A model generated the notes under the pieces. It did no database searches and was not told the DNA's origin. It was given only the letters and a program-made list of their open reading frames with translations. The position numbers and the translations under genes were made by a program. A stretch of 64,000 nucleotides of DNA from Actinomadura rifamycini DSM 43936 (GTDB lineage: Bacteria > Actinomycetota > Actinomycetes > Streptosporangiales > Streptosporangiaceae): the NCBI RefSeq assembly GCF_000425065.1, contig NZ_AULB01000007.1, positions 310,001-374,000 on the forward strand. Reading direction: 5' to 3'. Positions 1 to 64,000 of this stretch are shown here, in pieces. Every line of letters begins with the position of its first letter. The stretch's first letter is position 1.

Positions 1-74
1 TCGATGCCGTCGAGCACGACCTTGTCGCCGTACGACTTGCGCAAGCCGGTGACCGTGATGGCCGGTTCCGTCAT
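1..74 (-). CDS. ABC transporter ATP-binding protein, N-terminus only
   Basis: Only the first 24 codons lie in the window; the gene continues beyond base 1. The ATG at 72-74 opens a peptide MTEPAITVTGLRKSYGDKVV, the typical first beta strand and A-loop region (RKSYGD, with the aromatic residue that stacks on adenine) of an ABC ATPase. It follows a ribbon-helix-helix gene and a DUF4097 gene on the same strand. In my knowledge of actinomycetes that order usually precedes a daunorubicin-resistance (DrrA)-type exporter ATPase, so this is probably a drug or lipid exporter subunit. The assignment to ABC ATPase is firm for so short a piece; the DrrA subtype is inferred from context. Confidence 0.75.
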   Translation of the reverse strand, partial: MTEPAITVTGLRKSYGDKVVLDGI

Positions 75-548
75 GATTACTCTCCGTGTTCACCGATGGG
101 GACGAGAGGTCCGCAGGCGGCCGGGACCGACGCGCGACGTCGGTCGTCCCCTGCCTCTGCCGGTCGGGTGTGTGTATGTGTTGTCGGTGCTTAGGCCGGC
201 CCGGACGCCGCCAGCCAGTAATGCCGGACGGTCTATTCCGCCCCGGACGGTCTAAGTGGCGTCGGGCGGTCTAAGTGGTGCCGGTGGTGTCAGTGCTCGG
301 GTGGTGCCGATGGCCTTGGTGCCCATGGCCTCGGGTGGTGCCGTTGGTTGCCCGTGGTTCCGGTGGCCACAGGTGGTGGCGGTGGTGTTGGTGGCCTCAA
401 GTGTTGTCAGCGGCCTTGGGGCTTAGCGGTGGCCTCGGGTGGGGCGGTGGGCGGGTCGGCAGGTCGCTGCCGGGCATGCGTGGCGTGGCCCTCGTCGGTG
501 GGCGGCCGGAGGGTGGGAGGGTTCGTGCGTCCGGGGCGGTGGCGCGGG
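75..548. other. 474-bp gap, adenine-poor on the plus strand; possible Rho-type region
   Basis: I see no convincing gene here. About 260-545 is strikingly G/T-rich and almost free of A on the plus strand. A transcript of the minus-strand operon would therefore be C/A-rich and G-poor between the DUF4097 stop and the ABC ATPase start, with recurring CACCACC-type runs. Such unstructured C-rich RNA is the usual character of a Rho loading region, so partial termination between the two genes is possible (inference). A 19-bp-period direct repeat lies at 225-278. Confidence 0.4.
225..278. repeat. Three 16-bp direct repeats at 19-bp period
   Basis: Copies start at 225, 244 and 263. The second and third read CGGACGGTCTAAGTGG and CGGGCGGTCTAAGTGG. 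The first shares CGGACGGTCTA and then diverges. The exact 19-bp spacing puts them about two helical turns apart, as in tandem binding sites; a simple slippage repeat is the alternative. They sit about 150 bp upstream of the ABC ATPase start. Confidence 0.6.
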
Positions 549-1430
549 TCAGGCGCGGCGGACGAGGATGTCGGCGAAGCGGGTGCGGGCGCGGATCTCG
601 ACCATCTCGACGGCGGTGCCCGGGTCGTCGGCGGCCTCGAGTTCGCTTCGCACGTGGCCGTACTCGGAGCTCACCTCCAGCCAGGCCGCGGTGCCGTCGG
701 GGACGCCGACCTCCACTTCGCCGAAGCCGGTCTCCAGGGTGGCGCCTCCGCTGACGGCCTCGCTGATCCGGACGCTGCCGTGCGCGGTCTTCGCGTGGAC
801 TTCCGCGCGGGAGCGGCCGATGAGGACGTCGCCGTTCGCGGTGACGAGCCGGGCTTCACCTGCCAGTTCGCCGATGGTGATGTCGCCGTTGGACGTCTTC
901 ACCGTCGCGGTGCCGTCGATCTCGCCGAGCCGGATCTTCGCCGAGGCCGACACCAGCTCGATGTGGCCGGTCGCCCGCCGGACGGAGATCTCCCCGGCGG
1001 CGGCGCGCACTTTCAGGCGTCCCGTCTCCTGCAGCCGGACGAAGCCGGCGGAGGTGTCGAGGTCGGTGTCGCCGAGCCGGCCCTCGCCGCGGAAGTGTCC
1101 GCCGCTCTTGCCCTCGACCTGCGATCCGGCCGGCAGGTCGATGGTCACCTCCACCGACGGCGGGGTGCCGACGAGGGTGCGGACCGCGTAGCGGGGCGTT
1201 TTGACCGAGAGCCGTCCCGCCTCGAACTCGACGCGGGTCTCCTCGGCCGCCTGGACGTCGAACTCCCGTGCGGCGTCGCTGGGACGCACGTCCACCACGG
1301 TGTCGGCGCGGTCTCCGGCGCGGAACCGGACCAGGCCGCCCGTGGTCTCGACGGCGGCGACGATCGCGTCCGGGGTGTCGAACGTGTGCACGTGGACCCC
1401 TTCCCGCTGCCCTGTGGATCTGGTCTGCAT
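549..1430 (-). CDS. DUF4097 beta-strand-repeat protein
   Basis: A protein of about 293 residues of alternating short beta strands with recurring motifs such as KTSNGDI and VTANGDV. These are the hallmark of the DUF4097 family, predicted to form a right-handed beta helix. It has no signal peptide, so it is probably cytoplasmic. The function of the family is unknown. It is placed directly after the ribbon-helix-helix gene and before a DrrA-like ATPase, a common actinomycete trio, which suggests a regulatory or accessory role for the exporter. An in-frame ATG at 1443-1445 overlaps the upstream gene and is an alternative start. I chose 1428-1430, two bases after the upstream stop. A second DUF4097 protein, a lipoprotein, lies at 27958-28689. 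Confidence 0.75.
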   Translation of the reverse strand: MQTRSTGQREGVHVHTFDTPDAIVAAVETTGGLVRFRAGDRADTVVDVRPSDAAREFDVQAAEETRVEFEAGRLSVKTPRYAVRTLVGTPPSVEVTIDLPAGSQVEGKSGGHFRGEGRLGDTDLDTSAGFVRLQETGRLKVRAAAGEISVRRATGHIELVSASAKIRLGEIDGTATVKTSNGDITIGELAGEARLVTANGDVLIGRSRAEVHAKTAHGSVRISEAVSGGATLETGFGEVEVGVPDGTAAWLEVSSEYGHVRSELEAADDPGTAVEMVEIRARTRFADILVRRA

Positions 1431-1432
1431 CT

Positions 1433-1960
1433 TCAGCGCACCCATCCGGTGTAGTTCCGCCCGATCGGCCGTCCCTCGCCGCCGTCCCGCGGGGGGCCGC
1501 CGGGGTCGAGGGCGGCGGTCACCGCCCGGACGAGCCAGGCATTGACCGACAGGCCCATCCGGCCCGCCGCCTCCTCGATCCGCGGTTTGAGGTGCTCCGG
1601 CAGGCGGAGCGTGACGCGCGACGTGCCGCCGGCCTCCTCCGGCTCGGCCGCCGGCGCCCGGATGCCCGCCGATACTTCGGGGACGGCGGGCGGCCGAGAC
1701 GCCGCGGGCGCGGGTTCCGGAGGGGGCGTCACGACGAAGTCGGGATCGCGGCCGCGCAGCCGGACCTCGACCGAGCCGGGCGCGAGGTCCCGGGTGATCT
1801 CGTCGGCCGCGTCCGACAGGGCCTCCAGCAGGACGAGGCGGACCGCGGCCTCCAGTGGTGAGGTGAGCCGCTCCGCGAGGGCGCGGGCGTCCTCGCCTCC
1901 GGCTTCGGCCGCGACCGCGAGTTCGCGTCGAAGACCGTCGACGTACATCGCGAGATCCAT
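1433..1960 (-). CDS. Ribbon-helix-helix (HicB/Arc-like) regulator
   Basis: 175 residues. The N-terminal half is helical and acidic, a Pro/Ala-rich linker spans about residues 85-110, and the C-terminal part carries a ribbon-helix-helix signature: the strand SRVTLRLPEHLK, then helices including GRMGLSVNAWLVRAV. In the RHH fold the short strand enters the major groove as an antiparallel pair. No toxin gene is adjacent, so I favour a transcription factor over an antitoxin. The start codon overlaps a TGACGTCA palindrome, and two related sites follow within 30 bp, as expected if the protein represses its own operon. The downstream DUF4097 gene is essentially contiguous. Confidence 0.75.
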   Translation of the reverse strand: MDLAMYVDGLRRELAVAAEAGGEDARALAERLTSPLEAAVRLVLLEALSDAADEITRDLAPGSVEVRLRGRDPDFVVTPPPEPAPAASRPPAVPEVSAGIRAPAAEPEEAGGTSRVTLRLPEHLKPRIEEAAGRMGLSVNAWLVRAVTAALDPGGPPRDGGEGRPIGRNYTGWVR

Positions 1961-1990
1961 GACGTCATGGTGGCGTCATGAGTGACGTCA
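1960..1990. promoter_or_regulatory. Candidate RHH operator: three TGACGTCA-type sites
   Basis: TGACGTCA occurs at 1960-1967 and 1983-1990, with a one-mismatch copy TGGCGTCA at 1971-1978. Centres are 11 and 12 bp apart, about one helical turn, as is typical of cooperative ribbon-helix-helix binding. The first site covers the RHH start codon. The same motif recurs at 2171-2178 (TGGCGTCA) and 2194-2201 (TGACGTCA). Confidence 0.6.
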
Positions 1991-2170
1991 TGTCAAGTCG
2001 ATCAAGGCGGCGTGGAGGCGCCCGGCGGCGAAGGGGGCTGCTGTGGTCGCCTGTTCCGCCTGTGTGAAGGCTCGGAAATGCCTGGTCAGAGGTGCCGGCG
2101 ACGGCCGAAGGCGCCGGGGGCTGGTGTTCTGCGCGAGAGGGGCGAGTACGGGGGCGTAGTGACGCGGAGG

Positions 2171-2201
2171 TGGCGTCATCCGCGACTGCACCGTGACGTC
2201 A
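2171..2201. promoter_or_regulatory. Distal pair of TGACGTCA-type sites
   Basis: TGGCGTCA at 2171-2178 and a perfect TGACGTCA at 2194-2201 are 23 bp apart centre to centre, two helical turns. They lie just downstream of the SDR stop (2222 on the minus strand) and about 230 bp upstream of the RHH gene, so looping with the proximal array is possible. The rest of 1991-2221 contains no convincing gene. Confidence 0.45.
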
Positions 2202-2221
2202 CGGGTGGCGGCTCGGGGTGG

Positions 2222-3016
2222 TCAGGCGCGGTGGGGGCGGTTGGTCCAGCCGCGGTCGTCGGCGCGGACGAACCAGCCCGAGGCGGCCAGGGTGCCGCCG
2301 TCGACGGGGATGGTGTGGCCGGTGACGTAGCGGGCCTCGTCGGAGGCGAGGAAGGCGACGACGGCGGCGTAGTCGTCGGGACGGCCGAAGCGGGCCATGG
2401 GCACCCAGGTGTGCATGAGGTCCGGGTCGTAGCCGCGGAGCATCCAGGACGCCGGGGTCTGCTCGGTGTCGGCGAGGTCGGGGGCGATGGCGTTGACGCG
2501 GACGCCGTGGCGGCCGGCGGCGACGGCGAGGCTGCGGGTGAAGGCGGAGACGCCCGCGTTGAACGCCGAGTACACGGGGTGCTGGGGGATGCCGCGGAAC
2601 GCCTCGACGGTGGAGTTGTTCACGATGGCGCCGGAGCCGTGCTCGATCATCGCGGGGAGCAGCGCGTGGGTGAGCTTGAAGACGTGCAGCAGGTTCAGCT
2701 CGTAGAGCCGCTGCCACTGCTCGGGGGTGCTCTCCTGAAAGGACGGGGCGGCGGGGCGGAAGTCGCCGACGTTGTTGACGAGGACGTCCGCGCGCCCGGC
2801 CGCGCGGACGACCGCGGCGACGGTGGCGTCCTCGACGATGTCGCCGACGACGGTGACGCAGCGGCCGCCGGCGGCCTCGATGTCGGCGCGGGTGCGGGCG
2901 GCGGCGTCGCCGTCGATGTCGTTGAGGACGACGAGGTCGCCGTCGGCGGCGAGGCGGCGGGAGACGGCGCCGCCGATGCCGAGGGCGCCGCCGGTCACCA
3001 CGCTGACTCGGGTCAT
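2222..3016 (-). CDS. SDR-family oxidoreductase with altered catalytic Lys
   Basis: 264 residues, normal for a classical short-chain dehydrogenase/reductase. It shows a Rossmann motif TGGALGIG near residue 9, the NNVG structural motif, a catalytic-loop serine (NNST), and the C-terminal PxDGG-type end (IPVDGG). The active-site segment reads YSAFN instead of YxxxK: the catalytic lysine is Asn, confirmed from the codon AAC. It is the last gene of the steroid operon and starts inside the stop of the SnoaL-like gene (ATGA). A hydroxysteroid dehydrogenase role fits the context, but the Lys-to-Asn change may weaken or alter catalysis. Cofactor preference cannot be decided here. Confidence 0.85.
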   Translation of the reverse strand: MTRVSVVTGGALGIGGAVSRRLAADGDLVVLNDIDGDAAARTRADIEAAGGRCVTVVGDIVEDATVAAVVRAAGRADVLVNNVGDFRPAAPSFQESTPEQWQRLYELNLLHVFKLTHALLPAMIEHGSGAIVNNSTVEAFRGIPQHPVYSAFNAGVSAFTRSLAVAAGRHGVRVNAIAPDLADTEQTPASWMLRGYDPDLMHTWVPMARFGRPDDYAAVVAFLASDEARYVTGHTIPVDGGTLAASGWFVRADDRGWTNRPHRA

Positions 3017-3474
3017 CGGCGTGCCTTCCGGACGGGACGGGTCTCGATCCAGTCGATCTGCAAGGAGCGGCGGGCGATGCGCCACGCGCCGTCCCGGCGC
3101 GTGTAGGCGTCGGTGTAGTGCAGGTGCCAGGCGAGGTCGGTGAGCCGGCCGTCGTGCTCGGTGATGTGGTGGGCGACGCACGTGACGTGCCCGGACGCCG
3201 TGTCCGGTTCGTCGCCCGCGTCGAACACCTCGCCCGCGAGTTCGTGGGACGTGACGGGGACCGCGCGCAGCGTCGCGAGGGCCCGGACGATCGCGTCGCG
3301 TCCGGTGTGGGTGCGGACGGGCGCGAGGTCGGCGGGCGGGTCGGGCAGGACGAGCGCGGCGGCGGGGGCGAACAGGTCCGCGAGGGCGTCGAAGTCGCGG
3401 CGGTCGGCGTGCAGCGCGTAGCGGGCGACCAGGTCGCACAGGTCGGTCCGGTCGCCCGCCGTGAGGTGCGTCAT
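3013..3474 (-). CDS. SnoaL-like / NTF2-fold protein
   Basis: 153 residues, the size of SnoaL/NTF2-fold proteins. The opening helices with the RYALHADRRDFDALADLF pattern, a central strand pair and a C-terminal GAWRIARR strand are typical of SnoaL_4-type domains. This fold includes ketosteroid isomerases and the bile-acid 7-dehydratase BaiE, so an isomerase or dehydratase acting on a steroid is plausible from context alone. It is translationally coupled to the LLM gene upstream (stop 3471-3473 overlapping ATG 3472-3474) and to the SDR downstream. The substrate is unknown. Confidence 0.75.
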   Translation of the reverse strand: MTHLTAGDRTDLCDLVARYALHADRRDFDALADLFAPAAALVLPDPPADLAPVRTHTGRDAIVRALATLRAVPVTSHELAGEVFDAGDEPDTASGHVTCVAHHITEHDGRLTDLAWHLHYTDAYTRRDGAWRIARRSLQIDWIETRPVRKARR

Positions 3475-4349
3475 GCGAGGCCGAGGCGTTCGGCGCAGGC
3501 CGACAGTTCGTCCTTGGCCTCGTTCAGGTCGCGCGTGGGGGTCGCGCGGAGGACGAGCCGGTCGGCGCCCTGGGCCGCGAGCCTCTCCGCCTTCTCCGGC
3601 GTGACCTTGGCCAGGCTGTGGCCGAGGGTCAACTGAAGGGCGTCGGGGTCGCGGTTCGCCTGTTCGGCTTCCTCGCGCATGAGCTTGACGAGCGCTTGCA
3701 GTTCGTCCCCTGCGACGCCCAAGGGCTGTAGGCCCTGGCCGAGGCGTCCGGCTCGGCGAGCGGCCGCCTTGCTGTGCCCGCCGATGTGGATCGGGACGTC
3801 GCCTCGGACAGGCTTCGGGTAGCTCATCGCGTTGCGGAAGCCGAAGAACTCGCCCTCGTGGGTCGCGCCTTCGGGGGCAGTGTCGGCCCAGAGCGCGCGC
3901 AGGACGGCGATCTGCTCGTCCGCGCGGCGCCCGCGGGTGTCGAAGTCGGCGCCGCAGGCTTCGATCTCCTCGCGCATCCAGCCCATGCCGACGGTCACGC
4001 GGAGCCGTCCGCCCGCGAGGGCGTCGATGGTGGCGAGGCGCTTGGCGAGGACGACCGGGTGGTGGTTCGGCAGGACGAGGACGCCCGTGGCGAGCCCGAT
4101 CCGGGACGTGCGGCCCGCCAGGTACGCGAGGAGGTCCAGCGGGTCGGGGATGTCGAGGTCGTCGGCGAGTTCCATCTTCCCGGACGCGTCGTACGGGTAG
4201 ACGCTGTCGTAGCGGCTGGCGACGACGGCGTGCTCGACGGCGACGATGGACTCGAACCCGCAGGCGTCCGCGTGCTCGGCGTAGGGACCGATCCAGGCGG
4301 GGTCCGCGGTGACGCCGGCGGCGACGGGCGCCAGGACGGCGTACTTCAC
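3471..4349 (-). CDS. LLM-class (probably F420-dependent) oxidoreductase
   Basis: 292 residues of the luciferase-like monooxygenase TIM-barrel family. Diagnostic segments are VEHAVV near residue 42, RIGLATGVLVLPNHHP, the GGRLRVTVGMGWMREEIEACG loop region, and IHIGGHSKAAARR. In actinomycetes this subgroup (TIGR03619-like) usually takes F420H2. The GTG start at 4347-4349 has a GAGGAG ribosome site and overlaps the upstream stop (GTGA). Placement in a steroid operon suggests reduction of a double bond or ketone of a steroid intermediate (inference). A related enzyme is at 13625-14494. Confidence 0.85.
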   Translation of the reverse strand: MKYAVLAPVAAGVTADPAWIGPYAEHADACGFESIVAVEHAVVASRYDSVYPYDASGKMELADDLDIPDPLDLLAYLAGRTSRIGLATGVLVLPNHHPVVLAKRLATIDALAGGRLRVTVGMGWMREEIEACGADFDTRGRRADEQIAVLRALWADTAPEGATHEGEFFGFRNAMSYPKPVRGDVPIHIGGHSKAAARRAGRLGQGLQPLGVAGDELQALVKLMREEAEQANRDPDALQLTLGHSLAKVTPEKAERLAAQGADRLVLRATPTRDLNEAKDELSACAERLGLA

Positions 4350-5824
4350 TCGTTCTCCTCTCGTGCGGCGGCGCGCCCGGCGCGGCGGCCGAAGAAGGTG
4401 CCGTCGCCCAGGGACGTCCCGCTGATGTAGCCCTCGCCGTGCATGCCGGACGACGCGCGTCCGGCGGCGTAGAGGCCGGGTACGGGGTCGCCGGAGTTGT
4501 TGAGGACCGCGCCGTCGACGGTGGTGTGCAGGCCGCCGAGGGTGAATCCGGCGGCCCCGGTGCCCTTGCCGCCGCCGCCGTCGAAGAAGCCCGCGCGGGG
4601 GTCGATCGCGGCGAACGGGGGGCGGAGCGGCCGCAGCCACTTCGGGTCCTTGTGGAAGTAGGGGTCCTCGCCGTTCTCGGCGTGCCGGTTGTACGTCTCG
4701 ACCGTGGTCTCCAGGGCCCCGGCGGGCATGCCGAGTTCCCGCTCCAGTTCGGCGAGGGTCTCGGCGGCGTGGGAGGGGCGCAGGCCCCACCGGTCGGCCT
4801 CGGGGACGCTCTCGAACCCCTCCTCGTCGATGATCGTCCAGTAGGGGCCGGGCTGGTGCCGGACGGCGTGGACGCTGTAGTGGCCGGGGTAGACGTCCTC
4901 GTTGATGAAGCGGCGGCCGAGGCCGTCCACGAGCATGCCGCGGTTCACCATCGCGGGCAGCGCGGTGAGCGCGATCTCGACGGCGGACATGCGGCGGACG
5001 GCGGCGCCCGCGGCGGTGGCCATCCGGATGCCGGAGCCGTCGTCGAGGCCGTCGCTGACCTTGCCGTGCCCGAGCAGGACGGGCGCGTGGGCGGCCAGCA
5101 TCTCCTCGTTGTCGACGAACCCGCCGGTGGTGATCACGACGGCCTTCCGGGCGCGGTAGGCGACGTCCCGCCCGAAGGAGCGGGCCGTGACGCCCGCGAC
5201 CCTGCCGCCGTCCATGACGAGCGCGGCGGCCTGGGTGTCGGTGTGCGTCGCGGCGCCGGCCGCGGTGGCGGCGGCGGCGAGCTTCTCCATGAGGAGGCCG
5301 CCGGCGAAGCCGGGCGCGGCCGGGCGGTGGCCGCGGGGGGCGGGCTCGGCGAGCGTGTTGTACGGCCACGCGTTCTCGCCGAGCCACATGAGCCCGTCGT
5401 CGGTCATCGGCATCCACACCGGCGACGGGTAGAGGGTCGGCTTGAACGGCACGCCGCGCTCGCGGAACCACTCGAAGTGCTCGACGCTCTCGTCGCAGTA
5501 CAGCCGGAGCTTGGCGGTGTCGGCGTGCGGGCCGAGCGCCGCTTCGAGGAAGGCGTACATGGCGTCCGGCGTGTCGTCGAAACCGCACGCCTTCTGGACG
5601 TCCGTACCGCCGCCGAGGTACAGCTCGCCGCCGGACTGCGCGGACGAGCCGCCGGGGCCGCTCGCCCGCTCCAGGACGATGACGTCCGCGCCCGCGCTCG
5701 CGGCCTCGTACGCGGCCGCGGCGCCCGCGCAGCCGAAGCCGACGACGAGGACGTCGCACTCGTGGTCGAACCCGCCGCCGACGGCGGACGCGGCGACGGG
5801 CTCGACGGAGGTTCGGCGGGTCAC
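4346..5824 (-). CDS. KstD-like FAD-dependent oxidoreductase
   Basis: 492 residues. The N-terminal dinucleotide motif is VGFGCAGAAAA (about residues 28-38) followed by an acidic residue in VLERA and a GGSSAQSGG flavin loop. The C-terminal LYAAGRASSGMHGEG...GTSLGDGTFFGRRAG pattern is that of the fumarate reductase/3-ketosteroid dehydrogenase family. It is shorter than the true KstD encoded at 9098-10804 and diverges from it, so it may be a second ketosteroid dehydrogenase or act on a different position. It starts 4 bp after hsaC and is coupled to the LLM gene. I am confident of the family, not of the substrate. Confidence 0.85.
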   Translation of the reverse strand: MTRRTSVEPVAASAVGGGFDHECDVLVVGFGCAGAAAAYEAASAGADVIVLERASGPGGSSAQSGGELYLGGGTDVQKACGFDDTPDAMYAFLEAALGPHADTAKLRLYCDESVEHFEWFRERGVPFKPTLYPSPVWMPMTDDGLMWLGENAWPYNTLAEPAPRGHRPAAPGFAGGLLMEKLAAAATAAGAATHTDTQAAALVMDGGRVAGVTARSFGRDVAYRARKAVVITTGGFVDNEEMLAAHAPVLLGHGKVSDGLDDGSGIRMATAAGAAVRRMSAVEIALTALPAMVNRGMLVDGLGRRFINEDVYPGHYSVHAVRHQPGPYWTIIDEEGFESVPEADRWGLRPSHAAETLAELERELGMPAGALETTVETYNRHAENGEDPYFHKDPKWLRPLRPPFAAIDPRAGFFDGGGGKGTGAAGFTLGGLHTTVDGAVLNNSGDPVPGLYAAGRASSGMHGEGYISGTSLGDGTFFGRRAGRAAAREENE

Positions 5825-5828
5825 CCGT

Positions 5829-6731
5829 TCACTTCCCCTTCGGGACGAACGCGGCGAGCGGCTCGGAGCCGGACCAGTCGTGGCCCCAGTAGCTGTCGGC
5901 GGTGATCTCCTCGGCGGTGTAGTACGCCTCGTCGACGAGCATGCCTTCGCAGCCGTACTCGATGTCCCAGCCGCCGGGGGCGCGCACGTAGAACGACACC
6001 ATCTTGTCGTTGGTGTGGCGGCCCAGCGTGGAGGAGATCGAGAAGCCGTTCTTCGTGACCTTGTCGAGGGCGATGCCGACGGCGTCCAGGGTGTCGGCCT
6101 CCACCATCAGGTGGACGAGCCCCGGGTCGCCGTCGTGCGGGGCGGGGCACACGGCGAGGCTGTGGTGGCGCTGGTTGACGCCCATGAACCGGACGCGCAT
6201 GCGCTTGCCCGGCTCGCCGCTGCCGAAGGCGCCGCGCGGGAGGAACCCGAGGACGTCGGTGTAGAACGCGACGACCTCGTCCTGGCGGGGGGTCGGCAGG
6301 ACGACGTGGCCCATGCCCTGCGGGCCGGTGACGAACTTCTGCGCGTTGCCGGTGACGACCGGCGAGTGGTCCAGGACCGGCCCGTAGAACACCTCGAGCG
6401 GGGTGCCTCCCGGGTCGGTGAACGCGATGGTGCGTTCGGCGTCCTCGCCCGGGGGCAGCTCGGTGACCTCCCGGCCGGCCTTCTCGACGGCTTCCCGGAC
6501 GGCGGCGAGCGCGAACTGGTCGCGGACCTCCCAGCCGATGGCCAGGACCCGGTCGGTGTCGCCGGGCAGGACGGCGAGGCGGTGCCTGCGCTCGTCCATG
6601 CGCAGGTACAGGCCGTCCGGGTCGGGGCCGGAGCCCTCGGCGAACCCGAGCGCGTCGATCGTCAGTTCGCGCCACCGCTCGATGTGCTGCGTCTGGACCT
6701 TGAGATATCCGAGTCCACGGATGTGCGTCAC
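5829..6731 (-). CDS. hsaC: Extradiol dioxygenase, HsaC-type (3,4-DHSA 4,5-dioxygenase)
   Basis: 300 residues, the length of mycobacterial HsaC. It has two VOC modules. The type I extradiol iron ligands are visible as H142 (GMGHVV), H207 (GLVHLMVEA) and E258 (WDIEYG). HsaC opens the aromatised A ring of the secosteroid catechol 3,4-DHSA; its product is the substrate of HsaD, also encoded here. The GTG at 6729-6731 follows GAGGAC and gives the expected N-terminus THIRGLGYL. Gene order hsaA-hsaC, with a 77-bp gap, supports the call. A related type I enzyme at 19744-20703 belongs to a different module. Confidence 0.88.
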   Translation of the reverse strand: MTHIRGLGYLKVQTQHIERWRELTIDALGFAEGSGPDPDGLYLRMDERRHRLAVLPGDTDRVLAIGWEVRDQFALAAVREAVEKAGREVTELPPGEDAERTIAFTDPGGTPLEVFYGPVLDHSPVVTGNAQKFVTGPQGMGHVVLPTPRQDEVVAFYTDVLGFLPRGAFGSGEPGKRMRVRFMGVNQRHHSLAVCPAPHDGDPGLVHLMVEADTLDAVGIALDKVTKNGFSISSTLGRHTNDKMVSFYVRAPGGWDIEYGCEGMLVDEAYYTAEEITADSYWGHDWSGSEPLAAFVPKGK

Positions 6732-6808
6732 TGTCCTCGATCCCTTCGAAGTCGCGGCCCGGCCGTCCGGCCGGGCGGGGTGCGGACGTGGGTCCGGAGC
6801 GGGTCCGG

Positions 6809-7993
6809 TCAGATCATCGAGCGCATCGGGCCCTGCGGGGGCTCGATGTCGAGGTCGGTCAGGGCGGACACGTGGTAGACGGCGCCGGGGACGTGGATGG
6901 CGTGCGCGAGGCCGACGTGGGCGTCCCGCCAGAACCGCTGGATCGGGTTGTCGGCGCGCATCGCGTTGCCGCCGGACCGGACGACGATCTCGTTCATCGC
7001 CTGCACGGCCCGCCACGCGGCGCGCACCTGGGTGCGGCGGCCGGCGGCGCGCTCGGCGAACGAGAACTCGTGCCCCGCGGCGGCCTTGTCGTACATGCGG
7101 GAGGCGTTCTCGATCAGCGCGGTGCGGGACGCCTTGATCTCCTCGGCGGCCTCGCTGATCGCGTACAGCACGTACGGGTCGTCCTTGATCTTGGTGCCGG
7201 TGATCTGGACGCGGGTGCGCTGGTAGGCGAGGTGGTGGTGCAGGGCGCCCTCGGCGATCCCGATCACGGCGGAGGTGATGCCGAGGGGGAACGCACAGGA
7301 GAACGGCACGAGGAACGTCGGGTTGGTCAGCCCCGCCTCGCGCGGCGCCGAACCGTCGATGATCTTGTTGAACGGGATCGTCCGGTACTCGGGGACGAAC
7401 GCGTCGCGGACGATGATGTCCTTGCTGCCGGTGCCCTTGAGCCCGGCGACGTCCCAGGAGTCCTCGACGATCTCGTAGTCGGAGCGGGGCAGGATCATGT
7501 GCAGGGACGACGGCGGCTGCGCGACCTTGCCGTCCTTGTCGCCGAGCATCGCGCCGAGGAAGATCCAGTCGCAGTGGTCGGTGCCGGAGGAGAACTGCCA
7601 GCGGCCGTTGAAGATGTAGCCGCCGTCCACCGGGCGGGCCACGCCCATCGGCGCGTACGGGGACGCGATCCAGGTGTCGGGGTCGTCGCCCCAGATCTCC
7701 TGCTGCACCCGCGGGTCGGCCATCGCCATCTCCCACGGGTGCAGGCCGACGATGCCGGCGACCCAGCCGGTGGACCCGTCCAGGGAGGCGATCCCCATGA
7801 CCGCCTCGGCGAACTCCCGCGGGTGCGCCTCCAGCCCGCCGTGCGTCCCCGGCTGCAGCATCCGGATCACGCCGGAGTCGCGCAGCACCTTGGCGGCCTT
7901 GTCGTCCAGCTTGCCGAGCCGCTCGTTGACCGGGCCCAGCTCGCGGATCTCCTCCGCCCGTTCCATGATCGTGTCGAGGACGCGGTTCGTCAT
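6809..7993 (-). CDS. hsaA: Flavin-dependent monooxygenase, HsaA-type (3-HSA hydroxylase oxygenase)
   Basis: 394 residues, exactly the length I know for mycobacterial HsaA. The fold is acyl-CoA-dehydrogenase-like: an N-terminal helical domain, the GRWQFSSGTDHCDW strand near residue 130, then a helical C-terminal bundle. Segments such as SWDVAGLKGTGSKDI and the HVGLAHAIHVPGAVYH end are characteristic of the p-hydroxyphenylacetate hydroxylase C2/HsaA group. It hydroxylates the phenolic A ring of 3-HSA using reduced flavin supplied by a separate reductase, here probably the divergent hsaB. It lies between the KshB-like reductase gene (44-bp gap) and hsaC. Confidence 0.88.
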   Translation of the reverse strand: MTNRVLDTIMERAEEIRELGPVNERLGKLDDKAAKVLRDSGVIRMLQPGTHGGLEAHPREFAEAVMGIASLDGSTGWVAGIVGLHPWEMAMADPRVQQEIWGDDPDTWIASPYAPMGVARPVDGGYIFNGRWQFSSGTDHCDWIFLGAMLGDKDGKVAQPPSSLHMILPRSDYEIVEDSWDVAGLKGTGSKDIIVRDAFVPEYRTIPFNKIIDGSAPREAGLTNPTFLVPFSCAFPLGITSAVIGIAEGALHHHLAYQRTRVQITGTKIKDDPYVLYAISEAAEEIKASRTALIENASRMYDKAAAGHEFSFAERAAGRRTQVRAAWRAVQAMNEIVVRSGGNAMRADNPIQRFWRDAHVGLAHAIHVPGAVYHVSALTDLDIEPPQGPMRSMI

Positions 7994-8037
7994 CGCCTGT
8001 CTCCCGTGGTGTCGTGCGCGGTGCCGGGGCGCCGCGG

Positions 8038-9084
8038 TCAGCCGTCGTAAGTGATCTTCAGCCGGTCGCCGGCCGGCCGCGCCTGGCAGGCGAGGATGAG
8101 CCCGTCGGCGAGGTCCTGCTCGTCGAGGACGGTGTTGGCGTCCATGACCGCCTCGCCCTCCAGGACGACGCAGGCGCACGCGGCGCACGAGCCCTCCCGG
8201 CACGAGAACGGGGCGTCGACCCCGGCCCGCAGCAGGACGTCGAGGAGCAGTTCGGAGCGGGGCCAGGGCAGCGTGCGGGTCTCCCCGTCGAGTTCGACCT
8301 CGATCTCGCCGGGCTCGCCCGCGCCGTCCGCGCCGTCCGCGTCCCCGCCGGACGGCGCCGGGTCGGGGGCCTCGGGGGTCTCGAACGGGTCGGCGGCGAG
8401 CGAGAAGAACCGCTCGACGTGGACCTTCATGCCGAGGCCGGAGAGCGCCGCCGCCGCGAGGTCCATGAACGCGCCGGGCCCGCACACGAACACGTCACGC
8501 TGGGTGTGCGCGCGCGCCAGTGCGCGGAGGCCCGACTCGGTGGGGAGGCCCTGCACCGACTCCAGCCAGTGGACGACCGTGAGGCGCTCGCCGTGCTCCG
8601 CAGCGAGCTCCCGCAGTTCGTCCGCGAAGATGACGGACCGCTCGTCCCGGTTCGCGTAGACGAGGACGACCGATCCCGTGCCCCCGGCCAGGCACGACTT
8701 GAGGATCGACATCACCGGGGTGATGCCGCTGCCGCCCGCGAGGAGCAGCAGGTCCGCGTCCAGCGAGGCGGGCGTGAACGTCCCGGACGGCCGCAGCACC
8801 TCCAGGACGTCGCCCGCGGTGACGTTGTCGCAGATCCAGTTCGAGCCGAGCCCGCCCGCGACCCGCTTGACCGTGACCTTGAGCCGGTCGTCGGTGACCG
8901 GCGAGCTGCACAGCGAGTAGCAGCGCGCCGCCCACCCGTCCGGCGCGGGCACCCGGACCGTCAGGAACTGTCCGGGCTTGTACCGGAACCGGTCGCGGTC
9001 GCCCTCGGCCGGTTCCAGGACGAGCGAGTGCGCGTCGGCCGTCTCGCGGACGACCTCGACGACGCGCGCCTTGAGCCCGGTCAT
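8038..9084 (-). CDS. kshB: KshB-like FAD/NAD(P)H/[2Fe-2S] oxygenase reductase
   Basis: 348 residues in the order FAD-binding barrel, NAD(P)-binding domain, plant-type ferredoxin. The FAD motif RCYSLCSSP is near residue 59, the nucleotide site reads GGSGITPVMS, and the ferredoxin cysteines are in CREGSCAACACVV plus a later ILACQA. This is the architecture of KshB, the electron donor to 3-ketosteroid 9-alpha-hydroxylase, and of other PaaE-like reductases. A Rieske oxygenase partner (KshA) is not in the window and must be elsewhere. The stretch between the NAD and ferredoxin domains is a Pro/Gly/Asp-rich linker. Context favours KshB. Confidence 0.75.
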   Translation of the reverse strand: MTGLKARVVEVVRETADAHSLVLEPAEGDRDRFRYKPGQFLTVRVPAPDGWAARCYSLCSSPVTDDRLKVTVKRVAGGLGSNWICDNVTAGDVLEVLRPSGTFTPASLDADLLLLAGGSGITPVMSILKSCLAGGTGSVVLVYANRDERSVIFADELRELAAEHGERLTVVHWLESVQGLPTESGLRALARAHTQRDVFVCGPGAFMDLAAAALSGLGMKVHVERFFSLAADPFETPEAPDPAPSGGDADGADGAGEPGEIEVELDGETRTLPWPRSELLLDVLLRAGVDAPFSCREGSCAACACVVLEGEAVMDANTVLDEQDLADGLILACQARPAGDRLKITYDG

Positions 9085-9097
9085 GGTCGCAGTCCCG

Positions 9098-10804
9098 TCA
9101 TGCTCGCTCCGCCTCCGCGGCGGCCGCCCCCACCCCGGCCCGGCCCGCGGCGTGCCGCGCCGCGATGTAGCCGAACACGATGGACGGGCCGATGGTGGCG
9201 CCCGGGCCCGCGTACTCGTTGCCCATCACCGACGCGGACGTGTTGCCCGTCGCGTACAGGCCGCCGATCACCGAGCCGTCCGCGCGCAGGACCCTGCTGT
9301 GCTCGTCGCACACCAGCCCGCCCTTGGTGCCGAGGTCGCCGACCTCCAGCCGGAACGCGTAGTAGGGCGCGGACTCGACGACGTCCAGGTTCGGGTTCTT
9401 CAGGTTCGGGTCGCCGTAGTAGCGGTCGTAGGCGCTGTCGCCCCGGCCGAACTCCGGGTCCTTGCCCGCGCGCGCGTACTCGTTGAACTTCGCGACGGTC
9501 TCGTTCAGCGCGTCCGCCGGGACGCCTATCTGCTTCGCGAGGTCGTCGAGGGTGTCGGCCTTGAACACGATGCCCTGCTCGTAGAACGCCTTGGGGATCG
9601 GCGCGCCCGGCAGGATCTGCGCGAACGGGTAGCGCGCGCGCGTCTTGGCGTCCATGACGAACCAGCAGGGGACGTGCCCGCCCTCCAGCTGGTCGTGGAC
9701 GAAGTTCACGTACGGGGACGCCTCGTTCGTGAACCGCTTGCCCTCGGCGGACACGATGACCATCCGCGGGATGGCCCGCTCGGACACCAGCGGGATCACG
9801 GCCCCGGCGGGATGCCGCACGGCGGGCATCCACCAGGCGTCGTCCATGAAGTCCAGGGCGGCGCCGAGCCGCTCGCCGAGCCGGATGCCGTCGCCGGTGT
9901 TCTCCCGCGCGCCCATCGCGAAGTCGGCGCGGCCGCCCTCCGGCAGGTACGCGTCGCGCATCTTCTGGTTGTGGTCGAACCCGCCGGTCGCCAGCAGCAC
10001 GCCGCGCCGGCCGCGCAGCCGCAGCGGCGCGCCGTCGCGCTCCACGACGATGCCGGTGACCGTCCCGTCCTCGCCGGTGACCAGGTCGGTCATCGTCGTC
10101 TTCAGCCAGAGCGGGATCCCGGCGTCCTTGAGCGCCATCCGCATCCGGGCGACGAGCGCGCGCCCGCCCGTCGACATGTGCCGGCGGCGGACCAGGTTCG
10201 ACGACACGCGCCACGCCGCGACCATCGACGCCCGGCGGCCCGCCCACGTCCGCTTGGCCATCGCCAGGTCGTGGTAGTCCTTCGCGGTGATCCACAGGCC
10301 CAGCGGGCCCTTCATGTTGTTCGGCCGCTGGTACTTCTCGTCCTCGCCGAGCTTGCGGGTGTCGAACGGCTTGGCCTCGATGGACCGGCCCAGCGGCCGT
10401 CCGCCCTCCAGCTCGGGGTGGTAGTCGGCGTAGCCCTTCGTCCAGAAGAACTGCATCCACTTGCTCTTGCAGATCAGCTCCATCGCGGCCGGGCCGTGGT
10501 CGACGTAGGCGTCGAGGCGGGCGGCCGGGACGCGGCCCTCGGTGAGCAGGTCGAGGTAGCGGCGGATCGACGCGCGGGTGTCGTCGTGGCCGCGCGCCCG
10601 CAGCGTCGGGTTGTTGGGGATCCAGATGCCGCCGCCGGACAGCGCGGTGCTGCCGCCGAACTTCTTGCCCTTCTCCACGATGAGGACGCTCAGGCCCTCC
10701 TCGTGCGCGGTCAGCGCCGCGGCCATCCCGCCGCCGCCGCTGCCGACGATGACGAGGTCGTACTCGTGGTCCCAGGCGCCGGACCCGTCCGCCGCCGCGC
10801 TCAT
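9098..10804 (-). CDS. kstD: 3-ketosteroid delta-1-dehydrogenase
   Basis: 568 residues, as for actinobacterial KstD. The FAD motif is GSGGGG at 21-26, followed by GGSTALSGGGIW. The C-terminal block ATGNTSASVMGNEYAGPG contains the Tyr and Gly of the KstD active site (compare Tyr487 and Gly491 of the Rhodococcus enzyme). It introduces the 1,2 double bond into 3-ketosteroids, which together with 9-alpha-hydroxylation triggers B-ring opening. The ATG overlaps the hsaD stop (ATGA), so the two are translationally coupled. The neighbouring kshB-like gene starts 13 bp after its stop. Confidence 0.9.
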   Translation of the reverse strand: MSAAADGSGAWDHEYDLVIVGSGGGGMAAALTAHEEGLSVLIVEKGKKFGGSTALSGGGIWIPNNPTLRARGHDDTRASIRRYLDLLTEGRVPAARLDAYVDHGPAAMELICKSKWMQFFWTKGYADYHPELEGGRPLGRSIEAKPFDTRKLGEDEKYQRPNNMKGPLGLWITAKDYHDLAMAKRTWAGRRASMVAAWRVSSNLVRRRHMSTGGRALVARMRMALKDAGIPLWLKTTMTDLVTGEDGTVTGIVVERDGAPLRLRGRRGVLLATGGFDHNQKMRDAYLPEGGRADFAMGARENTGDGIRLGERLGAALDFMDDAWWMPAVRHPAGAVIPLVSERAIPRMVIVSAEGKRFTNEASPYVNFVHDQLEGGHVPCWFVMDAKTRARYPFAQILPGAPIPKAFYEQGIVFKADTLDDLAKQIGVPADALNETVAKFNEYARAGKDPEFGRGDSAYDRYYGDPNLKNPNLDVVESAPYYAFRLEVGDLGTKGGLVCDEHSRVLRADGSVIGGLYATGNTSASVMGNEYAGPGATIGPSIVFGYIAARHAAGRAGVGAAAAEAERA

Positions 10805-11712
10805 GCCCGGCCCCGCTCACCGGCGGTGCGCCCGTTCGGGGCGGCCCCGCCCGCGGCGCGGGTGAGGAACGCCAGCACCGCGCTCTCCCAGGCTTCCTTC
10901 TGCTCGATCATCACCCAGTGCCCGCAGTTCGGGAAGATGTTGACCTGCACGTCCGGGATCGTCCGCATCGGCACCAGGGCCATGTCGACGGGGCTGACGC
11001 GGTCGTCGCGGCCCCACGTGATGAGGGTGCGGGTCTTCAGCTTGTGCAGCATCGCCCAGTACGGGGGCTGGTCCGACTTCGCCTGCACCTTGAAGTTCGC
11101 GGCCATCGCGGCCTTGCCGTACATGCGCCGCGCGGCGGCCAGCGTGTCGGGGTCGGTGGCCTGCTTCCACCGCTCCTCGATGAGCTCCTCGGTCACCAGC
11201 CGCGGGTCGTGGACCATCGAGTGCAGCCACTGGACGAGCGCCTCGCGCGTGGGGTTCTCGGTGAACTCCATCAGCAGGTTGATGCCCTCGCCGGGCGACG
11301 GGCTGAAGATGCTGCGGCCGATGCCGCCGATCGTGACGAGGGCGCCCACCCGGTCCGGATTCGCGAGCGCGACGTTCGTCCCGACGATGCCGCCCATCGA
11401 GTTGCCGATGACGTCGACGCGGTCGAGGCCGAGGCCGTCCAGGAAGCGGATCACCGAGCCGCCCGCCGCCATCATCGGGTGCTGGTCGGTCGGGTCGCTC
11501 ACCCCGAAGCCGGGGAACTCGAGGACGAGGCAGCGGAAGTACTTCGAGAACAGCGGCAGGTTGTCGCGGAAGTTGCGCCAGCCCGTCACGCCCGGGCCCG
11601 AGCCGTGCAGCATCAGCAGGGGCGGGCCTTCGCCGGCCTCGTGGTAGCGCAGGACGCCCTGGTCGGTGGCGAGTTCCCGCAGCGTCGCGTCGTACGTCAG
11701 CTCCGTCGGCAT
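10801..11712 (-). CDS. hsaD: Meta-cleavage product hydrolase, HsaD-type
   Basis: 303 residues of alpha/beta hydrolase fold. The catalytic triad is visible: nucleophile S105 in GNSMGG, D236 in GRDDRV and H265 in CGHWVM. The oxyanion loop MLHGSGPG is typical of C-C bond hydrolases. HsaD cleaves the HsaC product (4,9-DSHA) to the C/D-ring acid and a 2-hydroxyhexadienoate. It is the promoter-proximal gene of the nine-gene minus-strand operon, with a 204-bp divergent region to hsaB that carries two similar palindromes. Confidence 0.9.
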   Translation of the reverse strand: MPTELTYDATLRELATDQGVLRYHEAGEGPPLLMLHGSGPGVTGWRNFRDNLPLFSKYFRCLVLEFPGFGVSDPTDQHPMMAAGGSVIRFLDGLGLDRVDVIGNSMGGIVGTNVALANPDRVGALVTIGGIGRSIFSPSPGEGINLLMEFTENPTREALVQWLHSMVHDPRLVTEELIEERWKQATDPDTLAAARRMYGKAAMAANFKVQAKSDQPPYWAMLHKLKTRTLITWGRDDRVSPVDMALVPMRTIPDVQVNIFPNCGHWVMIEQKEAWESAVLAFLTRAAGGAAPNGRTAGERGRA

Positions 11713-11781
11713 GGCCTCTCAGTCCTTCAGGGTGGCTTGTCCGGAACGTATGCCCGCGCGCCTCGGCGGCACCTTCCCGGA

Positions 11782-11846
11782 TCCCGATCAGCGGGACATT
11801 TCGGCCCCCGGCCCGTCCCGCCCGAACCCCGTTCCGCTCAACGGGA
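11782..11846. promoter_or_regulatory. Paired palindromes in the hsaD/hsaB divergent promoter
   Basis: Two related 15-mers lie 50 bp apart: TCCCGATCAGCGGGA at 11782-11796 (perfect 5-bp arms) and TTCCGCTCAACGGGA at 11832-11846 (4 of 5). They agree at 12 of 15 positions. Sites of this shape, CCG-type arms with a 5-bp spacer, suit IclR-family dimers, and an IclR gene is encoded next to hsaB. I infer these are its operators controlling both divergent units. The rest of 11713-11916 holds no gene. Confidence 0.5.
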
Positions 11847-11916
11847 TCGCTCGCGCGCGGCACGCCGCGCGGCGCTTACGTTCCGAATCAGTCCCGCGAC
11901 GATCCGAGGTGCACCG

Positions 11917-12519
11917 ATGCCAGCCGAACCAGCGCTCAGCACGCCGCCGCACACCGAGCCCGCCGCCCAGCCCGCCGCCGGGCCGGACCCCGCCGACTTC
12001 CGCCGGGCGATGTCCGAGTTCGCCACCGGCGTCACCGTCGTCACCGCGATCGACGGCGGCGAACCGACCGGCTTCGCCTGCCAGTCGTTCACGTCGGTCT
12101 CCCTGGAGCCCCCGCTGGTCCTGTTCTGCGCCGACCGGCGCGGCCGGTCCTGGCCGCGGATCCGCGCCGCCGGGCGGTTCTGCGTCAACGTGCTCGGCGA
12201 GGACCAGCGCGACCTGTGCCAGCGGTTCGGGTCCAGCCGGGGCCGCAAGTTCGAGGACCTCGACTGGGACGTCTCGCCGTGGGGGACGCCCGCGCTGCGG
12301 GACGTCCTGCTCGCCGTCCACGCGGAGGTGCACGACGTGCACCGCGCCGGCGACCACGACGTGGTGATCGGCCGCGTGCTCGCGGTGGAGCGGCCCGAGG
12401 ACCGCCTCGACCGTCCGATGATCTTCTTCCGGAGCCGGTTCGGCGTGGACGAGCCGGAGGACCCGGGCGCGCTCGACGCGCCGGACGCCTGGTGGGCGGG
12501 CCAGTGGGGGTGGATGTGA
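11917..12519 (+). CDS. hsaB: Flavin reductase, HsaB-type
   Basis: 200 residues with a Pro/Ala-rich N-terminal extension of about 25 residues before the flavin-reductase domain. Family motifs include MSEFATGVTVVTA, TGFACQSFTSVSLEPPLVLFC and GRFCVNVL, as in HpaC/HsaB-type FMN/FAD reductases. HsaB passes reduced flavin to HsaA, encoded in the divergent operon. The ATG at 11917 is the only sensible start; the weak GAGGTGC upstream is the nearest ribosome site. It is convergent with the IclR gene, separated by only 17 bp. Confidence 0.87.
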   Translation: MPAEPALSTPPHTEPAAQPAAGPDPADFRRAMSEFATGVTVVTAIDGGEPTGFACQSFTSVSLEPPLVLFCADRRGRSWPRIRAAGRFCVNVLGEDQRDLCQRFGSSRGRKFEDLDWDVSPWGTPALRDVLLAVHAEVHDVHRAGDHDVVIGRVLAVERPEDRLDRPMIFFRSRFGVDEPEDPGALDAPDAWWAGQWGWM

Positions 12520-12536
12520 CGCCACCCCCGCCCGGG

Positions 12537-13445
12537 TCACATCCAGTCGCCGCGGCCGTCCACGGCCAGCAGCCGGTTCATCGTCTCGGCGGACCAGCAG
12601 TCCCGGTCGGACGACCGGTCCCCCGCGGGCTTCCGCGCGCGGGCCGTCCCCTTCCCGGCGCCGTCGTGCCGGGCGGGGGCCGAGCCGGGGAACAGCACCT
12701 GGGACGCCTCGCGGGCCGCGGTGACGACGAGCGGCGCGACGTTCTCCAGCGGCGCGCGGACGTCGCCGACCAGCGAGATGCCCGCGACCGGGCCCTCGGC
12801 GCCGCGGATCGCGGCGGCCACGCAGGCGATGCCGGGGAACGACTCGCCGCGCTCGAACGCCAGCCCGCGCCGCTGCCGGATCCGGTGCAGCTCCTGGTGC
12901 AGCGTGCCCAGCTCGCCGATCGTCCGGCTGGTCATCCGGGCGATCTCCGGGCCGAGCAGCGCGTCGACCTGCTCGGGCTCCAGCCACGCCAGCATCGCCT
13001 TGCCGAGCGCGGTGGAGTGCGCCGGGGCCCGGCCGCCGACCCGCGACGGCACGGAGGTGGCGAGCCGGCCGCCGAGCTTGTCCAGGTAGAAGACCTCGGC
13101 GCCGTCCAGCACGGCGAGGTGCGCGACCAGGCCGGTGGTGACCTGCAGCTCGTGCAGCAGCGGCGCCGCCGCCTCGCGGATCTTGCCGTGCCCGCCGTCC
13201 CGGCCGCCCAGCCCGAGCGCGCGCTGGCCGAGCCCGTACCCGTACGAGTGGTGCGACAGCCAGCGCTGGCGGACGAGCTGGTCGAGGATCCGGTGGGCCG
13301 TCGAGCGCGGCAGCCGGGTGCGGCGCGCGACGTCCTCCAAGGTCAGACGGGCGGACGGTCCGTTGAACGCGTCGAGGATCAGGGTCATCCGCTCGACCAT
13401 CGACGGCGGGGTCTCCCGCCGTCCGGGCGCCATGAGCTCGGCCAT
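12537..13445 (-). CDS. IclR-family transcriptional regulator
   Basis: 302 residues. The N-terminal winged helix-turn-helix spans about residues 15-75 (LEDVARRTRLPRSTAHRILDQL). A C-terminal GAF-like effector domain follows, with the usual STALGKAMLAWL and RGESFPGIACVAAAI blocks. The ATG at 13443-13445 has a GGGAGGT ribosome site; an upstream extension to 13514 lacks one. Steroid hsa clusters of mycobacteria are ruled by the TetR protein KstR, so an IclR here is a departure. It likely controls the adjacent divergent hsa promoter, where paired palindromes lie. About 50 C-terminal residues beyond the domain are poorly conserved, low-complexity sequence. Confidence 0.85.
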   Translation of the reverse strand: MAELMAPGRRETPPSMVERMTLILDAFNGPSARLTLEDVARRTRLPRSTAHRILDQLVRQRWLSHHSYGYGLGQRALGLGGRDGGHGKIREAAAPLLHELQVTTGLVAHLAVLDGAEVFYLDKLGGRLATSVPSRVGGRAPAHSTALGKAMLAWLEPEQVDALLGPEIARMTSRTIGELGTLHQELHRIRQRRGLAFERGESFPGIACVAAAIRGAEGPVAGISLVGDVRAPLENVAPLVVTAAREASQVLFPGSAPARHDGAGKGTARARKPAGDRSSDRDCWSAETMNRLLAVDGRGDWM

Positions 13446-13624
13446 CGCACCTCCCAGGGCACAAGACTGAAATGAATTCTTGTTAGGTGGAATGTAGCAA
13501 GCGCTGGGTGGCAACGGAAGGGGTCACGTAAGACCAGGTCAGGCAATCGTGTAGAACCGGTGGCAGGCCGGAGGCCGTGACCGCCCCGGAACTAGAACTC
13601 ATTCCTACCGAAGGGAGTCCCTGG

Positions 13625-14494
13625 ATGCGCGTCGGCATCGTCACGCCCGTGGTGGCCCAGCCGCCGCCCGGGCACGCCGCCTGGGAGCGGACCGCGGGCA
13701 TCGACGAGATCGCCCGGATCGCCGAGACGGCCGACCGCCTCGGCTACCACCACGTCACGTGCAGCGAGCACGTCGCCGTCCCCGCCGAGGCGGCCGAGCA
13801 GCGCGGCGGCGTCTACTGGGACCCCCTGGCCACGTTCGGCTACCTCGCCGCCCGCACCGCCCGGATCCGCCTCGCCACCCAGGTCCTGGTGCTCGGCTAC
13901 CACCACCCCCTCGCCATCGCGAAGCGCTACGGCACCCTCGACGCGGTCAGCGGCGGCCGCCTCACCCTCGGCCTGGGCGTCGGCAGCCTCCAGGAGGAGT
14001 TCGAGCTGCTCGACGCGCCCTTCAGCGGACGCGGCGCGCGCGCGGACGACGCGCTGGCCGCGCTCCAGGCGTCCCTGTCCCGGCGCACGCCGGAGTACCA
14101 CGGCACCCACTACGACTTCTCGGGCTTCGTGGTCGAACCGCACGCCGTCCAGGAGCACGTCCCGATCTGGATCGGCGGCCGCACCGCCCGGTCCCTCCGC
14201 CGCGCCCTGGACGCCGACGGCTGGGTCCCGTTCGGGATCGCCCTCGACGACCTCGCGAAGATGCTCGCCGACGCCGACGTCCCCGCCGGCTTCGAGGTCG
14301 TCCTCGCCCCGTCCCGCCCGCTCGACCCGGTGCGGGACCCCGGCGCCGCCGCCGCGGCCCTCGTCCGCCTGCGGGACGCGGGCGCCACCGTCGCCGGCGT
14401 CCGCCTCGTGTCCGACTCCCCCGACCACTACCGCGAGCAGCTCGCCGCCCTGCGCGAGCTCGACTGCGGCCTGACCTTCGGAGACGTCCGATGA
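13625..14494 (+). CDS. LLM-class (probably F420-dependent) oxidoreductase
   Basis: 289 residues, luciferase-like TIM barrel. Landmarks are the CSEHVAV segment, RIRLATQVLVLGYHHP, the GGRLTLGLGVGSLQEEFELL loop and VPIWIGGRTARSLRRAL. The start at 13625 (MRVGIV) is preceded by GAAGGGAG; a longer frame from 13577 has no ribosome site. It resembles the enzyme at 3471-4349 and, like it, is coupled to a SnoaL-like gene, giving the cluster two LLM/SnoaL pairs. It is transcribed away from the IclR gene and is probably part of the same catabolic regulon (inference). Confidence 0.85.
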   Translation: MRVGIVTPVVAQPPPGHAAWERTAGIDEIARIAETADRLGYHHVTCSEHVAVPAEAAEQRGGVYWDPLATFGYLAARTARIRLATQVLVLGYHHPLAIAKRYGTLDAVSGGRLTLGLGVGSLQEEFELLDAPFSGRGARADDALAALQASLSRRTPEYHGTHYDFSGFVVEPHAVQEHVPIWIGGRTARSLRRALDADGWVPFGIALDDLAKMLADADVPAGFEVVLAPSRPLDPVRDPGAAAAALVRLRDAGATVAGVRLVSDSPDHYREQLAALRELDCGLTFGDVR

Positions 14495-14985
14495 CCGCGA
14501 CCGGCCCCGACGACGACCGCCTCGCCGCCCTCGAGTCCCGGCTGCGCGCCCTGGAGGACGAGCGCGAGATCACCCGGCTGATCCTGTCCTACGGGCCCCT
14601 CGTCGACAGCGGCCGCGCCCCCGAGGTCGCCGCGCTGTGGGACGACGACGGCGTCTACGACGTCGACGAACTCCTCATGACCGGCCCCGCCGAGATCGAC
14701 GCGATGGTGCGGTCGAAGAACCACCGGCGCTGGATCGCGGGCGGCTGCGCCCACTTCGTCGGCCCGCCGCACGTCACCGTCGACGGCGACGAGGCCGTCG
14801 CCGTCGGCTACACGCTCATGATCGTCAACGGTCCGGACGGCTTCGTGCTGCGCCGCGCGACCGCGAACCGCTGGACGCTGCGCCGCACCCCGGCCGGCTG
14901 GCGGGCCGTCACCCGCACCAACCGCGTCCTGGACGGCCGCGAGGAGTCCCCCGCCCTCCTCACCTCCGCCTTCCCGGCCGGATAG
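14491..14985 (+). CDS. SnoaL-like / NTF2-fold protein
   Basis: 164 residues, coupled to the LLM gene by an ATGA overlap. After an N-terminal helical coil (residues 8-25) comes a SnoaL_4-type domain with EITRLILSYGPLVDSG and a VAALWDDDGVYDV segment, then strands ending in RTPAGWRAVTRTN. The same fold is used by steroid isomerases and by the bile-acid dehydratase BaiE. Together with its paralogue at 3013-3474 it suggests an isomerisation or dehydration step on substituted steroids. That role is inferred from context only. Confidence 0.75.
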   Translation: MTATGPDDDRLAALESRLRALEDEREITRLILSYGPLVDSGRAPEVAALWDDDGVYDVDELLMTGPAEIDAMVRSKNHRRWIAGGCAHFVGPPHVTVDGDEAVAVGYTLMIVNGPDGFVLRRATANRWTLRRTPAGWRAVTRTNRVLDGREESPALLTSAFPAG

Positions 14986-14992
14986 GCGCCGG

Positions 14993-15796
14993 TCAGGGGG
15001 TCAGGGACATGGCGGCGAGGACGCGGGCGGCGAGGTCCTCGTCGCCCTTCGTCCCGACCGTGACGGCGTCCGCCGTGCAGCGGCCGGCGGCGAGCCGCAC
15101 GTAGGTCTCGAGGTCCATGGCGAGTTCGGCAGTGAACCCGGCGGGCTCGGGGTCCGCCGGGACGGCCCGGCCGTCGGGGCCGACGGTGTACGCCGCGCGG
15201 AAGGACGGCGGGCCGGTGATCGTGAACAGGACGGACGCGCCCGGCTCGGCCTTCGCGCGGCGCGCGACGACGATCGGCAGACCGGGGCCGAGGATGCTCC
15301 ACAGGCAGTGCGCGGCGGGCGCGTCGAGGTTGCCCGGACGGCCGACCGCGCGCCGCACGTCCTGCTCGTGCGTCCAGCAGTCCATCGCGCGGAACGCCAT
15401 GAACCGCTTGTAGGTGCCCTCCCTGCCGTTCGGCAGGGGGATGGGCTGCTCGGGGTCGATCGTCGGGAGCTGGGCGAGGCGCCGGTCGAGGGCCTCGGCG
15501 AGTTCGGCGGCGACCTCGGGGCCCGGGACGGCGCGGCGCGCGTGCACGGCGACCTCGAGGGCCTTGCCGAAGTCGTTGCGGAGGTGGTCGAACGCGGGCA
15601 CGGCGACGTCCGGCTCGGGGTCGCCCAGCAGGGACCGCTCGATGCCGACGAGGTGGGAGAACTGGTCCTTGACCGTCCACCCCGGGCATTCGGTCGGACG
15701 GTCCCAGTCGGCGGCGTCGAGCGTCGCGGCGAGCTCGAGGGACGACCGCACGGTCTGCTCCCAGGCCGCCGTGTTGGTCCGCATTTCCTCGTCCAT
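14993..15796 (-). CDS. Maleylpyruvate isomerase / mycothiol-dependent family protein
   Basis: 267 residues. The N-terminal DinB-like four-helix domain has the signature WDRPTECPGWTVKDQFSHLVGIE (conserved CPGW and metal-ligand His) and a later CWTHEQDVRRAVG, which supplies a second histidine. A C-terminal MDMPI domain follows. Members use mycothiol as cofactor or thiol acceptor; only a few have known reactions. It is convergent with the SnoaL-like gene, 7 bp apart, and appears monocistronic. There is nothing to tie it directly to steroid breakdown. Confidence 0.82.
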   Translation of the reverse strand: MDEEMRTNTAAWEQTVRSSLELAATLDAADWDRPTECPGWTVKDQFSHLVGIERSLLGDPEPDVAVPAFDHLRNDFGKALEVAVHARRAVPGPEVAAELAEALDRRLAQLPTIDPEQPIPLPNGREGTYKRFMAFRAMDCWTHEQDVRRAVGRPGNLDAPAAHCLWSILGPGLPIVVARRAKAEPGASVLFTITGPPSFRAAYTVGPDGRAVPADPEPAGFTAELAMDLETYVRLAAGRCTADAVTVGTKGDEDLAARVLAAMSLTP

Positions 15797-15886
15797 CCGG
15801 ACTCCTCCCGTGATGCGACTTCGCGGTCACACTACGGGACCCGTCGGACGGCGGACCGCACGCCCCCGCCGCCCCCGAGACCGCAC

Positions 15887-15921
15887 GAGGGGCGCGGGGG
15901 GGAAGCACCCCCGCACCCCTC
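15887..15921 (-). terminator. GC-rich hairpin after the EF-G gene
   Basis: Arms 15887-15900 (GAGGGGCGCGGGGG) and 15908-15921 (CCCCCGCACCCCTC) pair over 14 bp with one mismatch and a 7-nt loop. It lies 23 bp past the EF-G stop on the minus strand. There is no T-run, as is common in high-GC actinomycetes. Confidence 0.6.
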
Positions 15922-15943
15922 GGCCGTCAGACCGGGTCGGCCC

Positions 15944-17980
15944 TCAGACGAGGCCGGCCGCGATGTGCGCCGGGACCTCGGCGTACGAGTCGAACTCCAT
16001 CGCGAACACCGCGCGGCCGGACGTCATGCCGCGCAGGTCGCCGACGTACCCGAACGTCTCCGCCAGCGGCACCAGGGCGCGGACGACCCGGGCGCCGCCG
16101 CGCTCGCCGGTGCCCTCGACGCGGCCGCGGCGGGCGTTGAGGTCGCCGATGACCGCGCCCATGTGCTCCTCCGGGGTGGTGACCTCGACGGACATCACCG
16201 GTTCGAGCAGGACGGGCGCCGCCCGCCGGACCGCCGCCGCGAACGCGTGTGCGGCGGCCGTCCTGAACGCCGCCTCGGACGAGTCGGTGACGTGGAAGTC
16301 GCCGTCGAGGAGCGTGACGCGCACGCCCGTCAGCTCGTGGCCCGCGAGGACGCCCGCGCCCATCGCCTCCTGGCAGCCCGCGTCCACCGACGGGACGAAC
16401 TCCTTCGGGACGCGGCCGCCGGTGACGCGGTTGACGAACTCGTAGCCGTCCGCGATCGGCTCGACGGAGATCTTCACCTTCGCGTACTGGCCCCTCCCTC
16501 CCGTCTGCTTGCGGTGCAGGTACTCGACGTCCGCGACCGGGCGCCGGATGGTCTCGCGGTAGGCGACGCGGGGCCGTCCGACGGCGGCCTCGACGCCGAA
16601 CTCCTCCTTCATCCGGTCGACGAGGATCTCCAGGTGGAGCTCCCCCATCCCGCCGATCACGGTCTGGCCGGTCTCGGCGTCGGCGCGCACGCGGAAGGAC
16701 GGGTCCTCCTCGGCGAGCCGCCGGACGGCGGCGCCGAGCCGGTCGGTGTCGGCGGACGAGCGGGGCTCGATCGCGACCTCGATGACCGGTTCGGGGACGT
16801 CCATGGACTCCAGGACGACCGGGTGCGCCTCGGCGCACAGGGTCTCGCCGGTCGTGGTCTGCTTGAGCCCCATGACCGCGACGATGTCGCCCGCCCCGGC
16901 GGCGCCGATCTCGCGGCGCTCGGCCGCGTGCACCCGGTAGACCTTGCCGATCCGCTCCCGGCGGCCCTTGACGCTGTTCAGCACCGCGGCGCCGGACTCG
17001 AGCCGGCCGGAGTAGACGCGGACGTACGCGAGCCGCCCGAGGTGCCGGTCGCTCGTGATCTTGAAGACGAGCGCGGCCAGCGGGGCCTCGTCGGAGACGT
17101 CGCCCGCGCCCCCGCCCGCGTCTAGTGGGGACGGCAGGTACCGGACGATCGCGTCCAGCAGCGGCTGCACGCCCTTGTTCTTGAACGCGCTGCCGCAGAG
17201 GACGGGCGTCACGGTCACGTCGTCCCTCCGGATCGTCAGCCGGCGGATCGCGGCGTGGATCTGCTCGTGGGTCGGTTCGCCCTCCAGGCACTGCTCAAGG
17301 AACGGGTCGTCGTGCTCGGCGATCGTGTCGACGAGCCGGGCGCGCCACGCGCGCGCCTCGTCGGCGAGGTCGTCCGGGACCCGGGTGACCTCGTACGCCT
17401 CGTCCGTCCACACGTGGGCGCGGAACCCGACCAGGTCGACGACGCCGGCGAACCCGGCCTCGGCGCCGATCGGCAGCTGCAGGACGAGCGGGACGGCGCC
17501 GAGCCGGTCGGCGATCATGCCCGTGCAGCGGGCGAGGTCGGCGCCCGCGCGGTCGAGCTTGTTGACGAAGCAGACGCGCGGCACGCGGTACCGGTCGGCC
17601 TGCCGCCACACGGTCTCCGACTGCGGTTCGACCCCGGCGACGCCGTCGAACACGGTGACGGCCCCGTCGAGCACGCGCAGGCACCGCTCGACCTCGATCA
17701 TGAAGTCGACGTGGCCGGGCGTGTCGATGAGGTTGACGGTGTGGTCGGCGCCGTCCACGGACCAGTGGAAGGTCGTGGCGGCGGAGCCGATGGTGATGCC
17801 GCGCTCGCGTTCCTGCTTCAGGAAGTCGAGGGCGGCGGCGCCGTGGTGCACCTCGCCGATGCGGTGCGAGACGCCGGTGTAGAACAGGATGCGCTCGGCG
17901 GTCGTGGTCTTCCCGGCGTCGATGTGGGCCATGATCCCGATGTTCCGAACACCGGCCGCACCCAGGAACGTTGTGGTCAT
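15944..17980 (-). CDS. Elongation factor G paralogue (stand-alone)
   Basis: 678 residues with all five EF-G domains. The GTPase motifs are intact: G1 [11 protein letters not shown]2 in the RGITI switch I region, G3 DTPGHVDF, G4 NKLD, and a G5-like GSAFKN. Domain IV and V blocks ([31 protein letters not shown]) are also present. It is not beside rpsL/rpsG or tuf, so it is unlikely to be the housekeeping fusA and is probably a second EF-G, of the kind found in many actinomycetes with specialised or recycling roles. The ATG at 17978-17980 follows GGAGGGCAG. An N-terminal extension to 18043 lacks a ribosome site. The function is not deducible from sequence alone. Confidence 0.88.
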
Positions 17981-18109
17981 CGAAATCTGCCCTCCTCCGG
18001 GTCTCGGGAACGACGACCTGCCGCGCATGCGGATACGCCGCATCGCGGCCCCGTGACCGTAACCGTGCGGAGGAAGGGAAGGCGAAGGGTTTTCGGGCGT
18101 CCGGACCCG

Positions 18110-18760
18110 TCAGCGGTTCTCTTCGGGCAGCACCTTCGGGAGGGTCTCGAGGACGCTCTCCAGGTGGGCGCGCGCGGCCCGTTCGGCGGCGGCCGGGTCG
18201 CGGGCGGCGATGGCCTCGATGATGGCGAGGTGCTCGGGCAGGGACGTCTGCGGGCGCCCGGGGTGCAGCGCGAGCCGGAACTGGTGCCGGACGTTCTGCG
18301 CGCGGAGCCGCTCGAGGACGTCCGAGGCGGTGCCCTGCCCGCTGATCCCGCGGACGCGCGCGTGCAGCCGCTGGTTCAGGCCCGAGTAGCCGAACACGTC
18401 GCCGGACGCGACGGCGGCCCGCATGCCCTCGCCGATCTCGCGCAGTTCGGCGATGTCGGCGTCGGTGGCGCGCTCGGCGGCCTTGGCGGCGCACAGCCCC
18501 TCGAGCACCATCCGCACCTCGGTGATCTCGATGGCCTCGGCGAGGGACACCGCGCGGACGCGGGCGCCGCGGTTCTGGACGCGCTCGATGAGGCCCTCGT
18601 TGGCCAGTTCGAGCAGCGCGGCGCGCACGGCGGCGCGTCCGGCCCCGAACCGGTCGGACAGGTCGGCCTCGATGAGCCGCTGGTTCGGGACGAACTCGCC
18701 GGCGAGGATCGCCTCCCGGATGCGGGCGGCCACCGGGGCGGGCGGGCGGGACTCCGGCAC
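18110..18760 (-). CDS. GntR-family regulator with FCD domain
   Basis: 216 residues. A winged helix-turn-helix (RLIEADLSDRFGAGRAAVRAALLELANEGLI, residues about 28-58) is followed by an all-helical FCD ligand domain. Three histidines at the usual metal-site positions are seen (RLHARV, PEHLAII, RAHLESVL), though the expected first Asp is Asn. FCD regulators typically respond to carboxylic acids, which suits the 4-oxalomesaconate-type genes next door. It is divergent from the dehydrogenase at 18917. Candidate binding sites (TTGT...ACAA type) occur at 18773-18796 and 23326-23339. Confidence 0.85.
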   Translation of the reverse strand: MPESRPPAPVAARIREAILAGEFVPNQRLIEADLSDRFGAGRAAVRAALLELANEGLIERVQNRGARVRAVSLAEAIEITEVRMVLEGLCAAKAAERATDADIAELREIGEGMRAAVASGDVFGYSGLNQRLHARVRGISGQGTASDVLERLRAQNVRHQFRLALHPGRPQTSLPEHLAIIEAIAARDPAAAERAARAHLESVLETLPKVLPEENR

Positions 18761-18772
18761 AGGCCCTCCAGG

Positions 18773-18796
18773 ATTGTCGCCAATTTTGTTGATGAC
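18773..18796. promoter_or_regulatory. AT-rich promoter/operator region upstream of GntR
   Basis: An AT-rich patch in an otherwise GC-rich gap (18761-18916) holds ATTGTCGCCAAT (18773-18784, 4-bp arms) and then TTTTGTTGATGAC. It partly resembles the strong palindrome at 23326-23339, so it may be a GntR autoregulatory site. The match is imperfect. Confidence 0.35.
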
Positions 18797-18880
18797 TTAG
18801 CCTATCCGGACATGAGCCCGCTGCGCCCCGGCCGGGAACGCGCGGCACGCGGCGAGCACGGGCGGCCCACGAGCGGCCCG

Positions 18881-18910
18881 CGAGGGAACACGAGGGAACA
18901 CGAGGGAAGA
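18881..18910 (+). repeat. Three tandem copies of a 10-bp repeat at a ribosome site
   Basis: CGAGGGAACA, CGAGGGAACA and CGAGGGAAGA run head to tail at 18881, 18891 and 18901, directly before the GGT CAC ATG of the next gene. Each copy contains a GAGGGA that could pair with 16S rRNA. Slippage here could change ribosome-site number or spacing. Confidence 0.7.
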
Positions 18911-18916
18911 GGTCAC

Positions 18917-19708
18917 ATGTCCGGCGAGCCCATCATCACGGTTCTGGGCCTCGGCGAGGCCGGCGGCGCGTTCGCCCGCGACCTGGTCGCGGCGGGCGCG
19001 CGGGTCCGCGGCTACGACCCGGCCGTGCCCGCGCCGGACGGCGTGGCCGGTGCGGCGGGCGAGGCGGAGGCCGCGGCGGGGGCGGCGCTGGTGCTGAGCG
19101 TCAACAGCGCCCACGACGCCGTGGACGCGTTCCGCAACGCGGCCGCGGGGCTCGCTGACGGCGCGGTCTGGGCCGACCTGAACACCGGCCCGCCGAGCCT
19201 GAAGCGGGAGCTGGACGGTTTGGCGGCGGCGCGCGGCGTCCGGTTCGCGGACGTGGCGGTCATGGCGCCGGTGCCCGGCCGCGGCCTGCGCACCCCCATG
19301 CTGGCCTGCGGGGACGCGGCCGAGGACGTCGCGGCGCTGCTCGGGCCGCTCGGCGCGGCGGTGGAGGTGCTGGCCGGGGAGTCGGGTCCGGCGCCGGCCG
19401 GCGCCGCGGCCGGGCGCAAGCTGCTGCGCAGCGTGTTCTTCAAGGGCCTGGCGGCGTCGGTCGTGGAGGCGCTGGAGGCGGCGCGGGCCGCCGGGTGCGC
19501 GGACTGGCTGCGCGGCAACATCGTCGAGGAGCTGGTCCGCGCCGGCGAGCCGACCGTGGACCGGCTCGTCGACGGGACGCACCGGCACGCCGTCCGGCGG
19601 GCCGCCGAGATGCGCGCGGCGGCGGACATGCTGGACGAGCTGGGGGTGCCGAACGCGATGGCCGCGGCGAGCCGCGACCTGCTGGAGCGGCTGGCCGCGG
19701 CGCGCTGA
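18917..19708 (+). CDS. 6-phosphogluconate/3-hydroxyisobutyrate dehydrogenase-like protein (DUF1932-type)
   Basis: 263 residues. The N-terminal Rossmann domain opens with ITVLGLGEAGGAFA (GxGxxG) and has a LSVNS segment as in beta-hydroxyacid dehydrogenases. The helical C-terminus, with AGRKLLRSVFFKGLAASVVEALEAA and the later catalytic-type Lys region, matches what I know as the DUF1932 variant. It is divergent from GntR and convergent with the extradiol dioxygenase, with a shared hairpin between. I infer oxidation or reduction of a ring-cleavage intermediate in the same aromatic pathway; the substrate is unknown. Confidence 0.72.
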   Translation: MSGEPIITVLGLGEAGGAFARDLVAAGARVRGYDPAVPAPDGVAGAAGEAEAAAGAALVLSVNSAHDAVDAFRNAAAGLADGAVWADLNTGPPSLKRELDGLAAARGVRFADVAVMAPVPGRGLRTPMLACGDAAEDVAALLGPLGAAVEVLAGESGPAPAGAAAGRKLLRSVFFKGLAASVVEALEAARAAGCADWLRGNIVEELVRAGEPTVDRLVDGTHRHAVRRAAEMRAAADMLDELGVPNAMAAASRDLLERLAAAR

Positions 19709-19713
19709 CGCCG

Positions 19714-19740
19714 GGCGCGGGGACGACCCGTCCCCGCGCC
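19714..19740. terminator. Bidirectional terminator hairpin
   Basis: A perfect 12-bp stem (GGCGCGGGGACG at 19714-19725 and CGTCCCCGCGCC at 19729-19740) with a 3-nt loop. It fills the short gap between the convergent dehydrogenase (stop 19708) and dioxygenase (stop 19744). Confidence 0.75.
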
Positions 19741-19743
19741 GGG

Positions 19744-20703
19744 TCAGGCCACGGGCGGCGTTCCGTGGGTGTGGAACGACTCGATGGTCTGGAGGCCCCA
19801 CGCCTGGCCCTTGGCGCGTTCGGCCTCCGTCCAGGTGATCGTCCGCCAGTCGGGCGCGAGGACCAGCCGGGCGCCCGGGTTGCACAGTTCGACCCGGTTC
19901 CCGCCCGGCTCGTAGACGTACAGGAAGAACGTCTGCTGGATGGCGTGCTTGTGCGGGCCCGTCTCGATGAACACGCCGTTGTCGAGGAAGATGTCGGCGG
20001 CGCGGAGGATGTCCTCGCGGGTGTCGGTCGCGAACGCGATGTGGTGCAGGCGCCCGCGGCTGCCCGTCCGGTCCCGCGTGTACACGATGTCGTACGACTT
20101 GTTCGTGAACGTCATCCAGCGGCCGGCGATCGTCCCGTCGTCGAGCCTGATCTGCTCGGTGGGGCGCGCGCCCAGGACGTCCCGCAGGACGCCGGTGCTC
20201 GGCTCGACCTCGGCGGCCAGGAAGTTGACGTGGTCGAGCCGCCGGACGCACACCCCGAGCGCCGGGTACGCCTGCGCCTGGTTCTTCAGCGACGGCGCCA
20301 GCTCGGGCGGCGCCTCGTACCACTCCGACTCCCAGTAGAGCTCCAGCTCGTGCCCGTCCGGGTCGCGGAACACGTAGGTGGGGCCGAGGCCGGGGTCGCC
20401 GTCGCGCCAGCCGATGCCGAGCCCGGCGTCCTCGATCGCCCGCACGCGCCGGTCGAGCGCCTCCGGCGAGGACGTCCGCAGCCCGACCCGCCGGATTCCG
20501 GACGTGGTGTGCGCGGTGAGCTTCAGCGAATGGTGCTCGTAGTCGTCCCAGGTCCGCAGGTAGACCGAGTCGCCCTCGGTGCCGTTCTCGGTGAGGCCCA
20601 TGACGCGGGTGAAGAACCAGAGGCTCTTCTCCGGCTCGGGCGTCAGCAGCTCGACGTGGCCGATGTGCGCGATCTCGTGGGCGGGCGAGCGGTCAGGTGC
20701 CAT
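19744..20703 (-). CDS. Type I extradiol (catechol 2,3-dioxygenase-like) dioxygenase
   Basis: 319 residues with two VOC modules and the metal ligands H158 (LDHVNF), H221 (LHHIAFA) and E272 (NRVELCN). The KHAIQQTFFLYVYEPGGNRVEL stretch is that of metapyrocatechases. It opens a catechol-type ring next to a hydroxyl. It overlaps the end of the GalD-like gene by 11 bp and is followed by GalC- and GalB-like genes upstream in the operon. Its substrate is therefore probably a carboxylated catechol such as protocatechuate or gallate, although the known gallate enzymes belong to the unrelated LigB family. Substrate assignment is inference. Confidence 0.85.
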   Translation of the reverse strand: MAPDRSPAHEIAHIGHVELLTPEPEKSLWFFTRVMGLTENGTEGDSVYLRTWDDYEHHSLKLTAHTTSGIRRVGLRTSSPEALDRRVRAIEDAGLGIGWRDGDPGLGPTYVFRDPDGHELELYWESEWYEAPPELAPSLKNQAQAYPALGVCVRRLDHVNFLAAEVEPSTGVLRDVLGARPTEQIRLDDGTIAGRWMTFTNKSYDIVYTRDRTGSRGRLHHIAFATDTREDILRAADIFLDNGVFIETGPHKHAIQQTFFLYVYEPGGNRVELCNPGARLVLAPDWRTITWTEAERAKGQAWGLQTIESFHTHGTPPVA

Positions 20704-21838
20704 GGGGGTCTCCTGGGGGTCGGGGGAAGACGGTGCCGTCGAAGAGCTTGCGGGCGGTCCGGACGATCGCGGCCCGCCGGACGGCCGGGACGCCGACGCC
20801 GCCGCCCGGGCCGTCCGGGCCGTCCGGCGGCGCGCCGAGCCGGACGTCCACGTCGAGGCGCCCGGTGGGGTGCTCGATGCCCAGCGGCGCGCCGGGCGCG
20901 GGCGGCCGGGCCAGGTCGTGGCCGACGGCGCCGTCGATGAGCACGGCGGTCGCGACGGTGACGGCGCCCAGCACGCCGATGGAGGTGTGGGCGCGCAGCG
21001 GGATGAACGTGCGGGTGGCGATCGTCCCGCCGGCGCGGGGCGGGGCGACGAGGGTGGTCTTCGGGACGGACGCGCCGGCGACGTCCCCGAGTCCCATCAG
21101 CTCCCCGGCGCGCAGGCGGAGCGACTGGATCCGGTCCCGCAGCCGGTCCTCCAGCTCGGCGGGCGGCTCGTCGCCGGTGACGCCGAAGTCGGCGGCGGCG
21201 GCGACCACGACCGGCATCCCGTTGTCGATGAGGGTGACCTCGACGCCGTCGACGACGTCGCGGACGCGGCCGGTGGGCAGCAGCGCGCCGCCGGTGGCCG
21301 AGCCCGCGGTGCCTTCGAAGTCGAGCAGGACCGGGGCGGCCGTCCCGGGCACGCCGGAGATCGCGGTGCCGCCCGCGTACGCGGGGCGCCCGCCCGGGGT
21401 GGGGAACGTCGCGGTGGCGACGCTCCCGGAGTTCAGCATCCGGATCCGGACGGCCGTCTCCGCGCCGCGCGCCGCGGCGAGGCCCCGCTCGACGGCGAAC
21501 GGGCCGACCCCGGCGAGCAGGTTGCCGCAGTTCTGCCGGTCGGAGACGGTCGCCTCGTCCACGCCGATCTGGAGGAACAGGTAGTCGACGTCGGCGGCCG
21601 GGTCCGCCGAGGGGGAGACGACGGCGACCTTGCTGGTCAGCGGGTGGGCGCCGCCGATCCCGTCGATCTGCCGGGGGTCGGGGGCGCCCATGAGGCGCAG
21701 CAGCAGGCCGTCGCGCTCGGCCGGGTCGGACGGCAGGTCGTCCGCGAGGAAGTACGCGCCCTTCGACGTCCCGCCCCGCATCAGCATGCAGCGCACCCCG
21801 TCGCCCCCGGTCACGCGGCCGGTCACGCGGCCGGTCAC
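20693..21838 (-). CDS. galD: PrpF-family isomerase, GalD-like 4-oxalomesaconate tautomerase
   Basis: About 381 residues from the GTG at 21836-21838, which overlaps the upstream stop (GTGA). The PrpF signature MLMRGGTSKGAYFLADDLP is followed by GIGGAHPLTSKVA, a DRQNCGNLL active-site-type cysteine and, later, an RTFIPLRAHTSIG block. GalD of the gallate pathway, a keto-enol tautomerase of 4-oxalomesaconate, is a PrpF homologue, and here it sits beside GalB- and GalC-like genes. The 5' end contains three tandem 12-bp copies of GTGACCGGCCGC, so GTG starts at 21838, 21826 and 21814 are all possible. Confidence 0.78.
   Translation of the reverse strand: MTGRVTGRVTGGDGVRCMLMRGGTSKGAYFLADDLPSDPAERDGLLLRLMGAPDPRQIDGIGGAHPLTSKVAVVSPSADPAADVDYLFLQIGVDEATVSDRQNCGNLLAGVGPFAVERGLAAARGAETAVRIRMLNSGSVATATFPTPGGRPAYAGGTAISGVPGTAAPVLLDFEGTAGSATGGALLPTGRVRDVVDGVEVTLIDNGMPVVVAAAADFGVTGDEPPAELEDRLRDRIQSLRLRAGELMGLGDVAGASVPKTTLVAPPRAGGTIATRTFIPLRAHTSIGVLGAVTVATAVLIDGAVGHDLARPPAPGAPLGIEHPTGRLDVDVRLGAPPDGPDGPGGGVGVPAVRRAAIVRTARKLFDGTVFPRPPGDPHGT
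21803..21838 (-). repeat. Three tandem 12-bp repeats carrying alternative GTG starts
   Basis: Minus-strand units GTGACCGGCCGC (21827-21838), GTGACCGGCCGC (21815-21826) and GTGACCGGGGGC (21803-21814). Each encodes VTG(R/G) and begins with a GTG in the galD frame. The first GTG overlaps the stop of the upstream gene. Confidence 0.8.
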
Positions 21839-22560
21839 GCGCCCGTCCCGCCCTCGGCCGCGAGCTCCGCCTCGTACTCGGCGTGCGTGACGTACTCGAT
21901 GCCCATCCCGGCGAGCCGGCCGCGCAGCCCGTACCGGTCGAGGCCCAGCTCGCCGCGCTGGAACGCGGCGCGCGTCGCCTCCTCCTTCTCCTCCCGGGCG
22001 CGGGCCGCGGCGACCGCCTCCGCGACGCGCCCGCGCGGGACGCACAGGACGCCGTCGTCGTCCGCGACGACCGCGTCGCCGGGGCGGACGACCTGACCGC
22101 CGATCGCGACCGGGACGTTCACGGCGCCGGGCGTGGCCTTCACCGTGCCCTGCGCGCTGACCGCCGCCGACCACACCGGGAACCCCATCGCGTGCAGCTC
22201 CGCGACGTCCCGCACGCCCGCGTCGATGACCAGCCCCCGCACGCCCCGGTGCTGCAGTGCCGTCGCGAACAGCTCGCCGAACATGCCGTCCGTGGAGGGC
22301 GACGTCGTCGCCACGACCAGGACGTCGCCGGGACGGCACTGCTCCACGGCCACGTGGATCATCAGGTTGTCGCCGGGCCACGACAGCACCGTCACGGCCG
22401 TCCCGGCGATCCGCGCGCCGAGGTGGACGGGGCGGAGGCCGGGCCCGAGGTACCCGGTGCGGCCGAGCGCCTCGTGCACCGTCGCGACGCCGAACGCGGC
22501 GAGCACGTCCACCTGCGCGAAGTCGGCGCGCGGCGGGTCGGTGACCACGACCGTCCTCAT
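21835..22560 (-). CDS. galC: RraA-family aldolase, GalC/LigK-like (4-carboxy-4-hydroxy-2-oxoadipate aldolase)
   Basis: 241 residues of the RraA-like fold. The catalytic segment GLVIDAGVRDVAEL has the Arg-Asp pair that binds pyruvate enolate and the metal in the HMG/CHA aldolases, preceded by the GELFATALQHRGVRG block. The long C-terminal extension (about residues 185-241) is typical of CHA aldolases rather than RNase E inhibitors. It cleaves 4-carboxy-4-hydroxy-2-oxoadipate to pyruvate and oxaloacetate. The start is coupled to the GalB-like gene (ATGA), and the stop is coupled to galD. Confidence 0.82.
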   Translation of the reverse strand: MRTVVVTDPPRADFAQVDVLAAFGVATVHEALGRTGYLGPGLRPVHLGARIAGTAVTVLSWPGDNLMIHVAVEQCRPGDVLVVATTSPSTDGMFGELFATALQHRGVRGLVIDAGVRDVAELHAMGFPVWSAAVSAQGTVKATPGAVNVPVAIGGQVVRPGDAVVADDDGVLCVPRGRVAEAVAAARAREEKEEATRAAFQRGELGLDRYGLRGRLAGMGIEYVTHAEYEAELAAEGGTGA

Positions 22561-23297
22561 GCCAGCTCCCGCGTGGTCTGCGGGTACAGCCGGACGTACG
22601 CCTCGGCCATGGTGTCGACGGGCAGCCCGAGGTTCGGGCCCGCGTTCCGCTTGAGCTGGACGCCGCGCCGCTTCGCGAGCGCCGTGTAGTAGTCCCACAT
22701 GTGCCGCTGCGCGGGCAGGCACTCCATCGCGCGCCGCTTGCGCTCGAACACCGGCGTGATGTCCAGCAGCACGTTCGGCTTGAAGTCGCACTGCTCGGGC
22801 TGGTGCGGCTCGAAGAAGAAGACGGGCGGGGCGCCCAGCGGCTCGCCCGGCGCGTCGTACCCGATCGCCTGCGCCAGCACCCGCGCCTGGAGCGCCATCC
22901 GGGCGGCGGCGGGGTGGTCGCCGTTGTAGGGGTCGGCGAGGGGGTGGGTCAGGACGACCGCCGGCTCGACCTCGCGGTAGACGCGCACCAGCCGGTCCAC
23001 CAGCTCGTGGCTCTCGACCAGGGGGTAGTCGCCGGCGTCGAGGAACTCGATCTCCGCGCCCAGCTCCGCGGCGGCGGCCTCGGCCTCGGCCCGGCGGATC
23101 TTCTTGATCTCGTCCAGCCCCTTGCCCTCCCGCCACGCGCGCGCGGACTCGCCGCGCTCGCCGTAGCTCAGGCACACGACCTTGGCGCGGTCGCCGCGCT
23201 CGGCGGCCAGGGCGATGGCGCCGGCCGCGCGCCAGACGAAGTCGCCGGCGTGGGCGCTGATCACGAGGAGGGGGTCGGAGGGGTTCGCAGTGCTCAT
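22557..23297 (-). CDS. galB: PIG-L family protein, GalB-like 4-oxalomesaconate hydratase
   Basis: 246 residues, LmbE/PIG-L fold. The zinc-site motif reads SAHAGDFVWRAAGAIA (residues 14-29), with His and Asp ligands in the usual HxxD order, and a later NGDHPAAAR supplies the third ligand. Most PIG-L proteins are deacetylases. The Pseudomonas putida gallate hydratase GalB is the known exception, and the adjacent galC and galD homologues make that role likely here. It is the first gene of the operon, with a perfect palindrome 29 bp upstream of its ATG. Confidence 0.8.
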   Translation of the reverse strand: MSTANPSDPLLVISAHAGDFVWRAAGAIALAAERGDRAKVVCLSYGERGESARAWREGKGLDEIKKIRRAEAEAAAAELGAEIEFLDAGDYPLVESHELVDRLVRVYREVEPAVVLTHPLADPYNGDHPAAARMALQARVLAQAIGYDAPGEPLGAPPVFFFEPHQPEQCDFKPNVLLDITPVFERKRRAMECLPAQRHMWDYYTALAKRRGVQLKRNAGPNLGLPVDTMAEAYVRLYPQTTRELA

Positions 23298-23325
23298 GGA
23301 GCCCTACATTCGACCCTGTAACCCA

Positions 23326-23339
23326 AATTGTCAACAATT
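23326..23339. promoter_or_regulatory. Candidate GntR operator (perfect 14-bp palindrome)
   Basis: AATTGTCAACAATT: arms AATTGT and ACAATT around a 2-bp centre. The TTGT-N2-ACAA core is the classical FCD-type GntR site. It lies 29 bp upstream of the galB start and overlaps the stop codon of the FUSC gene. The GntR gene at 18110-18760 is the obvious candidate regulator. Confidence 0.65.
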
Positions 23340-24432
23340 ATGGCGACAGTGCGGTGAGGGCGAGGCCGGACAGCCGCAGCAGCTCCCGGCGCGGGTCCCA
23401 GATGCCCGGCATCTCCGCCCCCGCCTCCCCGAACGACCGCTCCAGCCGGTCCTGCAGATCGCGGGCCCGCGCCCGGGCGTCGTCCGCCGCCGCGACCGAC
23501 TCGCCCGACTCGCAGCGGACGATCTCGGCGAGGGCCCGCAGCAGCCCGGCGTAGTCCGCGCGGAACGTCCGGCCGAGGCGCAGCTCCCCGCTCTCCCCCT
23601 CGGTCGCCTCCCGCAGCGTCCCCGCGATCGAGCGCAGGTCGGCCGTCGCGTGCTCCAGCGTCGTCATCTGCCGCGGCGTCCCCCACTGGTCCGCCATCCG
23701 CGGCCGCAGCCGGAACCCCCACAGCCGCGCCCGGGGGTTCCCGCGCAGGCTCTCCCGGCCCTGGTCGACCGCGAACCGCGCCTGGTCGACGACGTAGCCG
23801 AGCCGCGGCTCCGCGTCGTCCCACCGGCCGCGCCAGTCCTCGTCCTGGTCCGCGACGCCGTCCGCCAGCGCCTCGAACGCCTCCGCCAGGACGTCCCGCA
23901 CCTGCCGGACCGCGTACTCGCCGCGCCGCAGGTACAGCGGCGGGAACAGCAGGAGGTTCACGACCAGCCCGAACGCGAGCCCCACCCCGACGTCGTACAG
24001 GCGCGGATGGACGTACTCGACCACCCGGTCGCCGCCGACCAGCAGCGCGAACAGCGCCGTGAACGCCACCTGCGACGACTGGCTCCCGAACCCGCGCCAG
24101 CTCGACAGCAGGAGCCCCGCCACCAGGACGGCGGCGATCCCCGCGGCGTTCGGGCCGACGAGGATCCCGACCGGGATCGCGATGCCCGCGCCCACCAGGA
24201 ACCCGGCCGCGTAGCCGATGCTCTCCCGCACCGACCGCGCCACCGTCGGGTACACCCCGAGCAGCGCCGCCAGCGGCGCGAAGTACGGCACGGCGTGCCC
24301 CACCAGGTACTTCGCGATGAACCACGCGCCGACCGCCGCGACGACGCCCTTCACCGTGATCTTGATCCGGTCTTCCCAGGACCGGCGGTCCGACCGCGGC
24401 GCCAGGCGCCGCACCGCTTCCCCGAGCTGCAT
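23338..24432 (-). CDS. FUSC-family / aromatic acid exporter-like membrane protein
   Basis: About 364 residues. The N-terminal third has four to six hydrophobic spans (for example ITVKGVVAAVGAWFIAKYLVG and IPVGILVGPNAAGIAAVLVAG), followed by a long soluble helical region rich in Arg and Glu. This matches FUSC/ArAE-type permeases that export aromatic carboxylates. It lies directly upstream of the aromatic-acid operon on the same strand and could relieve accumulation of pathway acids. The first ATG of the conserved part is at 24430-24432; a GTG at 24468 is an alternative. Neither has a clear ribosome site. Confidence 0.75.
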   Translation of the reverse strand: MQLGEAVRRLAPRSDRRSWEDRIKITVKGVVAAVGAWFIAKYLVGHAVPYFAPLAALLGVYPTVARSVRESIGYAAGFLVGAGIAIPVGILVGPNAAGIAAVLVAGLLLSSWRGFGSQSSQVAFTALFALLVGGDRVVEYVHPRLYDVGVGLAFGLVVNLLLFPPLYLRRGEYAVRQVRDVLAEAFEALADGVADQDEDWRGRWDDAEPRLGYVVDQARFAVDQGRESLRGNPRARLWGFRLRPRMADQWGTPRQMTTLEHATADLRSIAGTLREATEGESGELRLGRTFRADYAGLLRALAEIVRCESGESVAAADDARARARDLQDRLERSFGEAGAEMPGIWDPRRELLRLSGLALTALSP

Positions 24433-24534
24433 CCGGTCTGGCTGCCCGCAGTCCGCCCGTCGAACCACCGGACGGACGCCGCCCGCCCCGGCGGTCGCCC
24501 CCGGGAAGCCCCGATCCGGGGCGATCGGCCCCCG

Positions 24535-25329
24535 CTACCGCGCGCGGCGCGGGCTGATCAGCCCGACGCGCGCCCCGGTCGGATCCATGACGACCGCGAA
24601 CCGGCCGGGCTCGATGTCGTCCGGCGGCACGGTGACGGTCGCGCCCAGCTCGCCCGCGTGCTCCGCCGCGGCGTCGACGTCGGCGACCTCGAAGTAGGGG
24701 ACCCAGTCGCCCGGCCACTCGGCCGGCCACGTCGCGTCCATGTGCACCAGCCCGGCCACCGGCCGGACGCCCGCCCTCCAGATCGTGTAGACCCAGTCGC
24801 GGTAGTAGCGGCGCTCCGACGCGCGCCACCCGAAGACCTCGCCGTAGAACCGCCGGGCCTTCTCGACGTTCCGGGTCGCCAGCTCCACCCAGTACATCGT
24901 CGACGGCTCCCCGGCGACCTCCGCGCCCCGCAGCTCGTCCCCGTGGGGCTGCCAGACGGCGAAGTCCGACCCCTGGAAGTCGGTGAACATCGCCGTCCGC
25001 CCCACGTGGGCGAACTCCCTCGGCGGGAGGCGCTCCCGCCCGCCCGCGGCGACGACCGCCCGCGCGACGGCGTCGACGTCCGCGACGGTGAAGTAGGACG
25101 TCCACGACGGGGGCTGGGCGGGATCCGCGAGCGTCTGCATCCCGCCGACCGACGGCCCGTCCGCCCCGCCGAGCGTGAAGATCTCGTAGTCGTTCGCCTG
25201 CTCGACGGACAGCGTGTACGAGGACCAGCCGAACAGGTCGCCGTAGAAGCGCCTGGACGTCCCGGGGTCCGGGCTCGCGAGGTCGATCCAGCACGGCGTC
25301 CCCGGCTCGTACCGCGTCACCTCGGGCAT
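24535..25329 (-). CDS. VOC-family protein, tandem copy A
   Basis: 264 residues forming two glyoxalase-like (VOC) modules, at about 1-125 and 135-264. Each begins with a PCWIDLASPDPGTSRRFYGDLFGW-type or MYWVELATRNVEKARRFYGEVFGW-type strand-helix. Such two-module proteins are common in actinomycetes as resistance or lyase proteins of unknown substrate. It is about the same length as the neighbouring copy B and clearly homologous along its whole length (PGTPCW, GGMQ.LADPAQPPSWT and PYF.VADVDAAA are shared). A GGAGGG ribosome site lies just before the ATG. Confidence 0.82.
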   Translation of the reverse strand: MPEVTRYEPGTPCWIDLASPDPGTSRRFYGDLFGWSSYTLSVEQANDYEIFTLGGADGPSVGGMQTLADPAQPPSWTSYFTVADVDAVARAVVAAGGRERLPPREFAHVGRTAMFTDFQGSDFAVWQPHGDELRGAEVAGEPSTMYWVELATRNVEKARRFYGEVFGWRASERRYYRDWVYTIWRAGVRPVAGLVHMDATWPAEWPGDWVPYFEVADVDAAAEHAGELGATVTVPPDDIEPGRFAVVMDPTGARVGLISPRRAR

Positions 25330-25357
25330 CGGAGGCCCTCCACTGCAGACATGGGTT

Positions 25358-25382
25358 CCACGCTACGAACGGGGACGCCAAT
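25358..25382 (-). promoter_or_regulatory. Duplicated promoter-like 25-mer upstream of VOC copy A
   Basis: On the minus strand this reads ATTGGCGTCC, then CCGTTCGTAGCGTGG. The same block, with two substitutions, lies at 26196-26220 upstream of copy B. TAGCGT resembles a -10 element. The duplication therefore included the upstream region. Confidence 0.5.
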
Positions 25383-25407
25383 CGCGCCCGAGGCGACCGC
25401 GAGGACT

Positions 25408-26190
25408 TCACCCGGCCCCGGGCAAGCCTTCGCCAACTCGGTCCGGGGCGATCATCGCCAGCCAGGCGCCCAGCGGGTCCACGACGGCCGCGACCCGGCC
25501 CGCCGCCGCGTCCCGCGGGGGGACGGCGACGCGCGCGCCCAGCTCGGCGCTCCGGCGCGCGGCGGCGTCGACGTCGGCGACCCGGAAGTACGGGATCCAG
25601 CCGCCCGGCCGCTTCTCGTCCATCGGGACCAGGCTCGCCACCGGCCGCGGCCCGACCCGCCAGCCCGTGCGGTCGCCGCGGTCCGCCGCTTCCCACCCGA
25701 ACACCGCGCCGTAGAAGCGCCGCGCCGACTCGGCCTCGTACGCCGCCAGCTCCGCCCAGTACAGCGCCGACGGCTCCCCCGCGACGTCCGCGCCCTCCAC
25801 GTCGCGCGGCTCCCAGACCGCGAAGTCGCTCCCCTGGGAGTCGCTGTACATGCCGACGCGCCCCAGGTTGGCGATCCCCGTCGGCGGCAGCAGCTCGTCC
25901 CCGCCCGCCGCCTCGATCCGCCGCGCGGCCCCCTCCACGCTCTCGACGCGGAAGTAGCACGTCCACGACGGCGGCTGGGCCGGATCGGCGAGCCGCTGCA
26001 TCCCTCCGACCGTCGGACCGCTCACGCCGCCGAGCGTGAACATGTCGTAGTCGCCCAGCGTGTCGATGGTCAGCGTGTACGAGGTCCAGCCGAGCAGGCC
26101 GCCGTAGAACCGCTTGGACGCCGCCGGGTCCGGGCTCACGAGATCGAACCAGCACGGCGTCCCCGGCGCGTACCGCGTCACCTCCGCCAT
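25408..26190 (-). CDS. VOC-family protein, tandem copy B
   Basis: 260 residues, a paralogue of the gene at 24535-25329 with the same two-module VOC layout. It starts MAEVTRYAPGTPCWFDL; an alternative ATG lies at 26199. The copies have diverged substantially at the protein level yet keep conserved promoter-like DNA, so that upstream block may be under selection. If the TAGCGT at 26197-26202 is a -10 element, transcription would begin at or next to the ATG, giving a leaderless message (inference). No metal-site set is clear enough to name a reaction. Confidence 0.82.
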   Translation of the reverse strand: MAEVTRYAPGTPCWFDLVSPDPAASKRFYGGLLGWTSYTLTIDTLGDYDMFTLGGVSGPTVGGMQRLADPAQPPSWTCYFRVESVEGAARRIEAAGGDELLPPTGIANLGRVGMYSDSQGSDFAVWEPRDVEGADVAGEPSALYWAELAAYEAESARRFYGAVFGWEAADRGDRTGWRVGPRPVASLVPMDEKRPGGWIPYFRVADVDAAARRSAELGARVAVPPRDAAAGRVAAVVDPLGAWLAMIAPDRVGEGLPGAG

Positions 26191-26195
26191 GCCGT

Positions 26196-26220
26196 CCACG
26201 CTACGGACGCGGACGCCAAT
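26196..26220 (-). promoter_or_regulatory. Duplicated promoter-like 25-mer upstream of VOC copy B
   Basis: The minus-strand block ATTGGCGTCC, then GCGTCCGTAGCGTGG, matches 23 of 25 positions of 25358-25382. Its TAGCGT is only about 6 bp from the ATG at 26188-26190. Confidence 0.5.
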
Positions 26221-26275
26221 CCCGCCGCGGGCGACGTCGCGGAGTTCGCCTGCGCACGGTCAAGCGTTCACCAGG

Positions 26276-27550
26276 TCAGAGCTTCTTCGCGCCGATCGCC
26301 CCGGCGACGAGCGGGAAGCTCTTGGCCAGCTCCGGGCGCCAGTACTTCCAGTTGTGCATGCCCTTGCCGTACAGGCTGTCGGTGACCTGGACCCCGGCCT
26401 TCTCCGCCGCCTCGACGAAGTTGACGTTCATCCGGTAGGCGAGCCGCTCGCCGACCCGCCCGGCGTCCCAGAACGCCGCGTTCGGGTTGTCGTACTGGCC
26501 GGGCTCGCCGTTCCCGCACGAGATGTACACGCCGACGCCCTTGAGCTTGTCGACCATCACCGTCGCGTCGTGCTGCCGCCACACGTTCCGGTTCATGATC
26601 GGGTCACCCCAGATCTTCGTCCCCGCCTCCTTGTTGATGGAGACGAGGAACGCGGGGACGCCCGGCGCCGTGATGTTCAGCGCGCCGCTGTAGGACGCGA
26701 CGTACTTGAACATGCCCGTGTGCCGCTGGGCGTACGTCACCGCGCCCTGCCCGCCGGACGAGAGCCCGATCGCGGCGCGGCTCGTCCCGGCGTGGAAGTT
26801 GCGCTCCATCAGCGGGATGACCTCCTCGATGTGGAAGGTCTCCCACATCGGGATGCCGCCCTTGCCGTCGTTCCACCAGTTGCTGTACGAGCCCTGCCAG
26901 CCGCCTTCGGGCATCACGACCATCGCGTCGTAGTCGGCGACGACCTGCTCGATCTGCGAGTCCTTGGTCCAGGACTGGTAGTTGTTGTTGCCGCCGTGGT
27001 ACGCGTACACGACCGGCCAGGACCGCTTGGCGCCGGCCTTCCAGCCCTTCGGCAGCAGCAGCCGCGTCTTGACCGTCGTCCCCAGCGCCGGGGAGGCGAT
27101 GGAAACGTCGTACATGCGCGTGCCGACCTTCTTCACGCCGGTGATCTTCGCGCCGTCCGGCGCGGGCGCGTACTTGCTGGGCTTGTCGGCGGCGCCGCCC
27201 GGCAGGTGCGGCTTCTTGCCGTGGTTCGACGTGTTGGTGTCGGGGTCGTTCGAGGCCGGCTTGCCGGAGCCCGTGTTGAACGGGTCGGTGCTCATCGGCC
27301 GGTTCGGCACCTCGGGGATCGGCGACGCGGTCGGCGACGGCGAGCCTCCCGGCCCGGTCGGCGTCCCCGGTGCGCCCGGCTGCGTCGCCGGGCCGAAGGA
27401 CGGCACGGGCTGCGACGCCCCCGCGTTCTCCGAGTCCTTCGTCGGCACGCCCACGCCCGCCTGCGCGAGCCCCACCATCAGGGCGGGCAGCAGAACGGCG
27501 GCCGTCGCGGTGCCGATGACGGCGATCTTCCGATCGGTACGCTTCTTCAT
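26276..27550 (-). CDS. Secreted alpha/beta-hydrolase esterase (Ag85/esterase D-like)
   Basis: 424 residues. A Lys/Arg start and hydrophobic core (MKKRTDRK then AVIGTATAAVLLPALMVGLA) form a signal peptide or anchor. About 110 residues rich in Pro, Gly, Ser and Thr follow, a wall-spanning linker. The hydrolase domain begins near residue 135 with the HGG oxyanion segment (VVYAYHGGNNN), nucleophile Ser in GLSSGGQGA and a late GMHNWKYW histidine. Related to mycolyltransferase-like esterases; mycolates are not expected here, so a general cell-surface esterase is likelier. The ATG follows GGGGAG. A second member is encoded at 32764-33777. Confidence 0.82.
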   Translation of the reverse strand: MKKRTDRKIAVIGTATAAVLLPALMVGLAQAGVGVPTKDSENAGASQPVPSFGPATQPGAPGTPTGPGGSPSPTASPIPEVPNRPMSTDPFNTGSGKPASNDPDTNTSNHGKKPHLPGGAADKPSKYAPAPDGAKITGVKKVGTRMYDVSIASPALGTTVKTRLLLPKGWKAGAKRSWPVVYAYHGGNNNYQSWTKDSQIEQVVADYDAMVVMPEGGWQGSYSNWWNDGKGGIPMWETFHIEEVIPLMERNFHAGTSRAAIGLSSGGQGAVTYAQRHTGMFKYVASYSGALNITAPGVPAFLVSINKEAGTKIWGDPIMNRNVWRQHDATVMVDKLKGVGVYISCGNGEPGQYDNPNAAFWDAGRVGERLAYRMNVNFVEAAEKAGVQVTDSLYGKGMHNWKYWRPELAKSFPLVAGAIGAKKL

Positions 27551-27720
27551 GGGCTCCCCAGCAGCCGATGGCTCCCAGCCGGTCAGGCCGTGCTGTGCTC
27601 CGCGCCCCGGCCCGCTACTCACTCGCGGACGAAACTACTGTCCCGGACGTCCCAGTCGCAAGTATTGGCAAAGAATGCAATAGCAGCGTTACGCCGTAAA
27701 ACGAGAACGGGAACGTGCCA

Positions 27721-27754
27721 TTCACGGACGGACGGCCTTTCACGGACGGACGGC
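27721..27754. repeat. Two 16-bp direct repeats, 18-bp period
   Basis: TTCACGGACGGACGGC occurs at 27721-27736 and 27739-27754. It lies at the edge of the decayed region between the esterase promoter and the DUF4097 lipoprotein. Confidence 0.75.
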
Positions 27755-27939
27755 GCGGGCCGCGGCCTCGCGCTCCGCGTCCAGCCGGCGGGCCTCCTCC
27801 TGCTCGGCGGCGACGCGCGCAGTCGGCGGTGACGGCGGTCCTGCTCGCGGCGTTCGTCACCGCGTTCGGCCTGCGGGCGCGCCGCCGCGCGCCCGGACCC
27901 GCCGAGCCCGTCCCGTCCGCCGTCGAAGCCGCGGCCTGA
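27740..27939 (+). pseudogene. Relic region: fragments of two gene 3' ends
   Basis: On the plus strand, about 27817-27939 ends as a hydrophobic helix plus charged tail (AVTAVLLAAFVTAFGLRARR, then a Pro/Ala tail and stop at 27937-27939). This looks like the C-terminus of a multi-spanning transporter, perhaps MFS. On the minus strand, 27740-27820 reads as a charged helix (VAAEQEEARRLDAEREAA, then stop at 27740). Neither has a start or an N-terminal body. I read this as the scar of two truncated genes brought together. The rest of 27551-27957 holds only the probable AT-richer promoter of the esterase (27600-27700). Confidence 0.35.
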
Positions 27940-27957
27940 GCACCGGCCCCGGACCGG

Positions 27958-28689
27958 TCAGGGGGCCGTCGCGGTGATGTCGCCGTTGCCGCTCTTCAGG
28001 TCGAGGCGGCGCGGGGCGGACGGGGCGGTGGGGACGTTGACGCGCTCGTCGCCGTTGCCGGTGGTCGCGGAGACGCGGTAGGGGCCGCCGGTGACGGTGA
28101 CGGTGATGTCGCCGTTGGACGTCTCGGCGCGGACGTCCGCCGGGACGGACGGGACGAGGGTGATGGCGCCGTTCGACGTCTTCGCGTCGATCCGCCGGGC
28201 CTTCAGGTTGTGCCCCTCGATGCGGCCGTTGGACGTCTTCGCCCGGATCGGCCCCGTGACGCCGGCCAGGCGGATCGAACCGGAGCCGGTGGTGACGTCC
28301 ACCTCGCCGGTCCCGTGGAGGTGCAGGGAGCCGCTGGAGGCGCCGCCGCTCACCGGGACGCCCGCCGGGACGTCCACCGTGTAGCTCGCCGAGCACCCGC
28401 GCCCGCAGCCGGCGAGGACCAGGACGCCGTCCTCGATCCGGTGGGTGGCGCCGTCCGGGCGGTCCGCCCGGTACTTGAGGGTGCGGCGCAGGTACGGCTT
28501 CGCGGCGCCGGCCCGCACCGTCACGCTGCCCGAGCGGACGTCGACGCGCACGGCCTCGATGCCGGACGGCAGCTTCGCCTCGTCCCGGTGCGTGTCCGCG
28601 GGGCCGAGCGAGGCGAACGAGACGTCGCACGCGGCCAGCGCGATCGTCCCGGCGGTGGTGAGGGCGAGGGCGCAGAGCAGCCGGTACAC
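27958..28689 (-). CDS. DUF4097 lipoprotein
   Basis: 243 residues from a GTG start with a perfect GGAGGAAAC ribosome site. A short signal peptide ends in the lipobox LAAC with Cys21, so the protein should be tethered outside the membrane. The remainder is DUF4097-type beta strands with repeated KTSNG and TSNGDI motifs, as in the protein at 549-1430, but with a CGRGC loop that may form a disulfide. The function is unknown. It appears to stand alone; the divergent and downstream genes are unrelated. Confidence 0.82.
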   Translation of the reverse strand: MYRLLCALALTTAGTIALAACDVSFASLGPADTHRDEAKLPSGIEAVRVDVRSGSVTVRAGAAKPYLRRTLKYRADRPDGATHRIEDGVLVLAGCGRGCSASYTVDVPAGVPVSGGASSGSLHLHGTGEVDVTTGSGSIRLAGVTGPIRAKTSNGRIEGHNLKARRIDAKTSNGAITLVPSVPADVRAETSNGDITVTVTGGPYRVSATTGNGDERVNVPTAPSAPRRLDLKSGNGDITATAP

Positions 28690-28746
28690 GTTTCCTCCCG
28701 GGTTCGTGGTTCGCCCCGAACCTACGAACCCGGGAACCGGGCGGTC

Positions 28747-28776
28747 GCCACGCCGGGGAGCCATCCCCGGTGTGGC
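28747..28776 (-). terminator. Hairpin after the F420-type oxidoreductase
   Basis: Arms 28747-28759 (GCCACGCCGGGGA) and 28764-28776 (TCCCCGGTGTGGC) pair at 12 of 13 positions around a GCCA loop, 10 bp past the minus-strand stop at 28786. Confidence 0.6.
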
Positions 28777-28785
28777 TCCCAGGTC

Positions 28786-29754
28786 TCAGCCGAATCGCTC
28801 GCGAAGCGCAGGGAGGAGCTCCATCTCGGCCCAGGTGCGGAAGTCCTTCTGGTGCTCGGCCCCGGACTGGCAGAACGAGATGTGCGTGAACCCTGCGTCG
28901 GCCCACTGCTGGACCGCCTCCAGGTAGTCGTTCACGTCGTTCCCGCACGGGACGGACTGCGCCACGTCCTCGGGACGGACGGTCTTCGTCGCGGCCTCGA
29001 AGTTGACCGGGCCCGGAAGCTCCGCCATGACCTTCCACCCGGAGGCGGAGAACTTCCATGTGCGGTGGGCCCGCTGCTTGCACTCCTCGTAGTCCTGGCC
29101 GTAGGCGATCGGGATCTGGCCGTAGACGGGCTTGCCGCCGCCGCCCTCGCCGTGGAAGAGGGAGACGACGTCGGGCACCGGCTGGTCGGAGATGAGCAGG
29201 TCGGCGTGCCGCGCGGCGAGCCGTCCCGCGCGGGCGCCGAACGCCGCCATGCCGATGCGGACCGGTTCGTCCGGCAGGTCGTACAGCTTCGCCGAGTCGA
29301 CGGTGAAGTGGCGGCCCCGGTAGTTCACGTAGTCGCCGCCGAACAGCGCCCGGATGATCTCCACGGCCTCGGCGAACATCTCGTGCCGGACGTCCACCGA
29401 CGGCCAGCCGCGGCCGATGACGTGCTCGTTGAGGTTCTCCCCGGCGCCGAGGCCGAGGGTGAACCGGCCGTCCGACAGCACGCCCATCGTGGCGGCCTTC
29501 TGCGCCACGACGGCCGGGTGGTACCGCATGATCGGGCACGTCACGAACGTCATCAGCGGGATGCGGTGGGTGGCCTGGGCGAGCGCGCCGAGCACCGACC
29601 AGGCGTAGGCCGAGTGGCCCTGGTCCTCCAGCCACGGGAAGTAGTGGTCGGAGACGACCGAGAAGCCGAAGCCGGCTTCCTCGGCCTCCACCAGGTCGGT
29701 GACCAGCTGCTTCGGCGGGGTCTGCTCGCACAGGAGCGTGTATCCGAATTCCAT
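28786..29754 (-). CDS. F420-dependent LLM oxidoreductase (FGD-like, TIGR03557-type)
   Basis: 322 residues, luciferase-like barrel. The N-terminal FGYTLLCEQTPPKQLV, SVVSDHYFPW and the GRFTLGLGAGENLNEHVIG loop match the TIGR03557 subgroup, close to F420-dependent glucose-6-phosphate dehydrogenase. Substrates of this subgroup are mostly unknown. The ATG at 29752-29754 begins the conserved MEFGY; upstream in-frame ATGs at 29766 and 29802 are possible. It follows a ferritin-like gene on the same strand with a gap of about 45 bp and may be cotranscribed with it. Confidence 0.83.
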   Translation of the reverse strand: MEFGYTLLCEQTPPKQLVTDLVEAEEAGFGFSVVSDHYFPWLEDQGHSAYAWSVLGALAQATHRIPLMTFVTCPIMRYHPAVVAQKAATMGVLSDGRFTLGLGAGENLNEHVIGRGWPSVDVRHEMFAEAVEIIRALFGGDYVNYRGRHFTVDSAKLYDLPDEPVRIGMAAFGARAGRLAARHADLLISDQPVPDVVSLFHGEGGGGKPVYGQIPIAYGQDYEECKQRAHRTWKFSASGWKVMAELPGPVNFEAATKTVRPEDVAQSVPCGNDVNDYLEAVQQWADAGFTHISFCQSGAEHQKDFRTWAEMELLPALRERFG

Positions 29755-29798
29755 GCCGCCCCGCATACCCGGCGTGTCCGGGGTGACACGGTCGCCGG

Positions 29799-30335
29799 TC
29801 ACTTCCCGAGGAGGTCCATCAGGTCGTCGGCGTGCTCCTCCTCGTCCGCGAGGATGTCCTCCATCAGGCGGCGGGTGGTGACGTCGCCGTCGCCGAGCCA
29901 GCGGATGATCTCCTGGTAGGACTCGATGACGATGCGCTCGGCCACGAGGTTCTCCTCGAGCATGCCGCGCAGGTCGCCGTCCTCGAACGTCCGGTACTGG
30001 GTGTGCGAGCGCCGCGCGAGGGTCTCGGGGTCGAAGTCGGGGGTCCCGCCGAGCTGGCTGATGCGCTCGGCCGCCCGCAGCGCGTGGTGGCGCTCCTCGT
30101 GCGCGTGCTCGTTGAACTCGCCGGCGACCTGGGCCCGGTCGATGCCGGACGCGCTGATCGCGTGCTGCGCGTAGCGCATCCAGCAGACGACCTCGGTCGC
30201 GACGACGTCGTTGAGGACGGCGATGACCTCCTCGGGGCTCCGCCGGTAGCCGTCGGTCACCGGGCCCGCGTCCATCTTCTGCCGGGCGCGTTCCCGGATC
30301 GCCGCCACGTCGATGCTGAAGCTGCCGTCGGCCAT
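29799..30335 (-). CDS. Ferritin-like (bacterioferritin-type) protein
   Basis: 178 residues, a four-helix ferritin-like bundle. Di-iron ligands are evident: a Glu in VVATEVVCWMRYAQH, the EEERHH-type motif (HEERHHALRAAERI), a later Glu in ENLVAERIVIESYQE, and ADEEEHADDL (ExxH). It resembles Dps/bacterioferritin-like proteins of actinomycetes that bind or oxidise iron. It has a good GAGGAGAGA ribosome site. It is divergent from the peptide operon at 30468, from which it is separated by about 250 bp. Confidence 0.82.
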   Translation of the reverse strand: MADGSFSIDVAAIRERARQKMDAGPVTDGYRRSPEEVIAVLNDVVATEVVCWMRYAQHAISASGIDRAQVAGEFNEHAHEERHHALRAAERISQLGGTPDFDPETLARRSHTQYRTFEDGDLRGMLEENLVAERIVIESYQEIIRWLGDGDVTTRRLMEDILADEEEHADDLMDLLGK

Positions 30336-30467
30336 GCTCTCTCTCCTCGTCCCCCGCGCGGATCAGGCCCTCGCCGACCGCTGTGACGCCCTCCTCCTAC
30401 CCAGCTCGGAAAGGTCATGCATCGGACAAGCCGATGACACGCGGTAGCGAAAGGATCACCCTGAGAG

Positions 30468-30496
30468 TTGGCACTCTCCGTGAGGGGTGCTATACG
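30468..30496 (+). promoter_or_regulatory. Strong sigma-70-type promoter of the twin-peptide operon
   Basis: TTGGCA (30468-30473), a 17-bp spacer and TATACG (30491-30496). With a start near 30503 the leader is about 80 nt. It is one of the better vegetative-type promoters in the window, suggesting abundant peptide expression. No other feature is seen in 30336-30584. Confidence 0.55.
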
Positions 30497-30584
30497 TAGA
30501 GCTACACCGCTGCGAACCGCAGCGGGACAGGGACGACCGGTATCCACCTTGGAGTCCGGGCCTGACAAGGAGAAAAGGAACCAC

Positions 30585-30851
30585 ATGAAGTCCTTCAGCT
30601 ACACCGAACTGGACATGCTCGCCGGCGAGGTTCTGCCGGAGCGCGCCGTGCTGTCCACCCTTCTCGTCGGTGGGGGCAACGAGAACGAGAACGCCAACCT
30701 GAACCTGGGCGGCCACGACGGCGACGACACCACGGTCGTCAGCGCCTGCTCCTCCAACAGCAACCAGCCGGCGACCGGCCTGCTCACCATCATCAACGGT
30801 GTGCCCGCGGCCAACTCGCAGATCTGCACGCCGGCCGCGATCCAGGGCTGA
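30585..30851 (+). CDS. RiPP-like precursor peptide 1 (88 aa)
   Basis: 88 residues with an AAGGAG ribosome site. Leader motif YTELDMLAGEVLPER at 6-20, then a Gly/Asn/Glu-rich stretch (about 29-45) and a core with Cys55 and Cys81 ending TPAAIQG. Peptide 2, 118 bp downstream, shares the leader pattern (YTxxDLxxLxGEVLPxR) and the core pattern TVV..AC...TGLL...TCxPAA, with cysteine spacing of 26 and 27. Leader plus variable hinge plus conserved core is the layout of ribosomally made, post-translationally processed peptides. There is no signal peptide of the ordinary kind. I do not recognise a named family. Confidence 0.7.
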   Translation: MKSFSYTELDMLAGEVLPERAVLSTLLVGGGNENENANLNLGGHDGDDTTVVSACSSNSNQPATGLLTIINGVPAANSQICTPAAIQG

Positions 30852-30887
30852 CCTCAGTTCTGACATCGCGGGCTTCGGCCTGCACAG

Positions 30888-30919
30888 GAAGGGCTGGCGT
30901 TCGTACGCCAGCCCTTCCC
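30888..30919 (+). terminator. Attenuator-like hairpin between the two peptide genes
   Basis: A perfect 13-bp stem (GGAAGGGCTGGCG at 30888-30900, CGCCAGCCCTTCC at 30907-30919) with a TTCGTA loop, followed by CCCTTAT. Placed 37 bp after the peptide 1 stop, it would let most transcripts end there and a minority read into peptide 2 and the protease, the usual way to overproduce a precursor. Confidence 0.75.
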
Positions 30920-30968
30920 CCTTATCGACCATGACCATCTGCTTACGGACGGACCCGAAAGCGAGCTC

Positions 30969-31196
30969 ATGAACCCTCAGCAATACACCTACGCCGACCT
31001 GGAGCGCCTCACGGGCGAGGTGCTGCCGCAGCGCCTCGCGCTGTCGGGCGGCGGCGGCGACACGGTCGTCTTCTACGCCTGCCAGGCGACGTACTCCGCG
31101 GGCACCACCGGGCTGCTCGGCACCGGGCTGCTCGCCCAGCCGCCGCACTCCACGCTCACGTGCGTCCCGGCGGCCGTCGTCCACGACAACCCATGA
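30969..31196 (+). CDS. RiPP-like precursor peptide 2 (75 aa)
   Basis: 75 residues. Leader motif YTYADLERLTGEVLPQR (6-22), a short SGGGGD hinge and a core with Cys38 and Cys65: TVVFYAC, then TTGLLGTGLL and STLTCVPAAV. The homology to peptide 1 spans both leader and core. The stop overlaps the ATG of the metalloprotease gene (ATGA), so production of the two is translationally coupled, which ties the peptides to the protease functionally. The mature product could be a disulfide- or thioether-bridged hydrophobic peptide; no dehydratase, radical SAM or cyclase gene is adjacent. Confidence 0.7.
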   Translation: MNPQQYTYADLERLTGEVLPQRLALSGGGGDTVVFYACQATYSAGTTGLLGTGLLAQPPHSTLTCVPAAVVHDNP

Positions 31197-32563
31197 GCAC
31201 GGGCCCGACCCCGACCGTGGACGGCGCGGGGCCCCCCGCGGTCCTCACCCTGCCGACCCTCGCCGACGGCACCGAGCTGGTCGGAGAGTTCAAGAACTCC
31301 GGCTACCGCGAGCCGCCGCAGCTCGTCAGCCTGCCGAACCGCCAGCTCGTCCGGCTCCCGCCGCTGCTGTTCCACGTCGTCAAGGCGCTGCACGAGCACC
31401 GGCACCTGGCCGGGACGGCCGACGTCGAGACGGCCCTCGACCGGGTGGCCGACGCCGCCTCCCGGGAGGCGGGCGCCCGGCTGACCGGCGAGCAGATCGT
31501 CTACCTCGTCGACCGCAAGCTGGCCCCGCTCGGCGTCACCACCTACAGCGACGGCACCGCGCCGCCGGTCGTCAAGGCCAACCCGTTCCTCGGGCTGAAG
31601 TTCAAGGTCGCGGTGATCCCGGAGTCGGTGAGCTCGCTGCTCGGCGGGATGTTCGCCTGGCTGCTGAGCCCCTTCGCGATCATCCCGGTGCTCGCGGCGC
31701 TCGTCGTCAGCGAGGTCTGGGTGTTCACGTCCCGCTCCGTCGTCGACGCGCTCCAGCTGACCATCGTCAATCCCGTCGGCATCCTCATGATCATGGGCTT
31801 GGGGCTGCTGTCGGTGGCGTTCCACGAGGTCGGCCACGCCGCGGCGTGCCGGTACGGGGGCGTGAAGCCGGGCGTCATGGGGTTCGGCATCTACGTGGTG
31901 TGGCCCGCGTTCTACACCGACATCACCGAGTCGTACCGGCTCGGCCGGGGCGGGCGGCTGCGCGCCGACCTGGCCGGCGTGTACTTCAACGGCGTCTTCA
32001 TCGTCGCGCTGACGCTGCTCTACCTGCAGACGGGGTACGAACCGCTCCTGGTCGCGCTGCTCTACGTCAACCTGGAGATCCTGCAGCAACTCCTGCCGAC
32101 CATGCGGTTCGACGGCTACTACATCATGTCCGACCTGGCCGGCATCCCCGACCTGTTCAAGTACATCAAGCCGATCCTGCGCCGGACGCTGCTGCGGCGC
32201 CCGCCCGACGCGCTGCTGCGGGACCTGAAGCGCTGGCCGCAGGTCTTCGTCGCGTTCTGGGTCCTCGCGGTGTTCCCCGTGATGATCCTGCAGCTCTCAC
32301 TGATCGCCTACCGGGTGCCCGAGCTGCTGGCGCTCGCCTGGGGGAAGGTGCGGCGGCTGATCGAGGACGCCGTGGCCGGCGGCGACCCGCTGGCGCTGGT
32401 CATCGCCCTGCTGCAGACACTGATGATCGTGCTGCCCGTCGCCGGGCTCGTGCTGATCCTCTACTCGGTCGGCCGGAGCCTGACGCGGTGGGCGGTCCGC
32501 TCCGTCCGCAAGCCCGCGCCCCCCGGCAAGGGTCCCGCCGCCGGCCCGGTGCCGGACGCCTGA
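31193..32563 (+). CDS. M50 intramembrane metalloprotease with N-terminal PqqD/RRE-like domain
   Basis: 456 residues. Residues about 40-115 (LVSLPNRQLVRLPPLLFHVV ... YLVDRKLAPLG) resemble a PqqD-like winged domain, the RiPP recognition element that binds leader peptides. A membrane part follows with about six hydrophobic spans. The zinc motif HEVGH lies at 211-215 inside a span, with a second-site FDGYYIMSD near 305, as in site-2-type (M50) proteases. A fusion of leader-binding and intramembrane protease domains coupled to precursor 2 suggests it binds the common leader, cleaves it in the membrane and helps release the core. It is the last gene of the unit. Confidence 0.78.
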   Translation: MSTGPTPTVDGAGPPAVLTLPTLADGTELVGEFKNSGYREPPQLVSLPNRQLVRLPPLLFHVVKALHEHRHLAGTADVETALDRVADAASREAGARLTGEQIVYLVDRKLAPLGVTTYSDGTAPPVVKANPFLGLKFKVAVIPESVSSLLGGMFAWLLSPFAIIPVLAALVVSEVWVFTSRSVVDALQLTIVNPVGILMIMGLGLLSVAFHEVGHAAACRYGGVKPGVMGFGIYVVWPAFYTDITESYRLGRGGRLRADLAGVYFNGVFIVALTLLYLQTGYEPLLVALLYVNLEILQQLLPTMRFDGYYIMSDLAGIPDLFKYIKPILRRTLLRRPPDALLRDLKRWPQVFVAFWVLAVFPVMILQLSLIAYRVPELLALAWGKVRRLIEDAVAGGDPLALVIALLQTLMIVLPVAGLVLILYSVGRSLTRWAVRSVRKPAPPGKGPAAGPVPDA

Positions 32564-32645
32564 CCCGGTGCGCGCGGCCGCCCCGCGCGCAGCAACCGCC
32601 CATCGAGCGCCGGACGCCCGCGAGCGTCCGGCGCTCTCGCATGAC

Positions 32646-32686
32646 CGTATAAAATGCACCGAACACACTCCAATGCATTTTATACG
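32646..32686. promoter_or_regulatory. AT-rich perfect inverted repeat, 13-bp arms
   Basis: CGTATAAAATGCA (32646-32658) and TGCATTTTATACG (32674-32686) with a 15-bp loop. It is the most AT-rich spot for kilobases and contains TATAAA. It lies between the protease gene and the secreted esterase, 78 bp before the latter. It could be an operator pair or a terminator; no T-run follows. Confidence 0.65.
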
Positions 32687-32720
32687 CCTTTCCGGCGCCG
32701 CATTCACGATCGGCGAAACG

Positions 32721-32743
32721 GGAACTTACTCTGAGTAGGTTCC
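32721..32743. promoter_or_regulatory. 23-bp near-perfect palindrome just before the esterase start
   Basis: GGAACTTACTC, T, GAGTAGGTTCC: 11-bp arms with one mismatch, followed by TTTT. It ends 20 bp before the GTG at 32764, so as RNA it would form a hairpin at the ribosome site, and as DNA an operator at the promoter. Confidence 0.55.
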
Positions 32744-32763
32744 TTTTCCCGAAAGGCTCCCCC

Positions 32764-33777
32764 GTGTTCCGCCGCAGCGCCGCCGCCGCATGCGCGGCGA
32801 TCCTCGCCCCGACCGTCCTGTCCGCCCCGCCCGCGCTCGCCGCCCCGCCCGCCCGCGTCCCGCCGCACGCCGCCGCGCACGCCGCCGCGCACGCCGCGAC
32901 GGGCGGCGCCCGGGTGGTCGCGGAGACCCGGGTCGCCCCCCGCACCCTGGACCTCACCATCGAGTCGCCGGCGATGGGCCGGCGCGATAAGGTGCGGCTG
33001 CTCGTCCCGGACGGCTGGTCGCGGGACGCGCACCGCACCTGGCCGACGCTGTGGCTGCTGCACGGCGGCGTCGACGACCACACCGCCTGGACCCGCGACA
33101 CCGACGTCGCGGAACTCACCGCCGGCTCGGACGTCATCGTCGTCATGCCGAACGGCGGCCGGTGCGGGAACTACTCCGACTGGTGGAACTACGGCGACGG
33201 CGGCCCGCCGCGCTGGGAGACGTTCCACATGACCGAGGTCCGCGGAATTCTGGAACGCGAATACGGCGCCGGGAAGCGGCGGGCGATCGCGGGGAATTCC
33301 ATGGGCGGGCTCGGCGCGATGCTGTACGCGGCGCGCTTCCCCGGCATGTTCGAGGCCGCCGCGGCCTTCAGCGGCTACCTGCACACCCTCGACGGGCACA
33401 CCCCCGGCGACGACTCCATCGGCTGGGGCCCGTCCTTCTCCTGCCCGGGGACGGACTGGCGGCGCGTGTGGGGCGACCCCGACGACCAGGCCGCGATCTG
33501 GCGCGCGCACAACCCGACCGACCAGGCCGGACGGCTCGCCGGGGTGCGGCTGTGGGTGGCGAGCGGCGACGGCCGGCGCGGCGACCTCGGCGGGTGGCCG
33601 TTCACCGACCCGGTGGAGGCGGCGACGCACCGGCACGGCCGCGCGTTCGTCGACCGGCTCCGCGACCACGGCGTCCCGGTCACGGCGCGGTTCTACCGCG
33701 GGCAGCACACGTGGCCGTACTGGCAGCGCGAACTGCACGAGGCGTACCCGGTGCTGATGCGGGCGCTGCGCGGCTGA
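32764..33777 (+). CDS. Secreted Ag85-like alpha/beta-hydrolase esterase
   Basis: 337 residues. A classical signal peptide (MFRRSAAAACAAILAPTVLS then ALAAP) is followed by an Ala/His repeat (AAAHAAAHAA). The hydrolase domain has LLHGG, nucleophile GNSMGG, and a late histidine in RGQHTWPYW. It is homologous to the esterase at 26276-27550 (shared SDWWN-type loop and ETFH segment) but lacks the long linker. The GTG start has GAAAGG upstream and two palindromes close by (32646-32743), suggesting tight control. The substrate is unknown; a cell-envelope ester is likely. Confidence 0.82.
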   Translation: MFRRSAAAACAAILAPTVLSAPPALAAPPARVPPHAAAHAAAHAATGGARVVAETRVAPRTLDLTIESPAMGRRDKVRLLVPDGWSRDAHRTWPTLWLLHGGVDDHTAWTRDTDVAELTAGSDVIVVMPNGGRCGNYSDWWNYGDGGPPRWETFHMTEVRGILEREYGAGKRRAIAGNSMGGLGAMLYAARFPGMFEAAAAFSGYLHTLDGHTPGDDSIGWGPSFSCPGTDWRRVWGDPDDQAAIWRAHNPTDQAGRLAGVRLWVASGDGRRGDLGGWPFTDPVEAATHRHGRAFVDRLRDHGVPVTARFYRGQHTWPYWQRELHEAYPVLMRALRG

Positions 33778-33794
33778 CCCGTGCGGGCGCCGTC

Positions 33795-35036
33795 TCAGAG
33801 CCCGGTCAACCGTTTCGCCGCCCGCTCCCCGCCGGACGGCCCGTACCACTCCAGGAGCAGGACCGTGGCGTCGTCGTCCAGGCGTCCGGCGTGGTGCTCC
33901 AGGATGCCGCGGATGAGCCGCCGCAGCGTCTCGGGGACGGGCAGGCCCGCGGCGTCGTGCCGGACGATGAAGTCGACGAACCGGGCGATGCCGAACTCGC
34001 GCTTGCTCGGATCGCGGGCCTCGACGACCCCGTCGGTGTAGAGGATGACGCGGTCGCCCGGCTGGAGCTGCTCCTCGCACACCCGCGGGGGCAGGTCGAG
34101 GCCGGTGCCGAGCGGGACGCCCGGGGCGCACTCCAGGGTCGTCACCCAGCGCCCGCCGCGGATGACGATCGGCGGCGGATGCCCGTACGAGGCCCACGCG
34201 AGCATCCCGGTCGACAGGTGCAGGCTGGCCAGCACCGCGGTGACGAACCGGCCCGAGGAGTCCTGCTCGACGAGGGCCTCCTCGATGGCCCGCCCGTTCT
34301 CCAGGAGGTCGCCGCCCTCCACCCGGTTGTTCCGGTACGCCGCGACCGCCAGGTTGGACGTCAGGCCCGCGGCCGTGTCGTGGCCCATGGCGTCGAACAC
34401 GCCGAGGTGCACGATCTCGCCGTACAGGCCGTAGTCGAAGGTGTCGCCGCCCAGCTTGTAGGCGGGTTCGAGCGCGGCGGCGATCACCATCTCGTTGTTG
34501 GCGAAGGTCATCGGGGGCAGCAGCCGCCACTGCATCTCCGCGGACACCGTCATGTGCCGGGTGCGGACCAGCCGGGCGAGCGAGTCGCTCGACGGGCCCT
34601 TGCTGACGATCATCAGCGCGGTGAGGGCCGCGAGCGACTCGGCGAGCCGCAGGGCCGCGGCGTCGTCCGCCATGGTGAGCCGCACCACGCCGAGGCGTTC
34701 GGCCCCGTCCAGCAGGGGCAGCCACCAGTGGCACAGCCCGTCGGCGGCGTCGCCGCCGCGCACCGGGACGACGCTCTGGAAGGCGCGGCCCGCGAGGGTC
34801 CCGTCGACCCGGATGTCCGGGACGGCGCCCTCGGCGGCGCCCTCCGCGATCTCGCGGTCCGTCTCCCGGCCGGTCAGGAGGCGGAGCACGCCCTGCTGCA
34901 GGTCCACCATGTAGATCCGCATGTCGTGCAGCCCGACCGCGGCGGCGTGCCCGGCGACGACGTCGGGGACCTGCTTCAGCGACGTCAGGTGGCTGGCGGT
35001 GAGCAGGTCCGCCAGCATGCGCTCGCCGCCGTCCAC
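33795..35036 (-). CDS. SpoIIE-type PP2C serine phosphatase with GAF-like sensor
   Basis: About 413 residues. The N-terminal GAF-like region (residues about 1-160) precedes a PP2C/SpoIIE domain with the metal-binding GGDTFDYG and FDAMGHD motifs, SYGHPPP, and ILYTDGVVEARD. Such proteins dephosphorylate anti-sigma antagonists in partner-switching circuits, or act as stress regulators; a STAS protein is encoded at 49917-50336. A GTG at 35034-35036 with GGAAGGG upstream is the best start. The frame stays open to 35216, but that part is low-quality sequence. It is convergent with the esterase gene. Confidence 0.8.
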   Translation of the reverse strand: MDGGERMLADLLTASHLTSLKQVPDVVAGHAAAVGLHDMRIYMVDLQQGVLRLLTGRETDREIAEGAAEGAVPDIRVDGTLAGRAFQSVVPVRGGDAADGLCHWWLPLLDGAERLGVVRLTMADDAAALRLAESLAALTALMIVSKGPSSDSLARLVRTRHMTVSAEMQWRLLPPMTFANNEMVIAAALEPAYKLGGDTFDYGLYGEIVHLGVFDAMGHDTAAGLTSNLAVAAYRNNRVEGGDLLENGRAIEEALVEQDSSGRFVTAVLASLHLSTGMLAWASYGHPPPIVIRGGRWVTTLECAPGVPLGTGLDLPPRVCEEQLQPGDRVILYTDGVVEARDPSKREFGIARFVDFIVRHDAAGLPVPETLRRLIRGILEHHAGRLDDDATVLLLEWYGPSGGERAAKRLTGL

Positions 35037-35332
35037 GCGCTCGGCCCTTCCGCTCGGATGCAGGTCCCGCGATGCGTGTACCCGGCTGCGCTGTGAAAAC
35101 ACGGCCCCGCACGGGGCCCCCACCGGGCTGGCGGGGCGTGCACGCGGCGTGAGATGGGACACACGGACGGGTGCGGCGGTGCGGCCGCCGCGATAATTTG
35201 GAACGTTCGAAAGCACAGGTCACCGGCCCCGTTCATCGGCTTCTGATAAATCGCCCCAGAAAGGTGCACCGTGAATTGATACAAGGGATGTGCTAAAACC
35301 CGTCTTGAGTTCGCCGAGGCGGAAGGACGTCC
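35037..35332. other. Divergent promoter region, 296 bp
   Basis: No gene is visible. The stretch 35190-35310 is clearly less GC-rich (GATAATTTGG, GATAAATCG, GTGAATTGATAC), as expected for promoters of the divergent phosphatase and oxygenase units. I cannot assign -35/-10 pairs with confidence. Confidence 0.4.
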
Positions 35333-36196
35333 ATGGGCGCGGCAACGGAACCGGACCGGGCGATCGACACCGAACGCTATCCCCTCGCCGCGCCGGCGAG
35401 CGCGCGCTGGGACGAGGTCGTCTCCGCGACCCGGGCCGAACTGGCGGAGACCGGCTGCTGCGTGCTGCCCGACTTCGTCCGCCCGGAATGGCAGGAGACG
35501 CTCCGGGCCGAATGCGCGTCCGTCGAACGGGACGCGCATTTCGACGTCGAAACGGTGAACGCCTACAACACCGACGTGCACGCGCCGCTGCCGGAGGGCC
35601 ACCCCGGACGGCTCACCGTCGAGCGGGGGAACGCGTTCGTCGCCCGCGACCGCCTGCCGCCGCACCACATCGTCCCCCGGCTCTATTCGAACCCGCTTTT
35701 CCGGCATTTCGTCGCGAGCTGTTTCGGGCTGCCGGAGGTGCACGAGCTGGCCGACCCGCTGTCGGGGCTCGTGCTGAACGTCGTCCGGCCGGGGATGGAG
35801 CACCCCTGGCACTTCGACACGAACGAATTCACGGTCAGCCTGCTGACGCAGGAGGCGGAGGGCGGGGGCGTCTTCGAGTACTGCCCGAACATCAGGTCCG
35901 CGGAGGCGGAGAACTTCGACGACGTGCGGCGCGTGCTCACCGGCGAGGGCGCGCACCTGGTCCGCGGCCTCACGCTGCGGCCCGGCGACCTCCAGCTGTT
36001 CAAGGGGCGCTACTCGCTGCACCGGGTGAGCGCCGTCCGCGGCGCGACGGCCCGGCACACCGCGATCTTCGCCTACAGCGAGCGCCCGGGGGTGGTGGGC
36101 AGCGTGGCCCGCACCCGGCAGCTCTTCGGCCGCGTGCTGCCCGAGCATCACGCCGCCGAAGGCCGCGCCGTCCGGGTGGACGCCCTGCTCGACTGA
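35333..36196 (+). CDS. 2-oxoglutarate/Fe(II) oxygenase, HalD/ArpA-like
   Basis: 287 residues. The facial triad is visible as H160 and D162 (PWHFDTNEF) and H230 (YSLHRVSAV), with Arg residues 6-11 positions later for 2-oxoglutarate. Sequence style (LSGLVLNVVRPGMEHPWHFD, LRPGDLQLFKGR) matches the HalD/ArpA group that contains the amino-acid halogenase BesD. Those halogenases have Gly in place of the Asp, so this one should hydroxylate, not chlorinate. It is the first gene of a unit with a methyltransferase and a carnitine-type acyltransferase, pointing to hydroxylation of an amino acid or betaine. The ATG follows GGCGGAAGGAC. Confidence 0.82.
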   Translation: MGAATEPDRAIDTERYPLAAPASARWDEVVSATRAELAETGCCVLPDFVRPEWQETLRAECASVERDAHFDVETVNAYNTDVHAPLPEGHPGRLTVERGNAFVARDRLPPHHIVPRLYSNPLFRHFVASCFGLPEVHELADPLSGLVLNVVRPGMEHPWHFDTNEFTVSLLTQEAEGGGVFEYCPNIRSAEAENFDDVRRVLTGEGAHLVRGLTLRPGDLQLFKGRYSLHRVSAVRGATARHTAIFAYSERPGVVGSVARTRQLFGRVLPEHHAAEGRAVRVDALLD

Positions 36197-36266
36197 CCGC
36201 TCCCCTCCGCCGGCCCCCTCCTTCGAGCCCGTTCCTCCAGCCCCCCGTGAGGAAGGACCGCGATCC

Positions 36267-37076
36267 GTGCGCGTCGACACGTCCGGAAAGATCTCGCTCG
36301 ACCACATCTACACGCAGCCCGACCCCCGCGCCTACTTCACGACGCTGCGGGACCTCGACTACCGCATCCCCCAGCTCGCCCGCCCGCACTTCGCCGCGCT
36401 GCTCGACGAGTACCGCGCGGCGCGGAACGTCGCCGTCCCGACCGTGCTCGACATCGGCTGCTCCTACGGCATCAACGCGGCGCTGCTGAAATACGGGATC
36501 ACGATGGGCGAGCTGTACGAGCGCTACAGCGGCGCCGACGCCCACCGGCGGACCCGCGACGCGCTGCTGGCCCGCGACCGCGAGCTGAGCGGCCGCGCCG
36601 CGCGCACCGCCCCCGCGCGCTTCATCGGCCTGGACGCCTCCGGCAACGCCCTCGCCTACGCGCTCGACGCCGGGTTCCTGGACGGCGCCGTCCACGCCGA
36701 CCTCGAGAGCGACGACCCGACGGGCCCGCAGCGGGACCTGCTCGCGGAGACCGACCTCGTCGTCTCCACCGGCTGCCTCGGCTACGTCACCGAGCGGACG
36801 ATCGCCCGCGTCCTCGCCGCGTGCGGCGCGCGGCGCCCGTGGATGGCGCACTTCATCCTGCGGATGTTCCCGTTCGCCCCGATCGCCGAGACGCTCGCCG
36901 CGGCCGGCTACGAGACCGTCCGGAGCGAGGGCCTGTTCCGGCAGCGGCGGTTCGCCACGCCGCAGGAGCGCGAGAACGTGCTGCTGCGGCTCGCGGACGC
37001 CGGGATCGACCCGGGCGGTCTGGAGACCGACGGCTGGTACTACGCCGAACTGCACGTGTCCCGCCCCCGCCCCTGA
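36267..37076 (+). CDS. Class I SAM-dependent methyltransferase
   Basis: 269 residues from a GTG with GAGGAAGG upstream. Motif I is VLDIGCSYGINAALL (about 60-74), motif II is around FIGLDASGNALAYA, and a later DLVVSTGCLGYV fits motif IV. The C-terminal region ends in a TDGWYYAELHVSRP strand. The substrate is not evident. As the middle gene between a 2-oxoglutarate oxygenase and a carnitine-type acyltransferase, N-methylation of an amino group to make a betaine is an attractive possibility. Gaps of 70 and 60 bp suggest a common transcript. Confidence 0.8.
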   Translation: MRVDTSGKISLDHIYTQPDPRAYFTTLRDLDYRIPQLARPHFAALLDEYRAARNVAVPTVLDIGCSYGINAALLKYGITMGELYERYSGADAHRRTRDALLARDRELSGRAARTAPARFIGLDASGNALAYALDAGFLDGAVHADLESDDPTGPQRDLLAETDLVVSTGCLGYVTERTIARVLAACGARRPWMAHFILRMFPFAPIAETLAAAGYETVRSEGLFRQRRFATPQERENVLLRLADAGIDPGGLETDGWYYAELHVSRPRP

Positions 37077-37136
37077 CGCGCGCCGGCGCCGGCCGGCACT
37101 CCCCCGACCCCACGACCCGGAAACCGAGGACCGACG

Positions 37137-38918
37137 TTGAACGAACCCTCCACCCGCACCTTCGGCAACGAGGACGCGCTGCCGCGGGTGCCGCTGCCCG
37201 CGCTCGACGAGACCCGCGAGCGGTTCCTGCGCTGGTGCGCGCCCCTGCTCACCGCGGACGAGCTCGCACGGACCGAGGCGGCGCTGGACGAGTTCGTCCG
37301 CCCGGACGGGCCGGGGCGGCGGCTGCACGCGGAACTCGAACGGTACGACCGGAGCGAGGGCGTGCACAGCTGGCTCGACACGTTCTGGCCGTACCGGTAC
37401 CTGGGGCGCCGCGACCGCATCGCGCTCAACGCGAACTTCTTCTTCCTGTTCGGCGACTCCGGGGAGACGCAGGTCGCGCGGGCGGCCGGGCTGATCGCGG
37501 GCGCGCTGGACTACAAGCTGCGGCTGGACGACGAGCGAGTGCCGCCGGTCGTGCAGCGGGGGCGCCCGCTGTCGATGGAGCAGAACAAGTTCCTGTTCTC
37601 GACGACGCGGATCCCCGGGCCCGAGCAGGACACCGTCCGCGCCCCCTACAGCGACGCGTGGCCGGGGCCGTCGACCGCCCGGCACATCGTCGTGTTCTTC
37701 CGCGGGAACATGTTCCGGATGGACGTGATCGGCCCGGACGGCCGCCCGCACACGCTCGACGAGCTCGCCGCGGGCCTCGGGACGGTCCTGAAAGCGGAGC
37801 CGTCGCCGGAGCCGTCCCCGGGGCACCTGACGACGAAGGCGCGGGCCGAGTGGGCGGCGAGCCGGGACGCGCTGCTCGCCCTCGACCCCCGCAACGGGCG
37901 CGCCCTCGACACCGTGGAGACCGCCCTGTTCTGCGTCTGCCTCGAGGACTTCGCGCCCGCGTCGGCGCAGGAGGCGTGCGACGACCTGCTGCACGGCGAC
38001 AGTGCGAACCGCTGGTTCGACAAGGCGGTCTCGTTCGTCGTCTTCGGGGACGGGACGGCCGGCATCAACGTGGAGCACTGCGGGCTGGACGGCACGACGA
38101 TCCTCAGCTTCGTGGACGCGCTGCTCGGCGAGCCCGCGGCGGAGCAGTCGCGGCGGTCGGGCGCCCGCGGCCAGGGCCTCCCGGCGGTCGAGCCGATCGA
38201 GTTCGTCCTCGACGACGCCCTGCGCGCGGACGTCCGGGCGGCGGGCGCGGCGTTCGCCGACTACGCCGCCGCGACCGCGACGGCCTGCGTCCCGTTCGAC
38301 GACTTCGGCTCGCGCGACGCGAAGGCCCTCGGGATGTCGCCGGACGCGTTCGTCCAGATGGCGTACCAGCTCGCGCACAAGCGCGCGAAGGGCCGGATCG
38401 GCGCGACGTACGAGTCGATCGCGACGCGGCAGTACCGGCGGGGCCGCACGGAGGCGATGCGGGTCGTGACGCCGGAGGTGCTGCGGTTCGTCGAGGCCAT
38501 GGACGACCCGGACGCGGGGGCGGACGCCCGCCGGGACGCGTTCCGCGCCGCCGCCGACGCGCACGTCCGGCGCGCGAAGGAGTGCCAGTCGGGGCGGGCG
38601 CCGGAGCAGCACCTCTGGGAGCTGCAGCTCATCGCGAAGCGGCGGGGGGACACCGAGCCGCTGCCGCTGTTCGACTCCCCCGGCTGGACCGTCATGCGGG
38701 ACGACTACCTGAGCACCAGTTCGGCGCCGTCGACGAACATCCGGTACTTCGGGTTCGGGTCGACGAGCGAGCAGTGCATCGGCGTCGCGTACGTCCTGCT
38801 CCCGGACCGGTTCAACCTGTACCTGAGCACGCCGCGCCCGGTCGCGGACGCGATGTACGACTTCGCCGACCGCCTCCGCGGCGCCGTCCGGGAGCTGCGG
38901 GAGCTGCTGTCCGGCTGA
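37137..38918 (+). CDS. Choline/carnitine O-acyltransferase family enzyme
   Basis: 593 residues, the normal length for the family and unusual in bacteria. The catalytic His is in FGDGTAGINVEHCGLDGTT, the family TYES block is GATYESIATRQY, and the carnitine-enzyme STS motif is in YLSTSSAP followed by a FGFGS..CIGVAYVLLPDRFNLYLST end. At the substrate-selecting triplet it reads Thr-Glu-Ala, closer to carnitine (TET) than to choline (VDN) enzymes as I remember them. It should move an acyl group between CoA and the hydroxyl of a quaternary amine. The start is TTG at 37137 after CCGAGGACC. It is the last gene of a three-gene unit. Confidence 0.83.
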   Translation: MNEPSTRTFGNEDALPRVPLPALDETRERFLRWCAPLLTADELARTEAALDEFVRPDGPGRRLHAELERYDRSEGVHSWLDTFWPYRYLGRRDRIALNANFFFLFGDSGETQVARAAGLIAGALDYKLRLDDERVPPVVQRGRPLSMEQNKFLFSTTRIPGPEQDTVRAPYSDAWPGPSTARHIVVFFRGNMFRMDVIGPDGRPHTLDELAAGLGTVLKAEPSPEPSPGHLTTKARAEWAASRDALLALDPRNGRALDTVETALFCVCLEDFAPASAQEACDDLLHGDSANRWFDKAVSFVVFGDGTAGINVEHCGLDGTTILSFVDALLGEPAAEQSRRSGARGQGLPAVEPIEFVLDDALRADVRAAGAAFADYAAATATACVPFDDFGSRDAKALGMSPDAFVQMAYQLAHKRAKGRIGATYESIATRQYRRGRTEAMRVVTPEVLRFVEAMDDPDAGADARRDAFRAAADAHVRRAKECQSGRAPEQHLWELQLIAKRRGDTEPLPLFDSPGWTVMRDDYLSTSSAPSTNIRYFGFGSTSEQCIGVAYVLLPDRFNLYLSTPRPVADAMYDFADRLRGAVRELRELLSG

Positions 38919-38921
38919 CGC

Positions 38922-39497
38922 TCAGTGCCCCGGGCGCGCCGCCCGGGGCACCCGCCGGACCGGGTACAGCCAGCGCCGCAGCGCCCGGCTCAGCGCCGGC
39001 ATGACGAGCAGGGTGAGCAGCGGGACGACGATCGCGGGGAACAGCAGGGCCTTCAGCGGCAGCGGCCAGTCCTGCGCGAGCGGGGTGACGAACGCCTGGA
39101 GCAGCAGGCTGAGCGGGTAGACGGCGCAGAACGTCACGGCGATCATCTTCGCCTTCGACGAGGCCGGCACCGACTCGCCCGGCAGGCTGAACCAGGTCTC
39201 GAGCCCGGTGGTGCGGTGCGAGTGCTCCTCGGCGATGCCGCCGAGCCGCTCGAACAGGTCGCGCCGCTCGGGCGAGTCGAGCCAGCCGTCGAGGCTCTCC
39301 TGGTCGTCGAACCGGACGACCGTGTAGTAGCGGTGCCGCCGGCCTTCGGCGCGCAGCCACGTCGCGTCCTCGTGCCCCGGGTAGCGGCCCGCGGCCTCGC
39401 GGAGCGACTCCGTCCACCGCTCGAAGTCGCGCTCGCGGCCCGGCGCGACGTCCCAGGTGAACACGACCGTCACCGGCTCCCGTCCGCGCTGCTCCAT
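38922..39497 (-). CDS. ABM-domain protein with two membrane segments
   Basis: 191 residues. The N-terminal antibiotic-biosynthesis-monooxygenase-type ferredoxin-like domain (VTVVFTWDVAPGRERDFERW, DATWLRAEG, YYTVVRFDD) is followed by two hydrophobic spans (AVTFCAVYPLSLLLQAF and LLFPAIVVPLLTLLVMPAL). This fused form is widespread and uncharacterised. The 3' end is shared with a strong hairpin, and it is convergent with the acyltransferase gene, only 3 bp apart. The ATG at 39495-39497 is preferred over 39533 because the domain begins right after it. Confidence 0.75.
   Translation of the reverse strand: MEQRGREPVTVVFTWDVAPGRERDFERWTESLREAAGRYPGHEDATWLRAEGRRHRYYTVVRFDDQESLDGWLDSPERRDLFERLGGIAEEHSHRTTGLETWFSLPGESVPASSKAKMIAVTFCAVYPLSLLLQAFVTPLAQDWPLPLKALLFPAIVVPLLTLLVMPALSRALRRWLYPVRRVPRAARPGH
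38925..38951. terminator. Hairpin at the convergent gene ends
   Basis: A perfect 12-bp stem: GTGCCCCGGGCG (38925-38936) and CGCCCGGGGCAC (38940-38951), loop CGC. It follows the acyltransferase stop and overlaps the last codons of the minus-strand ABM gene. Confidence 0.7.
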
Positions 39498-39541
39498 CCC
39501 AGGAGCCTCACCGCTGCCGCCCTTTCCATGCACGACCGCGC

Positions 39542-39584
39542 CGGCGGAGGCGGTCCGGGACCGGGCCCCGGACCGCCTCCGCCG
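39542..39584 (-). terminator. Long 18-bp stem hairpin after the ABC permease
   Basis: CGGCGGAGGCGGTCCGGG (39542-39559) pairs perfectly with 39567-39584, 7-nt loop. It lies 20 bp past the permease stop and before the ABM gene start, ending the exporter operon. Confidence 0.75.
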
Positions 39585-39604
39585 CGGGTCGGCGCGCGGC
39601 CGCG

Positions 39605-40813
39605 TCAGGTGCCGGCGAGCGCCTCGGTCGGGGAGAGGCGGGACGCCCGGACCGCCGGGTACAGGCCCGCCGCCGCGCCGATGAGGAGCGTGGCGAGGAC
39701 GCCGCCGCCGACCGCCCAGGCGGGCACCACCACCGGCCAGCCCTGGTACAGGGCGTAGACCGCGGTGATCAGTCCGCCGATGAGCGCGCCGCCGAGACCG
39801 CCGAGCGCGGACAGCAGCAGCGACTCGGTGAGGAACTGCGTGCGGACCTGGCCGCGGGTCGCGCCCAGCGACCGGCGCAGGCCGATCTCCGCGCGCCGCT
39901 CCAGCACCGAGATGACCATGGTGTTGGCCACCCCGACGCCGCCGACCAGCAGCGCGACCGCGCCGACGCCCAGCAGCAGCCCGGTGAACGCCTCGCCCGC
40001 GGCCTGCCGCGCGGCGAGCGCGTCGGACGGGCGCGACACCTCGACCTCGTTGGGCGCCTCCGGGTTCGCGGTGGGCCCGAGCACGCCGCGGACGTCCTCG
40101 ACGGCGACGTCCCGCGACCGGGTGTAGACGGTCGTGGCGTACCCGTCGAAGCCGAGTTCGGACGCCGCGACCGGCCAGCCGACCAGCGCGGCGGTGTCCA
40201 GCTCGGGCGCCAGCCCGGCCGGTTCCAGGATGCCGATGACGGTGAAGTACTCGCCGCCGATCAGCACCTGGACGTCCGGTCCGGCGCGGCCGACGCCGAG
40301 CCGCTCGGCGGCCTTCGCGCCGAGGACGGTCGCCGGGTAGCGGCCCGTCGCGTCGTTCAGCCAGACGCCGTCGGCGAGTTCGGCGCCGACGGCGGCGCGC
40401 AGGTCGGTGCGCGCCGCGTACGCGGCGATGCCCTTGGTGTCGCTCTCCGGGATCTTCGAGGTGCGGTACACGCCCACGTCGTCGAGCAGGCCGATCGCCG
40501 ACACCTCCCGGACGGGCGCGATCCGCCCGACCATCGTCTCGGCCTCCAGCGGGAGCTGCGCGTCCTCCCCGGTCATCGTGCTGCCGGGCGCCACGGTGAG
40601 CAGGTTGGTGCCGAGCGCGTCGAGGGCGCGGTCCAGCTCCGCCCGCGACGACGACGACACGCCGACGACGGCGACCATCGCGGCGATGCCGATCGCGATG
40701 CCGAGCGCGGACAGGAACGCCCGCATCGGCCGCGTCCGCAGCCCGACCGCGCCGGTCCGGACGACGTCGCGCGGCCGCATCCGGGCGGGCCGCAGGGCCG
40801 TGCCGTCCGCCAT
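39605..40813 (-). CDS. MacB-type ABC transporter permease
   Basis: 402 residues: an N-terminal span (RAFLSALGIAIGIAAMVAVVGVSSSSRAEL), a periplasmic MacB-PCD-like domain of about 220 residues, then three C-terminal spans after the family motif RRAEIGLRRSLGATRGQVRTQFLTES. This mechanotransmission-type fold exports peptides, drugs or lipoproteins. It overlaps the ATPase gene (TGATG) and forms a set with the adaptor at 41493-42629. The substrate is unknown. Confidence 0.87.
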   Translation of the reverse strand: MADGTALRPARMRPRDVVRTGAVGLRTRPMRAFLSALGIAIGIAAMVAVVGVSSSSRAELDRALDALGTNLLTVAPGSTMTGEDAQLPLEAETMVGRIAPVREVSAIGLLDDVGVYRTSKIPESDTKGIAAYAARTDLRAAVGAELADGVWLNDATGRYPATVLGAKAAERLGVGRAGPDVQVLIGGEYFTVIGILEPAGLAPELDTAALVGWPVAASELGFDGYATTVYTRSRDVAVEDVRGVLGPTANPEAPNEVEVSRPSDALAARQAAGEAFTGLLLGVGAVALLVGGVGVANTMVISVLERRAEIGLRRSLGATRGQVRTQFLTESLLLSALGGLGGALIGGLITAVYALYQGWPVVVPAWAVGGGVLATLLIGAAAGLYPAVRASRLSPTEALAGT

Positions 40814-41496
40814 CAGGCCACCTCCGCGGGGTCGGCCGCGGAGTCGGACCGGACGCGGCCGTCGCGCATCCGGACCCGCCGCGGCAGCGCGGCCGCGATC
40901 TCCCGATCGTGGGTGATGACGACGACGGTGGTCCCGGCGGCGTTCAGCTCGCGCAGCAGCGCCATCACCCCGTCGCCCGAGACGGAGTCGAGCGCGCCCG
41001 TCGGCTCGTCCGCCAGCAGCAGCGCCGGCTCCCCGGCGACGGCCCGCGCGATCGCGACCCGCTGCCGCTCGCCGCCGGACAGCTCGTGCGGCTCGTGGTC
41101 GAGGCGGTGCCCGAGCCCGACGCGTTCGAGAGCGGCCGCCGCGCGGTCCCGGCGGGCGCCGAGCCGCAGCCCCGTGTACAGCAGGCCGTCGGCGACGTTG
41201 TCGAGCGCGCGCGTCCCGGCCGCCAGGTGGAACTGCTGGAAGACGAACCCGATGGCGGACGCCCGCAGCGCCGACAGCTTCGCGTCCGGGAGCCGCCCCA
41301 CGTCGTGCCCGCCGATGCGGACGGTGCCGGACGTGGGCCGGTCGAGGGTGCCGAGCACGTTCAGCATCGTCGACTTGCCCGACCCGGACGGCCCGACGAT
41401 CGCGACGAGCTCGCCCGCCGCGACGCGCAGGGACACCCCGCCGAGGGCCCGGACGCCGCCGGGGTACTCCTTCGTCACGTCCCGCAGCTCGATCAC
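40813..41496 (-). CDS. MacB/LolD-type ABC ATPase
   Basis: 227 residues. Walker A is GPSGSGKST, the Q-loop is FVFQQFHL, the signature is [14 protein letters not shown], Walker B is ALLLADEP and the H-loop is VITHD. Together with the permease it makes the tripartite exporter core. GTG at 41494-41496 overlaps the adaptor stop (GTGA). The long open frame upstream to 42093 is a shadow of the adaptor gene. Confidence 0.9.
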
Positions 41497-42629
41497 TCGG
41501 GGACCCCCACGACCGTGCCCTCGGTGATGCCGGGCCCGGAGATCTCGACGTTCCCGCCCGCGAACAGGCCGGTCTCGACGGGGACGAACGCCGCCGCGCC
41601 GTCCTTGACGACCTCCACGCCGAACCCGCCCTCGCTCAGCGCCACCAGCGCCGTCACCGGGACGGTCAGGACGTTCTCCTTCTGCCCGGCGGTGAACGTG
41701 ACGTCGGCGGACGCGAGCGCGTAGCCGGCGGCGGCCTTCGCGGCCTCGCCGGAGTCGAGCCACACGGTCACCTCCACCTTCGTGGCCGGCTCCTCGCCCT
41801 GCCCGCCCGGGTCGATCACGGTGGTGACCTCGTCGATCTCCGCCCGGACCGGCTCGCTCTCCGGCAGGGTGACCTCGACCTCCGCGCCCTTCTTCGCCAT
41901 CCGCTGCTCGGACGTCTCGAGCTCGGCGGTGACGGCCTTCGCGGTCCCGGTGTAGTCGAGCACCTTCGTGCCGGGCCCGACCCGCGCGCCGACGCTCGCC
42001 TGCAGGCCGTCCACCCGGACGGCGCCGCGCGCGAACACCACCCGTCCGGGCTCGACGGTCCCGGTCTCCTCGACGCCGATGTCCTCCTGCCACTCCCGGA
42101 CGGCCGCGGCGGTCGCGGTCGAGTACGCGTCGTCCACCGTGAAGCCGCCGTAGCCGAGGGCGCTCAGGTTCTTCTCGAACCGCTCGACGTCCGCGCCCTC
42201 GGTGCCGGTCCGCAGCGGCCGGTAGGCGGGCTTCGACCCGTACATGAGGACCACCGGGTCGCCGTCCACCTCGTACAGCTCCCGCCCGCGCTCGATCTCC
42301 GACCCGCTCTCGGGCAGGTCGGTCAGGGTGCCCTTGAGTCCGGCGGCGGCGGTGGAGACCGGGCCGTACCCGAGTTCGCCGTCCACGGTCTCGGTGTCCT
42401 TGAGCGTCTGCCGGACGACCTGGGCGGTGTGCGCCGGCAGCCCGGTCGCCGCCGCCTCGCCCGTCCGGCCGCCGCCGTCCAGCGCGACGAACGCGCCGCC
42501 TCCGCCCGCGGCGGCGACGGCCGCGGCGGCGAGCGCGATCTGCAGCCGCGGCCGTCGGCGGCGGGACCCGCGCCGCCCGGCGGCGCCGCCGTCCGCCGCG
42601 GGGGGAACCCGGCGGGCGGGCGCGTCCAC
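41493..42629 (-). CDS. HlyD/MacA-like adaptor with peptidoglycan-binding-type domain
   Basis: 378 residues. One N-terminal span ([22 protein letters not shown]) follows an Arg-rich start. A lipoyl-like barrel with an inserted PG_binding_1-type helical block ([29 protein letters not shown]) comes next, then beta-barrel and membrane-proximal domains. In Gram-positives such adaptors pair with MacB-like transporters. The GTG at 42627-42629 is the best start. It faces a truncated histidine kinase gene only 63 bp away, leaving little promoter space. Confidence 0.82.
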
Positions 42630-42692
42630 GCGAGGGGCGAGACCGTCGACACGGCCTCGGACGACCGCCTCCACATCACCCTGGAGAACCTG

Positions 42693-43667
42693 ATGCGCGC
42701 CCAGACGAAGGAGGTGCGGGACGCGGCGGTCACCTCCCTCATCACCCAGGGGTCGATCGCGCTGCTGGTCGTCGGCGGGGTCGCGGCCGGGTTCGGGTGG
42801 CTGATCGCGGGGCAGGTCCTCGCGCCGCTGCACCGGGTCACCGAGACGGCCCGGCGGATCGCGGCGGCGCCCGCCGCGGACCGCGGCCTGCACGAGCGGA
42901 TCGCGCTGCGGGGGCGGCGCGACGAGGTCGCGGAGCTGGCCGACACGTTCGACACGATGATCGAGCGGCTCGACCGGTCGTTCGACGGGCAGCGCCGGTT
43001 CGTCGCGAACGCGTCGCACGAGCTGCGCACGCCGCTGACGGTCGGCCGGGCGATGGTCGAGGTCGCGATGCACCGCAGGTCGGCGTCCCCGGACGTCCTG
43101 CGGCTGGGCGAGGCGCTGCTGCAGATCAACGCGCGGCACGAGCGGCTGATCGGCGGGCTGCTGCTGCTCGCCCGGTCGGAGAACGAGGTCGTGAACGCGG
43201 CGCCGCTGGACCTCGCGGACGTCGTCGCGCACGTGGCGGCGCAGACGGCGGACGAGGCCGCGGAGGCGGGCGTGGCGGTGCGGGCCGACGCGGGCGAGGC
43301 CGTGACGTCGGGCGACGCGCTGCTGCTGGAGCGGGTCGTCCAGAACCTCGTGGAGAACGGCATCCGGCACAACGCGGGCGCGGACGGCTGGGTGCGGGTC
43401 GCGTCGCGGACGGCGGGGCCCCGGGTGGTGCTGGAGGTCGCGAACTCGGGGCCGGTCGTGCCGCCGTACGAGGTCCCGGCGCTGTTCGAGCCGTTCCGGC
43501 GGCTCGACGCCGACCGGGTGGTCACCGCGAAGGGGGCGGGGCTGGGGCTGTCGATCGTCCAGTCGATCGTGCGGGCGCACGGCGGGACGGTGACGGCGCG
43601 GCCCCGGGCCGGCGGCGGCCTCGACGTCGAGGTCGTGCTGCCCGTCCGTCAGCCGGTCCCGGTCTGA
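42693..43667 (+). pseudogene. Truncated sensor histidine kinase, no response regulator
   Basis: About 324 residues remain: one membrane span (IALLVVGGVAAGFGWLIAG), HAMP (RVTETARRIAA), DHp H-box (NASHELRTPLT), and the ATPase N, G1 and G2 boxes (NLVENGIRHN, GAGLGLSIVQ). Kinases of this class normally begin with another span and a short extracellular loop. Here the kinase-like frame continues back to about 42640 ([18 protein letters not shown]) without a start and runs into the adaptor gene. No regulator gene is adjacent. I infer a deletion removed the regulator and the first span. It may be inactive, or work as a soluble-facing orphan. It overlaps the AraC gene by 19 bp at the 3' ends. Confidence 0.65.
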
Positions 43668-44407
43668 CCGCGCCGCAGCTCGCGGGGGCTGACGCCGAAC
43701 CGGCGGCGGAACGCGGTGCTCAGCGCCCCGGCGGAGGAGAACCCGGCGGCGTGCGCCAGGTCGGTGATCGACACGGCGCGGTCGGCGGGATCGCGGAGCC
43801 GGTCGCGGACGAGCCGGAGCCGCTCCTCGCGGATGAGGGCGCGCGGCGTCGTCCCGGCCCGCTGGAGGGCGAGCTGGATCTGGCGGAGCGACCAGCCGAG
43901 CTCCTGCGCCATCACGCGGCCGGTGAGTCCGGGGTCGGTGGCGTGCGCCCGCACGTAGCGGCGGACGACCGCCTCGACCGCGGCGAGGTTCCCGGGCGCG
44001 GGCGGCCGCTCCGCGGCGCGTCCCGCGACGGCCATGCGGAGCAGTTCGGCGATCCGGTCGCAGGCCGCGTCGAACTCGGCGGCGCCGAGCGCGCCCGCCC
44101 CCGCCTCGGCGGCGACGGCCCGCGCCATGTCCGCGACGACCCGGCCGAGGCCGCACGACACGTCGACGCGGACGACGGCGCCGAGCGCGGCGGGCGGCAG
44201 TTCGCGCACCGGGACGGCCAGGGCGAGGGCCCGCCCGGCCGGGCGCGCGGGATGCGCGGGCGGCAGCAGGACCGCGGTCTCCGGGGGCAGGCCGGCGCCG
44301 TCCAGGGCGAGGCCGCCGCCGTCGGGGAGCAGGAGGCGGCCGGTGCCGCGCGGCGCGGGGTCGTCCGGCCGGTACCGGGCGACCCGGTAGGCGGCGCCGT
44401 CGCCCAT
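43649..44407 (-). CDS. AraC-family transcriptional regulator
   Basis: 252 residues (a start at 44485 would give 278). The C-terminal third has two helix-turn-helix motifs of AraC/XylS type: VMAQELGWSLRQIQLALQRAG and ITDLAHAAGFSSAGALSTAFRRRFG with the SPRELR end. The N-terminal part resembles the AraC-binding-like domain of AraC_binding_2 regulators. It is convergent with the truncated kinase and divergent from the conservon; a regulatory target is not evident. Confidence 0.82.
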   Translation of the reverse strand: MGDGAAYRVARYRPDDPAPRGTGRLLLPDGGGLALDGAGLPPETAVLLPPAHPARPAGRALALAVPVRELPPAALGAVVRVDVSCGLGRVVADMARAVAAEAGAGALGAAEFDAACDRIAELLRMAVAGRAAERPPAPGNLAAVEAVVRRYVRAHATDPGLTGRVMAQELGWSLRQIQLALQRAGTTPRALIREERLRLVRDRLRDPADRAVSITDLAHAAGFSSAGALSTAFRRRFGVSPRELRRGQTGTG

Positions 44408-44688
44408 CCGCGCCTCCGCCCGCACCCGCCGTTTTCCCGTACCGCCGCAGGTCAGGCTAGCGCGATCATGACCGAAAACCGGCATTAACTACCGGAAAGT
44501 AACTCCTTTTCGGCGCACGGTGATCATTCATGCGCGTGGCGGCGGCTTTTCTGCGCGTTCGCACAAGCGCCCAGGCCCGGGGCGTCCTACGGTCACCAAA
44601 TCGCGACATTTCATTACTGTCCGATACCCCACCCCGGCCCCGGGCGCCCAGCGCCCGCCGCGGCCGTCCCCCTGCGCACGAGGAACCG
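44408..44688. other. Divergent region between AraC gene and conservon
   Basis: 281 bp with a local dip in GC at 44465-44545 (CATTAACTACCGG, GATCATTCATGCG), a likely promoter area. An open frame from 44530 joins cvnA but lacks a ribosome site there, so I do not extend the gene. No repeat or hairpin stands out. Confidence 0.35.
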
Positions 44689-46050
44689 ATGGAGCACATC
44701 CTGTGGGCGGCGGCCCTGGCCGCCGTGGCCGGCGTCGCCGCCGTCCTGCTGGCCCGCGAGCGCCGGTCGGCCGCCGGGCTCCGCGACCGCGCGGCCGAAC
44801 TCTCGGACGCCGTCGAACTGCGGGACCGGGAACTGGCCCACCTCGCGGCGGTACGGCTGCCCGAGCTGGCGGAGTCGCTGCAGAACTCGGCCGTCCGGGT
44901 GAGCGGCCCGCTGCACCGGCGGTTCGACGCGAAGGCGCCCGGGTTCGCCCAGGACGTCCAGAAGATCATGGACCTGTTCGGCGGGGCGGTCGAGCGGATC
45001 ACCGAGCACGCGGCGCTCGCGAGCCGGTCCGCGGGCCGCTCGATGATGCGCACGATGCAGAGCCTCGCCAACGAGCAGCAGCTCGCCATCTCGACCATGC
45101 AGGAGCGGCACGACGACCCCGACGTGCTCGAGGGGCTGCTGCGCATCGACCACATGAACGCGCAGATCGGCCGCCGCGCGCAGGCCATGGCGGTGCTGAG
45201 CGGGTCGTGGCCGGGCCAGCAGCGGTCGGCGTCCTCGCTGAGCGACGTGGTGCGCGGCGCCACCTCCCGCATCCGCGACTACCTGCGCGTCAACGTGCAG
45301 AACCCGGTGAACATGGCGGTGACCAGCCGCGCCGTGGAGCCGGTCGTGCTGGCCGTCGCCGAACTGCTGGACAACGCCGCCCGGCACTCCCGGCCCGACA
45401 CCATGGTCGAGGTCAACTTCCAGACGACCCACAACGGCGTCGCCGTCATGATCGACGACGCCGGGGTCGCGATGACGCCCGAGGAGCTGCGGCGGGCGGA
45501 CGAGCGGCTGTCCGGCGACGTCCCGCCGGACGTGCAGTGGCTCGGCGACCCGCCGCAGGTCGGGTTCGCCGTCGCGGGCGTGCTCGCCGCGCGGTACGGG
45601 TTCTCGGTGTCGGTCGACACCCGCTCCCCCTACGGCGGCGTCCGCGCGGTGGTGCTCATCCCGAACGCGCTGCTCACGCCCGTCCCGGACACGCCGCGCC
45701 CGGCCGCCGCGCACGGGACCGGCGCGGGCCGCCCGGCGGACCGGGCGCCGGCCGGGGACGCCGCGCGGACCGGGACGGTCACCGCGGGCGGGCTGCCGAA
45801 GCGCAGCCGCGCCGCGGCCGCCGGGCGCGCCGCCGGGCGGGCCGAGGAGCAGACTTCCGGCGCGGGGGACGCGACGGACACCGCCGTGCCGGCGCCGGCC
45901 GCCGGCGCCGGCGAGGAACCGCCGGCCCGGCCGGCACGAGAGATCGCCGCGGGCCTCGGCGCCTGGCAGCGGGGGACGCGCTCCGGCCGTGCCGGCGCGC
46001 CGCCCGGGGACGCCGGCGCCTCCGGACCCGGAGGGGACCCGCGGCCATGA
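44689..46050 (+). CDS. cvnA: Conservon sensor-like ATPase, CvnA
   Basis: 453 residues from ATG 44689 after GAGGAACCG. An N-terminal span (ILWAAALAAVAGVAAVLLA) is followed by a coiled coil, a DHp-like region (VQKIMDLFGGAVERIT), a HATPase_c domain (N-box ELLDNAARHS, MIDDAGVAM) and a disordered Pro/Ala tail of about 120 residues. CvnA proteins resemble histidine kinases but lack a canonical H-box and act with CvnB-D as a membrane complex likened to eukaryotic G-protein systems. It overlaps cvnB by ATGA. Confidence 0.88.
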   Translation: MEHILWAAALAAVAGVAAVLLARERRSAAGLRDRAAELSDAVELRDRELAHLAAVRLPELAESLQNSAVRVSGPLHRRFDAKAPGFAQDVQKIMDLFGGAVERITEHAALASRSAGRSMMRTMQSLANEQQLAISTMQERHDDPDVLEGLLRIDHMNAQIGRRAQAMAVLSGSWPGQQRSASSLSDVVRGATSRIRDYLRVNVQNPVNMAVTSRAVEPVVLAVAELLDNAARHSRPDTMVEVNFQTTHNGVAVMIDDAGVAMTPEELRRADERLSGDVPPDVQWLGDPPQVGFAVAGVLAARYGFSVSVDTRSPYGGVRAVVLIPNALLTPVPDTPRPAAAHGTGAGRPADRAPAGDAARTGTVTAGGLPKRSRAAAAGRAAGRAEEQTSGAGDATDTAVPAPAAGAGEEPPARPAREIAAGLGAWQRGTRSGRAGAPPGDAGASGPGGDPRP

Positions 46051-46493
46051 ACGAGGGGTGGAACGGCTCGATGGACGACGGTGTGAACCGGCTCGGCTGG
46101 ATGCTGGACGACGCCCTGCGGATGCCCGGGACGCGGTACGCGATCCTGCTGTCGGCCGACGGGCTGCTGATGGCGCACTCGGAGCGCATCGGCCGCGACG
46201 ACGCCGAACGGCAGGCGGCGGGGATGGCCGGGCTGCAGTCGCTCGCCCGCAGCACCGCCGAGTTCTGCGGCACCGCCGACGCCGCCTGGCGGCAGACGAT
46301 CAGCGAGTTCGACGACGGGTACGTGTTCCTCGTCGCGGCGGGGCCGGGCGCCTACCTGGCGGTGTCGGCGGCGCTGGACGTGGACATGGAGACCGTGTCG
46401 TTCCGGCTGCAGGAACTGGTGCAGCGGCTCGGCAAGGAGCTGACGAGCCCGCCCCGCCCGGACGCCGGCGGGGCCCGGGGCGGCATCGCATGA
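46047..46493 (+). CDS. cvnB: Roadblock/LC7 protein, CvnB
   Basis: 148 residues. The roadblock/LC7 fold is recognisable from LGWMLDDALRMPGTRYAILLSADGLLMAHSE and a C-terminal helix. It is the likely GTPase-regulating partner of CvnD, by analogy with MglB. It is coupled to cvnA and cvnC by 4-bp overlaps, the strict conservon order. Confidence 0.9.
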   Translation: MNEGWNGSMDDGVNRLGWMLDDALRMPGTRYAILLSADGLLMAHSERIGRDDAERQAAGMAGLQSLARSTAEFCGTADAAWRQTISEFDDGYVFLVAAGPGAYLAVSAALDVDMETVSFRLQELVQRLGKELTSPPRPDAGGARGGIA

Positions 46494-46843
46494 CGCGCCG
46501 CCGCAACGACCGCGCGCTGGTGCGCCCGCACGTCGTCACCGGCGGCCGGGCGCACCCCACCCGCAACGTGTTCGACCTGGTCACGCTGGTCACCGCGAAC
46601 ACGGACCTGCCGCTCACCGGGCTCAGCCCGGAGAAGCTGCGGATCGTGGAGCTGTGCCGCGGCGGCGCGCTGTCGGTCGTGGAGATCGCCGGGCACCTGG
46701 AGCTGCCCGTCGGCGTCACCAAGGTGCTGCTGTCGGACCTGGTGGACGACGGCCACCTCACCACGCGGGCCCCGGCGCCCGCGGCGCGCACCCAGGCCCG
46801 GCTCCTGCAGGAGGTGCTCGATGGACTCCGCGCCACTCTCTGA
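46490..46843 (+). CDS. cvnC: DUF742 protein, CvnC
   Basis: 117 residues of the DUF742 family, predicted winged-helix (EKLRIVELCRGGALSVVEIAGHLELPVGVTKVLLSDLVDDGHL). It starts in the ATGA overlap with cvnB and overlaps cvnD by 23 bp. The biochemical role is unknown; it is an obligate member of conservons. Confidence 0.9.
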   Translation: MTRRRNDRALVRPHVVTGGRAHPTRNVFDLVTLVTANTDLPLTGLSPEKLRIVELCRGGALSVVEIAGHLELPVGVTKVLLSDLVDDGHLTTRAPAPAARTQARLLQEVLDGLRATL

Positions 46844-47456
46844 GCCGCCCGCCGGGCGGCCCGACGACGGCGGGTACACGGGCGGACGGTACGTGCGCGA
46901 CACCGTCCGGACGGCCGTCAAGATCCTCATCGTGGGGCACTTCGCCGTCGGCAAGACCACCTACGTCGGGACGCTGTCGGAGATCCGGCCGCTGCGCACC
47001 GAGGAGCGGATGACGCAGGCCGGGGCGACCGTCGACGACCTCGCCGACATCCGCGGCAAGACGACCACGACCGTCGCGATGGACTTCGGCCGGCTGACGC
47101 TGAGCGACGACCTCGTCCTCTACCTGTTCGGGGCGCCCGGGCAGCAGCGCTTCACCCGGCTGTGGAACGACCTGGCGCGCGGGGCGCTCGGCGCGCTGAT
47201 CCTCGTCGACACCGCGCGGCTCGACCAGTCGTTCGCCGTCATGGACATCGTGGAGCGGCAGGGCCTGCCGTACGCGGTCGCGGTCAACCGGTTCGAGGGC
47301 TCGCCGTCCTTCCCCGAGGAGGAGGTGCGCGAGGCGCTCGACCTGGCGCCCGAGACGCCGCTGGTGACGTGCGACGCCCGCGACCGCGCGTCGTCCACCA
47401 AGGCCCTGATCGCGCTCGTCGACCATCTTCTTTTCTTGGACAGGGAGACTCCGTGA
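46821..47456 (+). CDS. cvnD: Ras-like small GTPase, CvnD
   Basis: 211 residues. Walker A GHFAVGKTT (about 38-46), a switch II region GAPGQQRF in place of DTAGQ, and a base-recognition NRFEG in place of NKxD: the usual CvnD variants. It is thought to cycle with CvnB and relay signals from CvnA. The stop overlaps the GTG of the P450 (GTGA). Confidence 0.9.
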   Translation: MDSAPLSEPPAGRPDDGGYTGGRYVRDTVRTAVKILIVGHFAVGKTTYVGTLSEIRPLRTEERMTQAGATVDDLADIRGKTTTTVAMDFGRLTLSDDLVLYLFGAPGQQRFTRLWNDLARGALGALILVDTARLDQSFAVMDIVERQGLPYAVAVNRFEGSPSFPEEEVREALDLAPETPLVTCDARDRASSTKALIALVDHLLFLDRETP

Positions 47457-48841
47457 GCGAGCGTAAGGAGCGAAGCGACTGGAGCTCGCTCACGGAGGTG
47501 CCGGGGGGTGTGGGGGGTCGCCCCCCACAAGAAACAGGCAGCGAGCGTAAGGAGCGAAGCGACTGGAGCTCGCTCACGGAGGTACCGGGGGGTGTGGGGG
47601 GTCGCCCCCCACACGAAACAGGCAGCGAGCTTGAGGACGGTGGCGCGGCTTCGGGGCCGGTGAAGCTGTACGGTCCGGAGTTCGCGCGCGACCCCGGCGC
47701 GGTGTACGACCGGCTGCGGCGCGAGTACGGCGAGCTGGCGCCGGTGGAGCTGGCGCCGGGCGCGGAGGCGACGCTCGTCATCGGCTACGACGCGGCGCTG
47801 GAGGTCATGCGCGACCCCGGCCGGTTCCCGCGCGGCGGCGCCGAGTGGCACGCGACCCTCCCGCCGGACTCCCCGGTGCTGCCGGTCCTCGGCGACCGTC
47901 CCACCACCCTGTCGGCCAACGGCCCCGTGCACGCCCGCCTCCGCACGGCCATCACCGACAGCCTCGCCAGGATCGACCCGTTCGCGCTGCGGGGGTACGT
48001 CGAGTCGAGCGCGGACCGGCTGATCGACGCGGTCGCGGGGAAGGGCGAGGCGGACCTGGTCGCCGACTACGCGAAGCCGCTCCCGATCCTGGTGTCCAAC
48101 GAGCTGTTCGGCTGCCCCGCCGAGATCGGTGACCGGATCTCGCGCGGCACCCGGGGCATGCTGGACGCCAGCGCCCCCGGCGCGATGCCCGCCGAGGAGG
48201 CGAACGCCATGTTCGCCAAGGCCACCCAGGACCTGGTGGCGCTCAAGCGGGAGAAGCCGGGCCCGGACGTGACGTCGTGGCTCATCGGCCATCCCGCCGG
48301 GCTCGACGACGACGAGCTGGCCGAGCAGCTCGGCATGCTGCTCGCGATCGGCGTCGAACCCCAGCTGAACCTCATCGCCAACGGGCTGCGGCTGCTGCTG
48401 TCGGACGACCGGTTCGGCGGGGACCTCGCGGGCGGCAGCCTGCCGGTCGAGGACGCTCTCGACGAGATCCTGTGGACCGACCCTCCGCTGGCCAACTTCG
48501 GCACGACCTACCCGCGCCACGAGGTGAACCTCCGCGGCCACCGCCTGCCCGCGCACCGTCCGGTCGTGATCAGCTACGCGGCGGCGACCACCGACCCGTC
48601 CCGGGCGTCCGCGGAACGGGCCGGGAACCGCGCCCACCTGGCGTTCGCGGCGGGCCCGCACGGCTGCCCCGCCAAGGGCCCGGCGCGGGTGATCGCGTCC
48701 CTGGCGATCGAGCGGCTCCTCGACCGGCTGCCCGACCTCGAACTGGCCGTCCGGGGCGACGAGCTGCGGTGGCGTCCCGGCCCGTTCCACCGCGCCCTCG
48801 TCGCGCTGCCCGTCACGTTCCCGGTGGAGGAGGCGCGGTAG
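47453..48841 (+). CDS. cvnE: Conservon cytochrome P450, CvnE (CYP157-like), with repeat-expanded N-terminus
   Basis: 462 residues, about 60 longer than normal. After the GTG overlapping cvnD come two identical-frame 28-residue repeats beginning SERKERSDWSSLTEVPGGVG, and only then the P450 domain (from VKLYGPEF, about residue 68). The haem ligand is in FAAGPHGCPA. The K-helix reads DEILW where ExxR is expected, so the Arg is missing, a known trait of CYP157 enzymes found in conservons. The I-helix lacks the acid-alcohol pair (GVEPQLNLIA). It may bind haem but catalyse unusual or no oxygenation, possibly acting as a sensor. Confidence 0.85.
   Translation: MSERKERSDWSSLTEVPGGVGGRPPQETGSERKERSDWSSLTEVPGGVGGRPPHETGSELEDGGAASGPVKLYGPEFARDPGAVYDRLRREYGELAPVELAPGAEATLVIGYDAALEVMRDPGRFPRGGAEWHATLPPDSPVLPVLGDRPTTLSANGPVHARLRTAITDSLARIDPFALRGYVESSADRLIDAVAGKGEADLVADYAKPLPILVSNELFGCPAEIGDRISRGTRGMLDASAPGAMPAEEANAMFAKATQDLVALKREKPGPDVTSWLIGHPAGLDDDELAEQLGMLLAIGVEPQLNLIANGLRLLLSDDRFGGDLAGGSLPVEDALDEILWTDPPLANFGTTYPRHEVNLRGHRLPAHRPVVISYAAATTDPSRASAERAGNRAHLAFAAGPHGCPAKGPARVIASLAIERLLDRLPDLELAVRGDELRWRPGPFHRALVALPVTFPVEEAR
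47457..47624 (+). repeat. Two tandem 84-bp in-frame palindromic repeats inside cvnE
   Basis: Units at 47457-47540 and 47541-47624 differ at only 2 of 84 bases; a third begins (GCGAGC) at 47625. Each unit holds a perfect inverted repeat TGTGGGGGGTCGCCCCCCACA and a longer GAGCGAG...CTCGCTC pair, so it can fold into a two-hairpin structure. 84 bp is 28 codons and keeps the frame. This looks like a palindromic element inserted in a coding region and duplicated recently. Confidence 0.9.
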
Positions 48842-49809
48842 GCGCCGCGGGCGGGTCACCGTCCGGGGCCGCGGGCGGGCGCATGTACGGCGGCGGGGGC
48901 GGCGGTTCCCATCCGGACGTCCCGCCGGGCGCGCCGGGCGCCTGCGGCGCGAACCCGGCGGGCATCCGGAAGCTCCAGCGGGTGAGCGGGTAGCCCGCCT
49001 CGTCCTTGGGCGGGTTCGGCCCGAACTCGGTCGCGCAGTCCCGGACGACGTCCTCGATCGCGCGCCGCGCCTCGACCGCCTCCCGCCAGCCGCGCGGCAG
49101 CGCGACCGTCCCGCCCGCGGCGCCGACCAGGTTGCCGCAGACCGAACCGGTCGAGTCGCTGTTGCCCCCGTGGTTCACCGCGAGCAGCAGCCGGCACCGC
49201 CCGGCCTCCTGCACGTCGTCCGCCGGGACGGGCGCGAGCGCCGCGTACACGCCGATCGCGAGGGCCTCGGGGCCCGTCCACCCGGCGCCGAGGGTCTGCA
49301 GCCGTTCGGCCGTCCCCGGCCCCGCGGCGGCGAGCGCGGCGGCCTCGGCCAGCTTGGCCGACGTCTCCCGGTGGCCCCGGTGCCGCCCCAGCTCGGAGCG
49401 GGCGGCGTCCAGGGCCACGCCCATGTTGCCGCCCCGCACCAGCACCGACACCATCGCCGCCAGCGCCCCCGCCGGGAGCTGCCCGCCGGGGTGGCCGTGC
49501 GTCAGCTCGGCCGCCCCGCGGCCGACCTCGAACGCGGTGGCCGGGTCGGTGTGCGGGAACCCGCAGGGCGCGGCCCGGACGACGCCCCCGCACCCCTTGG
49601 AGTCGTTGACCGGCTCGTCCGGCGACGAACGCCGTGACGCCGTCCGGCCCGTACCGGTCGCGGATCTCGCCGAGCGCCATGCCCTCCACCGGCGCGCCGA
49701 GCGCGTCGCCGATCGCGCCGCCGAGCAGGCACCCGAGCATCCGGTCGGGCTCGGCGTCCGGCCACGGCGCGTACCTCTCCCGGTCCCTTGCCATCCGGTC
49801 CATCGCCAT
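48813..49809 (-). pseudogene. Decayed ADP-ribosylglycohydrolase
   Basis: The N-terminus (MAMDRMARD ... MLGCLLGGAIGDALGAPVEGMAL, from 49809) is typical, but after GVTAFVAG (near 49620) the homology jumps to the other frame at DEPVNDSKGCGGVVRAAP and then runs to 48813. About 90 residues that normally lie between these blocks, including the TDDT metal motif, are missing. The second metal motif reads HGGNSDSTG where HGGDSDSTG is usual. A deletion plus frameshift, and the loss of metal ligands, make activity very unlikely. The 3' end overlaps cvnE by 29 bp and has a Pro-rich tail. Confidence 0.8.
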
Positions 49810-49916
49810 GCGCGCACCCTAGTCCGCTCCGGCGCCGCGGCACCGCACCGGCCGAAGCCCCGGCCGAGGCCCCCGCCTCGTGACGGCGCCTCGTGACGGC
49901 GCCGCGTGACGGCGGG

Positions 49917-50336
49917 TCAGGTGCGGGGGCGGCAGTGGACCTGGAGGCCCGGGGCCGCGTTCCACCCGATGAGGCGGACGAGCCGGTCGATGTGGGCCGA
50001 CACCGAGTGCAGGACGAGCATGTGGCCGAGGTCGTGCAGGTCCCGCGCGGCGCGGGCGAACGCGCGCAGGCCCGAGACGTCCACGAAGCCGACGCCGGCG
50101 AGGTCCACGTGGACGTCGCCGCCCGCGCGGGCCTGCGCGCCGTGCAGCGCCCGGGTGAGGGCGGGGACGTTCGACACGTCGATCTCGCCGGTGAGCCGCA
50201 GCCACGGCGAGCCGGTGGCGCCCGCGATGTGCAGCAGCGGCGAGTCGAGCTCGACGAGGTCGTAGCGGGGCGACGCCCGCTCCGGACGCGGCACACCCGA
50301 TTCGGAATCCCCGCCGGTGATCCGCCAGACCGTCAT
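49917..50336 (-). CDS. STAS-domain anti-sigma factor antagonist
   Basis: 139 residues from ATG 50334-50336 after a GAGGAG ribosome site. A STAS domain fills residues about 45-135: WLRLTGEIDVSNVPALTRAL and VHVDLAGVGFVDVSGLRAF, with the phosphorylatable Ser in the VDVSG loop. It is predicted to bind an anti-sigma kinase and be reset by a SpoIIE-type phosphatase such as that at 33795-35036; no kinase is adjacent. The frame extends to 50525, but that extension lacks a ribosome site. Confidence 0.82.
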   Translation of the reverse strand: MTVWRITGGDSESGVPRPERASPRYDLVELDSPLLHIAGATGSPWLRLTGEIDVSNVPALTRALHGAQARAGGDVHVDLAGVGFVDVSGLRAFARAARDLHDLGHMLVLHSVSAHIDRLVRLIGWNAAPGLQVHCRPRT

Positions 50337-50475
50337 CTGCTCCTCGCCCTTCGGGCGGGGCGCCCGCACCGTGATGATGCCGCCGTGGCGGCCCCGCACG
50401 TCCCAGGTTCTCACCTCGCCCGGCTCCGCGCCCTCACCTGAGCGGAAAACGTGGGGCGTTCGGTCGGTCACATGA

Positions 50476-52533
50476 TCAAAGTCGCGGAAGCAGCCGGGCC
50501 GGGGTGATCGGCAGATCCCGGACACGGACGCCGGTGGCGTGGTGGACGGCGTTCGCGATCGCCGCCGCGGCGCCCACGATGCCGATCTCGCCGATGCCCT
50601 TGGAGCCCATCGGGTTGAGGTGCGGGTCGATCTCCTCGATCCACACGGCCTCGACGCTGCGGACGTCCGCGCAGGACGGCACGTGGTACTGCGCGAGGTC
50701 GCGGTTCAGGTAGTCGCCGAACTCCCGGTCCATGACGCTCTCCTCCATCAGCGCCATGCCGATCCCCATCGTCATGCCGCCGACGAACTGGGACCGCGCG
50801 GTCGTCGGGTTGATGATCCGCCCGGCCGCGAACACGCCGAGCATGCGCGGGACGCGGACCTCGCCGGTGTCGGCGTCCACCTCCACCTCCGCGAACTGCG
50901 CGCCGAACGCGTGCCGCGCGTAGTCCTCGCGGCGCTTCAGCGCTTCGGCGGAGTCCGCGGACGCCTCGATCCCGTCCGGCGGGACGTCGCCGTTCAGCCG
51001 GCCGCGGAGCGCCTCGCAGGCGAGGACCACCGCCGTCCCCCAGCTCGCGGTGCCGGACGAGCCGCCCGCGACGGGCGCGGCGGGGTGCGCGCTGTCGCCG
51101 AGCTCGATCCGGACGGCGTCGAGGTCGGCCTTGAGCGTCTCCGCGGCGATCAGCCCGAGCGCGGTGCGGGCGCCGGTGCCGATGTCGGCCGCGGCGATCC
51201 GGACGGTGAACGTCCCGTCGGGCTCGGCGCGCGCGACCGCCTTCCCGGGGCTCTGGTAGGCGGGGTAGGTGGTGGCGGCGACGCCGGTGCCGAGCAGCTT
51301 GCGGCCCACCCGGCGGACGCCCGGGGCGGGGTCGCGGCGGTCCCAGCCGAACCGCTCGGCGCCCTCCCGCAGGCACGCGACGAGGTTCCGGGAGCTGAAC
51401 GGCAGGCCGCTCTCGGGCTCGGTGCCGGTGTCGTTGCGGACCCGCAGCTCGATCGGGTCGACGCCGGTCGCGACGGCGAGCTCGTCCATCGCCGACTCCA
51501 GCGCGTACATGCCGGGCGTCTCGCCGGGCGCCCGCATCCACGACGGGGTCGGGACGTCCAGCGCGACGACCCGGTGGGACGTGCGGCGGTGCTCGGCCCG
51601 GTACATCGTGCGGGTCGGCGTCGCGGTCTGCTCCACGAACTCCCGCACGGTCGAGGTCTGCTCGAACACCTCGTGCGCGATCGCGTTGAGGCGTCCGTCC
51701 GCGTCGGCGCCCAGCCGGATCCGCTGGACGGTCGGGGTGCGGTAGCCGGTCGTGGCGAACATCTGCTGGCGCGGGACGGCGAACTTCACCGGGCGCCCGA
51801 CGGCCCGCGCGGCCATCGCGGCGAGGACCGCGCTCGGGCGCGGCGACCCCTTCGACCCGAACCCGCCGCCGACGTGCGGGGAGACCACCCGCACCCGCTC
51901 GGGGTCGAGCCCGAACAGCCGCGCCAGCGTCGACTGCACGGCGGACGCGCCCTGGTTCGAGTCGTAGAGGACGAGGGAGCCGTCCTTGTCCCAGTAGGCG
52001 ACCGTGGTGTGCGGCTCCATCGCGTTGTTGTGCTCGGCCGGAGTCGTGTAGGTCGCGTCCATGCGCACGGCGGACGAGGAGAACGCGCCGTCCGGGTCGC
52101 CCTTCAGCGTGTCGGGCGGGAAACCCGCGTTGACCTTCTCGGGCCGGTAGAGGCCGGGGTGGTCGTCGCGCAGCCGGGTGTCCGGTTCCTCCTCGGCGTA
52201 CTCGACGTGCAGGCGCCGCGCGCCCTCGACGGCCGTCTCGAGCGTCTCCGCGACGACCGCCGCCGCGAACTGCCCGCGGTACGCGACCGTCCGGGACTGG
52301 AACACCGCCAGCTCGGCGTTCGACGCGTCCTCCAGCCGCGGCGCGTTCTCGCAGGACAGGACGTCCAGCACGCCCGGCATCGCGCGGGCGCTGTCATGGT
52401 CCACCCAGCGGATCTCGCCCTTGCCGACGGACGCCTGGACGGCCGCCGCGTAGACGGCGCCCTCCACCGGGTACTCGTAGGCGTAGCGCGCCGCGCCGGT
52501 GACCTTCTCCCGGCCCTCCACCCGGCTCGTCAT
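50476..52533 (-). CDS. Molybdenum hydroxylase large subunit (PaoC/XDH-like)
   Basis: 685 residues, MoCo-binding subunit of the xanthine dehydrogenase/aldehyde oxidase family. It has the N-terminal Ald_Xan_dh_C domain (EKVTGAARYAYEYPVEGAVYA), the GGGFGSKG cofactor loop, the MRAPGE block and the catalytic Glu in GSKGIGEIGIVG. About 685 residues matches the short three-subunit (PaoABC/YagTSR) type. It oxidises aldehydes or N-heterocycles with water as oxygen donor. The ATG overlaps the FAD-subunit stop. No maturation gene (XdhC/MobA) is adjacent. Confidence 0.87.
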   Translation of the reverse strand: MTSRVEGREKVTGAARYAYEYPVEGAVYAAAVQASVGKGEIRWVDHDSARAMPGVLDVLSCENAPRLEDASNAELAVFQSRTVAYRGQFAAAVVAETLETAVEGARRLHVEYAEEEPDTRLRDDHPGLYRPEKVNAGFPPDTLKGDPDGAFSSSAVRMDATYTTPAEHNNAMEPHTTVAYWDKDGSLVLYDSNQGASAVQSTLARLFGLDPERVRVVSPHVGGGFGSKGSPRPSAVLAAMAARAVGRPVKFAVPRQQMFATTGYRTPTVQRIRLGADADGRLNAIAHEVFEQTSTVREFVEQTATPTRTMYRAEHRRTSHRVVALDVPTPSWMRAPGETPGMYALESAMDELAVATGVDPIELRVRNDTGTEPESGLPFSSRNLVACLREGAERFGWDRRDPAPGVRRVGRKLLGTGVAATTYPAYQSPGKAVARAEPDGTFTVRIAAADIGTGARTALGLIAAETLKADLDAVRIELGDSAHPAAPVAGGSSGTASWGTAVVLACEALRGRLNGDVPPDGIEASADSAEALKRREDYARHAFGAQFAEVEVDADTGEVRVPRMLGVFAAGRIINPTTARSQFVGGMTMGIGMALMEESVMDREFGDYLNRDLAQYHVPSCADVRSVEAVWIEEIDPHLNPMGSKGIGEIGIVGAAAAIANAVHHATGVRVRDLPITPARLLPRL

Positions 52534-53531
52534 GACGAGACCTCCCGCAGTTCGAGCAGCGTCCGGACCATCAGGTTGCGGGCGAGCGGCACCTTGTAGC
52601 CGTTGTCGCGCAGCGGCTCGGCCGCCTCCAGCTCCGCCTCCGCGGCGCGCAGGAACGTCTCCTCGGTCGCCGGCGCGCCCCGCAGGACGTCCTCGGCGCG
52701 GCGGCACCGCCACGGCTTGTGCGCGACGCCGCCGAGCGCCAGCCGGACGTCGCGCACCACGCCGCCCGTGCCGTCCGGGACCGTCGCGCCCACCGTGCGG
52801 ACCGCCGCCGCGACCGACACCAGCGCGAACGCGAACGAGGCGCGCTCGCGCACCTTCCGGTAGCGGGACGGCATCGGCAGCGGCGGGACCTCGACGGCCG
52901 TGACGAGGTCGCCGTCCCGCAGGTTCGCGTCGCGCTCCGGTGCGCCGCCCGGCAGCCGGTGGAACTCCCCGAACGGGACGGTGCGCTCCCCGTCGCGGCC
53001 CCGCACCCGCACGGACGCGTCCAGCGCCGCCAGCGCCACCGCCAGGTCGGACGGGTGCGTCGCCACGCACGCCGGGGAATGCCCCAGGATCGCGAGGTTG
53101 CGGTGCTCGCCGTCCCGCGCCGGGCACCCCGACCCGGGGTCGCGCTTGTTGCACGGCTTGGAGGTGTCCTGGAAGTAGGAGCACCGCGTCCGCTGCAGCA
53201 GGTTGCCGCCCACCGTGGCGCGGTTGCGGATCTGGCCGGACGCGCCCGCCAGCACGGCCTGCACCAGCATCGGGTGGGTCTCCCGGACGGTCCGGTCCGC
53301 CGCGAGGTCGCTGTTGCCGACGGCCGCGCCGATGAGCAGCGTCCCGTCCGCCGTCACCTCGATCCGGTCGTGCGGCAGGCGGGACACGTCCACCAGGCGG
53401 CTCGGCTCCTCCACGCCGAGGCGCATCAGGTCCACGAGGTTCGTCCCGCCGCCCAGGTACAGGGCCCCGTCCCGGTGCAGGTCCAGGGCGTCCTCCGCGC
53501 TCGCCGCGCGCTCGTACGCGAAGGGCCTCAT
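52530..53531 (-). CDS. Molybdenum hydroxylase FAD subunit (PaoB-like)
   Basis: 333 residues. The FAD-binding loops YLGGGTNLVDLM and ATVGGNLLQRTRC are typical. A cysteine cluster (RCSYFQDTSKPCNKRDPGSGC, then ACVAT) matches the extra [4Fe-4S] of PaoB-type subunits, absent from ordinary XDH. It passes electrons from the [2Fe-2S] subunit to FAD and then to an acceptor. It is coupled to both neighbours by ATGA overlaps. Confidence 0.87.
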   Translation of the reverse strand: MRPFAYERAASAEDALDLHRDGALYLGGGTNLVDLMRLGVEEPSRLVDVSRLPHDRIEVTADGTLLIGAAVGNSDLAADRTVRETHPMLVQAVLAGASGQIRNRATVGGNLLQRTRCSYFQDTSKPCNKRDPGSGCPARDGEHRNLAILGHSPACVATHPSDLAVALAALDASVRVRGRDGERTVPFGEFHRLPGGAPERDANLRDGDLVTAVEVPPLPMPSRYRKVRERASFAFALVSVAAAVRTVGATVPDGTGGVVRDVRLALGGVAHKPWRCRRAEDVLRGAPATEETFLRAAEAELEAAEPLRDNGYKVPLARNLMVRTLLELREVSS

Positions 53532-54127
53532 GGGCGGGACGCCTCCCCGCCGCGCGCCGAGCCGATCCGCTCGGCCACCGCGCCCGGATCCCGCGCGGCC
53601 CGGTTCGGCTCGCCCGCCGCGTCGCGGACCGCCGCGACGATCCCGACGTACGCGCCGCACCGGCACAGGTTCCCGCTCATCCGCTCGCGGATCTCCTCGT
53701 CGTCCAGGAACGGGTCGCGCGAGACGTCCGCCGTGACGGCGCTCGGCCAGCCCCGCCGCGCCTCCTCGAGCACCGCCGTCGCCGAGCACAGCTGCCCCGG
53801 CGTGCAGTACCCGCACTGGAACGCGTCGTTCTCGATGAACGCCTCCTGCAGCGGGCTGAGCCGCCCGCCGTCCGCGAGGCCCTCCACGGTGACGATCTCC
53901 GCGCCGTCGTGCGCGACCGCGAGCGCGAGGCACGCGTTCGCGCGGCGCCCGTCCAGCAGGACCGTGCAGGCCCCGCACTGCCCGTGGTCGCAGCCCTTCT
54001 TGGAACCCGTGAGCCCCAGCCTCTCCCGCAGCACGTCCAGCAGCGACGACCGCGTGTCGACCCGGAGCCGATGCCCGGTCCCGTTCACGGTCAGGGCGAC
54101 GTCCGCGTGCACCGGTTCACTGTCCAT
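53528..54127 (-). CDS. Molybdenum hydroxylase [2Fe-2S] subunit (PaoA-like)
   Basis: 199 residues with two [2Fe-2S] sites: [15 protein letters not shown] (plant type) and [10 protein letters not shown] plus LCRCGAY (helical type). There is no Tat signal, so the complex is cytoplasmic, unlike Escherichia coli PaoABC. It is the first gene of the unit, divergent from geosmin synthase across a 111-bp gap. The C-terminal 30 residues are non-conserved. Confidence 0.88.
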
Positions 54128-54205
54128 GTGACGCCCCCTACCCGGATTCGCGGCCGAGTCACGGCAAGCAAAACCTCACCCTAGGTAACTTTGCACGTGC
54201 TGTAA

Positions 54206-56389
<2,184 letters not shown>

Positions 56390-56396
56390 GCGCGGG

Positions 56397-57170
56397 TCAG
56401 GACGCGAGGGTGGCCGGGAACAGGAGCGTCCGGACGGTCACGAAGGCGGCCACCGCGAAGACGAAGAGCGCGAACCAGCGGCGGAGCCGGGCGGCGTCGA
56501 TGCGGGGCGCGAGGCGGGCGGCGGCCAGCGACCCGGCGATCGCCGCGCCGGTGAAGCCGCCGACGACGCCGACGTCGAGGGCGGCGTCGCCCGCGTGGAC
56601 GGCGAACCCGGCGGCGGCGTTGGCGGCCACGATCACCAGCGAGGTGCCGACGGCCGCCGCCATCGGCAGGCCCAGGCCGAGGACGAGGGCCGGGATGACG
56701 AGGAAGCCGCCGCCGACGCCGAACAGGCCGGTGAGGACGCCGACGGCCGCCCCGGCGGCGGCGGACTTCGGCAGGCACGCCCGCCAGTCGACGCCGCCGC
56801 CGGGCAGGGCGCAGGCCCCGCCCGACGGGACGTCGCCCGCGAGCATGCGCGCCCCCGCGGCGACCATCAGCGCCGCGAAGCCGAGCATGATCGCCTGGTC
56901 GGGCAGCAGCCGGCCGAGGGCGGCGCCGCCGACGGCCGCCGCGGCGCCCGCGCCGCCGACGACCGCGGCGATCCGCCAGCGGACGTCGCGCAGGCGCGGG
57001 AGCGCGGCGGTCGCCGAGGAGATCCCGACGACGAGCAGCGACGCGGGGATCGCGGCGGACAGCGGCAGGCCCGCGCCGTAGACCAGGGCGGGCACCGCGA
57101 GGATCGAGCCGCCGCCGCCCAGCAGGCCCAGCAGGACGCCGATGGCCGCGCCGAGCACGAGGGCGGTCAT
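56397..57170 (-). CDS. TauE/SafE-family sulfur-compound transporter
   Basis: 257 residues with about eight hydrophobic spans and the glycine-rich motifs [16 protein letters not shown] and [16 protein letters not shown] that mark TauE/SafE proteins, thought to move sulfite or sulfonates. It is the last gene of a unit with rhodaneses, a persulfide-type MBL enzyme and, further upstream, a CstR-like repressor, so it probably exports sulfite or thiosulfate formed there. The ATG overlaps the rhodanese stop. Confidence 0.87.
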
Positions 57171-57718
57171 CGGCGCAGCGCGGCTCGGACGTTCTCGATG
57201 GTGGTGCGGGGGCCGCGGTTGTAGGGGAGCTTCGACAGGGCCGTCCCCATCGCGCAGGTGCCGGAGAGGGCGGCGAACGTCAGCCCGCCGCCGATGGCGG
57301 CGGCGACCCACTTGGCGCGGGGGGCGGCGGTGCTGGCCAGGACCGACGTCAGGACGATCGAGCCGGCGACCAGGCGCACCTGGCGTTCGAGGTCCCAGCG
57401 GGGGCGTCCGGTTTCGACGGGGGCGCCGTCCGCCTGCCAGGCGGTCAGGCCGCCGGACAGGACGCGCACGCCGTCGACGGCGAGGGCCGCGGCGGCCTGC
57501 TCGGCGCGCGGGCCGGAGCGGCAGACGAGGACGGTCCGCTCGCCGAGGTGCCCGCGCAGTTCGGCGGCGTGCTCGCGGAGCACGTGGAGCGGGATGTTCA
57601 GCGAGCCCGGCACGCGCGGGCCCGCGAACTCGGCCGGGCTGCGGACGTCGACGACGCGGGGGGCGTCCGGGGAGTCGAGCAGGTGCCGCAGCGCGGCGGC
57701 GTCCAGGGTGTGCTTCAC
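57167..57718 (-). CDS. Rhodanese with C-terminal membrane (DUF2892-type) domain
   Basis: 183 residues. A single rhodanese domain (VVDVRSPAEFAGPRVPGSLNIP) has the catalytic loop CRSGPRAEQA near residue 65. The C-terminus has DUF2892-like hydrophobic segments that anchor it to the membrane. It transfers sulfane sulfur, probably between low-molecular-weight persulfide and downstream acceptors. GTG at 57716-57718 has GAAAGG upstream. It lies between the MBL enzyme and the transporter. Confidence 0.87.
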   Translation of the reverse strand: MKHTLDAAALRHLLDSPDAPRVVDVRSPAEFAGPRVPGSLNIPLHVLREHAAELRGHLGERTVLVCRSGPRAEQAAAALAVDGVRVLSGGLTAWQADGAPVETGRPRWDLERQVRLVAGSIVLTSVLASTAAPRAKWVAAAIGGGLTFAALSGTCAMGTALSKLPYNRGPRTTIENVRAALRR

Positions 57719-57732
57719 GGGGTTTCCTTTCG

Positions 57733-59103
57733 TCAGGCGGCGAGGCCGGTCGCGCGGTCGTAGGAGTCGTCGATGTGGACGACCGTGCGGCCGGCGCGTT
57801 CGAGGAGCGCGGCGGCGGCCGCGGCGCGGTAGCCGGAGCCGCAGTGGACCCAGACCGTCCCGGGCGGGACGTCGTCCAGCCGCGCGGGCAGCTCGGGCAG
57901 CGGCACGTGCACGGCGCCGTCGATGTGGCTCTCCCGCCACTCGCCGGTCAGCCGGACGTCCAGGACGACGTCCGGGGCGGGCAGGTCGCGGGGCGCGCGG
58001 CCCGCGCGGGCGGCGGCGAGGTCGGCGAACGCGGCGACCGGGGTGCCGGTGGTGCGGGCGGGGTCGCCGCCCGCCCAGTCCAGGGGGTCGCCCGCGGCGG
58101 CGCCGGACGGACGGTCGATGCCGATGCGCGCGAGTTCCCGCTGGGCTTCGGCGATCTGCTCGGGCCCGTCGCCGAGCAGGGTGACGGGCGCGCCCCACGG
58201 GACGAGCCAGCCGAGCCAGGTCGCCATGGGGCCGTCCAGGCCGAAGCTGAGGGTGCCGGCGAGGTGCCGGTGCGCGAACGCGCGGCGGGAGCGGAGGTCG
58301 ACGACCCATTCGCCGGCGTCGACGCGGGCGCGGAGTTCGGCGGGGTCGACGGCGGCGGCGGGGGTGAGGTCGATCGGGTCGGCGCCGGCGGTGTTCCGCG
58401 CGCCCATGTGGGCGTAGTAGGCGGGGTAGGCGTCGAGTCCGGCGAGGGTCTCGGTGACGAAGTCGTCCGCTTCGAGGCGCAGCGCCGGGTTCGTGTCCCG
58501 CTCGCGGCCGATGGTGGACGCGGGCGCGTCCGACTGGGCGGCGGAGCAGAAGCTGCCGAAGCCGTGCGTGGGCCAGACGTGCGCGCCGTCCGGGAGGAGG
58601 TCGGCGAGGCGGCGGGCGGAGGCGTGCTGGCGGTGGGCGAGGTCGTGCGCGTGCCGCCCGCCGAGGAGGTCGGTGCGGCCGGTGGTGCCGAACAGCAGGG
58701 AGCCGCCGGTGAAGACGCCCTCGGAGCCGTCCGGGCCGGACAGGACGTAGGACAGGTGGTGGTAGGTGTGGCCGGGCGTGGCGACGGCGGTGACGCGCAT
58801 GCCCGGGGACACGGCGATCTCGTCGCCGCCGGCCACCGGGGTGCGGTCGAACGCGACGTCGTCGGCGGCGGCGACCAGGTACGCGGCGCCGGTGAGGCGC
58901 GCGAGGGCGAGCCCGCCGGAGACGTAGTCGTTGTGGACGTGGGTCTCGGCGACGTGCGTGATGCGGACGCCGAGCCGTCCGGCGAGCGCCAGGACGCGGT
59001 CGATGTCGCGCTGCGGGTCGACGACGAGGGCGACCCGGCCGTCGTGGGCGAGGTAGCTGCGGTCGCCGAGGGAGGAGGTCTCCACCACCTCGGTGCGGAT
59101 CAT
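57733..59103 (-). CDS. MBL-fold persulfide dioxygenase-like protein fused to rhodanese domains
   Basis: 456 residues: an MBL domain with the metal motif THVHNDYVSGG, GHTYHHLSYVL and THGFGSFCS, then two rhodanese domains. The first (about 255-345) lacks a catalytic Cys; the second has VHCGSGYRA. This is the layout of CstB-type enzymes, which oxidise persulfides to thiosulfate or sulfite. It is the first gene after the paired operators at 59117-59162 and so should be derepressed by persulfide stress. Confidence 0.87.
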   Translation of the reverse strand: MIRTEVVETSSLGDRSYLAHDGRVALVVDPQRDIDRVLALAGRLGVRITHVAETHVHNDYVSGGLALARLTGAAYLVAAADDVAFDRTPVAGGDEIAVSPGMRVTAVATPGHTYHHLSYVLSGPDGSEGVFTGGSLLFGTTGRTDLLGGRHAHDLAHRQHASARRLADLLPDGAHVWPTHGFGSFCSAAQSDAPASTIGRERDTNPALRLEADDFVTETLAGLDAYPAYYAHMGARNTAGADPIDLTPAAAVDPAELRARVDAGEWVVDLRSRRAFAHRHLAGTLSFGLDGPMATWLGWLVPWGAPVTLLGDGPEQIAEAQRELARIGIDRPSGAAAGDPLDWAGGDPARTTGTPVAAFADLAAARAGRAPRDLPAPDVVLDVRLTGEWRESHIDGAVHVPLPELPARLDDVPPGTVWVHCGSGYRAAAAAALLERAGRTVVHIDDSYDRATGLAA

Positions 59104-59116
59104 CGTGACTCCTTTC

Positions 59117-59162
59117 GTATACCCCCCGGGGTATACGCGACAGACAATACCCCCGGGGGTAT
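59117..59162. promoter_or_regulatory. Two CstR-type operators upstream of the MBL-rhodanese gene
   Basis: GTATACCCCCCGGGGTATAC (59117-59136) and ATACCCCCGGGGGTAT (59147-59162), both palindromic with ATACCCC/GGGGTAT arms. The same motif lies before the repressor gene at 59506-59521. This is the CsoR/CstR operator class. Confidence 0.82.
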
Positions 59163-59203
59163 GTGCCAGAGCGGGGCCCGCCCGGACTCGGGAGGGCCGT
59201 TCG

Positions 59204-59473
59204 TCAGGACAGGGACAGGAAGAGCTTCTCCAGCCGCTCCGGGGTGATCGGCGGCTGCTCGCCGCGCTCGCGGGCGACCTGGCACTGCTCCAGGCCGGTC
59301 GCGATGATCTTGAAGCCGGCGCGGTCGAGCGCCTTGGAGACGGCGGCGAGCTGGATCAGGACCTTCTCGCAGTCCTCCCCGTTCTCCACCATCGCGATCA
59401 CTCCGCCCAGCTGGCCGTGGGCCCGCTTGAGCCGGGTGAGGGCGTCCGCCAGGACCGTCGCGTCCATCTCCAT
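59204..59473 (-). CDS. cstR: CsoR-family repressor, CstR-like persulfide sensor
   Basis: 89 residues, all helical. The two conserved cysteines are C35 and C64. The copper ligand His four residues before the second Cys in CsoR is Gly60 here, so copper sensing is unlikely and a dithiol persulfide switch as in CstR fits better. Neighbouring rhodanese, MBL and TauE genes agree. The start at 59471-59473 has AGGAAGGGGAG upstream. It probably represses itself and the MBL operon through the three ATACCCC-type palindromes. Confidence 0.85.
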   Translation of the reverse strand: MEMDATVLADALTRLKRAHGQLGGVIAMVENGEDCEKVLIQLAAVSKALDRAGFKIIATGLEQCQVARERGEQPPITPERLEKLFLSLS

Positions 59474-59505
59474 CGGGCTCCCCTTCCTCTCACCCGCTCC
59501 AACGT

Positions 59506-59521
59506 ATACCCCTAGGGGTAT
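59506..59521. promoter_or_regulatory. CstR-type operator before the repressor gene
   Basis: ATACCCCTAGGGGTAT, a perfect 16-bp palindrome, 33 bp upstream of the repressor ATG. It matches the two sites at 59117-59162 and implies autoregulation. Confidence 0.82.
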
Positions 59522-59532
59522 GTTCCCGGGGG

Positions 59533-60054
59533 TCAGGCCAGGGAGGCGCGGACGGCCATGAGGGCCCGGCCGAGGAGGTTCTCGCCGCGCCAGGCGTCGG
59601 GGCGCTCGGCGCGGGGGTCGCCGGCGGTCAGGCCGATGCCCCAGATCCGGTCGAGGGGGCTCGCCTCGGCCAGGATCCGGTCGCGGGTGCCGAGGAGGTA
59701 GGCGCGCAGATCGTCGTGCTGCGCGAACTTCGCGAGGTTGCCGCGGACGACGATGCCGAGCCGGTGCTCGCGCCACACGGCCTCGTCGAACGCGGCGACG
59801 CGGCGGCCGAGGTCCTTGGCGCGCCCCGGGTGCGGCGCGTCCGTGATCGCCGCCACGGCGCGTTCGTCCCCGAACAGGCGCGCCTTCTCGGCCATCATGT
59901 AGTGCTCGGCCGTCGCGTACCGGACGCCGTCCACGGTGAACGGCGACGCGTGCCACTGGCTCAGGCACCCGGCGGGGCCGTGCTCCCGCCAGAAGAAGAG
60001 GAACTTGAGGCGGGCGCCGGACCGCTGCAGCGCGATCAGTTCGGGGACGTCCAT
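59533..60054 (-). CDS. NADAR-family protein (YbiA-like)
   Basis: 173 residues from ATG 60052-60054. NADAR hallmarks include FFWREHGPAGCLSQWHASPFTVDG, YATAEHYMMAEKARLFGD, the RVAAFDEAVWREHRLGIV block and IWGIGL. YbiA removes damaged riboflavin intermediates (N-glycosidase on early pathway products); others in the superfamily act on ADP-ribose. It is monocistronic. A longer start at 60117 is possible. Confidence 0.85.
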   Translation of the reverse strand: MDVPELIALQRSGARLKFLFFWREHGPAGCLSQWHASPFTVDGVRYATAEHYMMAEKARLFGDERAVAAITDAPHPGRAKDLGRRVAAFDEAVWREHRLGIVVRGNLAKFAQHDDLRAYLLGTRDRILAEASPLDRIWGIGLTAGDPRAERPDAWRGENLLGRALMAVRASLA

Positions 60055-60139
60055 GGGGGGAGAGTGCCAGGACGGGGCCGGGGCGGCCGGCGGTTTTCCC
60101 GGGACGGAATTGATCATGGAATGGGCGCGTTACCACGGG

Positions 60140-60154
60140 GGCGGATGATCCGCC
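60140..60154. promoter_or_regulatory. 15-bp palindrome GGCGGATGATCCGCC
   Basis: Perfect 7-bp arms around a single G, in the gap between the NADAR gene and the small ORF at 60267. A 10-bp palindrome GGTCTAGACC follows at 60165-60174. Either could be an operator for the divergent units; I cannot name a regulator. Confidence 0.4.
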
Positions 60155-60266
60155 ACCGGTTCGCGGTCTAGACCATTTTGCCGAACCGGGTGGGTCATCG
60201 GAGAAGATCTCCTTATTTCGGTAGGCCGAGCCACCGAGAAGCGTCTACGGGAGGACAGAAGCAGAA

Positions 60267-60416
60267 ATGGACAGCCCTCTGGCGAACCCTCGTCGCACCC
60301 AGCTCGACGCGTGGCCCACGGCGCGCTCCGCGGACGCGGAGGCGGAGCGGACCACGGCGTCCGTATCGTCCGCCGAGTCGTCCGGCGCGGGCGAGGACGA
60401 CGGCGCCGAGCTCTGA
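60267..60416 (+). CDS. Small acidic peptide gene (49 aa), unknown
   Basis: 49 codons from an ATG with a good GGGAGGAC ribosome site 10 nt upstream, ending DDGAEL. The N-terminal part is polar (MDSPLANPRRTQLDAWPTAR), the rest is Ala/Ser/Glu-rich and acidic, with no Cys and no hydrophobic span. It has its own leader region with palindromes and a strong hairpin just after the stop, as for a separately transcribed peptide. It could be a secreted-peptide precursor or a regulator. I recognise no family, and chance ORF is not excluded. Confidence 0.45.
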   Translation: MDSPLANPRRTQLDAWPTARSADAEAERTTASVSSAESSGAGEDDGAEL

Positions 60417-60432
60417 CCGCTCGGCGCCGGAG

Positions 60433-60469
60433 CGCCGGGATGCGTCCCCCCTGGGGGCGGATCCCGGCG
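60433..60469 (+). terminator. Hairpin after the 49-aa ORF
   Basis: CGCCGGGAT (60433-60441) pairs with ATCCCGGCG (60461-60469), with an inner CCCCC/GGGGG pair. It is 17 bp past the small ORF stop and 190 bp before the sugar dehydrogenase. Confidence 0.6.
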
Positions 60470-60509
60470 TTCCGGCGTTCCGGCACAGCTCAAAGGGCAT
60501 GATCGTGAG

Positions 60510-60526
60510 TGACGTTCGCCACGTCA
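60510..60526. promoter_or_regulatory. Inverted repeat TGACGT-N5-ACGTCA
   Basis: TGACGTTCGCCACGTCA, perfect 6-bp arms, 131 bp upstream of the nucleotide-sugar dehydrogenase ATG. It is a likely regulator site for the polysaccharide genes. The half-site resembles the TGACGTCA elements at 1960-2201, but the spacing differs. The rest of 60417-60657 shows no gene I trust. Confidence 0.4.
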
Positions 60527-60657
60527 TCCGGCAAGTGGCGTAGGCGATATACGTCGCGGTGCGGTGCCCCGCCAAACGGCGGCCAAAGAGCATTTACTAC
60601 GCCTTTGCCATTGGCTTGCCGTGCTCGCGGAGCACCACACGGGGAGATCTCACGTAC

Positions 60658-61929
60658 ATGCCCTCTGCCGCCCTGCCCACCGAGGCCCCGACCTACGACG
60701 TCGCCGTCATCGGGCTCGGCTATGTCGGCCTGCCGACCGCGCTCGCGTTCCACGCCCGGGGCCTGCGGGTCCTCGGCGTCGATCTGGACACCGGGCGCCT
60801 GGAGGACATCCGCAGCGGACGCGTCGACCTGCTGCGCGGCGACCGCGAGCGGCTCCGCGCGGCGGGCGACGCGCTGGCCGTGACCGCCGACCCCGCCGCC
60901 GCGGCCGCGGCGGACGCGGTGCTCATCTGCGTGCCGACGCCGGTGAACCGGCACCTCGTGCCGGACCTCGGGGCGCTCAGCGCGGCGTGCACGGCGGCCG
61001 TCGCGCACGCGCGCCCCGGGCAGACGATCGTCCTGACGTCGACGACGTACGCGGGGGCGACGCGGGACATCCTCGCCGCGCCGCTCGCCGCGCGGGGCCT
61101 GCGCGTCGGGACGGACGTGTTCGTCGCGTTCAGCCCCGAGCGGATCGACCCCGGCAACGACCGGCACGCCCACGAGGACGTCCCGCGCGTCGTCGGCGGG
61201 GTGACGCCCCGGTGCGCGGAGCGGGCCGCGGCGGTGCTCGGACGGTACGCCGAACGGATCCACCGGGTGTCGTCGGCGGACGCGGCGGAGATGACGAAGC
61301 TGCTGGAGAACACGTTCCGCGCGGTGAACATCGCGCTCGTCAACGAGTTCGCGGACGCGGCGGGCGTGCTCGGCCTCGACGTCATGGAGGTCATCGAGGC
61401 GGCGGCGACGAAGCCGTACGGGTTCATGCCGTTCTTCCCGGGGCCGGGCGCGGGCGGGCACTGCATCCCCTGCGACCCGCACTACCTGCTGTGGCAGCTG
61501 CGCGCCGACCGGCTGCACCCGCCGGTGGTCGCGGCGGCGATGACCGCGATCGCGACGCGGCCCCGGCAGGTCGTGGAGCGGGCGCGGCAGGTGCTGTCGG
61601 ACGCCGGGCGGGGACTGGCCGGCGCGGACGTCCTGGTGCTGGGCGTCGCGTACAAGCCGGGCGTGGAGGACCTGCGGGAGTCGCCCGCCCTGGAGGTCAT
61701 CGACGGGCTGCTCGCGGCGGGCGCCGAGGTCGCGTACCACGATCCGCGGGTGCCGGAGCTGGTCACCGGCGGCGGGACGAAGCTCGCCTCGGTCGCCCCG
61801 CGCCCCGCCGACCTCGTCATCGCGCACACCCCGCAGCCCGGCGTCGACCTCGCCGCGCTGCCGCACGACCAGCTCGTCCTGGACGCGACGTACCGGTTCA
61901 CCGGCGCGGCCCGGCGCGTGGCCCTGTGA
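60658..61929 (+). CDS. UDP-sugar 6-dehydrogenase (UDP-Glc/UDP-ManNAc dehydrogenase family)
   Basis: 423 residues. NAD motif VIGLGYVGLPTALAF (about 16-30), the central helix with the active-site lysine region TKLLENTFRAVNIAL, the catalytic Cys in GPGAGGHCIPCDPHY, and the C-terminal YKPGVEDLRESPALEV. The GHCIPCDP form is closer to the WecC/WbpA-type UDP-HexNAc(A) dehydrogenases than to simple UDP-glucose enzymes. It supplies a uronic acid sugar for the glycosyltransferase that follows (GTGA overlap). The ATG has GGGGAG 11 nt upstream. Confidence 0.87.
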   Translation: MPSAALPTEAPTYDVAVIGLGYVGLPTALAFHARGLRVLGVDLDTGRLEDIRSGRVDLLRGDRERLRAAGDALAVTADPAAAAAADAVLICVPTPVNRHLVPDLGALSAACTAAVAHARPGQTIVLTSTTYAGATRDILAAPLAARGLRVGTDVFVAFSPERIDPGNDRHAHEDVPRVVGGVTPRCAERAAAVLGRYAERIHRVSSADAAEMTKLLENTFRAVNIALVNEFADAAGVLGLDVMEVIEAAATKPYGFMPFFPGPGAGGHCIPCDPHYLLWQLRADRLHPPVVAAAMTAIATRPRQVVERARQVLSDAGRGLAGADVLVLGVAYKPGVEDLRESPALEVIDGLLAAGAEVAYHDPRVPELVTGGGTKLASVAPRPADLVIAHTPQPGVDLAALPHDQLVLDATYRFTGAARRVAL

Positions 61930-63284
61930 GGCGCCGCCCCCGCCTCCCGGCCCGCCCGCGGACCGGGAGGCTCACCGCGCTGGGCGCGCTCGCGCTGGTC
62001 GCGGCCATCTGCGCGCTGATCGTGTGGCACGTGGGCGTGAAGCTCGCGTACCTGCGCGGCGACCTGCTGCTGTCGGGCTACACGGTGCTGGTCAGCGGGT
62101 ACGTGCTGAGCCGGTTCGCGCTCGCGGCGTGCTACCGGCCGCCGAGGGACGCGGGCATCACCCCGTCCGTCGCGATCGTCGTGCCCGCCTACAACGAGGG
62201 CGAGGCCGTCGCCCGGACGATCCACTCGTGCCTCGGCCTCGCGTACCCGGAGGACGGGCTGGAGGTCGTCGTCGTCAACGACGGGTCGAGCGACGACACG
62301 TGGACGCACATGCGGCGGGCCGCCGCCCGGTACCCGGACGGGCGGGTGCGCTGCGTCGACCTCGGCGAGAACCGGGGCAAGCGGGCGGCGATGGCGGCGG
62401 GGATCCGCGCGACCTCGGCGGAGATCCTGGTGTTCGTCGACTCCGACTCGATGCCCGCGCCCGAGTCGGTGCGCAGGCTCGTCCAGGGCTTCGCGGACCC
62501 GCGGGTCGGCGCGATCTCCGGGCTGACGTACGTCCGCAACGCGGAGCGCAACGTCCTGACGCGGATGCAGGCGGCCCGGTACTACGTGTCGTTCCAGCTC
62601 CTGAAGAGCGCCGAGTCGGTGCTGGGCGCGGTGACCTGCTGCTCCGGCTGCTTCGCGGCGTACCGGCGGGCGGCGATCGCGCCGCTGCTGGACGCGTGGG
62701 AGCACCAGCGCTTCCTCGGCGTCGAGTGCACGTACGGGGACGACCGGGCGCTGACCAACCGCGTCCTGAAGGCGGGCTGGACGACCCGGTACGACGCGCG
62801 CGCGGAGGCGTGGACGGACGCGCCCGACCGGTACCGCAAGTTCTTCCGGCAGCAGCTGCGCTGGAAGAAGTCGTGGAGCCGGGAGGGCCCGCTGCTGCTG
62901 GCGCACATCTGGCGGAGCCGGACCCGCGCGCTGCCGTCGGTCGCCGTGCAGACGATCGCGGGCATGCTCAGCCCGCTCGTCGTCCTGTACGGGCTGCTGG
63001 CGCCGCTGGCGGGCGGGCGGTTCCCGATGGTGTACTTCCTCGGCCTGTACCTGGTGGCGATGGGGTACGCGCTGCTGTACCGGATGCTGCGGAACGACGG
63101 CCTGTGGATCTACGCGTTCGTCGGCACGTTCTTCTACGTCGCGTTCTCCCCGCAGCTGCTGTGGGCGATCGCGCGGATCCGGGACGGCAGCTGGGGCACG
63201 CGGGACGGCGGCGCTGAACCGGCCGTCCCGGCGGTCCCGCGGGCGCTGCGGGTCTACGGCGCGACGGGCGGCGGCGATGCCTGA
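61926..63284 (+). CDS. Membrane glycosyltransferase 2 (hyaluronan/chitin synthase-like)
   Basis: 452 residues: two N-terminal spans, a cytosolic GT2 domain, and three C-terminal spans. Processive-synthase motifs are all present: VPAYNEG, VNDGSSDDT, DSDS (DxD), the GDDRALTNRVLKAGW acceptor block and QQLRWKKSW (QxxRW). It resembles class I hyaluronan synthases and NodC. With an adjacent uronate-forming dehydrogenase and a deacetylase, it probably makes and extrudes a capsule or matrix polysaccharide. It is coupled to both neighbours. Confidence 0.87.
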   Translation: MRRRPRLPARPRTGRLTALGALALVAAICALIVWHVGVKLAYLRGDLLLSGYTVLVSGYVLSRFALAACYRPPRDAGITPSVAIVVPAYNEGEAVARTIHSCLGLAYPEDGLEVVVVNDGSSDDTWTHMRRAAARYPDGRVRCVDLGENRGKRAAMAAGIRATSAEILVFVDSDSMPAPESVRRLVQGFADPRVGAISGLTYVRNAERNVLTRMQAARYYVSFQLLKSAESVLGAVTCCSGCFAAYRRAAIAPLLDAWEHQRFLGVECTYGDDRALTNRVLKAGWTTRYDARAEAWTDAPDRYRKFFRQQLRWKKSWSREGPLLLAHIWRSRTRALPSVAVQTIAGMLSPLVVLYGLLAPLAGGRFPMVYFLGLYLVAMGYALLYRMLRNDGLWIYAFVGTFFYVAFSPQLLWAIARIRDGSWGTRDGGAEPAVPAVPRALRVYGATGGGDA

Positions 63285-64000
63285 CCCGGCGGGCGGGGCA
63301 CCGGGCGGGACGGCGGACGCGGCGGAGGATGCGCCGTGGGAGCGGCCGCCGCCCGGGCGGGCGCGGGGGTTCCGCGCGGCCACGGGGTTCGTGTTCCTGT
63401 GCTCCCTCGCCCTCGCGATGGTGACGTGGGTGTCGATCAGCCGCCCGTTCGACCCCGGGCAGGCCGAGGCGGCGGCGGTCCGGCTCGACCCGGAGGTCGC
63501 GCGGGCCGCCGCCGCGCTGCCCGCGCACCCGGGGACGGTCGTCGCGCTGACCTACCACGGCGTCGACGACCGCGACGGCGCGCAGAGCACCCTCACCCGG
63601 GAGCGGTTCGGGGCGCACATGGCCGCGCTGGACGCCGCCGGGTACGAGACCGTGCGCCTGCGGGACGTCCTCGACCTGCTGCGGGGCCGGCCCGTCCGGC
63701 TGCCGCCGCGCGCGCTGCTGCTCACGTTCGACGACGGGCGCCTCACCGACTGGACGAACGCCGACCCCGTCCTCGCGGAGCACGGGTTCACGGCGGCGGC
63801 GTTCCTCGCGACCGGGCGGATCGTCGAACCGGGGACGCCGTCGTACTACCTGTCGACGAAGCAGGTGCGGGCGCTCGCCGGGACCGGCCGGTGGGAGTTC
63901 GGGTCGCACTCGCACGCGCTGGACGACCGGGTGCGGATCCCGGGCGACGTGGGCGCTCCGCTGCCGAACCGGATCGTCGCGGGCGGGCGCCCGGAGACGC
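63277..64000 (+). CDS. Polysaccharide deacetylase (NodB homology), cut by the window end
   Basis: 241 residues are visible and the gene runs off the end. A single span (ATGFVFLCSLALAMVTWVSI) anchors it outside the membrane. The NodB domain starts near residue 88 with VALTYHGVDD, then the metal motif LLTFDDG (about 149) and SHSHALDD (second motif) near 211. It should remove N-acetyl groups from the polymer made by the adjacent synthase, as PgaB does for poly-GlcNAc. It overlaps the glycosyltransferase by 8 bp. Confidence 0.85.
   Translation, partial: MPDPAGGAPGGTADAAEDAPWERPPPGRARGFRAATGFVFLCSLALAMVTWVSISRPFDPGQAEAAAVRLDPEVARAAAALPAHPGTVVALTYHGVDDRDGAQSTLTRERFGAHMAALDAAGYETVRLRDVLDLLRGRPVRLPPRALLLTFDDGRLTDWTNADPVLAEHGFTAAAFLATGRIVEPGTPSYYLSTKQVRALAGTGRWEFGSHSHALDDRVRIPGDVGAPLPNRIVAGGRPET

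Follow-up and report, generated by a model that had tools for sequence, protein, structure and literature searches.

Gene layout and regulatory elements of the locus

The window, i.e., the whole 64,000-nucleotide stretch of the Actinomadura rifamycini DSM 43936 genome that was analysed (contig NZ_AULB01000007.1, positions 310,001 to 374,000), contains two small genes, here called pepA and pepB, followed by a gene for an M50/site-2 intramembrane protease, and all three are real genes (Table 1). As the first-pass annotation had proposed, the adjacent small open reading frames (ORFs) encode peptides with a common leader and with cysteines 26 (pepA) and 27 (pepB) residues apart, and the end of pepB overlaps the start of the protease gene by an ATGA at 31193-31196. 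That annotation had let the system begin at 30468; a promoter-like site does lie there, but the position is that of its -35 box and no gene begins at it. The pepA product ends in IQG and the pepB product in DNP, and other copies end mostly in Gly, His, Ser or Asp. Neither peptide had a match in Pfam or NCBIfam, and a search of the window against Rfam at the gathering threshold returned nothing.

Table 1. Genes, domains and putative regulatory elements of the peptide locus (positions within the window).
Feature	Position	Strand	Description
Promoter-like site of pepA	30468..30496	+	TTGGCA - 17 bp - TATACG, read from the sequence
5′-UTR hairpin	30507..30525	+	near the predicted transcript start; folding and covariation
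CCGG...CCGG element	30536..30560	+	in the 5′-UTR; possibly a second stem; near-invariant pairs, 45 sequences
pepA	30585..30851	+	precursor of 88 aa; leader to about residue 28, then an Asn/Gly spacer and a core with two Cys (C55, C81)
A-B hairpin	30887..30918	+	strong hairpin in the pepA-pepB interval; terminator-like or attenuator
pepB	30969..31196	+	75-aa precursor; related leader, better conserved two-Cys core (C38, C65)
Protease gene	31193..32563	+	predicted RRE - M50/site-2 intramembrane protease, 456 aa
RRE (PqqD-like) domain, predicted	31268..31531	+	N-terminal, about residues 26-113; AlphaFold2 pLDDT 87
HEVGH zinc site	31823..31837	+	residues 211-215, within predicted helix 194-221
Distal D307-G308 motif	32111..32116	+	invariant in 24 relatives

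The promoter claimed for the locus gained support from comparison, which revealed a conserved promoter-like pair, TTGGC(C/A)..TGCTATACGTAGAG, upstream of nearly all of the 52 pepA copies, unlinked ones included. A heat-shock CIRCE-like operator at the TTGGCACTC box was considered and dropped by eye; relatives read TTGGCCAC there, without the inverted arm. The covarying 5′-UTR hairpin is an addition to the first-pass annotation. It folded in all 50 UTRs tested, i.e., those extracted by pattern (median z -3.6); its stem sequences varied, and 27 two-sided pair changes were counted versus 7.3 ± 3.3 in shuffles. The near-invariance of the pairs in the CCGG...CCGG element by itself does not prove pairing. 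The hairpin that had been called an attenuator was located between pepA and pepB and recurred in 38 of the 38 loci examined (median z -6.0), but it is named terminator-like here because a canonical U-run is absent from it. The promoter, the 5′ hairpin and the A-B hairpin would fit an expression of pepA above that of pepB and the protease.

Several further elements were observed around the locus. Two secreted-esterase-like genes (26276-27622 and 32764-33777) lie one on each side of it, and a perfect 13-bp AT-rich inverted repeat (CGTATAAAATGCA / TGCATTTTATACG) occupies 32646-32684, upstream of an esterase gene, with an equivalent at only one (L031) of 38 loci. A likely operon at 35333-38918 encodes a HalD-like protein (2-oxoglutarate halogenase/hydroxylase fold), a methyltransferase and a choline/carnitine acyltransferase, in a gene order kept in most Actinomadura loci.

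Conservation of the trio and divergence of the peptide cores

The first-pass annotation had suggested examining the co-occurrence of the peptides with the protease, and this was done in 60 genomes of the genus. The results showed that the protease, pepA and pepB, each searched separately, were present in an identical set of 46 genomes, and that the identical 14 genomes lacked all three; such agreement would arise by chance about once in 1.7 x 10^13, a figure that ignores shared ancestry. Both peptide types were also found in 38 of the 38 loci of a larger set (L031-L068; 37 from Actinomadura and one from Saccharopolyspora flava), four of which had 2, 3 or 5 copies of pepA; in S. flava, the A gene was on the opposite strand and the B gene downstream of the protease. 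The flanking genes (LLM oxidoreductase, ferritin, esterase, SpoIIE and the halogenase-like operon) were syntenic in most Actinomadura; this synteny was lost around L059, L063, L064 and L068, which implied that A-B-protease is the conserved unit.

Extra or unlinked copies of pepA also occur in the genus. Seven of them, distant from any protease gene, keep the leader and, largely, the promoter and UTR, and the occurrence of such copies in genomes with one protease implied that the protease acts in trans. No obvious partner enzyme was found near these seven genes, and no tailoring enzyme or transporter was conserved with the trio in the 38 loci, in divergent loci, around the unlinked pepA genes or in the annotated stretch of a Streptomyces changanensis plasmid. 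The latter holds only precursors and protease, namely two pepA-type genes and a protease gene, all annotated as hypothetical, and no pepB was seen on it. The earlier remark that no classical RiPP modifying enzyme is nearby therefore stands, none being conserved at the locus. The idea of a three-gene system is sound for the genus, across which the trio co-occurs, but the strict trio is not universal, as shown by the plasmid and by relatives in the class with other cargo.

The leader common to pepA and pepB reads Y-T-x-[ED]-L-x-x-L-x-G-E-V-L-P-x-R-x-x-L-S. In 46 pepA genes, mean pairwise identity was 0.86 in the leader and 0.44 in the two-Cys core, and pN/pS was lowest in the leader (0.36) and higher in the core (1.26) and the spacer (1.53), values of which only the within-gene contrast is used because high GC3 depresses pS. 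Two cysteines were present in every peptide copy, with a spacing of 22-28 in A and of 27 in B (35 of 38 B-type peptides, the other three carrying an extra Cys). The maximum 19-residue hydropathy was about 1.5, remaining below 1.6 in all 84 peptides, which indicated precursors without a transmembrane segment. The reading of both ORFs as precursor-like peptides with a common leader was supported.

The correlation with protease identity was weak for core A (r 0.26) and reached 0.49 for core B and 0.59 for the leader; distinct core types were seen alongside 80% identical proteases, and pepA cores differed strongly between close relatives. These results, along with the multiplication of pepA to as many as five copies, the existence of a plasmid copy and the antimicrobial activity of epipeptides (PMC7614699) and TMcin (PMC13252029), lend some plausibility, if rather less than an even chance, to a role in competition or recognition within the genus, bacteriocin-like or pheromone-like, with pepA as the variable specificity peptide and pepB as its conserved partner. 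On the other side, no recognisable immunity or receptor gene was conserved, and a pN/pS above 1 is no proof of positive selection where high GC limits synonymous change.

Predicted folds of the protease and comparison with known systems

The first-pass annotation had taken the N-terminus of the protease for a PqqD-type domain and proposed a structure prediction. AlphaFold2 predicted a beta3-alpha3 fold, three strands followed by three helices, and the top VIA-align matches of this domain were leader-bound RREs, including TbiB1 (5v1v, Z 7.1 over 85 residues, 3.1 Å), lasso B1 (6jx3, Z 7.1) and TbtB (6ec8, Z 6.6), with a sactipeptide enzyme and ThcOx among the remaining matches. Winged-helix DNA-binding domains came next at Z 5-6, so the call of an RRE fold rests on context as well. 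The N-terminus is predicted to be an RRE of PqqD-like fold with putative leader binding; unlike TbiB1 and lasso B1, it is fused to a membrane protease and not to a maturase. The membrane part matched SpoIVFB (8vjm, Z 8.3) and mjS2P (3b4r, Z 7.8), the first unrelated row standing at Z 4.4, and is predicted to have a site-2 protease fold, in support of the M50 assignment made earlier. The structural similarity is middling (Z 7-8) and was seen with VIA-align, Foldseek by itself giving no significant match for either the full protease model or the N-terminal domain.

The placement of HEVGH in a membrane span agreed with the predicted helix around it, and F210, H211, E212, G214 and H215 were invariant across 24 divergent relatives. 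The D307-G308 pair presumably supplies the third zinc ligand expected of an M50 protease, a role assigned from the family. The protease scored 12.6 bits against Pfam PF02163, below the cut-off, and had no match to PF11667. Its scores with the models of the daptide leader peptidase (NF041824) and of the epipeptide protease (NF058609) were 82 bits (cut-off 300) and 53 bits (cut-off 225), respectively.

Given the distant relationship to the daptide leader peptidase, the original suggestion of a system that matches no known family was not supported. Fusions of an RRE to a site-2 protease beside short ORFs are what led to the daptides, in which the RRE-dependent intramembrane protease MpaP is the proposed leader remover (PMC10036551), and the kind is therefore already known. 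The trio would work like the daptide, epipeptide and TMcin systems, yet it belongs to none of them. It shares with the daptides the fused protease, several adjoining short precursors and, in the leader, a related E-L-x-x-[ML] motif. It is not a daptide system, because the protease falls below the NF041824 cut-off, the peptides, with their two-Cys cores, lack the invariant C-terminal Thr, and no daptide genes lie nearby. Specifically, no dehydrogenase, aminotransferase, RRE-DUF or ABC transporter of the daptide set was found among the scanned window genes (Pfam/NCBIfam), neither the surroundings of the divergent loci nor the annotated part of the plasmid had conserved candidates, and the methyltransferase at 36267 belongs to another operon. 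By comparison, a true daptide control found by the same search (L142) scored 507 bits against NF041824 and has an MQELEAMEAPG leader, a C-terminal Thr, and an ABC transporter and further enzymes beside the protease.

The epipeptide operon (YydFGHIJ / EpeXEPAB) likewise has an M50 protease, EpeP/YydH, thought to cleave the peptide and to export it (PMC10885120), but it also carries an ABC transporter and a radical SAM epimerase, and no such epimerase was found among the neighbours scanned here. In the TMcin system (TmcA/TmcP), a site-2 protease removes the leader and a disulfide links two conserved cysteines that lie about 25 residues from each other (PMC13252029); it differs from the trio in its transmembrane helix, its DsbA-like, escort and ABC transporter genes and its PF11667 protease, and a TMcin-like transmembrane core was rejected for the trio on hydropathy. 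No modification-free RRE-M50 system was found in a search of the openly available literature.

In all three known systems the membrane protease is paired with tailoring genes (PMC10036551, PMC10885120, PMC13252029), which raises the alternative that the product of the trio is a genuine RiPP. Enzymes from other parts of the genome would then modify the core, and the protease would perform the last step only. The richness of the cores in Ser, Thr, Asn and Cys and the company of the daptide protease at L142 would be compatible with this alternative, but we regard it as unlikely, since no enzyme was co-conserved in the 38 loci or near the unlinked pepA genes and the plasmid copy comprises precursors and protease only.

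The wider family and a proposed maturation route

Relatives of the protease were detected in 70 of 395 genomes across the class. At 26 of 29 distant-relative loci, an ORF whose leader fits LP-x-[RK]-x-x-[LMVAI]-[SG] lies just upstream of the protease gene on the same strand, compared with 8 of 656 control pieces of equal size, for a pattern composed after examples had been seen. Several types of cargo were distinguished: two-Cys peptides (L128, L129, L151-L153), short EELPDRE-QMSLINANLAAPVNAAVAANV peptides, short ELLPGRE or ELLPSRE peptides, and repetitive, Ala/Asn-rich LPDKE-VVSLLDLNADLDLA proteins of 230-280 aa. The trio is one branch of a form of peptide maturation that is widespread in actinobacteria, mostly unannotated, and has no visible modifying enzyme or exporter.

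Individual relatives showed additional features. Widespread LPDKEVVS-LLDLNADLDLAIDAAAPIDLAVAANANVAAPIDAAV... proteins of 230-280 aa, repetitive in sequence, adjoin RRE-M50 proteases at several loci within L155-L175; those scanned had no convincing match to a family. The ELLPSRE-type loci L130, L131 and L132 share a secreted-looking protein (WTKSACVVLA...), and L130 and L132 have an HTH regulator near the protease, possibly an extra partner in this subfamily. A protein at L133:6942-8342 starts with an RRE-like domain closely resembling that of the neighbouring protease and ends in the same ectodomain, with no M50 part, and a separate secreted protein at L181:7839-8531 resembles the C-terminal ectodomain fused to the protease elsewhere, e.g., at L134.

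The diversity of cargo bears on two further explanations. Site-2 proteases, as is established for the M50 family, frequently cut membrane-bound regulators, and the small ORFs might be regulators of a protease that has another membrane substrate. This is highly improbable, as the leader/core build, the variation in copy number, the unlinked pepA genes and the unrelated cargo behind the same leader motif all fit substrates better. The cargo might also be cell-surface or matrix (amyloid-like) material, delivered by a general leader-guided route for surface peptides and acting neither as bacteriocin nor as signal. Consistent with this, N/D-x-N/D alternation exceeded that of shuffles in the Actinomadura peptides and the long cargo (0 of 1000 shuffles), and some relatives carry the long repetitive proteins. 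However, the alternation did not exceed shuffles in the short cargo types, and was rejected as a signature of all cargo; divergence of the kind seen among pepA cores is unusual in a structural protein; and chaplins are present in 59 of 60 genus genomes regardless of the trio. The surface reading is doubtful. Replacement of chaplins by the trio was dropped, chaplins being unlinked to its presence or loss.

The trio is a real, conserved and unannotated peptide-maturation system, in which leader-guided cleavage is well supported by inference. In the most probable course of events, the RRE captures the leader, the protease removes it at the membrane, and unmodified, disulfide-bonded peptides are released. 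The pepA and pepB products would be precursors whose leader (Y-x-[ED]-L-x-x-L-x-x-E-V-L-P-x-R-x-x-L-S) is bound by the RRE on the cytoplasmic side and passed on to the intramembrane zinc active site, which is of the site-2 type. The cut would fall shortly after the LPxR-x-x-LS motif, ahead of the Gly/Asn-rich spacer, and the products of about 45-60 residues would exit the cell, each forming one disulfide, with no tailoring step required. Through its own promoter, the protective 5′ hairpin and the A-B hairpin, pepA may be expressed more highly than pepB and the protease. The computed support for this route consists of gene conservation, co-occurrence, the leader/core split, the predicted RRE and site-2 folds, the conserved regulatory elements and the absence of conserved neighbours. 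Some points count against it: no exporter or disulfide enzyme was conserved at the locus, the precursors lack a transmembrane segment, and the protein closest in structure, SpoIVFB, delivers its product to the cytoplasm.

A more far-reaching version, somewhat improbable at present, would extend the route throughout the actinobacteria, with one RRE-site-2 protease recognising the LP-x-[RK] leader and, in the absence of a transporter of its own, both cleaving and releasing the cargo. This cargo would be unmodified and would range from disulfide peptides of 45 residues up to repetitive proteins of 280 residues. RRE domains serve as markers of peptide-modifying pathways; as the protease is the RRE's only partner here, the trio may represent RRE-guided proteolysis, perhaps with export, in its barest form. 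Our results equip actinobacterial genes recorded as hypothetical proteins with a defined leader motif and with several types of cargo, and they make directly testable the maturation and release of a soluble peptide by a site-2 protease without a transporter.
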